Below are positions 1 through 37,143 of a stretch of 37,143 bases of DNA, one piece after another. The position numbers and the translations under genes are program-made. Below the pieces are notes generated by a model. That model ran no database searches, was not told the origin of the DNA, and worked only from the letters and a program-made list of their open reading frames with translations. The stretch is from Acidimicrobiales bacterium (GTDB lineage: Bacteria; Actinomycetota; Acidimicrobiia; Acidimicrobiales; Iamiaceae): the NCBI GenBank assembly GCA_025463365.1, contig JAOBWM010000182.1, positions 1 to 37,143 of the forward strand, written 5' to 3'. The stretch's first letter is position 1, and each line of letters opens with the position of its first letter.

Positions 1-3000
1 CACGCCCAGCACCTCGACGAGCCCGTCCACGCCTCGGCGCGCCAGGCCGACGCCCTGCCACGCGGGGAGGAAGCGCCCGAGCGCGGCCCCGTCGACGGGC
101 TCGACCTCGGCCCGCAGCACAGCCAGTGACCGGCGGCGGAGCTGGCGCAGCACCTCGGGATCGCACCACTCGCGGGTGGACCCGCCGGGCCGGAACTCGC
201 CCTGGATCAGGGTGCCGGTGGCGAGCATGGCGTCGAGGACCACCCGCGCCTGGCCCGCCTCGATCCCGAACCGGGCCGCGGCCTCCCGGGTGAGGAACGG
301 CCCATGGGTCTTCGCGTAGCGGAGCAGCAGCCCGTCGAGCGGTGCGTCGACCGAATCGGTGAACACGCCGGGGAGCCCGACCGGGATCGCACAGCCGAGC
401 GCGTCCCGCAAGCGGCCGGCGTCGTCAGACGCCGCCCAGCGCTCCTCGCCGGCGATGCCCACCGTGATGATCCGCCGATCGTCCGCCAGCGATCCGAGCA
501 GCGCGGGCAGGTTCGTGGCGGCGACGTCCGTGCACCGGGCCGCGAGCTCCTCGGTCGTCAGCGGACCGAGGACCCGCAAGAGGTCGTGCACCTCGTCGCC
601 GTCGCGGGCCTGGCGGCCGGGCACGAGCCGTTGCAGCTCGGCCTCCAGGTCGGCCAGCACCTGGGCGTCCAGGAGGTCGCGCAGCTCCTCGGCACCGAGC
701 AGCTCCCGCAGCAGGTCCCGGTCCAGGGCGAGGGCGGCGGCGCGGCGCTCGGCGAGCGGCGCGTCGCCCTCGTACATGTAGACGGCGACCCAGCCGAACA
801 ACAATGACCCGGCCATCGGCGAGGCCTGCGGGGTGTCGACGGAGACCAGGCGCACCTTGCGCGAGCGCAGATCCCGCAGGAGTCCCCGCAGCGCCGGCAG
901 GTCGAACACGTCGTTGCAGCACTCCCGAGTGGCCTCCAGCAGGATCGGGAAGGTGGGGTGCTTGGCGGCCACCGCGAGCAGGTCGGCCGCCTTCTGCCGC
1001 TGCTGCCACAGGGGGGTGCGGCGATCCGGTCGCCGGCGCGGGAGCAGCAGGGCGCGCGCCGCCGCTTCACGGAAGCGCGACGCGAACAGCGCGGTGCCGG
1101 GGAGGATCCCGATGATGATCTCGTCGATCTCGTCGGGGTCGATCAGCAGCTCGTCGGTGGGGAACTCATCGATGGCCTCGGGCAGGCGGAGCACGATCCC
1201 GTCGTCGCTCCACATCAGCTCCACGTCGATCCCCCACCGGTCGGCCAGGCGGGAGCGCAGCGCCATCGCCCACGGGGCATGGACCTGGGCACCGAAGGGG
1301 CTGAGCACGCAGACCCGCCAGTCGCCGATCTCGTCGCGGAACCGCTCCACCACGATCGTGCGATCGTCGGGTACCGCCCCGGTGGCCTCGGCCTGTTCGC
1401 GGAGGTAGCCGAGCAGGTTCTCGGCCGCCCACGCATCGAGGTCGTGGCGCTCGGCGAGGCGGGTCATGGCCTCGCCGGTGGGCAGCGCCCGGATCTCGCG
1501 CACGAACTCGCCGAGGGCGGCGCCCAGCTCGAGGGGGCGTCCCGGCCCGTCCCCGTGCCAGAACGGCATCTTCCCGGGCTGGCCCGGCGCGGGGGTCACG
1601 ACCACGCGCTCGTGGGTGATGTCCTCGATCCGCCACGTGGACGCGCCCAGCAGGAACGTCTCGCCGGGTCGCGACTCGTAGACCATCTCCTCGTCGAGCT
1701 CGCCGACCCGGGTGCCGTCGGGCAGGAACACCCCGTACAGGCCGCGGTCGGGGATGGTGCCGCCGGAGGTCACGGCTAGCCGTTGGGCACCCGCGCGGCC
1801 GCGCAGGGTGCCATCGGCGCGGTCCCACACGATCCGGGGGCGGAGCTCGGCGAACTCGTCTGACGGGTACCGGCCGGCGAGGAGGTCGAGCACCGCCTCC
1901 CACACCTCCTGGCTCAGCTCGGCGAACGGCGCCGACCGCCGGACCATGGCCGCCAGGTCCTCCACGTCGCGCTCATCGAGGGCACATGCCGCGACCACCT
2001 GCTGGGCGAGCACGTCGAGCGGATTGCGCGGGTAGCGGGTGTGCTCGATCAGCCCGTCGTGCATGCGCTGGGTCACGACCGCCGCCTCGACCAGGTCGGC
2101 CCGGTGCTTGGGGAACAGCTTCCCCCGGCTGGGCTCGCCGACCTGGTGACCGGCCCGACCGATGCGCTGCAACCCCCGCGAGACGGCGCCCGGGGACTCG
2201 ACCTGGATCACGAGGTCGACGGCGCCCATGTCGATGCCGAGCTCCAGCGACGAGGTGGCCACCAGGCCACGCAGCTGCCCGGACTTCAACTGGTCCTCGA
2301 TGATGAGACGCCGCTCCCGGGACAACGACCCGTGGTGCGCCTTCACGAGCTCGACGTCCACCGGCGGCATCCCGATGGCCTCGGCGCCGACGAAGCGCGC
2401 CGGGTCGCCGCCGCCCGGCCCCGATGCGACGGCACCGACGACCTCGGCCGCCTGTTCCGCGGCGAGCTCGTTGAGCCGAGTGGCCAACCGCTCGGCCAGC
2501 CGACGGGCGTTCACGAAGATCAATGTCGTCCGGTGCTCCAGCACGAGCTCGAGCAGGCGCGGGTGCATCGCCGGCCAGACCGAACGGCGCACCGGACCGC
2601 CCGCCGCCGCGCCCTCGACCGGGGCATCGATCACCGTGCCGAGGGCCCCGAGGTCTTCGACGGGAACGACGACCTCGATGTCGAGCTCCTTGCGCATCCC
2701 GGCGTCGATGACCGTGACCGGGCGTCGGACCGCCGGCGCGCCCGGGGTCACCGGGGTGTCGAACCCGCCGAGGAAGGTGGCGATCTCCTCCAGCGGGCGC
2801 TGGGTGGCCGAGAGGCCGATGCGCTGAGGCGGCCGCTCGCACCGCTCGGCCAGCCGCTCGAGGGTGAGGGCCAGGTGCGAGCCGCGCTTGGTGGCGGCGA
2901 GGGCGTGGATCTCGTCGACGATCACCGCTTCGACGTTCACGAGCGTCTCCCGCGCCGCCGAGGTGAGCATCAGGTACAGCGACTCCGGCGTGGTGATGAG

Positions 3001-3411
3001 CAGGTCTGGCGGGTTGCGCACGAGCTTCCGGCGCTCGTCGGCCGGCGTGTCGCCGGTGCGCATCCCGACGGTCGGGGCGTGGACGTCGGTCCCGAGGCGG
3101 TGCGCGGCGTGGGTGATCCCCGTGAGCGGCGAGCGCAGGTTCTTCTCGACATCGACGGCGAGGGCGCGCAGCGGCGAGATGTAGAGCAGGCGGGTGCGAG
3201 CAATCCCGTCCGGTGGTGGCGTGGTGAGCAGCCGATCGATGCCCCACAAGAACGCGGTGAGGGTCTTGCCCGACCCGGTCGGGGCGAGGATCAGCGTGTG
3301 ATCGCCGGCGGCGATGGCCGGCCACCCGAGGTCCTGGGCCCGCGTCGGCGCGGGGAAGGACGACTCGAACCAGGCCCGGACGGGCTCGGAGAAGAGGTCG
3401 AGCGAGGTGAT
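1..3411 (-). CDS. lhr: Lhr-type ATP-dependent superfamily 2 helicase (C-terminus beyond window)
   Basis: Lhr helicases are 3'-5' ATP-dependent DNA/RNA:DNA translocases linked to DNA repair. About 1137 residues are visible and the frame stays open to base 1; actinobacterial Lhr is usually near 1500 residues, so a few hundred C-terminal residues are missing. Seen in order: an N-terminus reading LDLFSEPVRAWFE, Walker A PTGSGKT (Lys about 49), Walker B DEIH (Asp about 166), motif III SAT, the second RecA lobe with SSLELGIDMG and QRIGRAGHQ, then the winged-helix and beta-barrel region typical of the Lhr core. An in-frame TAG at 3421-3423 precedes the frame, and no ATG, GTG, TTG or CTG occurs between it and the Walker A region. 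The best placed initiator is ATC at 3409-3411, 6 nt after a TAGGCT hexamer. The family call is firm; the start is not. Confidence 0.9.
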   Translation of the reverse strand, partial: MTSLDLFSEPVRAWFESSFPAPTRAQDLGWPAIAAGDHTLILAPTGSGKTLTAFLWGIDRLLTTPPPDGIARTRLLYISPLRALAVDVEKNLRSPLTGITHAAHRLGTDVHAPTVGMRTGDTPADERRKLVRNPPDLLITTPESLYLMLTSAARETLVNVEAVIVDEIHALAATKRGSHLALTLERLAERCERPPQRIGLSATQRPLEEIATFLGGFDTPVTPGAPAVRRPVTVIDAGMRKELDIEVVVPVEDLGALGTVIDAPVEGAAAGGPVRRSVWPAMHPRLLELVLEHRTTLIFVNARRLAERLATRLNELAAEQAAEVVGAVASGPGGGDPARFVGAEAIGMPPVDVELVKAHHGSLSRERRLIIEDQLKSGQLRGLVATSSLELGIDMGAVDLVIQVESPGAVSRGLQRIGRAGHQVGEPSRGKLFPKHRADLVEAAVVTQRMHDGLIEHTRYPRNPLDVLAQQVVAACALDERDVEDLAAMVRRSAPFAELSQEVWEAVLDLLAGRYPSDEFAELRPRIVWDRADGTLRGRAGAQRLAVTSGGTIPDRGLYGVFLPDGTRVGELDEEMVYESRPGETFLLGASTWRIEDITHERVVVTPAPGQPGKMPFWHGDGPGRPLELGAALGEFVREIRALPTGEAMTRLAERHDLDAWAAENLLGYLREQAEATGAVPDDRTIVVERFRDEIGDWRVCVLSPFGAQVHAPWAMALRSRLADRWGIDVELMWSDDGIVLRLPEAIDEFPTDELLIDPDEIDEIIIGILPGTALFASRFREAAARALLLPRRRPDRRTPLWQQRQKAADLLAVAAKHPTFPILLEATRECCNDVFDLPALRGLLRDLRSRKVRLVSVDTPQASPMAGSLLFGWVAVYMYEGDAPLAERRAAALALDRDLLRELLGAEELRDLLDAQVLADLEAELQRLVPGRQARDGDEVHDLLRVLGPLTTEELAARCTDVAATNLPALLGSLADDRRIITVGIAGEERWAASDDAGRLRDALGCAIPVGLPGVFTDSVDAPLDGLLLRYAKTHGPFLTREAAARFGIEAGQARVVLDAMLATGTLIQGEFRPGGSTREWCDPEVLRQLRRRSLAVLRAEVEPVDGAALGRFLPAWQGVGLARRGVDGLVEVLGV

Positions 3412-3417
3412 CGCCGC

Positions 3418-3423
3418 AGCCTA
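3418..3423 (-). promoter_or_regulatory. -10-like hexamer TAGGCT before lhr
   Basis: TAGGCT (TAnnnT) ends exactly 6 nt before the ATC proposed as the lhr start, the same geometry seen in front of many genes in this window. It overlaps the in-frame TAG stop. Inference: a leaderless promoter giving lhr its own transcript 3' of the upstream lipoprotein gene. Confidence 0.4.
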
Positions 3424-3433
3424 CGGAGGGGCT

Positions 3434-4099
3434 TCAGCCTCCGGTGCTGAGCTTGCAGGTCGTGTCGACGGCCTGCAGCTTCGCCTGGAGCGGGTTGGTA
3501 CCGCCGCTGTCCGCACCGATCAGGGAGGCGACGAGCAGGCTGCGCGCCGTCGCCTGGTCGATGTTCGCCTTCACGCACGCCGCCTTGTCGGGGGTGAGGC
3601 CGACGCTGATCGCCGTCAGGAACAGCGAGTAGATGTCGGCGCCACACGTGTCGAACGCGGTGATCATCTTCGTCCCCTGGGGTTCCGCGAGCCCGAGGTC
3701 GGCGTAGGAGTAGCTGTTGTCCTTGAGCGCCTGCGGGTCGACCTTCTTGGCCTTGAGCGTGGCGACCGTGATGGCGTCGATCCACTTTGGCGCCACGCAC
3801 GTCGCCTCATCCTTGGTGAGCACCAGGTCGCCGTCGGCGTTCTTGCCGTTGGTGAAACCGGCCGCGAGGTTCGAGGTGTAGTCCGCTGCGGTCGCATCGA
3901 GGTACGCCTTCGACCCGCCCGGGGCCGTCGTCGTGGTTGCATCGATGGGGCCCGACGAGGTGGTCGTGGTGTCCCCGGAGCCCTTGGTGGTCGTGCCGGA
4001 CTTGGTGCCCTTGGCCGCGCCGCCGCTGTCGCTCGAGCTGCACGCCGCGACTCCCAAGACCACGAGCACGGCGCACATCAGCAATCGGACCTTGGACAT
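3434..4099 (-). CDS. Predicted lipoprotein with an internal duplication, function unknown
   Basis: This is a 221-residue predicted secreted lipoprotein of unrecognised family. It has a basic/hydrophobic leader ending in a VAAC lipobox, then a long Ser/Thr/Gly spacer (residues about 20-65), then a Cys-containing globular region. The ATG at 4099 is chosen over an upstream one (4153) because GAGGGAGG lies about 10 nt before it and the lipobox is then correctly placed. The globular part looks like two tandem copies: each has a T-x-D-x-A-x-C-V segment followed by a helix, and each ends in a TC pair (DTC, TTC), giving four Cys that could form two disulfides. It follows efeB on the same strand after an 82-bp gap, so a role in iron uptake is possible but nothing in the sequence shows it. 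Confidence 0.8.
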   Translation of the reverse strand: MSKVRLLMCAVLVVLGVAACSSSDSGGAAKGTKSGTTTKGSGDTTTTSSGPIDATTTTAPGGSKAYLDATAADYTSNLAAGFTNGKNADGDLVLTKDEATCVAPKWIDAITVATLKAKKVDPQALKDNSYSYADLGLAEPQGTKMITAFDTCGADIYSLFLTAISVGLTPDKAACVKANIDQATARSLLVASLIGADSGGTNPLQAKLQAVDTTCKLSTGG

Positions 4100-4181
4100 C
4101 TGGGCGAGCCCTCCCTCGGCGAACGTCCGCTCGACCGTAGTGCGGGGCACCACCGAGCCCGACCTCGGGCCAGGACCCGGG

Positions 4182-5429
4182 TCAGAAGAGCTTGTCCTTC
4201 CAGGTCTCGCCCTTGGCCAGTCCGCCGGGGCAGGCGTAGATGCCGGACGCGATGTGGCGGATGTACTCGTTGAGCCCGTCGGTGGCCAGGTTCTGCTGGA
4301 TCTTGACGAAGTGGGCGGGATCGTTCATGTAGGCCAGGAAGAACAGGCCGGCCTGCAGGTTCCCCTGCGCCTGGTCGACCCCGTCGGTGTAGTTGTAGCC
4401 ACGCCGGAGCAACTTGGTGCCGCCGTTGGCCTCGGGGCTGGCCAGGCGCACGTGGGCGTCGGCCGGGATGACGAGCGCGCCGTCGTCGCGCGTGGCCTTC
4501 AGGTCGAGCGGTGCGAACTCCGATGCCTCGCCGAGCGGGGCACCCGTGTCCTTGACCCGGCCGATCACGTTCTGCTGATCACCGAGGGAGTCGTGGTCCC
4601 AGTTCTCGATGAACATGGCGATCTTTCGGGCCACGAGGAACGACCCGCCGCGCATCCACGCGGGATCGGCGTCCTGGTCGACCCAGACGAAGGCGTCGAC
4701 CTCGGATCGCTCCTCGGACTTCAGGTTGTTGGTGCCGTCCTTGAACCCGAGCAGGTTGCGAGCGGTGGCCTGGCTGGTGCTGGTGGACGACGTGCGGCCG
4801 AACCCGAACTGCATCCAGCGATGGGTGGTGGTGCCGATCCCGGCCCGGACGAGGTCGCGCACGGCGTGATACGCCACGAGCGGGTCGTCGGCGCAGGCCT
4901 GGATGCAGATGTCCCCGTCGGAGATGGCCGGGCGCAACGTCTCGTTGGGCAGTGGCGGCAGCGCGTGCAACCGCTCCGGCTTCTTGGCGGCCAGGCCGAA
5001 GCGGTCATCGAACAATGACGGGCCGAAGCCGATCGTGATCGTGAGACGCGAGGCGGGGAGCCCGTAGGCCTCACCGGTGTCGGCCGGGGACCCGAGCAGG
5101 TCCCCCTGGTTGCCGGGGACGAGGTCGCCGTTGGTCATGGCCTCGGCCATGGCGGTCCAGGTCTCCAAGAGGTGGGCCAGTGCTGCCGGGTCGTCGGTGA
5201 CAACGTCGAGCGCCGAGAACACCAGCCGGTCCTGGGTCGCCGTCGTGATGCCGGCCTGGTGGCGGCCCCGGAACGCGATCACCTCCGAACCGGCGGTGGC
5301 GGTCTTGGTCGAAGACGACGCGGCGTCGTCGCCTCCGCCGCAGGCCGCGAGTCCCGTCGTCGCCAACGCGGCACCGGCGCCGGTGGCGCCGATCCCGCCC
5401 AAGAAGCGGCGACGGGACACGCGGGTCAT
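4182..5429 (-). CDS. efeB: Dyp-type heme peroxidase EfeB, Tat-exported
   Basis: EfeB is the periplasmic/extracytoplasmic heme peroxidase of the EfeUOB ferrous iron uptake system. The 415-residue protein opens with a twin-arginine signal (VSRRRFLGG) and a hydrophobic stretch ending LAAC, so it may also be lipid-anchored. The DyP signature GFKDG is present (Asp231, the peroxide-cleaving acid), and the IPADAHVRLASP segment carries the expected proximal heme ligand, His326. The ATG at 5429 overlaps the efeO stop by one base (TGATG), so translation is probably coupled. A longer frame exists to 5549 but lies inside efeO and lacks the Tat signal at its end. Gene order U-O-B matches the canonical operon. 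Confidence 0.95.
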   Translation of the reverse strand: MTRVSRRRFLGGIGATGAGAALATTGLAACGGGDDAASSSTKTATAGSEVIAFRGRHQAGITTATQDRLVFSALDVVTDDPAALAHLLETWTAMAEAMTNGDLVPGNQGDLLGSPADTGEAYGLPASRLTITIGFGPSLFDDRFGLAAKKPERLHALPPLPNETLRPAISDGDICIQACADDPLVAYHAVRDLVRAGIGTTTHRWMQFGFGRTSSTSTSQATARNLLGFKDGTNNLKSEERSEVDAFVWVDQDADPAWMRGGSFLVARKIAMFIENWDHDSLGDQQNVIGRVKDTGAPLGEASEFAPLDLKATRDDGALVIPADAHVRLASPEANGGTKLLRRGYNYTDGVDQAQGNLQAGLFFLAYMNDPAHFVKIQQNLATDGLNEYIRHIASGIYACPGGLAKGETWKDKLF

Positions 5430-6628
5430 CAGACGACGACCTTCACGGGCACCTCGGAGAGGTACTCGGTGAGCGGCTTCACGACGTCGGAGAGCGCACG
5501 GCGCTGGGCGTCGGTGATGGTGGACGCCGGATCCTCGGCGTACCCCCACTCCTTGAACCCGGTGCCGGCATATCCGGGATCCTCCTTGTAGGCGTCGAGC
5601 GCCTTCTGGACCTTGGCCGCCTGGCCGTCGATCTCCTCGAGGAGGTCGGGGGCCGACTTCTCGAGCGCCGGGCGCACCAACTCGATCGACTTCAGGGAAC
5701 CGTCGAGGTTGGCCTGGACGTCGAGCAGGTCGGTGTGGGAGTAGCGCTCCTCCTCACCGGTGATCTTGCCGACCATGACCTCGTTCATCAGCTCGGTGGC
5801 ACCGTTGGTGACCTCCTCGGGCACGTAGGTGCCGGACTTCTTCCCCACCAGCCCCTGCAGCTCGACGATGTCCTTGTCGAGCTGATCGGCCACCGGGCCC
5901 ATGCCCGCGAGCGACTTCTCGACCCACAGGGCGTATTCGAGGCGGTGGAAGCCCGTGAGCTCGGTGGGCTCGGTGCCGTCGTCGGCGCGGCCGTCGATCT
6001 TGGGGTCGAGCGCACCGAAGGACTCGGCCACCGGCTCGATGCGCTCGTAGGGCACGCGCGCCAGCGCGTAGGTGTCCTTGGCCTTGTCGATGTCGCCGGC
6101 GCGGACGGCATCGGTGAACGTGGTGGTGGCCTTGGCCAGCTCCACCGTCTGCTCGTCGACGTAGGCCGAGTACCGCTTCACCGCGGTGACGAGCAGCGGA
6201 TTGTCGTTCCAGTCCTTCACCGCCTTGCCCTTCGACACCGTGAAGTCCCACGTGTCCTGCTTGGCGCCGGGGCAGAACATCTTGTACTTGCCCTCGCGGA
6301 GGTTGAGCTTGAACGAGACCGACAAGCCGTCGGTGATGTTCTCCTTCTCGCCGAGGATGTTCTTGCCATCGGCGGTCTTGAGCTCGGCTTCGGTGGCCTT
6401 GGACGAGCCGTTGTTGGTGATGGCGAAGGTGATCTCGCCGGACTTCGCCGTCGCCGGCTTGGGCGCGCACCCGGCGTCGGTGATCTCCACCTTGATGGCC
6501 CCCTTCGCGCTGGGGACGTCGTCGGACTTGGCGCATGACGTGGCCAGCAGGCCGATGCCCGCGACGAGCAGCAGCCCCGCGATGGCGCGGTGTCGGGGCC
6601 GACGGGAGCGAGCGTGGACGTTGTTCAC
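5429..6628 (-). CDS. efeO: Iron uptake lipoprotein EfeO (cupredoxin plus M75-like domain)
   Basis: EfeO is the extracytoplasmic iron-binding component that works with permease EfeU and peroxidase EfeB. The protein has a hydrophobic leader with a probable lipobox (ATSC), an N-terminal cupredoxin-like domain (residues about 35-130, with MFCPG near its end), and a helical M75/imelysin-like domain carrying the HxxE metal motif as HRLE. An ATG at 6652 would add eight residues but has no ribosome site. The GTG at 6626-6628 has AAGGAG at 6635-6640, six bases upstream, and is preferred. The gene follows efeU by about 40 bp and overlaps efeB by one base. Confidence 0.94.
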   Translation of the reverse strand: MNNVHARSRRPRHRAIAGLLLVAGIGLLATSCAKSDDVPSAKGAIKVEITDAGCAPKPATAKSGEITFAITNNGSSKATEAELKTADGKNILGEKENITDGLSVSFKLNLREGKYKMFCPGAKQDTWDFTVSKGKAVKDWNDNPLLVTAVKRYSAYVDEQTVELAKATTTFTDAVRAGDIDKAKDTYALARVPYERIEPVAESFGALDPKIDGRADDGTEPTELTGFHRLEYALWVEKSLAGMGPVADQLDKDIVELQGLVGKKSGTYVPEEVTNGATELMNEVMVGKITGEEERYSHTDLLDVQANLDGSLKSIELVRPALEKSAPDLLEEIDGQAAKVQKALDAYKEDPGYAGTGFKEWGYAEDPASTITDAQRRALSDVVKPLTEYLSEVPVKVVV

Positions 6629-6668
6629 CAAGGTCTCCTTGCGGTCGTGCATCGGAAGCTGCGAGCGG

Positions 6669-7559
6669 TCAGGCGGACGGAACCGCGGCGGCCTCGTCGG
6701 CAGACGCCGACGAGGACGCGGGCGCCGGTGTCGAGGCCGACGCGGAACCGGCGCGTGGGCGGCGGGTGCCGAGGATCACGAGCGCCAGCATCGGGACGAG
6801 GTAGGCGAGGTAGCCGACCACCTCGATCACCACCGGCTTCTGCTGGATGCCCAGCACGCCGGTGACGAGGGACTCGACGGGCGTGCCCTTGTTGACCAGC
6901 CAGTCGAGGTTCCACGTGCTGCCCTGGCCGAACGTGACCCAGCCGGCCTCGTGACCGGTGTGGAACGCGCTCATCACCAGGCCGGCCGCGATCACGACCA
7001 GCACCACGCCGGTGACCCGGAAGAACCGGGCCATGTTGATCTTGAGGCCGCCCTTGTAGATGAGGAAGCCGACCACCACGGCGACCAAGACGCCGAGCAC
7101 CGCTCCCAGGCCACTGACCGCCGGGTCGTTGGAGTTCTGGAACGTGGCGAGCAGGAAGACCGCCGTCTCGAACCCCTCGCGCAGCACGCCGAGGAACGCC
7201 ATCATCACGAGGGCGCGAGCCGAGCCGGAGGCCAGCGCCGAGGCGGCGTGGCCCTCGAGGTCGCCCTTGAGGTCGCGGGCGTGGCGACGCATCCACAAGA
7301 TCATGTAGGTGACGAAGCCGACGGCGACCGTGCCGATGACCGTCTCCAACATCTCCTGCTGTCGCTGCGGCAGGTCCCTGGAGAGCGCCTGCAGGCCGAA
7401 CCCGATGGCGAGGCACAGGGCAACGGCGGCGGCCACGCCGATCCACACCTGGCGGAGCGCGTCCCGCCGCCCCTGCTGGCCGAGGAACGCGGCCACGATG
7501 CCGACGATCAGCGCGGCTTCGAGGCCTTCGCGCAGTCCGATGATGAAGGTGGGAAGCAT
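6669..7559 (-). CDS. efeU: Ferrous/ferric iron permease EfeU (FTR1 family)
   Basis: EfeU is the inner-membrane iron channel of the EfeUOB system and is homologous to yeast Ftr1p. The 296-residue protein has about seven hydrophobic helices and both REGxE iron-translocation motifs: REGLE near the N-terminus (residues 10-14) and REGFE in mid-protein. The C-terminus is a short Ala/Ser/Pro-rich tail. The ATG at 7559 is chosen because AAGGA lies about 10 nt upstream and the protein then begins MLPTFIIGLREG, as expected for the family; an earlier start at 7604 would fall inside the promoter region. It is first in the efeUOB operon, about 50 bp downstream of an iron-box-like palindrome. Confidence 0.95.
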   Translation of the reverse strand: MLPTFIIGLREGLEAALIVGIVAAFLGQQGRRDALRQVWIGVAAAVALCLAIGFGLQALSRDLPQRQQEMLETVIGTVAVGFVTYMILWMRRHARDLKGDLEGHAASALASGSARALVMMAFLGVLREGFETAVFLLATFQNSNDPAVSGLGAVLGVLVAVVVGFLIYKGGLKINMARFFRVTGVVLVVIAAGLVMSAFHTGHEAGWVTFGQGSTWNLDWLVNKGTPVESLVTGVLGIQQKPVVIEVVGYLAYLVPMLALVILGTRRPRAGSASASTPAPASSSASADEAAAVPSA

Positions 7560-7602
7560 TCCGGATCGTTCCTTGCCTCGTAGGCGATGCAGGCTGACGC
7601 CC

Positions 7603-7632
7603 AACTTATTGTTAGGTCGCCCTAACGGTCAA
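7603..7632 (-). promoter_or_regulatory. efeU promoter with embedded DtxR/IdeR-like operator
   Basis: Half-sites GTTAGG (7611-7616) and CCTAAC (7621-7626) form a perfect 6-bp inverted repeat around a 4-bp spacer, matching the TTAGG/CCTAA core of DtxR/IdeR iron boxes. On the minus strand a -35-like TTGACC (7627-7632) abuts it on one side and an AT-rich AATAAGTT (7603-7610), the only such stretch nearby, lies on the other at 16-17 nt spacing. A repressor bound here would occlude the efeU promoter. The neighbouring divergent DtxR-family gene is the obvious candidate binder (inference). Confidence 0.75.
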
Positions 7633-7706
7633 GACCGTGCACGGTGTACGCCGAGCAGACAGTGTCGTTGCCTCGTCGGCACGCCACAGCGAACGTCGGC
7701 TGCCGG

Positions 7707-7712
7707 TAGCCT
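7707..7712 (+). promoter_or_regulatory. -10 hexamer TAGCCT, leaderless-type, for the DtxR-family gene
   Basis: TAGCCT ends 6 nt before the GTG at 7719, and no Shine-Dalgarno sequence is visible. Transcription would begin at or next to the start codon. Confidence 0.5.
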
Positions 7713-7718
7713 CGGCCC

Positions 7719-8387
7719 GTGCCCGAGTTCCAGTCCCGCGAGTACCACCCCGCGTTCGAGGAGTACTGCGAGGCCATCTTCGAACTGCACGAGGACGACG
7801 TCGCCGTCATCCAGGCCCGCATCGCCGAACGCCTCGGTGTCTCCCGGCCCGCCGTGTCCGAGATGATCCGGCGGATGGAGACCGAGGGCCTCGTCGAGAT
7901 CGACCGCGCCGTGCGGCTGACCAAGGCCGGCACCGTCCTCGCCGAGCGGGTGGTCCGGCGCCACCGCCTCGCCGAGCGCCTGCTCACCGACATCCTCGGG
8001 CTCTCGTGGGCCGATGCCCACCAGGAGGCCGGCCGCTGGGAGCACGTCATCTCCGACGCGGTGGAGGCGGCCATCGTCCGCCTGCTCGACGATCCCACCA
8101 CCTGCCCCCATGGCAACCCGATCCCGGGCTCGGCCTACGAGGCGCCCGACACGGTGGCCCTCTCGGACCTCGGCGTCGGCGACAGCTTCACGGTGACCCG
8201 GATCCCCGAAGAGCTCGAGTTCACTCCCGGCCTGCTCGACTTCCTCGAGGACGCATCGATCCAACCCGGCCACAGCGGCCAGGTCACCGCGTCGTCTCCC
8301 GACGGCACCACCACCGTCGTGATCGACGGGCGCCACGTCGGCGTCGGCTCGTTCGCCAGCACCCGCATCCTCGTCGCCGCCCCGTAA
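7719..8387 (+). CDS. DtxR/IdeR/MntR-family metal-dependent transcriptional regulator
   Basis: This is a 222-residue metalloregulator: winged helix (about 25-70), dimerisation/metal domain (75-140, ending FGNPIPG-like as HGNPIPG), and a C-terminal SH3/FeoA-like domain (about 150-220). It is divergent from efeUOB, with a DtxR-type palindrome between them, so it probably represses iron uptake when metal-replete. The ancillary-site ligands of DtxR are conserved by my alignment (His82, Glu86, His101), as are Glu108 and His109 of the primary site. The position of DtxR Cys102 is Gly105 and that of Met10 is Glu15, so metal preference cannot be assumed. The start is GTG with no Shine-Dalgarno; a TAGCCT box sits 6 nt before it. 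Confidence 0.9.
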   Translation: MPEFQSREYHPAFEEYCEAIFELHEDDVAVIQARIAERLGVSRPAVSEMIRRMETEGLVEIDRAVRLTKAGTVLAERVVRRHRLAERLLTDILGLSWADAHQEAGRWEHVISDAVEAAIVRLLDDPTTCPHGNPIPGSAYEAPDTVALSDLGVGDSFTVTRIPEELEFTPGLLDFLEDASIQPGHSGQVTASSPDGTTTVVIDGRHVGVGSFASTRILVAAP

Positions 8388-8426
8388 CCGGGTCGGTGTC
8401 CTTGTGACCGGATCCGTGTCCTTCTC
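8387..8426. repeat. Tandem pair of 20-bp direct repeats between convergent genes
   Basis: Two adjacent 20-bp units (8387-8406 and 8407-8426) agree at 16 of 20 positions; both begin ACCGG and share GTGTCCTT. They fill the space between the DtxR-family stop and the helD stop. I see no stem-loop there, so this is not an obvious hairpin terminator. Confidence 0.6.
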
Positions 8427-8443
8427 GGAGCCGCGCCGCCCGC

Positions 8444-10549
8444 TCAGCCCACGGGTTGAGGTTCGGGCGTTGCCGACGGTGCCAGCACGGCTGGCAGGTC
8501 GCCCGGGTGCACCACCGTGAGGAGCTTGGTCGCACGGGTCAGCGCGACGTAGAGGGCGCGCATGCCCTGGGCTTCCTCGTCGAGGATCCCCTGCGGGTCG
8601 ACCACGACGGTGGCGTCCAGCTCGAGGCCCTTGACGATCCCCACCGGCACCACCGTCACCTGGTGGTTGAGGCCGCGCTCGATGGCCACGCCGTGGTCGA
8701 TGCCGACCGCCGTGAGCGCGGCCGAGCACTCCTCGGTGCGCGATGCCGGGCAGATCACCGCGACGTTGCCGTTGTCGATGGACGCGATCTCGGCCCGCAC
8801 CGCCGCGGCGATCGCGGGACCGAGCTCGGCGGGATCGTCGACCCGGTGGAACACGGGCGGGCGGCCGTCGACCCGCACCGACCGCGGGGGACGGAGCTCG
8901 GGCGCGGATGCCGCCAGCACGCGGGCCGCCAGCTCCATGTTCGGCGCCGGGATGCGGTAGCCGACCGTGAGCTCCTCGCGACGGTCCGGCCGCTTGTTCG
9001 GCAGCAGGGACAAGATCTCGTCCCAGTCGGCGTGAGCCCAGGCGCCGGTCGACTGGGCGATGTCGCCCACCACGGTCATCGAGCCGTTGAGCGACCGGCG
9101 GGTCAGCATCCGCAGTTGCATCGGCGAGAGATCCTGGGCTTCGTCGATGACGATGTGGCCATAGGTGCGGACCTCGGTGTCGTCTCGCTTCTTCGACGGC
9201 TTGGGACCGAGCAGCGAACGCGCCTCGTCGAGCAACGGCACGTCGTCGTGGGTCCAGACCACGTCCTTGACCGACGCCGAGCGCGGCCGGTGCAGCAGGT
9301 CGATGCGGTGCTCGGGGAGGCTGCGGGCGGCGGCGAGGTGCAGCAACCCCTTCGAGCCGTACAAGTCGTGGAGCAGCTGGGCCGGCGTGAGCACGGGCCA
9401 CATCTCCTCCAAGGCGGCGTGGACCTCGGGGTGCTTGCGGACCTGGCGCCAGACCTCGTTGGGATCGAGGGGCTCGCGGGCCGAGGCGGCGAGCCGTTGG
9501 GCGACCTCGCGCTCGACGAAGCGACGGCCGGCGTTGTGGGTGCGGAAGCGGCGCCGGGCGTCGCGCACGATGGCATCGGACTGGTCGACGGTCAGCACCA
9601 GCGACTGCAGGCCGAGGCCGATCCGCAGCGTCCGGCGCAGCGGGCGCTTGCGATCGCGGACGGCCTTGGCGAGGACGTTCGACATGGCATCGTCGCCCTT
9701 GAGCCGGGCGACCTCCTCGTGGTCGCGGCCGCGGATCGACACGCCGTCGACGAGGTCGGCCAGCACCACCAACTCGACGCCGGCCTCGCCGAGCGACGGG
9801 AGCACCTGCTCGATGTAGGCGAGGAACAGCCGGTTCGGGCCGACCACGAGGACGCCCTGGTCCTCCAGCGGAAAGCGGTGCGTGTAGAGGAGGTACGCGG
9901 CGCGGTGCAACGCCACGACCGTCTTGCCGGTGCCCGGGCCGCCTTGCACCACGAGGACGCCGGCCAGCGGGGCCCGGATGATCTCGTCCTGCTCGCCCTG
10001 GATGGTGGCGACGATGTCGCCCAGGTGCCCGGATCGGGCCGTCTCGAGGGCCGCGATCAGCGAACCGTGGCCCTGGAGCCCGGCACCTTCACCGAGGTCG
10101 AGGGCGTGCTCGCCGAAGAGCTCGTCTTCGATGCCGAGGAGCTGGCGGCCGCGCGTGGCGAAGTGGCGGCGGCGGGCCAACCCCATGGTCTGGCGACCGG
10201 TGGCCCGGTAGAAGGGCTCGGCGACGGGGGCCCGCCAGTCGACCACCACCGGCTCCTGCCGGGCGTCGGCCACCGCGAGGCGCCCGATGTAGAAGGTCTC
10301 GCCGCCGGCTTCGGCATCCCGGTCGATCCGGCCGAACAGCAGTGACTGGTCCCCGAGGTGGAGCTGGCTCAGGCGGTTCAGGACCGTGTCGAAGATGACC
10401 TCACGCTCGAAGCGGGCCTGCTCGGTGCCGCCCGCGCCGACCTCGACCATCCCCCGCAGCCGGTTCGCCGAGACCCGCGCCTGCTCCAAGCAGTCGTAGG
10501 CACGATCGATGTAGGCCTGCTCGGCTTCCAGGTCGGGATGGATCGCCAT
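8444..10549 (-). CDS. helD: HelD-like superfamily 1 helicase (UvrD-type ATPase, RNA polymerase recycling)
   Basis: HelD proteins are SF1 ATPases that bind RNA polymerase and remove it from nucleic acid; actinobacterial members can also confer rifampicin tolerance. The 701-residue protein starts with a helical arm (residues about 1-60), then has Walker A GGPGTGKT (Lys209), a large insertion between the ATPase halves, Walker B VIDEAQD (Asp469) and C-terminal SF1 motifs including GLELDATVVVDP and YVALTRA. This length and organisation fit HelD better than UvrD or PcrA (the latter also have an N-terminal Q motif near the start). The ATG at 10549 is the natural start; a weak GAGG lies about 15 nt upstream. 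HelD versus another UvrD-like ATPase is a family-level inference. Confidence 0.85.
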   Translation of the reverse strand: MAIHPDLEAEQAYIDRAYDCLEQARVSANRLRGMVEVGAGGTEQARFEREVIFDTVLNRLSQLHLGDQSLLFGRIDRDAEAGGETFYIGRLAVADARQEPVVVDWRAPVAEPFYRATGRQTMGLARRRHFATRGRQLLGIEDELFGEHALDLGEGAGLQGHGSLIAALETARSGHLGDIVATIQGEQDEIIRAPLAGVLVVQGGPGTGKTVVALHRAAYLLYTHRFPLEDQGVLVVGPNRLFLAYIEQVLPSLGEAGVELVVLADLVDGVSIRGRDHEEVARLKGDDAMSNVLAKAVRDRKRPLRRTLRIGLGLQSLVLTVDQSDAIVRDARRRFRTHNAGRRFVEREVAQRLAASAREPLDPNEVWRQVRKHPEVHAALEEMWPVLTPAQLLHDLYGSKGLLHLAAARSLPEHRIDLLHRPRSASVKDVVWTHDDVPLLDEARSLLGPKPSKKRDDTEVRTYGHIVIDEAQDLSPMQLRMLTRRSLNGSMTVVGDIAQSTGAWAHADWDEILSLLPNKRPDRREELTVGYRIPAPNMELAARVLAASAPELRPPRSVRVDGRPPVFHRVDDPAELGPAIAAAVRAEIASIDNGNVAVICPASRTEECSAALTAVGIDHGVAIERGLNHQVTVVPVGIVKGLELDATVVVDPQGILDEEAQGMRALYVALTRATKLLTVVHPGDLPAVLAPSATPEPQPVG

Positions 10550-10579
10550 GGGTGCAGCTGCGGTCCTCAGGTCGGCAAA

Positions 10580-10606
10580 CCCCGAATTCGGGGATTCGAC
10601 AGCCTA
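10580..10606 (-). promoter_or_regulatory. Possible helD promoter: TAGGCT box and 14-bp perfect palindrome
   Basis: TAGGCT on the minus strand (10601-10606) would place transcription near 10594, just upstream of the perfect palindrome CCCCGAATTCGGGG (10580-10593). The mRNA leader would be about 45 nt. The palindrome could be an operator or a 5' hairpin; it lies 31 bp before the helD ATG. Confidence 0.35.
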
Positions 10607-10658
10607 CTGCCGCCGTCACCCGGAACACCCGACCGCATGTCGCGCGCCTGTCGGGGCG

Positions 10659-10691
10659 CCGACCCACCGCCGACCCACCGCCGACCCACCG
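10659..10691. repeat. Three tandem 11-bp repeats (CCGACCCACCG)
   Basis: Three exact copies at 10659-10669, 10670-10680 and 10681-10691, in the gap between helD and the small gene that precedes it. The function is unknown; slippage-generated repeats are the simplest explanation. Confidence 0.7.
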
Positions 10692-10707
10692 CCGTTGCGC
10701 TTGCTGC

Positions 10708-10971
10708 TCAGCTGCCGGCGTCCTCGCCGACCTCCCGCAGGGCGTCTCGCAGCGCGACGCGGATCCGCCGCGCCTCGGCGGGCAGCAGGTGGGCCACCAG
10801 CCCTTCGCCCGCTTTGCCGATCTCGTCGACGGTCAGGACCACTCGCGGCTCGGCATCGTCGTAGTCGTCGGAGATCGCGACCGCCCACGAGACCGGCGTC
10901 AGGTCCGGGTCGTCGGCCACCACCGGATCGAGCAACGGGTCGAAGGGATGGTCATCGATCGATCGGCGCAT
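10708..10971 (-). CDS. Small acidic hypothetical protein
   Basis: This 87-residue protein has an Asp-rich first half and an Ala/Arg/Glu helix in the second half (about 60-85). It has no signal peptide, membrane segment or motif I recognise. The start ATG at 10971 has no Shine-Dalgarno; a degenerate -10-like CAGGAT (10978-10983) ends 6 nt before it. It lies between another small gene (11015-11260) and helD, all on the minus strand, so co-transcription is possible. Coding status is supported by its codon-position GC pattern by eye and compact spacing only. Confidence 0.6.
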   Translation of the reverse strand: MRRSIDDHPFDPLLDPVVADDPDLTPVSWAVAISDDYDDAEPRVVLTVDEIGKAGEGLVAHLLPAEARRIRVALRDALREVGEDAGS

Positions 10972-11014
10972 GCCCGCATCCTGCCTCGCTCCCGGGCCCC
11001 GGACGGCCCGACGA

Positions 11015-11260
11015 TCAGTGGCGGCTGGCGGTGAGGCGGGCGACCCAGGGGTGACGGGGCGCCGGTGAGAGGTCGATCACCTGGCGGGGGGTGGCGCTGG
11101 CCACGCGGTGCCAGTGCGCGAGGAGGTCCTCGAACGCCCGGTCCACGTCGGGTTCGAGCCCGAAGGTCAGCTCGCGGAGCTGCGCGTCGAACTGCGTACG
11201 ATCCGCGGCTCCGAGCATCGCCCGGAGATCATCGACTTCGGTCCAACTGTGCCCTTCCAT
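11015..11260 (-). CDS. Small hypothetical protein
   Basis: This is an 81-residue soluble protein with Trp and acidic residues in the first half (a WTEVDDLRAML helix) and a proline-rich C-terminal part. I do not recognise the family. The ATG at 11260 follows AGGAGG with only three bases between, and a GTG directly precedes the ATG in frame, so the exact start is uncertain by one codon. It is divergent from hemE (start 11378) with a 117-bp shared upstream region, and 43 bp upstream of the next small gene on the same strand. Confidence 0.6.
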   Translation of the reverse strand: MEGHSWTEVDDLRAMLGAADRTQFDAQLRELTFGLEPDVDRAFEDLLAHWHRVASATPRQVIDLSPAPRHPWVARLTASRH

Positions 11261-11364
11261 CACCCTCCTATCGGCAGGTGCGGTTCGACCATGATGCATC
11301 TCGTCGATCTCTCCGGAAGGTGATGCTCCGTCGGCCGGGATGGGGGCGGTCGGACCCTCGTCGG

Positions 11365-11370
11365 TAGCCT
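11365..11370 (+). promoter_or_regulatory. -10 hexamer TAGCCT, leaderless-type, for hemE
   Basis: TAGCCT ends 7 nt before the hemE GTG (11378). No ribosome binding site is visible between them. It is the likely promoter of the hemE-hemH-hemG block. Confidence 0.5.
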
Positions 11371-11377
11371 CGCCGAC

Positions 11378-12415
11378 GTGGTCAGCGCCGACGCCCCGTT
11401 CCTGCGAGCCTGCCGGCGCGAGCCGCACGACCGGGTGCCGGTGTGGTTCATGCGCCAGGCCGGACGGTCGCTGCCGGAGTACAAGGCCATCCGGGGCCCA
11501 GGCTCGATCGTGCAGGCGATCCGCACCCCCGACCTGGCCACCGAGATCACCCTCCAGCCCGTGCGCCGCTACGGCACCGACGCCGCGATCCTCTACTCGG
11601 ACATCGTCACGCCCATCGAGGCCATCGGGTTCGGCGTCGACGTGGCGCCCGGGGTCGGCCCGGTCGTCGAGCGGCCGTTCACGTCGGCGGCCGACCTCGA
11701 TCGCATCCGTCCGCTGGACCCCGAGGCCGACACGCCCTACGTGCTCGACACGATCCGCAACCTCGTCCACGAGCTGGGCGACGTCCCCCTGATCGGGTTC
11801 GCCGGCGCGCCGTTCACGGTGGCGTCCTACCTGGTGGAAGGCCGACCGAGCCGCACGTACGAGAAGACCAAGCGCCTCATGTACGGCGACCCCGAGCTGT
11901 GGTTCCAGCTGCTCGACCGCCTGGCCGACCTCGCGCTCGCGTCGCTGCACTCGCAGGTGGCGGCGGGGGCCTCGGCCGTGCAGCTGTTCGACTCGTGGGC
12001 CGGCGCCCTGTCGCCGTCGGACTACGAGCACTACGTGATGCCCGCCTCCCGCAAGGTGCTCGACGGCATCGGGTCGACCGGCGTGCCCCGGGTGCACTTC
12101 GGTGTCTCGACCGGCGAGCTGCTCACCTTGATGCGCGATGCCGGCGCCGACGTCGTGGGCGTCGACTGGCGGGTCGACCTCGACGACGCCCGGGCCCGGC
12201 TCGGTGACGATGTCGCCCTCCAGGGCAACCTCGACCCGGTCGCGGTCCTGGCCGGTGAAGCGGTGGCGGTCGACCGGGCGCGCGACGTGCTGCGGCGCGC
12301 CGGCGGCCACCGGGGCCACATCTTCAACCTGGGCCACGGCGTGCTGCCCGACACCGACCCTGACGTGCTCCACCGGATCGTCGAGTTGGTGCACGCGGAG
12401 GGCAAGGTCTCGTGA
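11378..12415 (+). CDS. hemE: Uroporphyrinogen III decarboxylase
   Basis: HemE removes four carboxyl groups from uroporphyrinogen III to give coproporphyrinogen III in cytosolic heme synthesis. The 345-residue length is normal. The N-terminal signature PVWFMRQAGRSLPEY contains the conserved RQAGR; YSDIVTP, GFAGAPFT, FDSWAG and FNLGHGVLP blocks are in the usual order. The GTG start follows a TAGCCT box by 7 nt. The stop overlaps the hemH start by 4 bp (GTGA), indicating coupling. Together with hemH and hemG it covers three consecutive heme-pathway steps. Confidence 0.97.
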   Translation: MVSADAPFLRACRREPHDRVPVWFMRQAGRSLPEYKAIRGPGSIVQAIRTPDLATEITLQPVRRYGTDAAILYSDIVTPIEAIGFGVDVAPGVGPVVERPFTSAADLDRIRPLDPEADTPYVLDTIRNLVHELGDVPLIGFAGAPFTVASYLVEGRPSRTYEKTKRLMYGDPELWFQLLDRLADLALASLHSQVAAGASAVQLFDSWAGALSPSDYEHYVMPASRKVLDGIGSTGVPRVHFGVSTGELLTLMRDAGADVVGVDWRVDLDDARARLGDDVALQGNLDPVAVLAGEAVAVDRARDVLRRAGGHRGHIFNLGHGVLPDTDPDVLHRIVELVHAEGKVS

Positions 12416-13419
12416 CCGGCCGGCCCGTGCGGGACGACGGGACCGATGCGGTGGCGTCGGCGGCGTCGGCGGCGTCGGCGGCGTCCGGGCGAGTCGGCGT
12501 GGTGGTGATGGCGTACGGCACGCCCGCGTCGCCCGACGACGTCGAGGCGTACTACACGCACATCCGCCGGGGCCGGGCCCCGTCGCCCGAGCAGCTCGCC
12601 AACCTGCAGATGCGGTACGACGCGCTCGGGGGCACGTCGACGCTTGCCGCTCGCACGCGCGACCAGATCGACCGGCTGACCGCGGCCCTGGAGGCGATCT
12701 CGCCGGGCCGCTTCGACGTCGTGCTCGGACAGAAGCACGCGGCACCGTTCATCGAGGACGGGGTGGCGTCGCTGGTGGCCGCCGGCGTCGACCGCATCGT
12801 CGGCCTCGTGCTCGCGCCCCACTACTCCGGGTTCAGCGTCGGGCAGTACCACGAGCGGGCCGGGGCCACCGCGGCCGACGCCGGCGTGCCCTTCGTCGGC
12901 ATCGAGCGCTGGCACGACCTGCCGGAGTACCGGGCGTTCCTGGCCGACGCCGTGCGAGACGGCCTCGCGCACCTGCCCGAGCCGACGAAGGTGGTCTTCA
13001 CCGCACACTCGCTCCCCGAACGGGTGTTGGCCGGCGACCCCTACCCCGACGAGCTGTGGGAGTCGGCCGCCGCGGTGGCCGAGGCGACCAAGCTCAACCG
13101 GTGGGCCGGCTGGTCGCAGGCCTGGCAGTCCGCCGGAGCCACCCCCGAGCCGTGGCGCGGCCCAGACGTGCTCGACGTGATCCGGGACCTGGCCGCCACC
13201 GGCCGGGCCGAGGGCATCCTCGTGTGCCCGCAAGGGTTCGTGGCCGACCACCTCGAGGTCGCGTACGACCTCGACATCGAAGCCGCGCTAGTGGCCGCCG
13301 AAGCCGGCATCGCCTTCGCCCGCACCCGGGTCCTCAACGACGACCCCACGGTGCTCGGCGCCCTGGCCCGCCGCGTCGCCCAACACGCCGACCACGCCGA
13401 CCACCCACCCGGGACCTGA
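12412..13419 (+). CDS. hemH: Ferrochelatase (coproporphyrin ferrochelatase type)
   Basis: This enzyme inserts Fe2+ into a porphyrin. In actinobacteria the enzyme generally acts on coproporphyrin III (CpfC) in the coproporphyrin-dependent route, which fits the neighbours hemE and hemG. The 335-residue protein shows GVVVMAYGTP, the active-site block FTAHSLPE and the CPQGFVADHLE(V)xYDLD signature. The first about 27 residues are a low-complexity Ala-Ser extension encoded by 9-bp tandem repeats; the catalytic domain begins near VGVVVMAYG, so a later start is possible. The C-terminus ends in a His/Asp/Pro run. The GTG start overlaps hemE by 4 bp. Confidence 0.95.
   Translation: MTGRPVRDDGTDAVASAASAASAASGRVGVVVMAYGTPASPDDVEAYYTHIRRGRAPSPEQLANLQMRYDALGGTSTLAARTRDQIDRLTAALEAISPGRFDVVLGQKHAAPFIEDGVASLVAAGVDRIVGLVLAPHYSGFSVGQYHERAGATAADAGVPFVGIERWHDLPEYRAFLADAVRDGLAHLPEPTKVVFTAHSLPERVLAGDPYPDELWESAAAVAEATKLNRWAGWSQAWQSAGATPEPWRGPDVLDVIRDLAATGRAEGILVCPQGFVADHLEVAYDLDIEAALVAAEAGIAFARTRVLNDDPTVLGALARRVAQHADHADHPPGT
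12453..12485 (+). repeat. 9-bp tandem repeat encoding (Ala-Ser-Ala)n in hemH
   Basis: About three and a half in-frame copies of GGCGTCGGC encode the Ala/Ala/Ser run near the ferrochelatase N-terminus. Copy-number change would alter only linker length, not frame. Confidence 0.6.
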
Positions 13420-13433
13420 CCGATGCTGCCCCA

Positions 13434-13482
13434 GTTCTTGTGTGCAATCGGCGGCGTGAGGGCGACGATCCCACACAAGAAC
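13434..13482. repeat. 49-nt palindromic repeat, copy A
   Basis: 11-bp perfect terminal arms (GTTCTTGTGTG at 13434-13444 and its complement at 13472-13482) with an inner 4-bp ATCG/CGAT pairing. It begins 14 bp after the hemH stop. Copy B follows after 13 bp. Confidence 0.75.
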
Positions 13483-13495
13483 CGAGACGCCCTCC

Positions 13496-13544
13496 GTTCT
13501 GGTGTGCAATCGGAGGGGTGGGGGCGACGATCGAACACAAGAAC
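13496..13544. repeat. 49-nt palindromic repeat, copy B
   Basis: Same length and layout as copy A: near-identical terminal arms (GTTCTGGTGT... / ACACAAGAAC), the same GTGCAATCGG block and the same GGGCGACGATC block. It ends 18 bp before the hemG GTG. It looks like a pair of short mobile or regulatory palindromes; no transposase is nearby. Confidence 0.75.
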
Positions 13545-13562
13545 CGATCGCGGGGCCCGACG

Positions 13563-15008
13563 GTGACGGCGAACCGGCCGGAGCGGGTGGTCGTCGTCGG
13601 CGGGGGGATCACCGGGCTGGTGGCGGCGTACCGGTTGTCGCAAGCGGGGTCCGACGTCACCGTGATCGAGCCTGGACCGCTCGGCGGGAAGCTGCAGACG
13701 TCGATGGTGGCGGGAAGGGCGGTCGACGAGACGGCCGACGCGTTCCTGCTCCGGGTGCCCTGGGCGTTGGCGCTGTGCCACGACCTCGAGATCGACGGGG
13801 AGCTGATCTCACCCGCCGAGCGGACCGCCCACGTGTTCGTCGACGACGCTCGCCACCCGCTGCCCGCCGGTCACGTGCTCGGCGTGCCCACCGACCTCGA
13901 GGCCCTCGCCCGCAGCGGCATCATCTCGCCGGCCGGCGTCGAGCGGGTCACCGCCGATCTCGTGCTCGACCCGCTGTCGACCGATCCGCTGGTCGCCGGT
14001 CGAGATGTCGCGATCGGCCCGTACCTGCGGGGCCGACTCGGCGACGAGGTGGTCGACCACCTGATCGACCCGCTCGTCGGCGGCATCAATGCCGGTGACA
14101 CCGCCAAGCTCAGCCTCGCCGCCGTCGTCCCCCAGCTCGATGCGGCCGCCCGCTCCGGTGACCCGAGCCTCATCCGGTCGTGCCTCGCCCAGCGCCACCG
14201 CGCCGCGGCCGCCGGCACCGACCCGGACGCGCCCGTCTTTGCCACGCCCATCGGTGGCATGGCCCGCCTCGTGGACGCGCTCGTCGCCCTCATGCCAGGG
14301 GTCGACGTCCGCCAGGGCCGATCGGTCAGCTCGATCCACCTGACGAACCGGGATGCCCGAACCGGCGGGGTGCACGTCACGCTCGACGACGCCTCGGCGC
14401 TCGATGCCGACGCGCTGGTGATGACGGCACCGGCCCACGTGGCCGGCCCCCTCCTCGGCGAGGTCGCCCCGATCGCTGCCGGCCACCTCGCCGCCATCGC
14501 CCACGCCTCGGTGACCATGCTCACGTTCGCGTTCGCCCGCGGCGATCTCGGCGACGTCGCCGGCGCGAGCGGGTGCCTCATCCCTCGGGACCAGGGCACG
14601 ATCGCCACCGCCGTCTCCTATGCCACCTCCAAGTGGGCGCAGCTCCGCGATCCTGTGAAGGACGACGTGGTCCTGCGCGTGTCCGCCGGCCGGGCCGGCG
14701 ACGACCGCCACCTCGACCTCGACGACGCCGCGCTCACCGAACGGATCCTCGCCGACCTGGATCGCGTGATCGGGGTGCATGGCTCTCCCACCGCGATCCG
14801 CATCGGCCGCTGGCTCGACTCGTTCCCCCAGTACGCCCCCGGCCACCTCGACCGCATGGATGCCGTGGACGCCGAGCTGGCCGACACCCCCGTGCGCGTC
14901 GCGGGCATGGCCCTGCGCGGCGTCGGCATCCCCGCCTGCATCCGCAGCGCCGAAGAAGCCGCCGCCAGCCTCGGCGCCACCTGGCCCACCCGCCGCTCGA
15001 TCACCTGA
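13563..15008 (+). CDS. hemG: Coproporphyrinogen/protoporphyrinogen oxidase (HemG/HemY family, CgoX)
   Basis: This FAD-dependent oxidase converts a porphyrinogen to a porphyrin by six-electron oxidation. In actinobacteria the substrate is generally coproporphyrinogen III. The 481-residue protein opens with the dinucleotide-binding VVVVGGGITGLVAAYRL and an acidic end of strand 2 (VIEPG), and contains the FATPIGGMARLVDAL and GVGIPACIRSAEEAA segments typical of the family. The GTG at 13563 is chosen because it immediately precedes the FAD motif; upstream frame extends through the palindromic repeats and into hemH but is out of phase there. No Shine-Dalgarno or TAnnnT box is seen, so it probably depends on hemEH transcription. 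Confidence 0.93.
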   Translation: MTANRPERVVVVGGGITGLVAAYRLSQAGSDVTVIEPGPLGGKLQTSMVAGRAVDETADAFLLRVPWALALCHDLEIDGELISPAERTAHVFVDDARHPLPAGHVLGVPTDLEALARSGIISPAGVERVTADLVLDPLSTDPLVAGRDVAIGPYLRGRLGDEVVDHLIDPLVGGINAGDTAKLSLAAVVPQLDAAARSGDPSLIRSCLAQRHRAAAAGTDPDAPVFATPIGGMARLVDALVALMPGVDVRQGRSVSSIHLTNRDARTGGVHVTLDDASALDADALVMTAPAHVAGPLLGEVAPIAAGHLAAIAHASVTMLTFAFARGDLGDVAGASGCLIPRDQGTIATAVSYATSKWAQLRDPVKDDVVLRVSAGRAGDDRHLDLDDAALTERILADLDRVIGVHGSPTAIRIGRWLDSFPQYAPGHLDRMDAVDAELADTPVRVAGMALRGVGIPACIRSAEEAAASLGATWPTRRSIT

Positions 15009-15174
15009 TTCCGGGCTCAGGAACCACGGCAGGTCGCTCGGGATGCTCGTTGGACCCGACGGAACGCGGCTCGGGCCGTGGCCATCTCGCGCGATGTCAG
15101 GTGGCGGCGACGGGCCGCTTCGGCGGTCTCCACCACGACGGCCGCGTCCCGCACAGCCGAGCGGAGGTGATGCG

Positions 15175-16878
15175 ATGGATCGGGCGCTGTCGACGAGCCG
15201 GAGATGGGCGTCCGACCGGGGCCGTCCCGGGCTCGTCGGCCAGACTCACGGGCTGATGTCCGACACCCCCGAAGCGCTCGCCGACGACGTCGCGGCCGAC
15301 CCGGTCGACCCGGCGGGGGACGGCGCGGAACACGGCGAGGTGGCGGACGAGCGCTCGGGTCCCGGCCGCGGGGTTCGCCCTGCGGTCACCCGCTTCGTCC
15401 GCCGGCCGATCGTGCGTGGGCTGCTGGCCGGGCTGTTGATCGCGGGGTCGTTGCCGCCGTGGGGCTTCTGGCCACTGGCGTTCGTCGGGCTCGCGGTGTT
15501 CGATCGGCTGCTCGCCGGCGTGGGCTGGAAGGCCCGCCTCGGCCGGGGCACGGCCATGGGGTTCGCGCTGTTCGCGCCCACGATCGTGTGGATCAGCGAG
15601 CTCACCGCACCGGGCTACGTCGTCGCCGTGCTGATCTTCGCCGTGCTCAGCGGCACGTTCTCGATCCTCGTCCCGCCCGCCGCGGGGCGGCGCCCGGCGC
15701 TCGTGGGGGCCTGGCTCCTGTGCGAAGGCCTGCGGATGGCGTGGCCGTTCGGGGGCGTACCGCTGTCGCTGCTCGCGGTCGGTCAGGTGGCCGGTCCGTT
15801 GGCGGGCATCGCCCGCATCGCCGGCGTGCTGGGCATCGCCCTCGCCACGGTCGCCATCGGCATCGCGGCTGCTGCCTGCTTCGACCGGGCACTCGATCGG
15901 CGCCGCCGAGCCACGACGGTCGCCGGGTCCTTCGGCACCGCCGTGGTCCTGTTGGTCGTCGCTGTCGTCGCCCCGCACGGCCACGACACCGGGAAGCGGC
16001 TCGACATCGCGTTCGTCCAGGGTGGTGGCCAGCAGGGGACGCACGCCATCAACACCGACATGCGCAAGGTGTTCGAGCGCCACCTCCGCGCCAGCGCCGC
16101 GGTGCCCAAGGGCATGGACCTCGTGCTGTGGCCGGAGGATGTCGTCGACACCGAAGGCCCGGTGCAGGACACGCGCGAGGGCCGCGACCTCCAGGCGTTG
16201 GCGAGGCGGCTCGATGCCACCGTCGTCGTCGGCACCGTCGAGGGCCTCGACGACGATTCGTTCCGCAACTCGTCGCAGGTCGTGGATCGCCACGGCGTCT
16301 GGGGCGATCGCTACATCAAGGTCCAACGGGTCCCCTTCGGCGAGTGGGTCCCGTTCCGGTCGCTCATCGAGAAGGTCGCACCGGACACCCTCGCCGCCCG
16401 CGATGCCACGATCTCCCACGAGTCCGGGCTGCTCCGCACGCCGGCGGGAAGGCTCGCGGTCGTCATCTCGTGGGAGGTGTTCTTCGGGCACCGGGCCCGT
16501 TCCGGCGTGAGGGCGGGCGGCCAACTCCTCTACAACCCCACCAACGGCAGCACCTACACGGGCACGTTCGTGCAGACCCAGCAGGTCGCCAGCTCCCGGT
16601 TGCGGGCGATCGAGACCGGACGGTGGGAGGTGCAGGTGGCGCCCACCGGCTTCAGCGCCTTCGTCAGCCCCGAGGGCCGCGTCCACCAGCGGACCGCGAC
16701 CAAGGAGCAAGCGGTTCGGGTGATGCGCGGCGTGCCCCTGCGCGAGGGGCAGACCTGGTACGTCCGCTGGGGTGACCTCCCGGCCCGCGTCGTCGCCGTC
16801 CTGCTCGTCGCCCTCGGCTGGGCGCTCGACCGTCGGAGCCGGATCCGAGAGTCAGCTGGTACGTCCGTCAGGGCGTGA
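15175..16878 (+). CDS. lnt: Apolipoprotein N-acyltransferase homologue with Ser at the catalytic Cys position
   Basis: Lnt transfers an acyl chain to the N-terminal Cys of lipoproteins at the cytoplasmic membrane. This 567-residue protein has an N-terminal hydrophilic stretch, about six membrane helices (residues about 80-270), a nitrilase-fold domain (about 285-520) and a final C-terminal helix, as in Lnt. Two triad positions are present: Glu321 in LWPED and Lys382 in YIKVQRVPFGEWVP. The third, normally Cys in an ICYE-like motif, reads VVISWE, with Ser432 (TCG at 16468-16470). The spacing matches E. coli E267/K335/C387. The start is ATG 15175, with GGAGGTGA at 15163-15170; ATG 15256 is a weaker alternative. 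Activity is therefore doubtful or altered. Confidence 0.88.
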   Translation: MDRALSTSRRWASDRGRPGLVGQTHGLMSDTPEALADDVAADPVDPAGDGAEHGEVADERSGPGRGVRPAVTRFVRRPIVRGLLAGLLIAGSLPPWGFWPLAFVGLAVFDRLLAGVGWKARLGRGTAMGFALFAPTIVWISELTAPGYVVAVLIFAVLSGTFSILVPPAAGRRPALVGAWLLCEGLRMAWPFGGVPLSLLAVGQVAGPLAGIARIAGVLGIALATVAIGIAAAACFDRALDRRRRATTVAGSFGTAVVLLVVAVVAPHGHDTGKRLDIAFVQGGGQQGTHAINTDMRKVFERHLRASAAVPKGMDLVLWPEDVVDTEGPVQDTREGRDLQALARRLDATVVVGTVEGLDDDSFRNSSQVVDRHGVWGDRYIKVQRVPFGEWVPFRSLIEKVAPDTLAARDATISHESGLLRTPAGRLAVVISWEVFFGHRARSGVRAGGQLLYNPTNGSTYTGTFVQTQQVASSRLRAIETGRWEVQVAPTGFSAFVSPEGRVHQRTATKEQAVRVMRGVPLREGQTWYVRWGDLPARVVAVLLVALGWALDRRSRIRESAGTSVRA

Positions 16879-16948
16879 CATCGGGCACCTGGCGCGGGGA
16901 ATCACGGTCCAGGGCGGGTGGTTGCAGCCCTGCTGGGCTTCCGCCCGC

Positions 16949-16964
16949 TTGACCGGGTGGTCAA
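16949..16964. promoter_or_regulatory. Palindromic operator-like site TTGACC-GGGT-GGTCAA
   Basis: A perfect 6-bp inverted repeat with a 4-bp spacer ends 23 bp before the glycosyltransferase ATG. TTGACC could itself be a -35 element, in which case the site would overlap the promoter of the three-gene operon. The binding protein is unknown. Confidence 0.4.
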
Positions 16965-16987
16965 CAACCCGAAAGGCTGGTGCGCTC

Positions 16988-18241
16988 ATGGCTGCCAGTG
17001 ACCGTCCCCTGCGCATCGCGCTCCTCGCCTACCGGGGCAAGCCCCACTGCGGTGGCCAGGGGGTGTACGTCCGCCACCTGTCGAAAGCACTCGTCGATCT
17101 CGGCCATCACGTCGAGGTCCTCGGCGGCCAGCCCTACCCCGAGCTGGACCCGCGCGTGCCGCTGGTGCCGCTGCCCAGCCTCGACATCTACAACGACCAC
17201 TTCCCGATGCGGATGCCCGGGCTGTGGGAGCTGAAGAACTGGACCGACTTCCTCGAGGTCACCACGTTCAGCCTCGGCACCTTCCCGGAACCGCTCGCGT
17301 TCACCATGCGGGCGTGGGACCACCTCAAGCATCGCAAGGACGAGTTCGACCTGGTGCACGACAACCAGTCTCTCGGGTTCGGGCTCCTCGCCATCGAGCG
17401 CATGGGCCTGCCGGTCATCGCCACGATCCACCACCCGATCACGGTCGATCGCCGCTTGGAGATCGAGCATGCCAAGGGCCTCTACAAGAAGCTCACGCTC
17501 CGCCGCTGGTACGCCTTCACCGACATGCAGACCGAGGTGGCCCGCCGTCTCAAGCGGGTGATCACCGTGTCGGAGAACTCGTTCAAGGACATCCACGCCG
17601 ACCACAAGGTCGACACCGACCGCATGCACATCGTGCCGGTGGGCGTCGACCCGGAGCTGTTCCTCCCGGTCAAGGGCATCACCCGCACGCCCGGGATGCT
17701 GATCACCACGGCCAGCGCCGATGTCGCCATGAAGGGCCTGCGCTACCTGCTCGAGGCCGTGGCCAAGCTGCGCACCGAGCGTCCCGAGGTCACCCTCACC
17801 GTGATCGGTCGCCCGAAGGAGGGCGGCGAGTCTGCCCGCACCATCGACGAGCTTGGCCTGGCCGATGCCGTCACCTTCGTGTCCGGGGTGACCGACCAGC
17901 GCATCGTGGAGCTCTACTCCGAGGCCGAGGCCGCCGTGGTCCCGTCGCTGTACGAGGGCTTCTCGCTCCCGGCCATCGAGGCCATGTCGTGTGCGGTCCC
18001 GCTCGTCGCGACCACCGGCGGCGCCATCCCCGAGGTGGTCGGCAAGGACGGCGAGACCGCCTTCTCCGTGCCGCCCGGCGACTCCGGCGCCCTCGCCGCC
18101 AAGATCGCCTACGTCCTCGACCACCCCCGCATCGCTGCCAAGGTCGGCCAGGCCGGCCGCCAGCGCGTGATGGACCACTGGAGCTGGCGCCACACCGCCG
18201 AGCGCACGGTGGAGCAGTACCGCGCTCGGCTCGAGCTCTAG
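16988..18241 (+). CDS. Glycosyltransferase family 4 protein
   Basis: This 417-residue GT-B fold protein probably uses a nucleotide-sugar donor in the cytosol. The N-terminal half has GGQGVYVRHLSKAL (a GT4 acceptor-domain glycine loop). The C-terminal half has GVDPELF, VIGRPKEGG and the donor-binding PSLYEGFSLPAIEAM with the E-x7-E motif. The ATG at 16988 gives the expected N-terminus (PLRIALLAYRG); AAAGG lies about 11 nt upstream. It is first of three tightly packed genes (18 bp to the methyltransferase, which overlaps the third gene), implying a joint role in building a glycan or glycolipid. The sugar and acceptor cannot be read from the sequence. Confidence 0.9.
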   Translation: MAASDRPLRIALLAYRGKPHCGGQGVYVRHLSKALVDLGHHVEVLGGQPYPELDPRVPLVPLPSLDIYNDHFPMRMPGLWELKNWTDFLEVTTFSLGTFPEPLAFTMRAWDHLKHRKDEFDLVHDNQSLGFGLLAIERMGLPVIATIHHPITVDRRLEIEHAKGLYKKLTLRRWYAFTDMQTEVARRLKRVITVSENSFKDIHADHKVDTDRMHIVPVGVDPELFLPVKGITRTPGMLITTASADVAMKGLRYLLEAVAKLRTERPEVTLTVIGRPKEGGESARTIDELGLADAVTFVSGVTDQRIVELYSEAEAAVVPSLYEGFSLPAIEAMSCAVPLVATTGGAIPEVVGKDGETAFSVPPGDSGALAAKIAYVLDHPRIAAKVGQAGRQRVMDHWSWRHTAERTVEQYRARLEL

Positions 18242-18259
18242 GACCCAGGGGAACCGCCG

Positions 18260-18991
18260 ATGCTCACCGTCGACTTTGCACGTCTCGGCCTCAAGCGAGG
18301 CGACCTGGTGCTCGACATGGGCGCGGGCGCGGGCCGCCACGCGTTCGAGGTGTTCCGCCGCGGCGCCCACATCGTCGCCCTCGACTACTCGCTCGCCGAC
18401 CTGAAGGATGTCTCCTCACTGTTCAGCGCGATGGCCGGTGCCGGCGAGGCGCCCGAGGGCACCCACTCGGCCACGGTCAACGGCGACGGCACGGGCCTCC
18501 CGTTCGCCGACGACACGTTCGACTTCATCATCTGCTCCGAGGTCATGGAGCACATCCCCGACGATGCCGCCGCCGCCTCCGAGCTGGCCCGGGTCCTGAA
18601 GCCGGGCGGCACACTTGCCGTCACCGTGCCCACCTGGCTCCCCGAGAAGGTCTGCTGGGCGATCAACGACGAGTACCACGCACCGTTCGTCGAGGGCGGG
18701 CACGTCCGCATCTTCACCGAGGCCAAGCTGCGCTCCCGCTTCCGCGGCGCCGGCCTGAATCCGGGCGCCTCGCACCACGCCCACGCCCTGCACTCGCCGT
18801 ACTGGTGGCTCAAGTGCGCGGTCGGGCCGACCAACAACGACAACCCGATGGTGAAGGCCTACTTGCGCCTCCTCACCTGGGACATCATGAAGGCCCCCAA
18901 GCTCACCCGGTGGACCGAGAAGGTCCTCAACCCGGTGCTCGGCAAGAGCCTCGTGCTGTACGCGAAGAAGCCCGAGGCGGCTCGTGGCTGA
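18260..18991 (+). CDS. Class I SAM-dependent methyltransferase
   Basis: This 243-residue Rossmann-fold methyltransferase is of the Methyltransf_11 type. Motif I is VLDMGAGAGRHAFE (residues about 17-30), the acidic strand-2 end is ALDYS, and the motif around residue 85 reads DFIICSEVMEHIPD, followed by LKPGGTLAVTVPTW. The C-terminal third (HSPYWWLKC...) is an accessory region likely to select substrate. AGGGGAA 8 nt before the ATG is a good ribosome site. It lies between a GT4 glycosyltransferase and a six-hairpin protein whose GTG start overlaps it by 8 bp. Substrate unknown; methylation of the sugar or lipid made by the neighbours is an inference. Confidence 0.9.
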   Translation: MLTVDFARLGLKRGDLVLDMGAGAGRHAFEVFRRGAHIVALDYSLADLKDVSSLFSAMAGAGEAPEGTHSATVNGDGTGLPFADDTFDFIICSEVMEHIPDDAAAASELARVLKPGGTLAVTVPTWLPEKVCWAINDEYHAPFVEGGHVRIFTEAKLRSRFRGAGLNPGASHHAHALHSPYWWLKCAVGPTNNDNPMVKAYLRLLTWDIMKAPKLTRWTEKVLNPVLGKSLVLYAKKPEAARG

Positions 18992-20063
18992 CATCGCCGT
19001 GCCCGCGGTCGACGGGATCATCACCGCGTCCGAGGTGCAGGCGACCGTCGACGCCATCGCCGAGTGGCAGCTGCCCTCGGGCATGGTGCCGTGGGTGCCG
19101 GGCGGACATGCCGATCCGTGGAACCACGTCGAGGCGGCCATGGCCCTCGCCTTGGGCGGCCGCATCGCCGAGGCTGAGCGCGCCTACGACTGGCTCGTGG
19201 GCCTGCAGCGCGCCGACGGTTCCTGGCACCAGTACTACGTGGAAGGCGGAGTGGAGCAGGACAAGCTCGACGCCAACGTGGTGGCCTACGCGGCCGCCGG
19301 CGTGTGGCACCACTGGCTGCTCTCGTCCGACCGCGGCTTCGCCGAGACGATGTGGCCAGTGGTCGAGAAGGCCATGGACTTCGTGCTCGACCTGCAGCAA
19401 CCCCGCGGGGAGATCCTCTGGGCCCGCCACGCCGACGGCACGCCGTGGCCGTTCGCGCTGCTGACCGGCTCCTCGAGCATCTGCCACTCGCTGCGCTGCG
19501 CCATCGCCCTCGCCGAACTGCTCGGCCACGAGCGCCCCGACTGGGAGCTCTCCGCGGCCCGGCTCGCCCACGTGATCCGCCACTTCGAGGCCGACGCCTT
19601 CGCCCCCAAGCACCGCTGGGCCATGGACTGGTACTACCCGGTCCTCGGCGGCGCGCTGGTCGGCGAGGAGGGCCGGGCCCGGCTGGCCGACCGCTACGAC
19701 GTGTTCGTCGACGAGGGCCACGGCGTGCGGTGCGTCAAGGACCGGCCGTGGATCACCGTCGCCGAGACCTGCGAGTGCCTGCTCGCCCACCTCGCGGTCG
19801 GCGAGCGCGAGACGGCCGAGCGGCTGTTCACCTGGGTCCAGCAGTACCGGCAGGATTCCGGCCGCTACTGGACCGGCACCGTGTACCCCGACGAGACCCA
19901 CTTCCCGGCCGACGAGCAGTCCACCTACACCGCGGCCGCGGTCGTGCTGGCGGCCGACGGCCTGTCCGGCTCGACGCCCACCTCGGCGCTGTTCACCAAC
20001 CACGACGCGGTCCTGCCACCCCTGCTCGACGTCTCCGACGACGACCCCGCCCTGCGGGACTGA
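18984..20063 (+). CDS. Six-hairpin (alpha/alpha) protein, 'prenyltransferase-like', function unknown
   Basis: This 359-residue, all-helical protein with repeated Trp/Gly/aromatic blocks resembles terpenoid cyclase/prenyltransferase toroids and six-hairpin glycosidases. One clear QW-type motif (QRADGSW, Q-x3-G-x-W) is present near residue 75. I see no DxDD motif of squalene-hopene cyclases, and no signal peptide or membrane segment, so a cytosolic role is likely. The GTG at 18984 overlaps the methyltransferase gene by 8 bp. Given its partners (GT4 and methyltransferase), a sugar- or polyprenyl-linked substrate is likely, but whether it cyclises, transfers or hydrolyses is unknown. Confidence 0.75.
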   Translation: MADIAVPAVDGIITASEVQATVDAIAEWQLPSGMVPWVPGGHADPWNHVEAAMALALGGRIAEAERAYDWLVGLQRADGSWHQYYVEGGVEQDKLDANVVAYAAAGVWHHWLLSSDRGFAETMWPVVEKAMDFVLDLQQPRGEILWARHADGTPWPFALLTGSSSICHSLRCAIALAELLGHERPDWELSAARLAHVIRHFEADAFAPKHRWAMDWYYPVLGGALVGEEGRARLADRYDVFVDEGHGVRCVKDRPWITVAETCECLLAHLAVGERETAERLFTWVQQYRQDSGRYWTGTVYPDETHFPADEQSTYTAAAVVLAADGLSGSTPTSALFTNHDAVLPPLLDVSDDDPALRD

Positions 20064-20253
20064 CCGCGCCCGCACCGAATCGTCAGCTGGGTCGACGCCC
20101 ACCCGCCGGCGGCGGGGCCAAGCGGCGAATCGGGAAAGTTCTCGGCAGCGAGCAGGGATCGCCGGGGCAGCGACGAACCATCACGGCAGCGGGTCGCCTT
20201 CCCCAAAGGAGGCCCGTCGACGGACCCCCCGCCGTCACATCCCACCCGAGTCG

Positions 20254-20303
20254 AGGACCGCCGGGTCTGGAACAACCCTCTCCGTTCCAGTCCAGGCGGT
20301 CCT
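20254..20303. terminator. Bidirectional hairpin terminator between convergent genes
   Basis: A 20-nt stem (20254-20273 with 20284-20303, 18 of 20 paired, outer nine and inner seven pairs perfect) encloses a 10-nt loop. It lies in the 269-bp gap between the plus-strand six-hairpin gene and the minus-strand methyltransferase. There is no U-tract, as is common for actinobacterial terminators. I see no gene in this gap. Confidence 0.65.
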
Positions 20304-20332
20304 CCTCGCGTCCCGCCCCGACTGAGCAGGCG

Positions 20333-20983
20333 TCAGGTCCGGGTGAGGACCCGGAGCGAGCCGACGGCGCGGCGGTCGACGAAGCCGTCGTCGAGGGCGC
20401 GGAGGTAGATCTCGTACGGCGGGCGACCCCCGTCGGCGGGATCGGGGAACACGTCGTGGATGCAGAGCGTGCCGCCCGGCGCGACGTGGGGCGTCCAGAG
20501 CTCGTAGTCACGGTGGGCCGGGTCGTGGCCGTGGCCGCCGTCGATGAAGAGCAGGGCGAGCGGCGTGGTCCAGTGGGCGCCGACCGTCGGCGAGTCCCCG
20601 ACCAGCGCGACGACCGAGCCCTCGAGCCCGGCGTCGTAGACGGTGCGGCGGAAGATGGGCAGCGTGTCCATCCGGCCGATCTCGTCGTCGACCAGGTCAG
20701 GCTCGTGGTGGTCCCACCCCGCCTGGTTCTCCTCCGAGCCCCGATGGTGGTCGAGGGCGAACAGGATCGTGCCCGCGGCCCGGGCGGCGCCGCCCAGCCA
20801 CACCGACGACTTGCCGCAGTAGGAGCCGACCTCGAGCAACGGGGACCCGGGCACGGCCGCGGCGGCTTCGAGGGCCGCATCCCAGAGCGCGTCGCCCTCG
20901 TCGGTGGGCATGAAGCCCCGGGCCGCGATGGCCGCGGCCCGCAACGACGCGGGCATGGACGGAACGGTCACCGGGTCAGGCAT
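20333..20983 (-). CDS. Class I SAM-dependent methyltransferase (Methyltransf_24 type)
   Basis: This 216-residue methyltransferase has motif I LLEVGSYCGKSSVWLG (residues about 48-63), FALDHHRG at the end of strand 2, LLFIDGGHGHD and PGGTLCIHDVF. The Asp/His-rich IDGGH and HD segments are typical of metal-assisted O-methyltransferases of the Methyltransf_24 family. The ATG at 20983 has no Shine-Dalgarno; a TACCAT box lies 9 nt upstream. It is convergent with the glycosyltransferase-methyltransferase-toroid operon and separated from it by a terminator, so it may belong to the same pathway under separate control (inference). Confidence 0.87.
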   Translation of the reverse strand: MPDPVTVPSMPASLRAAAIAARGFMPTDEGDALWDAALEAAAAVPGSPLLEVGSYCGKSSVWLGGAARAAGTILFALDHHRGSEENQAGWDHHEPDLVDDEIGRMDTLPIFRRTVYDAGLEGSVVALVGDSPTVGAHWTTPLALLFIDGGHGHDPAHRDYELWTPHVAPGGTLCIHDVFPDPADGGRPPYEIYLRALDDGFVDRRAVGSLRVLTRT

Positions 20984-21029
20984 AGACCGGCGATGGTAGG
21001 GCCGCCGGGCCGAACCACCGAAGTGCGGG

Positions 21030-21542
21030 TCAGGCGTTGGGAGTGCCGCCGATGGCGGCCTCTTCGAGCTCGATGTCCTCGTCGTAGGGCGTGTGGTGGT
21101 CGGTCCCGAACATGATCTTGTCCAAGAAGATGTACTTCAGGATCCAGAGCACGCCGAAGCCGAAGACGCTGGCGATCATCACCGATCCGACGCGCAGCAG
21201 CGATTCGGGCTCGCCGACGTGGCGGACGAGGGCGACCGAGCCGGTGGACAAGATCCATCCGGCGACGGTGAAGGCCCAGAACGGGAGGACCTCGCGGCGC
21301 ATGTGGGCCCGGCCCCGCTTGCCCCACACCCAGTACTTGTTGAGGCAGAAGGCCGGGATCGAGGTGATCATCGTGGCGGCCAGGTTCGAGTCGACCTCGG
21401 GCCACTTGGCTCCGCGGAGGAAGATCAGCAGGAGCGTCTGGGTGATCGCGACGCAGATCAGCGAGGTTGCTGAGTAACGGATGGCCCGCTTGCCGCCGTC
21501 GGTGCGGCTGTGGGCGAGCAGGGCGGACGGCGTCAGGTTCAC
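21030..21542 (-). CDS. GtrA-like membrane protein
   Basis: GtrA-family proteins are small four-helix membrane proteins thought to flip polyprenyl-phosphate-linked sugars. This one is about 170 residues with four hydrophobic segments, RYSATSLICVAITQTLL at the first and FCLNKYWVWGKRG at the loop after the second (the N-K/R-x-W-x-W/F block is the family hallmark), and an acidic C-terminal tail. Two GTG starts are possible: 21575 adds eleven residues, while 21542 follows a TACCAT box by 9 nt and still keeps the whole domain; I use 21542. It lies downstream of the beta-glucosidase on the same strand and near the sugar-modifying cassette. Confidence 0.85.
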   Translation of the reverse strand: MNLTPSALLAHSRTDGGKRAIRYSATSLICVAITQTLLLIFLRGAKWPEVDSNLAATMITSIPAFCLNKYWVWGKRGRAHMRREVLPFWAFTVAGWILSTGSVALVRHVGEPESLLRVGSVMIASVFGFGVLWILKYIFLDKIMFGTDHHTPYDEDIELEEAAIGGTPNA

Positions 21543-21633
21543 GAAGACTCGATGGTAAGCGGCGGGGCTGGTCACGAGGAAGTCATCGGTTGCGGGAAAA
21601 CGATCTGAGCGCCCCTACCCATGTGGCGTCCGG

Positions 21634-22830
21634 TCAGACGGGAGGGAGTACTCCGGTTCGCGCCACGTCCGCCAACCAGTGCGCGCTGGGCTTGGGTGTG
21701 CGCACGAAGCTGGTCCGGTCGACGGCGACCAGGCCGAAGCGGGGCTCATAGCCGAACGCCCACTCGAAGTTGTCGAGCAGGGACCAGCACGTGTAGCCCC
21801 GGACGTCGACGCCGTCGGCCAAGGCTCGGAGCACACCGGCCAGTGCCCGTTGCAGGTACTCGATGCGCTGGGCGTCGTCGTCGGTCCCGATGCCGTTCTC
21901 GGTGACGAGCAGGGGCACCTGCCCGCCGGTGTACGCCCACGCCCGACGCAGCGTGGCCTCGAGGGCTTCGGGCCAGAACTCGTAGCCCATCACCAGGACC
22001 GGCACGCCCGCTTCCGGGCCGACCATGCCGTGGGGGCCGGTGCGGTGTCGGCTGTACGTCTGGATGCCGATGAAGTCGTCGCCGCCGGTGGCGTCGAGGA
22101 ACATGTCCTCCATCAGCGCCCGCTCCTTCTCGACGCGGGCCTCCCCTCCGTCGACGGCGACGTACTCGGCCATCGACAAGGTCAACCCCACCGGAGTCCC
22201 GGGTGCTGCGGCGCGCACCGCGTCGACCGCCTTGCGGTGCGCGTCGGCGAAGTTGGCGTTGACGGCGCGCACGAACGGGATCCCGGCGGTGTGCCCGGGC
22301 GGGAAGATCCCGAGGCCGTACCCCATCATCGATACGACGTTCGGCTCGTTGATGGTGCAGGCCCGGGTCATGAGCCCGTCGAGGCGTGCCGCGGCCTTCT
22401 CGACGAACGCCGCGAACCGCTCGGTGGTGTCGGGCTCCTCCCAGCCCCCCTTGGCCGCGAGCCACTGCGGGTTGGTGAAGTGGTGGAACGTCACCACCGG
22501 ATCGACGCCGCGCTCCTTCAACCCCTCGCAGACGCGGGCGTAGTGGTCCAGGGCCACCTGGGAGAACTCGCCCTCGGCCGGCTCGATGCGGCTCCACTCG
22601 AGCGAGAACCGATAGTTGTCGAGCCCGAGCGATGCCACGATGTCGGCGTCTTCGGGCCAGCGGTTGAAGCTGTCGGTGGCATCGCCGCTCGACTCGCGGG
22701 TCCCGCTGGTGGGGTGGTGCTCGAAGGCCCACCAGTCGTTGTTGGTGTTCCCGCCTTCGATCTGGTGGGCGGCGGTGGCCGTACCCCACGTGAAGCCTTC
22801 GGGGAACCGGTCGGCCGCGTCGTTCGTCAC
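21634..22830 (-). CDS. Family 1 glycoside hydrolase, beta-glucosidase-like
   Basis: GH1 enzymes hydrolyse beta-linked glucosides or galactosides by a retaining mechanism. The 398-residue (beta/alpha)8 protein has the N-terminal signature FTWGTATAAHQIEGG, the acid/base Glu in TINEPN and the nucleophile Glu in VTENGIG, then WSLLDNFEWAFGY and RFGLV. It has no signal peptide, so it is cytosolic. The GTG at 22830 is chosen because it gives the canonical family N-terminus and lies 8 nt after a TACGCT box; the longer frame running back to 23070 overlaps the divergent thioesterase gene. Natural substrate unknown. It is shorter than typical GH1 enzymes (about 440-480) but all key blocks are present. 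Confidence 0.93.
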   Translation of the reverse strand: MTNDAADRFPEGFTWGTATAAHQIEGGNTNNDWWAFEHHPTSGTRESSGDATDSFNRWPEDADIVASLGLDNYRFSLEWSRIEPAEGEFSQVALDHYARVCEGLKERGVDPVVTFHHFTNPQWLAAKGGWEEPDTTERFAAFVEKAAARLDGLMTRACTINEPNVVSMMGYGLGIFPPGHTAGIPFVRAVNANFADAHRKAVDAVRAAAPGTPVGLTLSMAEYVAVDGGEARVEKERALMEDMFLDATGGDDFIGIQTYSRHRTGPHGMVGPEAGVPVLVMGYEFWPEALEATLRRAWAYTGGQVPLLVTENGIGTDDDAQRIEYLQRALAGVLRALADGVDVRGYTCWSLLDNFEWAFGYEPRFGLVAVDRTSFVRTPKPSAHWLADVARTGVLPPV

Positions 22831-22838
22831 CGCGCCGG

Positions 22839-22844
22839 AGCGTA
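22839..22844 (-). promoter_or_regulatory. -10 hexamer TACGCT for the beta-glucosidase
   Basis: TACGCT on the minus strand ends 8 nt before the GTG (22830), with no Shine-Dalgarno between. It sits in a 67-bp divergent promoter region shared with the thioesterase gene. Confidence 0.45.
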
Positions 22845-22897
22845 GGTGGTCGCTCCCGGCGCCGGGGCCCGACCGCCGGGCGTGCCACGATGCCTCG

Positions 22898-23764
22898 GTG
22901 CAACAGGCCGCCGTCGACGAGCTCATCGAACTGCTGGACCTGGAGGACATCGAGGTCAACGTGTTCCGTGGGATCTCGCCCGACGTCGACGTGCAGCGCG
23001 TGTTCGGCGGGCAGGTGGCCGGCCAGGCCCTCGTGGCCGCAGCACGGACGGTCGAGCCCGACCGGGCCATCCACTCGTTGCATGCGTACTTCCTGCGGCC
23101 CGGCGACCCGCGCGTGCCGATCCTCTACGAGGTCGACCGCCAGCGTGACGGGCGCTCGTTCACCACGCGACGCGTGGTCGCGATCCAGCACGGCCGCCCG
23201 ATCTTCAACCTCTCGGCGTCGTTCCACGTGCACGAGGAGGGGTTCACCCACCAGTTGCCGATGCCGAGCGACGTGCACCCGCCGGAGGGCCTCGACGACT
23301 TCGCCACCCGCTGGGCGCCGTTCAAGGAGCAGCTCGGCGACTGGTACACCCGACCCCGCGCCATCGACACCCGCTACGCCGACTGGACACCGCCCGATCG
23401 CGCCGCCGCGCTCGAGCCGCGCCACCGCGTGTGGGTCCGCGCCGACGGCAAGCTGCCCGATGATCCGGTGCTCCACGCCTGCGTGGTGACCTACGCATCC
23501 GACATGACCCTGCTCGACACCACCCTCCTCCCCCACGGCGGCACCTTCATGAATGCCCGGGTCCAGATGGCCAGCCTCGACCACGCCATGTGGTTCCACC
23601 GGCCGTTCCGCGCTGACGAATGGCTCATGTACGACCAGGACACCCCCTCCGCGTCCGACGGCCGGGGGCTCGCTCGCGGCTTCTTCTTCACCCGCGAGGG
23701 CGACCTCGCCGTGTCCGTGGTGCAGGAAGGTCTCATCCGCGTCGCCGGCGAGGGGACGAAGTGA
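22898..23764 (+). CDS. tesB: Acyl-CoA thioesterase II (TesB family)
   Basis: TesB-type thioesterases hydrolyse acyl-CoA to fatty acid and CoA in the cytosol. The 288-residue double hot-dog protein has the N-terminal VFGGQVAGQALVAAARTV and SLHAYFLRPGD blocks, a linker, then YASDMTLLDTTL, the LDHAMWFHRPFRADEWL block, and Q in VQEGLIR; these hold the Asp, Ser/Thr and Gln expected for the family's catalytic trio. The GTG at 22898 lies 6 nt after a CACGAT hexamer (a weak TAnnnT match) and has no Shine-Dalgarno. The stop overlaps the following sugar dehydrogenase gene by 4 bp. Confidence 0.92.
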   Translation: MQQAAVDELIELLDLEDIEVNVFRGISPDVDVQRVFGGQVAGQALVAAARTVEPDRAIHSLHAYFLRPGDPRVPILYEVDRQRDGRSFTTRRVVAIQHGRPIFNLSASFHVHEEGFTHQLPMPSDVHPPEGLDDFATRWAPFKEQLGDWYTRPRAIDTRYADWTPPDRAAALEPRHRVWVRADGKLPDDPVLHACVVTYASDMTLLDTTLLPHGGTFMNARVQMASLDHAMWFHRPFRADEWLMYDQDTPSASDGRGLARGFFFTREGDLAVSVVQEGLIRVAGEGTK

Positions 23765-24999
23765 CCCGCTCCCCACGCCCGGCGCACCGAGTCCGGATCG
23801 CCCTCGTCGCAGCCGTCTCGGTCGTCGTCCTCGCCACGGCCACGCTCGCCGCGTGCGGTGACGGCGACTCCGTCGGTGACACCCGTCCCTCAGCCCCGCA
23901 ACCGGCGGCGCCGGCGGCGACCACCACGACCGGGGACGGCTCGGGCGTCACGACCGACGGTGGGACCGTGACGCCACCGGCCACCGGCACACCGAAGGTC
24001 GACGCCACGGTGGTGGCCTCCGTCGACCAACCGACCGTGCTCCTGCCCCGGCCCGGCGACCCCGACCACGTCTACGTGGCCGAGCGGCCCGGTCGCATCC
24101 GCCGCCTGAAGATCCGAGACAGCGGCACGCTCGCCCGCGACGGCGACACCCTCCTCGACCTGACCAGCGACACCAGCACCGATTTCGAGCAGGGCCTGCT
24201 CGGCCTGGCCTTCTCGGCCGACGGCGACACGATCTACGTGAGCCGCACGAACGAGGCCGGCGACACCCGGCTGGTCTCCTATGCGATCGACGACGACGGC
24301 ATCGACGCCGAGTCGGCCAAGGTGCTGCTCGCCCAGGACCAACCGTTCCCCAACCACAACGGCGGCAACGTGGTGCTGGGCCCCGACGGCAAGCTCTGGT
24401 TCGGCCTCGGCGACGGCGGCGCCGCCGACGACCCGAGCAACAACGCCCAAGATCCCGGGACCGTGCTCGGCAAGATCGTGCGCCTCACCCCCGGCCGCGA
24501 GCCCGAGATCGTGATCAGCGGGGCGCGCAACCCGTGGCGCTTCGCGTTCGACACCGACGGCAGCCTCTGGATCGGCGACGTCGGCCAGAACATGTGGGAG
24601 GAGATCGACCACCTCGCCCCCGCCGACATCCACGGCGCCAACCTTGGCTGGAGCGGCTACGAGGGCAAGCACGAGTACCAGTCGGGCGAGGGGCGCCGGC
24701 CCGCCGATGCGATCCCGCCGATCTTCGACTACTCCCACGACGGCGGGAACTGCTCGATCACCGGCGGCTTCGTCTATCGAGGCAAGGCCATCGCATCGCT
24801 GCGCGGCATGTACCTGTTCATCGACTACTGCGCGGGTGACCTGCGGGCCATCGCCCTCGATGCCGACGGCGGCTTCTCGCGCGAGGTCGATCTCGGCGTC
24901 CACATCGACAGCCCGGCGTCGTTCGGGACCGACCAGGCCGGAGAGGCCTACGTCTTGTCCCAGACCGGATCGATCTCCCGGCTGGTCCCTGCGACCTGA
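23761..24999 (+). CDS. PQQ-dependent sugar dehydrogenase-like lipoprotein
   Basis: This 412-residue exported protein has a basic leader, hydrophobic core and LAAC lipobox, then a Thr/Pro-rich spacer (residues about 40-80), then a six-bladed beta-propeller of the glucose/sorbosone dehydrogenase family. Typical blocks are GLLGLAFSAD, FPNHNGGNVVLGPDGKLWFGLGDGG (start of the cofactor-facing loop), ARNPWRFAFD, GDVGQNMWEEID and YFLFIDYC-like YLFIDYCAGDL. These enzymes oxidise sugars or alcohols outside the membrane with PQQ; no PQQ synthesis gene lies in this window. The GTG overlaps the tesB stop by 4 bp, so the two are probably co-translated although no functional link is obvious. Confidence 0.9.
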   Translation: MTRSPRPAHRVRIALVAAVSVVVLATATLAACGDGDSVGDTRPSAPQPAAPAATTTTGDGSGVTTDGGTVTPPATGTPKVDATVVASVDQPTVLLPRPGDPDHVYVAERPGRIRRLKIRDSGTLARDGDTLLDLTSDTSTDFEQGLLGLAFSADGDTIYVSRTNEAGDTRLVSYAIDDDGIDAESAKVLLAQDQPFPNHNGGNVVLGPDGKLWFGLGDGGAADDPSNNAQDPGTVLGKIVRLTPGREPEIVISGARNPWRFAFDTDGSLWIGDVGQNMWEEIDHLAPADIHGANLGWSGYEGKHEYQSGEGRRPADAIPPIFDYSHDGGNCSITGGFVYRGKAIASLRGMYLFIDYCAGDLRAIALDADGGFSREVDLGVHIDSPASFGTDQAGEAYVLSQTGSISRLVPAT

Positions 25000-25021
25000 C
25001 CGGCACCGCCGAGGTTCGGGC

Positions 25022-25774
25022 TCAGCCGTACATCAGCGAGCCGGGGGTGGTGAGCACCTCGCCGGTCTCGATCCAGGTCTTCAGGCCCGAGAGGATCATG
25101 GGCCAACCGCCGTAGATCTGCGGGTTGGCGTCCTCGCGGAGTTGGTCGTGGGTGACGGTGAGGTGACACGAATCGCCGACGGGCTCGATCTCCCACGTCA
25201 CCCGGGACGTGCCCTCGGCCTTCACGTCGTCGCCCCACAGGGCCACCATCGTCTGCACGAGGCGGTGCGGCGGGTCGACCACGAGGTTCACACCCTCGCC
25301 GAGCAGCCCGTCGGCCTTGGGGTTGCGCATCTCGACGCGGCCCCCCTCGGTCCAGTCGCCCTCGAGGGTGTTCCCGAAGTGGAACTTCGCCCTCGTCTCA
25401 TTGTCGGTGATGGCTTCCCACAGCCGTTCGGGTGTGGTGCGGATGTAGATCTCGAACACCTTTTCCATGGTGCGCTCCAGTTCGTGCTTGAGTTCCGTGA
25501 GCCCTGCGACCCATGGTTCGGCGTACTTGCTCACCCACCGGTCGTGGACGAGCCGGATGGGGACCGGGTTCAAGAAGTGGAGCTTCTCGCGGCCCCGGCG
25601 CCTGGTGACCACCAGGCCCGCGTCCTCGAGCAGCTTCAAGTGCTTCATGACCCCGAAGCGCGTCATCTCGAAGCGCTCCTCGAGGGCGCTCAAGGTCTGG
25701 CCGTCCTGGCGGAAGAGCTCGTCGAGCAACTCCCGCCTCGTCGGATCGGCCAATGCCTTGAACACCTCGTCCAC
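25022..25774 (-). CDS. ArsR-type HTH fused to SRPBCC (AHSA1-like) domain
   Basis: The 250-residue fusion has an ArsR winged helix (about 1-85; LADPTRRELLDELF, LEERFEMTRFGVMKHLKLLEDAGLV and a basic wing) and a C-terminal SRPBCC/AHSA1 domain (about 105-245; IRTTPERLWEAITD, TRAKFHFGNTLEGDW). Such fusions sense small molecules through the SRPBCC cavity, presumably to control DNA binding. The frame opens at GTG 25804, but I place the start at GTG 25774: TAAGGT lies 7 nt before it, TTGACA 18 nt further up, and the 25804 start would put the -10 box and operator inside the gene. It lies downstream of an ECF42 sigma gene. Confidence 0.88.
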   Translation of the reverse strand: MDEVFKALADPTRRELLDELFRQDGQTLSALEERFEMTRFGVMKHLKLLEDAGLVVTRRRGREKLHFLNPVPIRLVHDRWVSKYAEPWVAGLTELKHELERTMEKVFEIYIRTTPERLWEAITDNETRAKFHFGNTLEGDWTEGGRVEMRNPKADGLLGEGVNLVVDPPHRLVQTMVALWGDDVKAEGTSRVTWEIEPVGDSCHLTVTHDQLREDANPQIYGGWPMILSGLKTWIETGEVLTTPGSLMYG

Positions 25775-25781
25775 GCCGTCG

Positions 25782-25811
25782 ACCTTAGGTGACCATTTGG
25801 TCACCTGTCAA
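25782..25811 (-). promoter_or_regulatory. Promoter with operator between -35 and -10 (autoregulation of ArsR-SRPBCC)
   Basis: TTGACA (25806-25811) and TAAGGT (25782-25787) are separated by 18 nt. A perfect inverted repeat AGGTGACC-(4)-GGTCACCT (25787-25806) fills that spacer exactly. Transcription would start at or beside GTG 25774. A dimeric winged-helix repressor bound here would block RNA polymerase. The -35 also spans the stop codon of the upstream sigma gene. Confidence 0.78.
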
Positions 25812-27043
25812 GGGTGGGATCGCTCCACACCGGCGGCGAGCCGTGCCGCCTGGGTCGTGAGGTACTGCTGCTCGCGCTGGTTCGCGGCACCGGCAGCCGC
25901 GGCGCGGAGCTCGACGATCGCCCCGCGCCGATCGCCGGACATCTCGAGCAGGTGCCCGCGCACGGCATGGAGCCGGTGGTGGTCACCGAGGCGCTCGTCG
26001 AGGCCGTCGAGCACGGCCAACCCGGCCGCGGGGCCCTGCGCCATGGCGGCGGCGACGGCCCGGTTCAGCGTGACCATGGGGTTGGCGGTCATGTGCTCGA
26101 GCCGGTCGTACAGGGCGAGGATGCGGGCCCAATCGGTGTCCTCGTGACGCTGGGCCTCGGCATGGATCCCGGCGATCGCGGCCTGCAGCTGGTACTCCCC
26201 CATCGCCCGATGGGCCAACGCACCGGTCATGAGGTGGAGGCCTTCGACGATGAGGTCGCGGTCCCACCGTGACCGGTCCTGGTCGGCCATGGCGACCAGT
26301 TCACCGTCGGCACCGGTGCGGGCGGCGCGGCGGGCGTCGGTGAGCAACATGAGCGCGAGCAGCCCGGCCACCTCCGGGTCGTCGGGGAGCCCGTCGTGCA
26401 CGGCGCGGGCCAGGCGGATCGCCTCGCCGGACAGGTCGCGCCGCGTGAGTTGGGTCCCGGCGCTGGTGGCGTACCCCTCGTTGAAGAGGAGGTACAAGAC
26501 GCGCAGGACCGTCTGCAACCGCTCGGTCCGCTCCTCGTCCGATGGCAGCCGGAACCTCGCCCCGGCATCTCTCACCTTGGCCTTGGCCCGACTGATGCGC
26601 TGGGCCATGGTCGACTCGGGCACGAGGAACGCGGCCGCGATCTCGCGGGTGGTGAGGCCGCCGACGGCCCGCAGGATGAGCGGGACGGCAGACGCGGGGG
26701 TGAGCGCCGGATGGCAACACATGAACATGAGGATCAACGTGTCGTCGCGCCCCGGGGCGGGGTCCGGATCAGCGACGGACCACGACGCGGCGAGGTCCTC
26801 GCGGCGACGACGGGCACCGTCGCTGCGGAGCTGGTCGACCAGGCGCCGGCTCGCCACGCGCACGAGCCACCCGAGGGGGTTGTCGGGCCGCCCCTCGTGC
26901 GGCCACTGCCCCGCGGCCGCCAGCAATGCCTCTTGGACCGCGTCCTCGGCGGCCGCGAAGTCACCGTGTCGACGCACGACCACACCGAGGACCTGCGGCG
27001 CCAGCTCGCGCAGCAGTCCCTCGGTGTCCGGGCCGCTGCTCAC
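25808..27043 (-). CDS. ECF sigma factor, ECF42-type with C-terminal extension
   Basis: ECF42 sigma factors have sigma-2 and sigma-4 regions plus a long TPR-like C-terminal extension and no anti-sigma factor; they pair with a DGPF/YCII protein. Here sigma-2 lies at about 10-80 (FAAAEDAVQEALLAA, NPLGWLVRVASRRLVDQLR), sigma-4 at about 110-165 (LTTREIAAAFLVPESTMAQRISRAK), and a helical extension at about 180-411 (LFNEGY, ANPMVTLNRAVAAAM, RGHLLEMSGD). The GTG at 27043 overlaps the stop of the DGPF gene by 4 bp. Length 411 is normal for the group. Signal and regulon are not shown by the sequence. Confidence 0.92.
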   Translation of the reverse strand: MSSGPDTEGLLRELAPQVLGVVVRRHGDFAAAEDAVQEALLAAAGQWPHEGRPDNPLGWLVRVASRRLVDQLRSDGARRRREDLAASWSVADPDPAPGRDDTLILMFMCCHPALTPASAVPLILRAVGGLTTREIAAAFLVPESTMAQRISRAKAKVRDAGARFRLPSDEERTERLQTVLRVLYLLFNEGYATSAGTQLTRRDLSGEAIRLARAVHDGLPDDPEVAGLLALMLLTDARRAARTGADGELVAMADQDRSRWDRDLIVEGLHLMTGALAHRAMGEYQLQAAIAGIHAEAQRHEDTDWARILALYDRLEHMTANPMVTLNRAVAAAMAQGPAAGLAVLDGLDERLGDHHRLHAVRGHLLEMSGDRRGAIVELRAAAAGAANQREQQYLTTQAARLAAGVERSHP

Positions 27044-27441
27044 ATCTCCGGGTCAGGAGCCCCGAGGACCTGGCGGACCTCGATCGGGTCCATGATCGGC
27101 GCGCCACCCGACGCGGGAGCAGCCGACGCCTTGGCGGCGATCTCGATCGCCCGCTCGAGGCTGTCGACGTCGATCATCCGGAAGCCGGCCAGCAGCTCCT
27201 TCGACTCCGAGTACGGGCCGTCGGTGATCACCGGCGGGTTCACCCCGTCGGACACGACGTACTTGACCTGGTCGGGCCCGGCGAGACCCTGGGCGTCCAC
27301 CAGCTCACCGAGCTCGGTGAGCTCCGCGTTGAGCGCCTGCTGGAACGCGATGTGCGCCTGGATGTCCTCGGGGGACCACTCGTTGATCGGGGGGCACCCG
27401 GACTCGACCTGGCCGTAGTTCTGCAAGAGCATGAATCGCAT
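27040..27441 (-). CDS. DGPF/YCII-related domain protein (ECF42 partner)
   Basis: This 133-residue protein begins MRFMLLQNYG and has the ITDGPYSESKELLAGF block that defines the DGPF branch of YCII-like proteins (ferredoxin-like alpha/beta fold). It is the standard gene partner of ECF42 sigma factors and probably a target of the sigma factor as well. AAGGA lies about 9 nt before the ATG at 27441. The stop overlaps the sigma start by 4 bp, so the two form one transcript read from the ECF-like promoter at 27490-27516. The biochemical role is unknown in the family. Confidence 0.92.
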   Translation of the reverse strand: MRFMLLQNYGQVESGCPPINEWSPEDIQAHIAFQQALNAELTELGELVDAQGLAGPDQVKYVVSDGVNPPVITDGPYSESKELLAGFRMIDVDSLERAIEIAAKASAAPASGGAPIMDPIEVRQVLGAPDPEM

Positions 27442-27489
27442 CGTTCGATCCTTCCTGATGCGGCGCCCCGGCGGCGCCGTCGCAGCGGT

Positions 27490-27516
27490 GTCGGAGCTGC
27501 CGCGGGGTTCTCGACA
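27490..27516 (-). promoter_or_regulatory. Candidate ECF42 self-promoter (TGTCGA -17 nt- CGAC)
   Basis: On the minus strand TGTCGA (27511-27516) and CGAC (27490-27493) are separated by 17 nt, about 49 bp before the DGPF start. As I recall, ECF42 promoters were reported with TGTCGA at -35 and CGA/T-C at -10, so this fits autoregulation. It lies directly after the pentapeptide-repeat gene. Confidence 0.6.
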
Positions 27517-27537
27517 TCGATGCGGAAGGATCTGCGA

Positions 27538-28308
27538 TCACGTCCGTGCCTCGTCGTCGGTGCGCGCCGAGGCCAGCTGGCCACCCGTCAGGAACAGCGC
27601 GCCACGCAGGTCCGCTCCCCGCAGATCGGCGCCTCGGAGGTCGGCCCCGAGGAGGGACGCCACCCGGAGGTCGGCCCGGCGCAGGTCCGCACCGACCAGG
27701 ACGGCGCCGCGCAGGTCGGCGCCTCGGAGGTCCCGGCCTCGCAGGTCCGCACCGAACAGGTCGGCCCCGCTGAGGTCGGTGGCAGCTTGGGCCTCCCCGG
27801 CCCGGGCGAGGTCGCTCACTCGTCGCAGGAGTGCGCCCACCTCGGCACGGACCATGGCGACGTCGACCGCGACCACCGCGTCGGGCTCCGCTCGCGTCAG
27901 GCCGTCGACCGAGTCGTACGTTTCCCCAAGCTCGGTGCGCAGCGCAGCGGCCGCCGGCAACGTCGACGCCTCACTCAGGTACCAGAGCAGTTCGTGGAGC
28001 TGCCGCATCCTGCGGAACGCCGCGAACATCGGGGCCGCGACCGACGGGTCGGTCCGCCAGTCGCGCCCGTGGAAGGTGACCTGGGCGACCTTCTGACCGG
28101 CGCCGAAGCACTCGAACGCGACGCAGCCACTGAAGCCCGCGGGCCGAAGCGCATCGTGGATGCCGCACGAGTGATCGGTGGCGAGGTTCGGGCACGGCAC
28201 GCCCTCCGCCTTGTCGATGGCGAAGTCCGCCGACGCCGCGAACGGCAACGCCACGCAACACAGCCCGACGCACGACTCACAGTCGGCGATCAAGTCGGAC
28301 AACGTCAC
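27538..28308 (-). CDS. Cysteine-cluster (YkgJ-like) plus pentapeptide-repeat protein
   Basis: The 256-residue protein joins two recognisable parts. The N-terminus has eight Cys in the first 70 residues (10, 13, 17, 18, 39, 48, 62, 67), in a CxxC-x3-CC ... C ... C ... C layout like the YkgJ-type metal-binding cluster. A helical middle follows (about 90-170), and then about 13 tandem pentapeptides (A/G-D-L-x-x, residues about 176-240), which form a right-handed quadrilateral beta-helix. Some pentapeptide proteins mimic DNA and protect gyrase; nothing here proves that. The GTG at 28308 overlaps the PIN toxin gene by 4 bp, making it third in a toxin-antitoxin operon. Confidence 0.87.
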
Positions 28309-28718
28309 ACCGCCGACACGTGCACGTTCGGAAATGCCGCGGCGAGCCGGCCGAGGTCGTCGGGGTCACCGGTGACCACGACGCCGCCGCCTGCCTCGAT
28401 GGCGGTCGCCACCACATGGGCATCGGCCAGGTCGGACGACCCGACGCCCGCCGAGGCCAGCACGCCGCCGACGAGCCGGGCAAGTGATCGGTCGGTCGAT
28501 CGCACCCCGATGCCGGTCTCCCTGCTCAGGCACGCGTCGACCACCTGGTTGTGGCCAGAGCCGCGATAGAGCTCGGCGAGCACGACCGCAGGCACGACGA
28601 CCTCTCGACGGAGGCGCCGAGCAGCCTCGAGCGCGGCGCGGACCTCACGGAAGCGGGGGCCTCGGGGTCGGGCGAGGCTGGAGAGGGCCTCGGCGTCGAG
28701 CACGAGGATCGGGCTCAC
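28305..28718 (-). CDS. PIN-domain ribonuclease toxin (VapC-like)
   Basis: This 137-residue protein has the PIN layout: ILVLDAEAL at the N-terminus (first acidic residue of the active site), [13 protein letters not shown] (conserved Glu), [13 protein letters not shown] (Asp pair) and VVTGDPDDL near the end. PIN toxins cleave RNA with Mg2+ and are held inactive by a cognate antitoxin. The GTG at 28718 overlaps the ribbon-helix-helix gene by 4 bp, and its own stop overlaps the pentapeptide gene by 4 bp, so the three genes are translationally chained. RNA target unknown. Confidence 0.87.
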
Positions 28719-28942
28719 CCGAGCAGGTCCAGGTACTTCGTGACCAGGTTCTCATCGATCGGCCCGGCGGAGGCTTCGAACTCGTCGAGCATCTCGCCGA
28801 GCAGGCGGTGCTGCCGGCGACGGTGGAGCTCCAGTCGGACGGCGTCGTTCACCTGCGCCGAGAGCGCCTCCCCACCAGCCTCCAGCTCGGCGACGAGGTC
28901 TTCGTCGAGCGAGACCGACAGCTTTCGCTTCGTCGTGGTCAT
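28715..28942 (-). CDS. Ribbon-helix-helix-like antitoxin
   Basis: This 75-residue protein begins TTKRKLSVSLDEDLVAELEAG, a basic strand followed by two helices as in ribbon-helix-helix DNA-binding antitoxins. The second half (HRRRQHRLLGEMLDEFEAS...) would be the toxin-wrapping tail. The ATG at 28942 is chosen because TACGCT (28949-28954) lies 6 nt upstream and an earlier start at 29005 would encode an unrelated leader. It precedes and overlaps the PIN gene by 4 bp, the usual VapBC order, and probably autoregulates the operon. Confidence 0.85.
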   Translation of the reverse strand: MTTTKRKLSVSLDEDLVAELEAGGEALSAQVNDAVRLELHRRRQHRLLGEMLDEFEASAGPIDENLVTKYLDLLG

Positions 28943-28948
28943 ACTCCG

Positions 28949-28954
28949 AGCGTA
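28949..28954 (-). promoter_or_regulatory. -10 hexamer TACGCT for the toxin-antitoxin-pentapeptide operon
   Basis: TACGCT ends 6 nt before the antitoxin ATG with no proper Shine-Dalgarno, consistent with a leaderless transcript. The flanking TAC-CAAA-GTA (28953-28962) is a minor inverted repeat that an antitoxin dimer might recognise. Confidence 0.45.
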
Positions 28955-29029
28955 CCAAAGTAGGACCGTGTGCGGGCACGAAACCCCACCCGGCCGCACA
29001 CGCACGTGCCGGGCGACGCTCTGGCCGCG

Positions 29030-29464
29030 TCAGCCCTGGTAGCGGTAGACGTTCGTGTCTCGGGGCTCGAAGCCGAGGCGGCGGTAGAGGCGGTTGGCGG
29101 CCTCTCGGCTGGGGCGGGAGGTCAGGTCCACCGAGCGGGCACCGCGCTCGGCGGCCACGTCGATGGCGAAGCGGTTGAGGGCCTCGCCCACGCCCTGGCC
29201 GCGGCCGGCCTCGTCGACGACGACGTCTTCGATCCAGGCCCGCAGCCCCGTCGGGATCCGGAAGAGCACGAGGGTGAGCGAACCGAGGATCGTGCCGTCG
29301 GCGCCGGTCGCCAGCAGGAGGTGCGTGGCCGGCGAGGCGACGATCTCCTCCAACTGCTGCCGGGTGGGCGGGGGCGACGAGCGCGACAGCTGCGGGGTGA
29401 GGCGCGCGAACGCATCCACCACCTCGTCGGTGACCTCGTCTGCGACCGCGACCGTGACGCTCAT
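29030..29464 (-). CDS. GNAT-family N-acetyltransferase
   Basis: This 144-residue single-domain GNAT has the acetyl-CoA pyrophosphate loop as VDEAGRGQGVGEALNRF (the R/Q-x-x-G-x-G/A signature, about residues 88-104). Flanking strands are GSLTLVLFRI and SVDLTSRPSREAANRLYRRLGFEPRDTNVYRY. The substrate is not predictable; the small size and terminal NVYRY are typical of general actinobacterial GNATs. The ATG at 29464 is preferred over 29551 because the protein then starts on the first strand (MSVTVAVADEV) and a TAGGGT box (29473-29478) lies 8 nt upstream. Confidence 0.9.
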   Translation of the reverse strand: MSVTVAVADEVTDEVVDAFARLTPQLSRSSPPPTRQQLEEIVASPATHLLLATGADGTILGSLTLVLFRIPTGLRAWIEDVVVDEAGRGQGVGEALNRFAIDVAAERGARSVDLTSRPSREAANRLYRRLGFEPRDTNVYRYQG

Positions 29465-29472
29465 CGACGGCG

Positions 29473-29478
29473 ACCCTA
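29473..29478 (-). promoter_or_regulatory. -10 hexamer TAGGGT for the GNAT gene
   Basis: TAGGGT ends 8 nt before the ATG at 29464. No Shine-Dalgarno is present. Confidence 0.45.
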
Positions 29479-29613
29479 GGCGCCGCTCGCACGGGGCAGG
29501 GCCCTGAGCTGGGCGAGAAGGCGAGCATTCGCTCGCTCGTCCCGACAGCAAGGGTTCAGCGGATGGTCACCTGGTGGGAACGGTGCGGACGACCAGGCGC
29601 AACACCCGTTTCG

Positions 29614-29619
29614 TACCGT
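29614..29619 (+). promoter_or_regulatory. -10 hexamer TACCGT for a small ORF
   Basis: TACCGT ends 6 nt before the ATG at 29626, the same leaderless geometry as other genes here. Confidence 0.4.
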
Positions 29620-29625
29620 TCCGGC

Positions 29626-29808
29626 ATGCGATGGATCCCCTCCCCCCTCCATGGCCTCGGCGCCGCCGGGGCCGCCGCAAATGCACGAGCCGAGCTCGAG
29701 ACGGCTCACGTCCGCGCCCTCCAGGCCACCTTGGTGGCCCGGAGGGTCAATCGCTCCGGCCGATCCGGCGAACCCCTGTCGCCGGCGGCCGAGCGTCGGG
29801 TCGCCTGA
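29626..29808 (+). CDS. Candidate 60-residue small protein, unknown
   Basis: The frame begins MRWIPSPLHGLGAAG, continues into an Ala/Arg/Leu-rich predicted helix (about residues 16-42) and ends in a basic, Ser/Gly-rich tail (pI clearly high). It fills an otherwise empty 462-bp gap between the divergent GNAT and PAC2 genes. Support: a TACCGT box 6 nt before the ATG, and a 13-bp perfect stem-loop starting 15 bp after the stop. The helix resembles small basic actinobacterial proteins but I recognise no family. It could be a chance open frame in GC-rich DNA. Confidence 0.45.
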   Translation: MRWIPSPLHGLGAAGAAANARAELETAHVRALQATLVARRVNRSGRSGEPLSPAAERRVA

Positions 29809-29823
29809 CGACCCACCGTCCGT

Positions 29824-29860
29824 CGTCGGACGCCGGGATGTCCCCCTCCGGCGTCCGACG
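29824..29860 (+). terminator. Perfect 13-bp stem-loop, probable terminator
   Basis: Arms at 29824-29836 and 29848-29860 (CGTCGGACGCCGG and its exact complement) enclose an 11-nt loop. It lies after the small ORF and before the PAC2 promoter. No U-tract follows, so it could also be a bidirectional insulator. Confidence 0.6.
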
Positions 29861-29913
29861 TACGGCCGGCACGCGCCCCGGCGGGGTGGGCCACAAGCAC
29901 GGACCCGCCTCGG

Positions 29914-29919
29914 TAGCGT
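29914..29919 (+). promoter_or_regulatory. -10 hexamer TAGCGT for the PAC2 gene
   Basis: TAGCGT ends 7 nt before the GTG at 29927; no purine-rich ribosome site intervenes apart from GGGG abutting the start codon. Confidence 0.45.
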
Positions 29920-29926
29920 TGTTGGG

Positions 29927-30790
29927 GTGAGCCCGTTGCGCTGGCACCATCGCCCCGAGTTGCGCCGCCCCGCTCTGGTGGCGGCGTTCGAGGGCTGGAA
30001 CGATGCCGGCGACGCCGCGTCGAGCGCAGCCCGCTGGCTCGCCGACCGCCATGGTGCCGAGCTGGTGGCCACCATCGAGGCCGAGGACTTCTTCGACTTC
30101 ACCACCACGCGCCCGATCGTCGCCGTCGACCACGAGGGCCACCGCTCGATCACCTGGCCCGACACCGAGCTGTGGTCGGCCACGACGGCGAGCGGCACCG
30201 ACCTCATCGTGATGGTCGGCCACGAGCCGCACCTGCGCTGGCGCACCTACTGCCGCGCCGTGACCGAGGCTGCCGACGCCCTCGGCTGCTCGCTCGTGCT
30301 CACCCTCGGCGCCCTCCTGAGTGACGTGCCCCACACCCGGCCCACCTCGGTCACCGGCACCGCCGACGATCCAGACCTCAACGACCGACTCGATCTGGCC
30401 AAGTCGGCGTACGAGGGGCCCACGGGGATCGTCGGCGTGCTCCATGCCGCCTGCCGGGACCGCGGCATCCCGTCGGCGTCGCTGTGGGCCGCGGTGCCGA
30501 CCTACGTCTCCGGCGCGCCCTCGCCCAAGGCCACCCTCGCCCTGGTGGAGCGGGCCACCACCGTGCTGGGCCTGAGCCTCCCCACCACCGACCTCCAGAT
30601 CGCCACCGCGGCCTACGAACGCCAGATCGACGAGCTCGTGGCGGCCGACGAGGACACCGCCGCCTACGTGGCCGGCCTCGAAGAGGCCGCGGACGACGAA
30701 AGCGACGACGAGGACGAGCTCGACTCCTTCGCCGACACCGACCCCGCGGACCTCGTCGAAGAAGTCGAACGCTTCCTCCGCGGCGACTGA
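29927..30790 (+). CDS. PAC2 family protein
   Basis: PAC2 proteins are relatives of eukaryotic proteasome assembly chaperone 2 and are common in actinobacteria that carry proteasome-related genes; their bacterial role is unsettled. The 287-residue protein opens RPALVAAFEGWNDAGDAAS, the family's hallmark, followed by EDFFDFTTTRP, LIVMVGHEPHLRWRTYC and LTLGALLSDVPHTRP. The last about 40 residues are strongly acidic (EAADDESDDEDELD) and end with a FLRGD tail. The GTG at 29927 is preferred because it precedes the first family block and follows a TAGCGT box by 7 nt; upstream frame is not PAC2-like. Confidence 0.92.
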   Translation: MSPLRWHHRPELRRPALVAAFEGWNDAGDAASSAARWLADRHGAELVATIEAEDFFDFTTTRPIVAVDHEGHRSITWPDTELWSATTASGTDLIVMVGHEPHLRWRTYCRAVTEAADALGCSLVLTLGALLSDVPHTRPTSVTGTADDPDLNDRLDLAKSAYEGPTGIVGVLHAACRDRGIPSASLWAAVPTYVSGAPSPKATLALVERATTVLGLSLPTTDLQIATAAYERQIDELVAADEDTAAYVAGLEEAADDESDDEDELDSFADTDPADLVEEVERFLRGD

Positions 30791-30910
30791 CCTCCAAGCG
30801 ACCGACCGACCCGGCCGGCCCAGCAATCGCTCCCCGCCCAGCAACCGTGCCGCGACCCACCTCCCCGGCCCTGCGACCGACCCTCCCCGCCGGGCAACGC
30901 CTGCCCGCTT

Positions 30911-30952
30911 CTGAGCGCCCGGTGTCGCACCCATGCGACGCCGGGCGCTCAG
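30911..30952. repeat. 42-nt hairpin repeat, copy 1
   Basis: A 19-bp stem (one U.G wobble) with a 4-nt loop CCCA. The terminal block CTGAGCGCCC / GGGCGCTCAG is shared with copy 2. Confidence 0.8.
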
Positions 30953-30981
30953 AAACCACAGACACGCTCGGCCCCTCGGTA

Positions 30982-31023
30982 CTGAGCGCCCCACGTCGCG
31001 TCCATGCGACGTGGGGCGCTCAG
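30982..31023. repeat. 42-nt hairpin repeat, copy 2
   Basis: Same length, stem length (19 bp including a G.U closing pair) and loop position as copy 1, loop TCCA. The outer arm is the same CTGAGCGCCC, while the inner arm differs by compensatory changes. It starts 71 bp after the start of copy 1. The two may act as tandem terminators for PAC2 or be short mobile palindromes. Confidence 0.8.
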
Positions 31024-31111
31024 AACGGGGGTGGATGGTGGGGCGGTCGACGGGGGACGGTCGACGGGGGACGTGGGGTCGGAACGCTCTCGAACCGGTC
31101 AGATCGGTCGA

Positions 31112-31117
31112 TAGGGT
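31112..31117 (+). promoter_or_regulatory. -10 hexamer TAGGGT for the methyltransferase gene
   Basis: TAGGGT ends 6 nt before the ATG at 31124; no Shine-Dalgarno is visible. Confidence 0.5.
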
Positions 31118-31123
31118 TCGACG

Positions 31124-31858
31124 ATGGCTGCAGGAGGCGTGACCGGGACGGTCAAGAAGCTCATGGACCGGTCGCCGCTCGTCGAGCAGGTCACCCGGTC
31201 CACGTGGGGCATCGGCCAGAAGGCCGTCCGCCCGCGCCGGCTGCTCAAGTACCTCTCCGGCACCGACATGGTGCGCGTCATGATCGGCGCGGGGCCGACG
31301 GACCACCCGGGCTGGATCGCGACCGACCTCACGCCGACCCGGCCCGATGTGATCTACCTCGACGCCGGCGAACCCTTCCCGTTCGACACCGACTCGGTCG
31401 ATCGCATCCACACCGAGCACATGATCGAGCACGTCGACTACGCCACCGGCCAGAACATGCTCACGGAGTGCGCCCGCGTGCTGAAGCCCGGCGGCCGCAT
31501 CCGGATCGCAACGCCTGACTACGACACGATGATCCGCCTCGCCGTCGGTCCCCTCGACCCCGAGGCGCAAGCGCTGATCGAAGACGCCAACCGGCGCAAC
31601 GGCATGGCCGAGGACCAACTCGGCGGGGCCATCTTCGTCGTCAACCGGATGTTCTCCGGCCACGGCCACCGCTTCCTCTACTCCGAGCAGCTGCTGACGC
31701 GGTGCCTGGAGACGGCTGGGCTCACCGACGTGCAGCGCCACATCGCCGGCGAGACCGACGACGCGGAGTTCGCCGGCATCGACAAGCACGGCAACCAGAT
31801 CGGCGCCGAGTGGAACCGCTACCACACGCTCGCGGTCGAGGCAGTGAAGCCCTCGTAG
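31124..31858 (+). CDS. Class I SAM-dependent methyltransferase-like protein
   Basis: This 244-residue protein resembles Methyltransf_11-type proteins of the kind found in surface polysaccharide loci. The nucleotide loop is atypical (VMIGAGPTDHPGWIATDL), followed by LDAGEPFPFDTDSVDRIHTEHMIEHV and CARVLKPGGRIRIATPDY; the EH-x-IEH block stands where the post-motif I acidic segment lies in related enzymes. The C-terminal half (VVNRMFSGHGHRFLYSEQLL) is family-specific. The start follows a TAGGGT box by 6 nt. It converges with the NUDIX gene, leaving a single base between the two stop codons. Substrate unknown. Confidence 0.87.
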   Translation: MAAGGVTGTVKKLMDRSPLVEQVTRSTWGIGQKAVRPRRLLKYLSGTDMVRVMIGAGPTDHPGWIATDLTPTRPDVIYLDAGEPFPFDTDSVDRIHTEHMIEHVDYATGQNMLTECARVLKPGGRIRIATPDYDTMIRLAVGPLDPEAQALIEDANRRNGMAEDQLGGAIFVVNRMFSGHGHRFLYSEQLLTRCLETAGLTDVQRHIAGETDDAEFAGIDKHGNQIGAEWNRYHTLAVEAVKPS

Positions 31859-31859
31859 G

Positions 31860-32549
31860 TCAGCCGCGCCACGGCGGGTCGCGGGGTTGGTCGAACCACA
31901 CGGCCGGCGGGTCGCCGCCGATGGCCCCGAACGCCATCTCACCCCACTGGTCGTAGCCGGCGAGCGGCGACGGCAGCGCGTCCCGGGCGAACCAGCCGAC
32001 GTCGCTCGTCTCGAGGGGGTGGGCCTCGAGCTCCCCGCCGACGGCGCGGCAGTGGAACACGAGGGAGTAGAGCGGGATCCGGGTGAACCCGAGGCGCAGA
32101 CCGTCCATCACCGCGAGCAGGCCGACCACCTCGCAGTGGATGCCCGTCTCCTCGGCGACCTCCTTCACCGCGACCTCGGCCGGCGAGTAGCCCACGTCGG
32201 CCCAACCGGTGGGGTAGAGCCAGATGCCCGAATCGGCCCGCTGGATCAGGAGGATCTCACCGGCGTCGTTGCCGACGACCGCCCCGATCGCGACCTTCGG
32301 GGTGACGTAGCCGGGCACGCCCTGCCCGACGCCCTTGAGCCACTCGTCGATCAGGGCCTCGCGGTCGATGTCGACACCTGCCTCCTGCCCGGCGGCATGG
32401 CGGATGTCGGCAGCCACGGCGAGGACCTCCTCGAAGCGCTCGCGCTCGTAGAGGCTCTCGGTGAACCCGAGCCCCGTCCGCGCGATGCCCGACAGGGCCT
32501 CCGCCCACCGCAGCAGGTCGACCTCGGTCAGCGGCGCCCGCTCGTCCAT
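31860..32549 (-). CDS. NUDIX hydrolase with N-terminal Nudix_N domain
   Basis: NUDIX enzymes cleave nucleoside diphosphates linked to another group. The 229-residue protein has a helical N-terminal domain (about 1-75; LLRWAEALSGIARTGLGF..YERERFEEVL, as in Nudix_N proteins), then the catalytic fold with TPKVAIGAVV and a Nudix box reading G-WADVG-Y-SPAEVAV-KEVAEETGI. The box has Tyr where the consensus has Glu and Lys for Arg; the Nudix_N subfamily commonly shows a similar GYS/T block, so this is probably normal. Metal-binding EE pair is intact. The ATG at 32549 lies 7 nt after a TAGGGT box. Substrate not predictable. Confidence 0.9.
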   Translation of the reverse strand: MDERAPLTEVDLLRWAEALSGIARTGLGFTESLYERERFEEVLAVAADIRHAAGQEAGVDIDREALIDEWLKGVGQGVPGYVTPKVAIGAVVGNDAGEILLIQRADSGIWLYPTGWADVGYSPAEVAVKEVAEETGIHCEVVGLLAVMDGLRLGFTRIPLYSLVFHCRAVGGELEAHPLETSDVGWFARDALPSPLAGYDQWGEMAFGAIGGDPPAVWFDQPRDPPWRG

Positions 32550-32556
32550 CGACGCG

Positions 32557-32562
32557 ACCCTA
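32557..32562 (-). promoter_or_regulatory. -10 hexamer TAGGGT for the NUDIX gene
   Basis: TAGGGT ends 7 nt before the ATG at 32549 with no ribosome site between. Confidence 0.5.
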
Positions 32563-32579
32563 CCGACGTGGACCGGGGG

Positions 32580-33023
32580 CTACTGCGAGTCGGGGTAGCC
32601 GGCGTGGCCGTCGCCGTCGAGGTCCGCGCACGTGGCCGGATCGGGGATGTTCGCGACGCAGTCGGCCCCGCCGATCAGGTACACGCCCTCGCCGTCGTCC
32701 TCGGGGTCGATGCAGTCGGGGCTGCCCTCTTCGAGGCTGCAAGGATCGCCCGGCTTCAGGCCGTTGGCGGGGGCCGTGGTCGTGGCCCCGGCCGGCTCGG
32801 AGGTCGAGACCGTCGTACCCGTGATGGCACCCGCCGTCGCCCCGCCGGCCTGGGTCGAGGTCGTCGCCACCTTCGCCGATGTCGTGGTGGCATCGCCGCC
32901 GCCGTCCCCGCTCGAACCGCACCCGACGAGCAGCGCAGCGGCCAAGGCCAACCCCGCCAACGCCGATGCCGTTCGACGAGCCCGCGCCGATCGATGAGCC
33001 CCGATGTCCCGCAGATCCCGCAT
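32580..33023 (-). CDS. Small predicted lipoprotein with Ca-binding-like motif
   Basis: This 147-residue protein has a basic leader, hydrophobic core and LVGC lipobox, a Thr/Ala/Gly-rich spacer of about 60 residues, and a short C-terminal domain with four Cys (CSLEEGSPDC, ADC, ATC). The end reads DLDGDGHAGYPD, matching the D-x-D-x-D-G calcium loop of EF-hand/thrombospondin-type repeats. The Cys spacing suggests two disulfides around that loop. I recognise no family. The ATG at 33023 is chosen because TAGGGT lies 8 nt upstream and the leader is then a normal signal peptide; 33074 would add 17 residues. Confidence 0.75.
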   Translation of the reverse strand: MRDLRDIGAHRSARARRTASALAGLALAAALLVGCGSSGDGGGDATTTSAKVATTSTQAGGATAGAITGTTVSTSEPAGATTTAPANGLKPGDPCSLEEGSPDCIDPEDDGEGVYLIGGADCVANIPDPATCADLDGDGHAGYPDSQ

Positions 33024-33031
33024 GGCCGTGG

Positions 33032-33037
33032 ACCCTA
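33032..33037 (-). promoter_or_regulatory. -10 hexamer TAGGGT for the small lipoprotein gene
   Basis: TAGGGT ends 8 nt before the ATG at 33023, inside the 61-bp gap after glnD. Confidence 0.45.
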
Positions 33038-33084
33038 CCGGTCGGGCGTCGGGCGCCGGCCCGGAGCGCGACACGCGAACGCCA

Positions 33085-35382
33085 CTACGACACCGCGTGC
33101 AGCAAGGACCGCTCGAGCTCCTTGCGCACCGCGTGGTCCGTCACGAGCGCGCCGTCGGCGGTCGTGATGTAGAACGCGTCGACCACCAGCTCGCCGAGGG
33201 TCTGGACCTTGGCCGTGCGGACGTCGAGGTCGAACTCGGCGAACGCTCGGGTGACCCGGTAGAGCAACCCGATGCGGTCGCGTGCCTGGACCTCGACGAC
33301 CGTTGCCGTGGTGGATGCCCGATCGTCGAAGCGGACGGCGGGCGGCGGGAGGTCGGGCCGCGACGCCTTCGGCGCATAGGCCCGCACCCGCTCGGCCAGT
33401 CGGGCCTCGATGGCGAGGCGGCCGCTCAGGGCTTCGTGCAGGTGGGTCGTCACCCGCTCCCATGCGATCATCGGGCCGAAGCGGGAGGTGACGCTGAAGA
33501 CCTCGAGCGCCATGTCCCCGACCGACGCGGCGTCGGCGCTGCGGACCTCGAGCCCGTGGATCGCGAGGACGCCGGCCACCCGGCTGAACAGGCCCGGTCG
33601 GTCGGGCGCCACCACGGTGAGGGTGTTGCCCACGCCCCGCACCACCACCTCGCCCGCTGCCAGCAAGGCGCGCTGGTCCGCATCGGGGAACTCGAGGAGG
33701 GTGAGCGCGGCGGGGTCGCCGCCTTCGAGGTGGTGCTCGACCCGGTGCACGAGCTCGTTCACGAGGTCGGCCTTCCATCGGCCCCAGGCGGCCGGGCCGG
33801 TGGCCAGCGAGTCGGCCTCGGTGAGCGCAGCCAGCAGGTGCAGCCGCTCGGCATCGACCACGGCTTCGGCCACGTGGATGATCGTCGTCTCGTCGGACAG
33901 GTCGCGACGGGTGGCCACGTCGGGCAGCAGGAGGTGGAGCCGCACCATGTCGACGAGCACCTCGGTGTCCTCGGCGGGCAGGCCCATGCGGGGGCCGATC
34001 TCGCGCACGAGCTCCATGCCGACCTCGGTGTGATCGCCGGGGCGACCCTTGCCGATGTCGTGCAGGAGGGCGCCGAGCAGCAGGAGGTCGGGGCGCTCGA
34101 CCCGGTCGACGAGAGCTGCGGCGTTGGCGGCGGCCTCGAGGAGGTGCCGGTCGACGGTGAAGCGGTGGTACGCGTTGCGTTGGGGCTTGTTGCGCACGGC
34201 CGGCCACTCGGGCAGGTAGCGCTCCCACAGCCCGGTGTGGTCGAGCGCTTCGATCACCCCGATGGCATCGTGGCCGCAGCCGAGCAGTTGCACGAACCGC
34301 TCCCGCAGTGCGTCGTCCCACACGGGCGGCGGCTCGGGCGATCTCGCCGCGAGGCGGGCGTGCGTGGCCCGCGCCAAGTGGGCGTGCTTCTGGGCCGCGA
34401 CGACCGCTGCTTCGAGCACCAGGTTCGGGCGGTTCGCGGGGTCGACGTTCGTCTCGAGCAGGACCTGGCCCTCGCGCACCACCAGCCCGGGCGCCCGGTC
34501 CCGGCTGCGCCACCCGAGCAGGCTGATCGACGTGGCGAGCGACGACCCCACGCGATCCCACGTCTCGTCGGCGATCCAGGCCACGGTGCGAGCGGCCCGG
34601 GCGACCTCGGCCATCAGCTCGTCCGCCGTCTGGCCGAGGTCCGCGGCCACGCCGTCCTGATCCTGGAGCATCAACTGGTCCGAGATCCGGCCGCTCGTGC
34701 GATGCAGGGCGACGCGGGCATCGAACAGGGTGGTCTCGGCGGCGGCGAGCGCTTCGGCGTCGCCGGCTTCGAGGACGGGCCGCGCGGCCTGGGCCCAACG
34801 CAAGCAGTGGATGTCGCGCAGGCCGCCGCGCCCGTCCTTGAGGTTCGGCTCGAGCAGGAAGGCGACCTCGCCGTTCTGGGCCTGGCGCGCCCCGACCGTG
34901 GTGCGCAACATCCCGAGGTACCGCTTGGACCGCTTCACCCATTGCGCGGCGGCGTCGTCCTCCAACTCCCGGGTGAGATCCGCGGCGCCCGCGAGGTGGC
35001 GGACCGTGAGCAGCGACGTCGCGGTGTCGAGATCGTCGGCCGACAGGGCGAGCGCGTCGTCGACGGTCCGCACCGCATGGCCGAGCTTCAGCCCTTCGTC
35101 CCAGATCGGGTACCAGAGGCGCTCGGCCACCTCGGCGGGCACGGCCCGGCCCCGGTAGAGCAGCAGCAGGTCGAGGTCCGACGCCGGCGCGAGATCCCCG
35201 CGCCCGTACCCGCCGACGGCGACCAGCGCGAGGCTGTCCGGGGCCGCCGACGTCGTCGTGGTGGCGCTGGTGAACTGCTCCACCAACCAGGCGTCGACGC
35301 GGGCGCGCCAGGCATTCGAGAACGCCATGCCCCGCAGCGTGGAGTCGGCCGTGAGGCGTTCGCGATCCTCAGCCAGCGACAT
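33085..35382 (-). CDS. glnD: GlnD, PII uridylyl/adenylyl-transferase and removing enzyme
   Basis: GlnD modifies and demodifies the PII protein in response to glutamine; in actinobacteria the modification is adenylylation. The 765-residue protein has a nucleotidyltransferase domain (GGYGRGDLAPASDLDLLLL, about residues 57-75), an HD phosphohydrolase domain (LLHDIGKGRPGDH near residue 440), and two C-terminal ACT domains (VVAPDRPGLFSRVAGVL, and VQARDRIGLLYRVTRAFAE). The order is complete, so both activities are expected. The ATG at 35382 lies 8 nt after a TAGCTT box. It is downstream of glnB and amtB on the same strand with a 66-bp gap, so it may be read both from its own promoter and from the amtB transcript. 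Confidence 0.95.
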   Translation of the reverse strand: MSLAEDRERLTADSTLRGMAFSNAWRARVDAWLVEQFTSATTTTSAAPDSLALVAVGGYGRGDLAPASDLDLLLLYRGRAVPAEVAERLWYPIWDEGLKLGHAVRTVDDALALSADDLDTATSLLTVRHLAGAADLTRELEDDAAAQWVKRSKRYLGMLRTTVGARQAQNGEVAFLLEPNLKDGRGGLRDIHCLRWAQAARPVLEAGDAEALAAAETTLFDARVALHRTSGRISDQLMLQDQDGVAADLGQTADELMAEVARAARTVAWIADETWDRVGSSLATSISLLGWRSRDRAPGLVVREGQVLLETNVDPANRPNLVLEAAVVAAQKHAHLARATHARLAARSPEPPPVWDDALRERFVQLLGCGHDAIGVIEALDHTGLWERYLPEWPAVRNKPQRNAYHRFTVDRHLLEAAANAAALVDRVERPDLLLLGALLHDIGKGRPGDHTEVGMELVREIGPRMGLPAEDTEVLVDMVRLHLLLPDVATRRDLSDETTIIHVAEAVVDAERLHLLAALTEADSLATGPAAWGRWKADLVNELVHRVEHHLEGGDPAALTLLEFPDADQRALLAAGEVVVRGVGNTLTVVAPDRPGLFSRVAGVLAIHGLEVRSADAASVGDMALEVFSVTSRFGPMIAWERVTTHLHEALSGRLAIEARLAERVRAYAPKASRPDLPPPAVRFDDRASTTATVVEVQARDRIGLLYRVTRAFAEFDLDVRTAKVQTLGELVVDAFYITTADGALVTDHAVRKELERSLLHAVS

Positions 35383-35390
35383 GGGCCGCG

Positions 35391-35396
35391 AAGCTA
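35391..35396 (-). promoter_or_regulatory. -10 hexamer TAGCTT for glnD
   Basis: TAGCTT ends 8 nt before the glnD ATG; no Shine-Dalgarno intervenes. Confidence 0.4.
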
Positions 35397-35448
35397 CTCG
35401 GCACCTCCAGGCCCCCGAACCGGCTCACAAGGGCCCGATCCGGGTTTC

Positions 35449-37045
<1,597 letters not shown>

Positions 37046-37067
37046 CGGTGCGCCCTCACAGAAAGTC

Positions 37068-37092
37068 GTCAGTAAAGGGTCACACCCTGTCA
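37068..37092 (-). promoter_or_regulatory. Helically phased TGAC direct repeats upstream of amtB
   Basis: TGAC occurs three times on the minus strand (37089-37092, 37079-37082, 37068-37071), spaced 10 and 11 bp. The middle copy, in GTGAC, matches the GTnAC half-site of the actinobacterial nitrogen regulator GlnR, and the other two are CTGAC. An OmpR-type dimer binding direct repeats is plausible. Confidence 0.45.
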
Positions 37093-37143
37093 GCAATTCG
37101 CCTCCCTCGCGGACGCCTCAGCTCCGCGCGGAGGCGGCGGCCC

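Follow-up and report, generated by a model that had tools for sequence, protein, structure and literature searches.

The closest described systems to the locus analysed here are the leaderless mRNAs of Actinobacteria, in which the -10 element lies just before the start codon and there is neither a leader nor a Shine-Dalgarno sequence (PMC4633059). The leaderless genes of mycobacteria need ATG or GTG: among 5'-end reporters in Mycobacterium smegmatis only these two codons were active, comprising all but 547 of 343,242 reads, and a leaderless ATC served as a negative control (PMC4633059). In mycobacteria lhr-nei2 is reported to be induced via PafBC (PMC11323726), whose motif has been given as TGTCGG, TGTCAG or TGTCAC followed by N10-TA-NNN-T (PMC8151990) and as tTGTCRgtg-8 nt-TannnT (PMC5656591). 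In Deinococcus-Thermus, leaderless genes have their -10 element some 6-7 bp ahead of the open reading frame (PMC12340547). A near-cognate AUU start is found in infC of Escherichia coli, which encodes IF3.

The lhr gene described here shares features with each of these systems and differs from each. It resembles actinobacterial leaderless genes in having a -10 element just before the start, with apparently no leader and no Shine-Dalgarno sequence, but fails the mycobacterial rule, as ATC occupies the start in 19 of 21 copies in the family. Like the mycobacterial PafBC and lhr-nei2 system (PMC11323726, PMC8151990, PMC5656591), most copies in the family have a motif of the TGTCAC-N10-TANNNT type in front of lhr, a putative target; M. 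smegmatis lhr, however, starts with ATG (PMC11323726, Figure 1 legend), whereas lhr here starts with ATC and its induction by damage is only inferred. The -10 spacing matches that of Deinococcus-Thermus, although the words ATC and AUC are absent from the main text of that study (PMC12340547). The likeness to infC is a conserved non-NTG start, since infC has ATA at the start position in 23/23 copies found in family f1 and the lhr start is non-NTG across related species. The family infC is nevertheless leadered, with a mini-ORF in 22/23 copies, whereas lhr encodes a helicase and appears to lack a leader and to start at AUC. A search of titles and abstracts in the open-licence literature, which included leaderless genes in Acidimicrobiia, found no report of a leaderless AUC start. 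Our preferred reading, which we consider likely, is that lhr mRNAs are leaderless and have AUC at their 5' end, where it is retained as a weak start codon. Both the 5' end and initiation at AUC are inferred, in the absence of RNA or protein data.

The window, meaning the whole 37,143-nucleotide stretch of DNA that was analysed, corresponds to one entire contig (G000:C204) in a 219-contig draft genome of 4.31 Mb that is 98.4% complete. The 5' part of lhr occupies positions 1-3411 on the minus strand and comprises 1137 codons before running off the contig end at base 1, as established from its translation and from Pfam, NCBIfam and PDB matches. Five Pfam domains score above cut-off in the product (PF00270, PF00271, PF19306, PF08494 and PF23236), which meets the criteria for an Lhr helicase, namely a DEAD/Helicase_C core together with winged-helix and DEAD_assoc domains. 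The top NCBIfam match, NF007284, falls below its cut-off; the gene is cut by the contig end. Alignments to PDB entries 7LHL and 5V9X both start at residue 5, and that to 7LHL spans residues 5-1135. On the minus strand an in-frame TAG (3423-3421) is followed by GCT GCG GCG ATC ACC TCG CTC GAC CTC TTC. The stop, which closes the frame three codons before ATC, belongs to the hexamer TAGGCT (3418-3423), a -10 element of the form TANNNT. A 6-nt spacer, GCGGCG (3412-3417), separates it from ATC (3409-3411), which we propose as both the start codon and the transcription start of a leaderless mRNA; relatives keep a spacer of 6 or 7 nt although its letters vary. The arrangement TAGGCT-N6-ATC meets our criterion for a leaderless -10 element, which is 6-8 nt before the start. 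The sequence-only reading had described the in-frame TAG, the codons after it, the spacing of TAGGCT and an Lhr-like protein from ATC onwards, all of which held. It had also stated that no ATG, GTG, TTG or CTG occurs before the Walker A region, which held only in part: ATG, GTG and TTG are absent between the in-frame TAG and Walker A, but one CTG is present (3294-3292), encoding the conserved Leu of TLILAPTGSGKT.

Comparison with close relatives, the check that had been proposed for the codon at this position, showed that the same triplet is conserved. Within the genus 11 of 12 genomes hold lhr, starting with ATC in ten and GTC in one, and in family f1 as a whole 21 of 24 genomes hold the gene, with 19 ATC, one GTC (G009) and one GTG (G015). 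The family ATC stands 6 nt, sometimes 7, after a TANNNT -10 element. For the rest of the order we compared 61 loci, comprising 23 returned outside f1 and 38 of 40 picked across families; L192 and L194 were dropped as copies from a second family, f6, where they are counted as L218 and L225, and the f6 copy L207 was kept. At the same place these loci have 34 GTG, 13 ATG and one TTG, with 13 not assigned by our rule, so that GTG or ATG is found in 47/48 assignable copies and TTG in 1/48. An error of sequencing or assembly, with ATG or GTG as the true codon, had been put forward as the alternative, and the window does come from a draft genome in 219 contigs. This explanation failed and is all but excluded, because ATC recurs in 19/21 family copies and in genomes assembled as single contigs (G002 and G013 in f1; G028, G153 and G322 in f6). 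The lhr gene of G009 (L006 / L019) has GTC behind TAAGGT-N6; this is seen in one draft genome only, and an error there remains possible.

The pattern of divergence places the start of the coding sequence at the same position. Eleven f1 copies, one of them that of the window, share the same spacing; across these, mean pairwise divergence upstream is 0.57-0.60 without codon rhythm, and the six spacer columns give 0.47, 0.62, 0.56, 0.47, 0.71 and 0.18. The columns of ATC itself diverge by 0.18/0/0, those of codon 2 by 0.44/0.55/0.51, and codons 2-40 by 0.17/0.10/0.42 according to codon position. Three-base periodicity is thus missing upstream and present after ATC, from which it follows that the coding sequence begins at or very near this triplet. 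The position of ATC tracks the promoter and not the protein: the -10 element is always 6 or 7 nt away, but anything from 3 to 25 codons separates ATC from the first Leu that is conserved in Lhr. Six lhr copies in the genus have open frames of 1470-1564 codons, the remaining copies being shorter. In the complete genome G002 (L167, G002:2436001-2456000) the frame ends 1132 codons from ATC and Lhr similarity resumes in another frame, and this gene is therefore broken or misassembled further on.

It remains conceivable that the transcript begins at ATC and translation starts elsewhere, for example at the Leu codon that follows after three or four codons, or at a GTG in a conserved helix. In favour of this view, codon 4 (CTN) of lhr is conserved, and ATG, GTG or TTG occurs downstream in 20 of the 35 non-canonical copies (those with ATC, ATT or GTC). 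More precisely, 24 of these copies have such a codon, downstream only in 16, upstream only in four and on both sides in four. Against it, the other 11, among them the window, contain no ATG, GTG or TTG from the upstream stop to Walker A. Many f6 copies have a GTG five codons past ATC, but this is a variable Val codon, replaced by GTA, GTC, GTT or GCT in other copies with ATC. No run of more than four letters of AAGGAGGT precedes any of the 35 non-canonical starts, and ATC occupies the place of ATG or GTG in other families. Taken as a whole we regard a different start codon as unlikely. TAGG was also considered as a Shine-Dalgarno sequence and was rejected: the inner letters of the -10 element vary (TAGCCT, TACGCT, TACGAT, TAGTCT), and runs of AAGGAGGT do not exceed four letters.

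Non-canonical starts are also represented in f6, for which we examined 30 of the 56 genomes with a strong lhr match, namely those whose loci were retrieved. These 30 copies have 14 ATC, one ATT, nine ATG and four GTG starts, with two unassigned. A phylogenetic tree of lhr (72 rows, excluding L013, L239 and the 38 short loci from the order; a quick method without bootstrap) separated f6 with an SH-aLRT of 100. Fourteen of the 15 non-canonical f6 copies fall on one branch (SH-aLRT 90), and support for all 15 together is 70. Family f1 does not resolve as one group. The tree requires at least six changes between canonical and non-canonical starts, and the counts do not resolve their direction, whether gain or loss. 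ATC probably arose separately in f1 and f6, although this is not proven.

The sequence-only reading had remarked that the spacing before ATC is that of ATG and GTG starts elsewhere in the window, and this held in the genome of the relative G002. With a simple ORF caller and TANNNT at 6-8 nt before the start, 1.2 Mb of this genome (980 ORFs) yielded 116 ATG, 72 GTG, no TTG and a single ATC, which is that of lhr. Control spacings gave 1.8 ATG and 7.5 GTG (9.3 in sum, against 188 observed). Likewise 0.4 Mb of G013 (308 ORFs) yielded 12 ATG, 26 GTG and one ATC, again lhr. These samples, in which lhr is the sole ATC, led us to reject AUC as a genome-wide habit. In f6, 0.4 Mb of G153 gave 43 ATG, 25 GTG, one TTG and one ATC that lies beside an ATG; this tally missed the ATC of lhr although stretch L369 holds the gene, so specificity for lhr is not shown in that family.

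A second gene with the same arrangement, encoding a PD-(D/E)XK nuclease (PF12705), has ATC at TANNNT-N6 in G002, G004 and G009, and GTG or ATG at this place in G000, G003, G007 and other relatives. Between the upstream stop and codon 48 the G002 copy contains no ATG, GTG or TTG, and in G009 none is found from the upstream stop until codon 37. In G004 a GTG is present at codon 11, and the other candidate starts lie at least 55 codons upstream. At 16 nt before the TA the promoter has TGTC in G002, G000 and G007 and GGTC in G004; G009 has no such element. The nuclease gene fell outside the G002 sample, and more AUC cases may therefore exist. The proposal of leaderless initiation at AUC is supported by the -10 spacing, by conservation in two families, by the lack of alternative starts in 11 of the 35 non-canonical copies and by this second gene in three genomes; it is an inference from sequence, with neither 5'-end nor N-terminal peptide data.

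The promoters of lhr were compared with the PafBC motif. TGTC stands exactly 16 nt before the TA in 12/21 family, 14/48 order and 1/28 f6 copies, and at most one mismatch to TGTCA is found in 17/21, 22/48 and 11/28, respectively (control means 0.10, 0.62 and 0.07). In the family promoters TGTC occurs at no other offset between -24 and -9. The corresponding site in the window (3435-3439, minus strand, 16 nt before the TA) has diverged to GGCTG, and this copy has lost the TGTCA half, unlike most in the family. Most family lhr copies, though not that of the window, carry a PafBC-like DNA-damage promoter motif; the motif match is observed, and induction by damage is inferred from it.

Across G000, G002 and G013 we found 76 PafBC-like sites (with GTA), against four for the reversed control, and these are likely to represent a damage regulon of f1. 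ATG or GTG follows at leaderless spacing in 54 of them. The 22 without RTG at a spacing of 6-8 include six with ATC (three recA, lhr, the nuclease and one leader) and 16 with neither. The window's own genome has 25 sites ending in RTS against no controls, including that of recA, which is leadered; behind some of these sites are ORFs that we take to be radA and UvrD-, SbcD- and RecC-like genes, and some have no long ORF behind them. Two of the 25 have ATC, one being the leadered recA promoter (L255) and the other (L262) having ATC and then an immediate stop. The ATG or GTG at 54/76 sites led us to reject the idea that ATC is the norm in the damage regulon. In L433 and L434 (G000:C155 and C218) a PafBC-like promoter has CGAACATACGTTCG or CGAACGTACGTTCG directly after the -10 element, which resembles an SOS box, and double control is possible there.

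A further explanation is that this class of promoter favours ATC as the first transcribed letters and that lhr merely tolerates a poor start. The recA leaders of six genus genomes start with ATCGGATCGCTGC or nearly so, ATC also opens one ssb-like and one gyrB-like leader behind promoters of this type, and it is found at six of the 22 PafBC-like sites without RTG, all of which favour this view. The ATG or GTG at 54/76 sites nevertheless means that the promoter does not need C at +3. In addition, 16/76 sites have neither ATC nor ATG or GTG, and lhr of other families keeps GTG or ATG, often behind the same motif. As a full account promoter preference appears unlikely; it could contribute in part to ATC but is not required. 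The recA leaders (L255, L397, L398, L400, L401, L407, L437) contain a conserved block, (A)TCGCTGC..., with GCAGCC after it in several copies, and a short hairpin near the transcript start is possible, although the sequences were not folded.

Two other routes to an AUC start depend on factors outside the promoter. In the first, ribosomes coming from the upstream gene would be able to start at AUC by re-initiation or coupling. The window does contain an upstream gene on the same strand as lhr (3434-4153, minus), whose stop ends 22 nt before ATC. This gene, for which no match was found in Pfam or NCBIfam, differs from the upstream gene in the relatives compared. Both the upstream gene and its distance vary among relatives, and in L009, L104 and L107 the nearest predicted one is on the opposite strand. 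Translational coupling was rejected as a general cause on the basis of this variation in gene, distance and strand, and we consider it very unlikely for lhr. Also on the minus strand of the window are a Dyp-type peroxidase matching TIGR01412, the deferrochelatase type that serves iron uptake, and an adjoining ORF that by appearance resembles its EfeO partner (4182-5549 and 5429-6652).

In the second route, AUC would be read by a dedicated initiator tRNA whose anticodon is GAU, for which we found no supporting evidence. A pattern for the initiator tRNA (GGG/CCC anticodon stem) was matched in 19/24 family genomes, and the anticodon is CAT in all matches but two. Both exceptions are in G005 and are not tRNAs according to ARAGORN. 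The window's own genome has one match, a tRNA-Met with CAT. The pattern would miss a GAU initiator with a different stem, but the existence of such a tRNA seems very improbable.

Under the preferred reading of a leaderless AUC start, lhr would be transcribed from its own promoter, which is of the PafBC type TGTCA-N11-TAnnnT in most family copies. Transcription would begin at the A of ATC, as inferred from the spacing, giving a leaderless mRNA with 5'-AUC. The ribosome would then initiate at AUC, presumably with the ordinary fMet-tRNA pairing at two of the three positions. AUC would be a weak near-cognate start under selection, the reason for which is inferred: most probably it would keep Lhr low and tie its synthesis to the state of initiation as set by IF3 and free 70S ribosomes, the purpose being a low dosage of Lhr or its release under stress. 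According to a review, leaderless translation is inhibited by an excess of IF3 and raised in infC mutants that are less strict about the codon (PMC9031893). On this basis a leaderless mRNA with AUC should be doubly sensitive to IF3.

A bolder version, towards which the evidence in our view leans only slightly, is that a 5' AUC is a working, selected leaderless start in Acidimicrobiia. It would probably have been gained three times (twice for lhr, in separate families, and once for the nuclease, within a single genus), always in genes whose promoter is of the DNA-damage type, and would throttle their translation in step with the state of IF3 and 70S ribosomes. If this is true, the requirement for AUG or GUG in leaderless actinobacterial mRNAs would no longer hold as a rule. 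The conflict with the reporter data (PMC4633059) implies either that Acidimicrobiia differ or that low activity suffices. Points that count against our main reading are the M. smegmatis negative control, the leadered genes with ATC, the lost TGTCA of the window, the frame break in G002, the upstream or downstream ATG, GTG or TTG in 24/35 non-canonical copies, and the possibility that the parallel with infC is one of coupling to a mini-ORF. A natural ATC kept across one family and part of a second nevertheless suggests that there are purposeful exceptions to the ATG/GTG rule, and lhr offers a clean system for studying how ribosomes select where to begin when an mRNA has no leader. Gene finders restricted to ATG, GTG and TTG will misplace the start of such genes or shorten them. 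Should the promoter reading be right, a crosslink-repair helicase would be under both translational and transcriptional control.

A near-cognate start is likely to be used elsewhere in these genomes, at infC. All 23 family copies found (L272-L294) have ATA at the start position, and of 12 further infC loci four were resolved by the pattern, all with ATA, and eight were unresolved. In 22/23 family copies a mini-ORF with an ATG, GTG or TTG start, mostly of six codons, ends in a TAG that overlaps the ATA. It is possible that stop-restart coupling through this mini-ORF operates at the infC AUA. The exception is L291, in which the context of the ATA differs and there is no mini-ORF. In the window's own genome (L283, C1:39502) the mini-ORF reads MKSHRP-stop.
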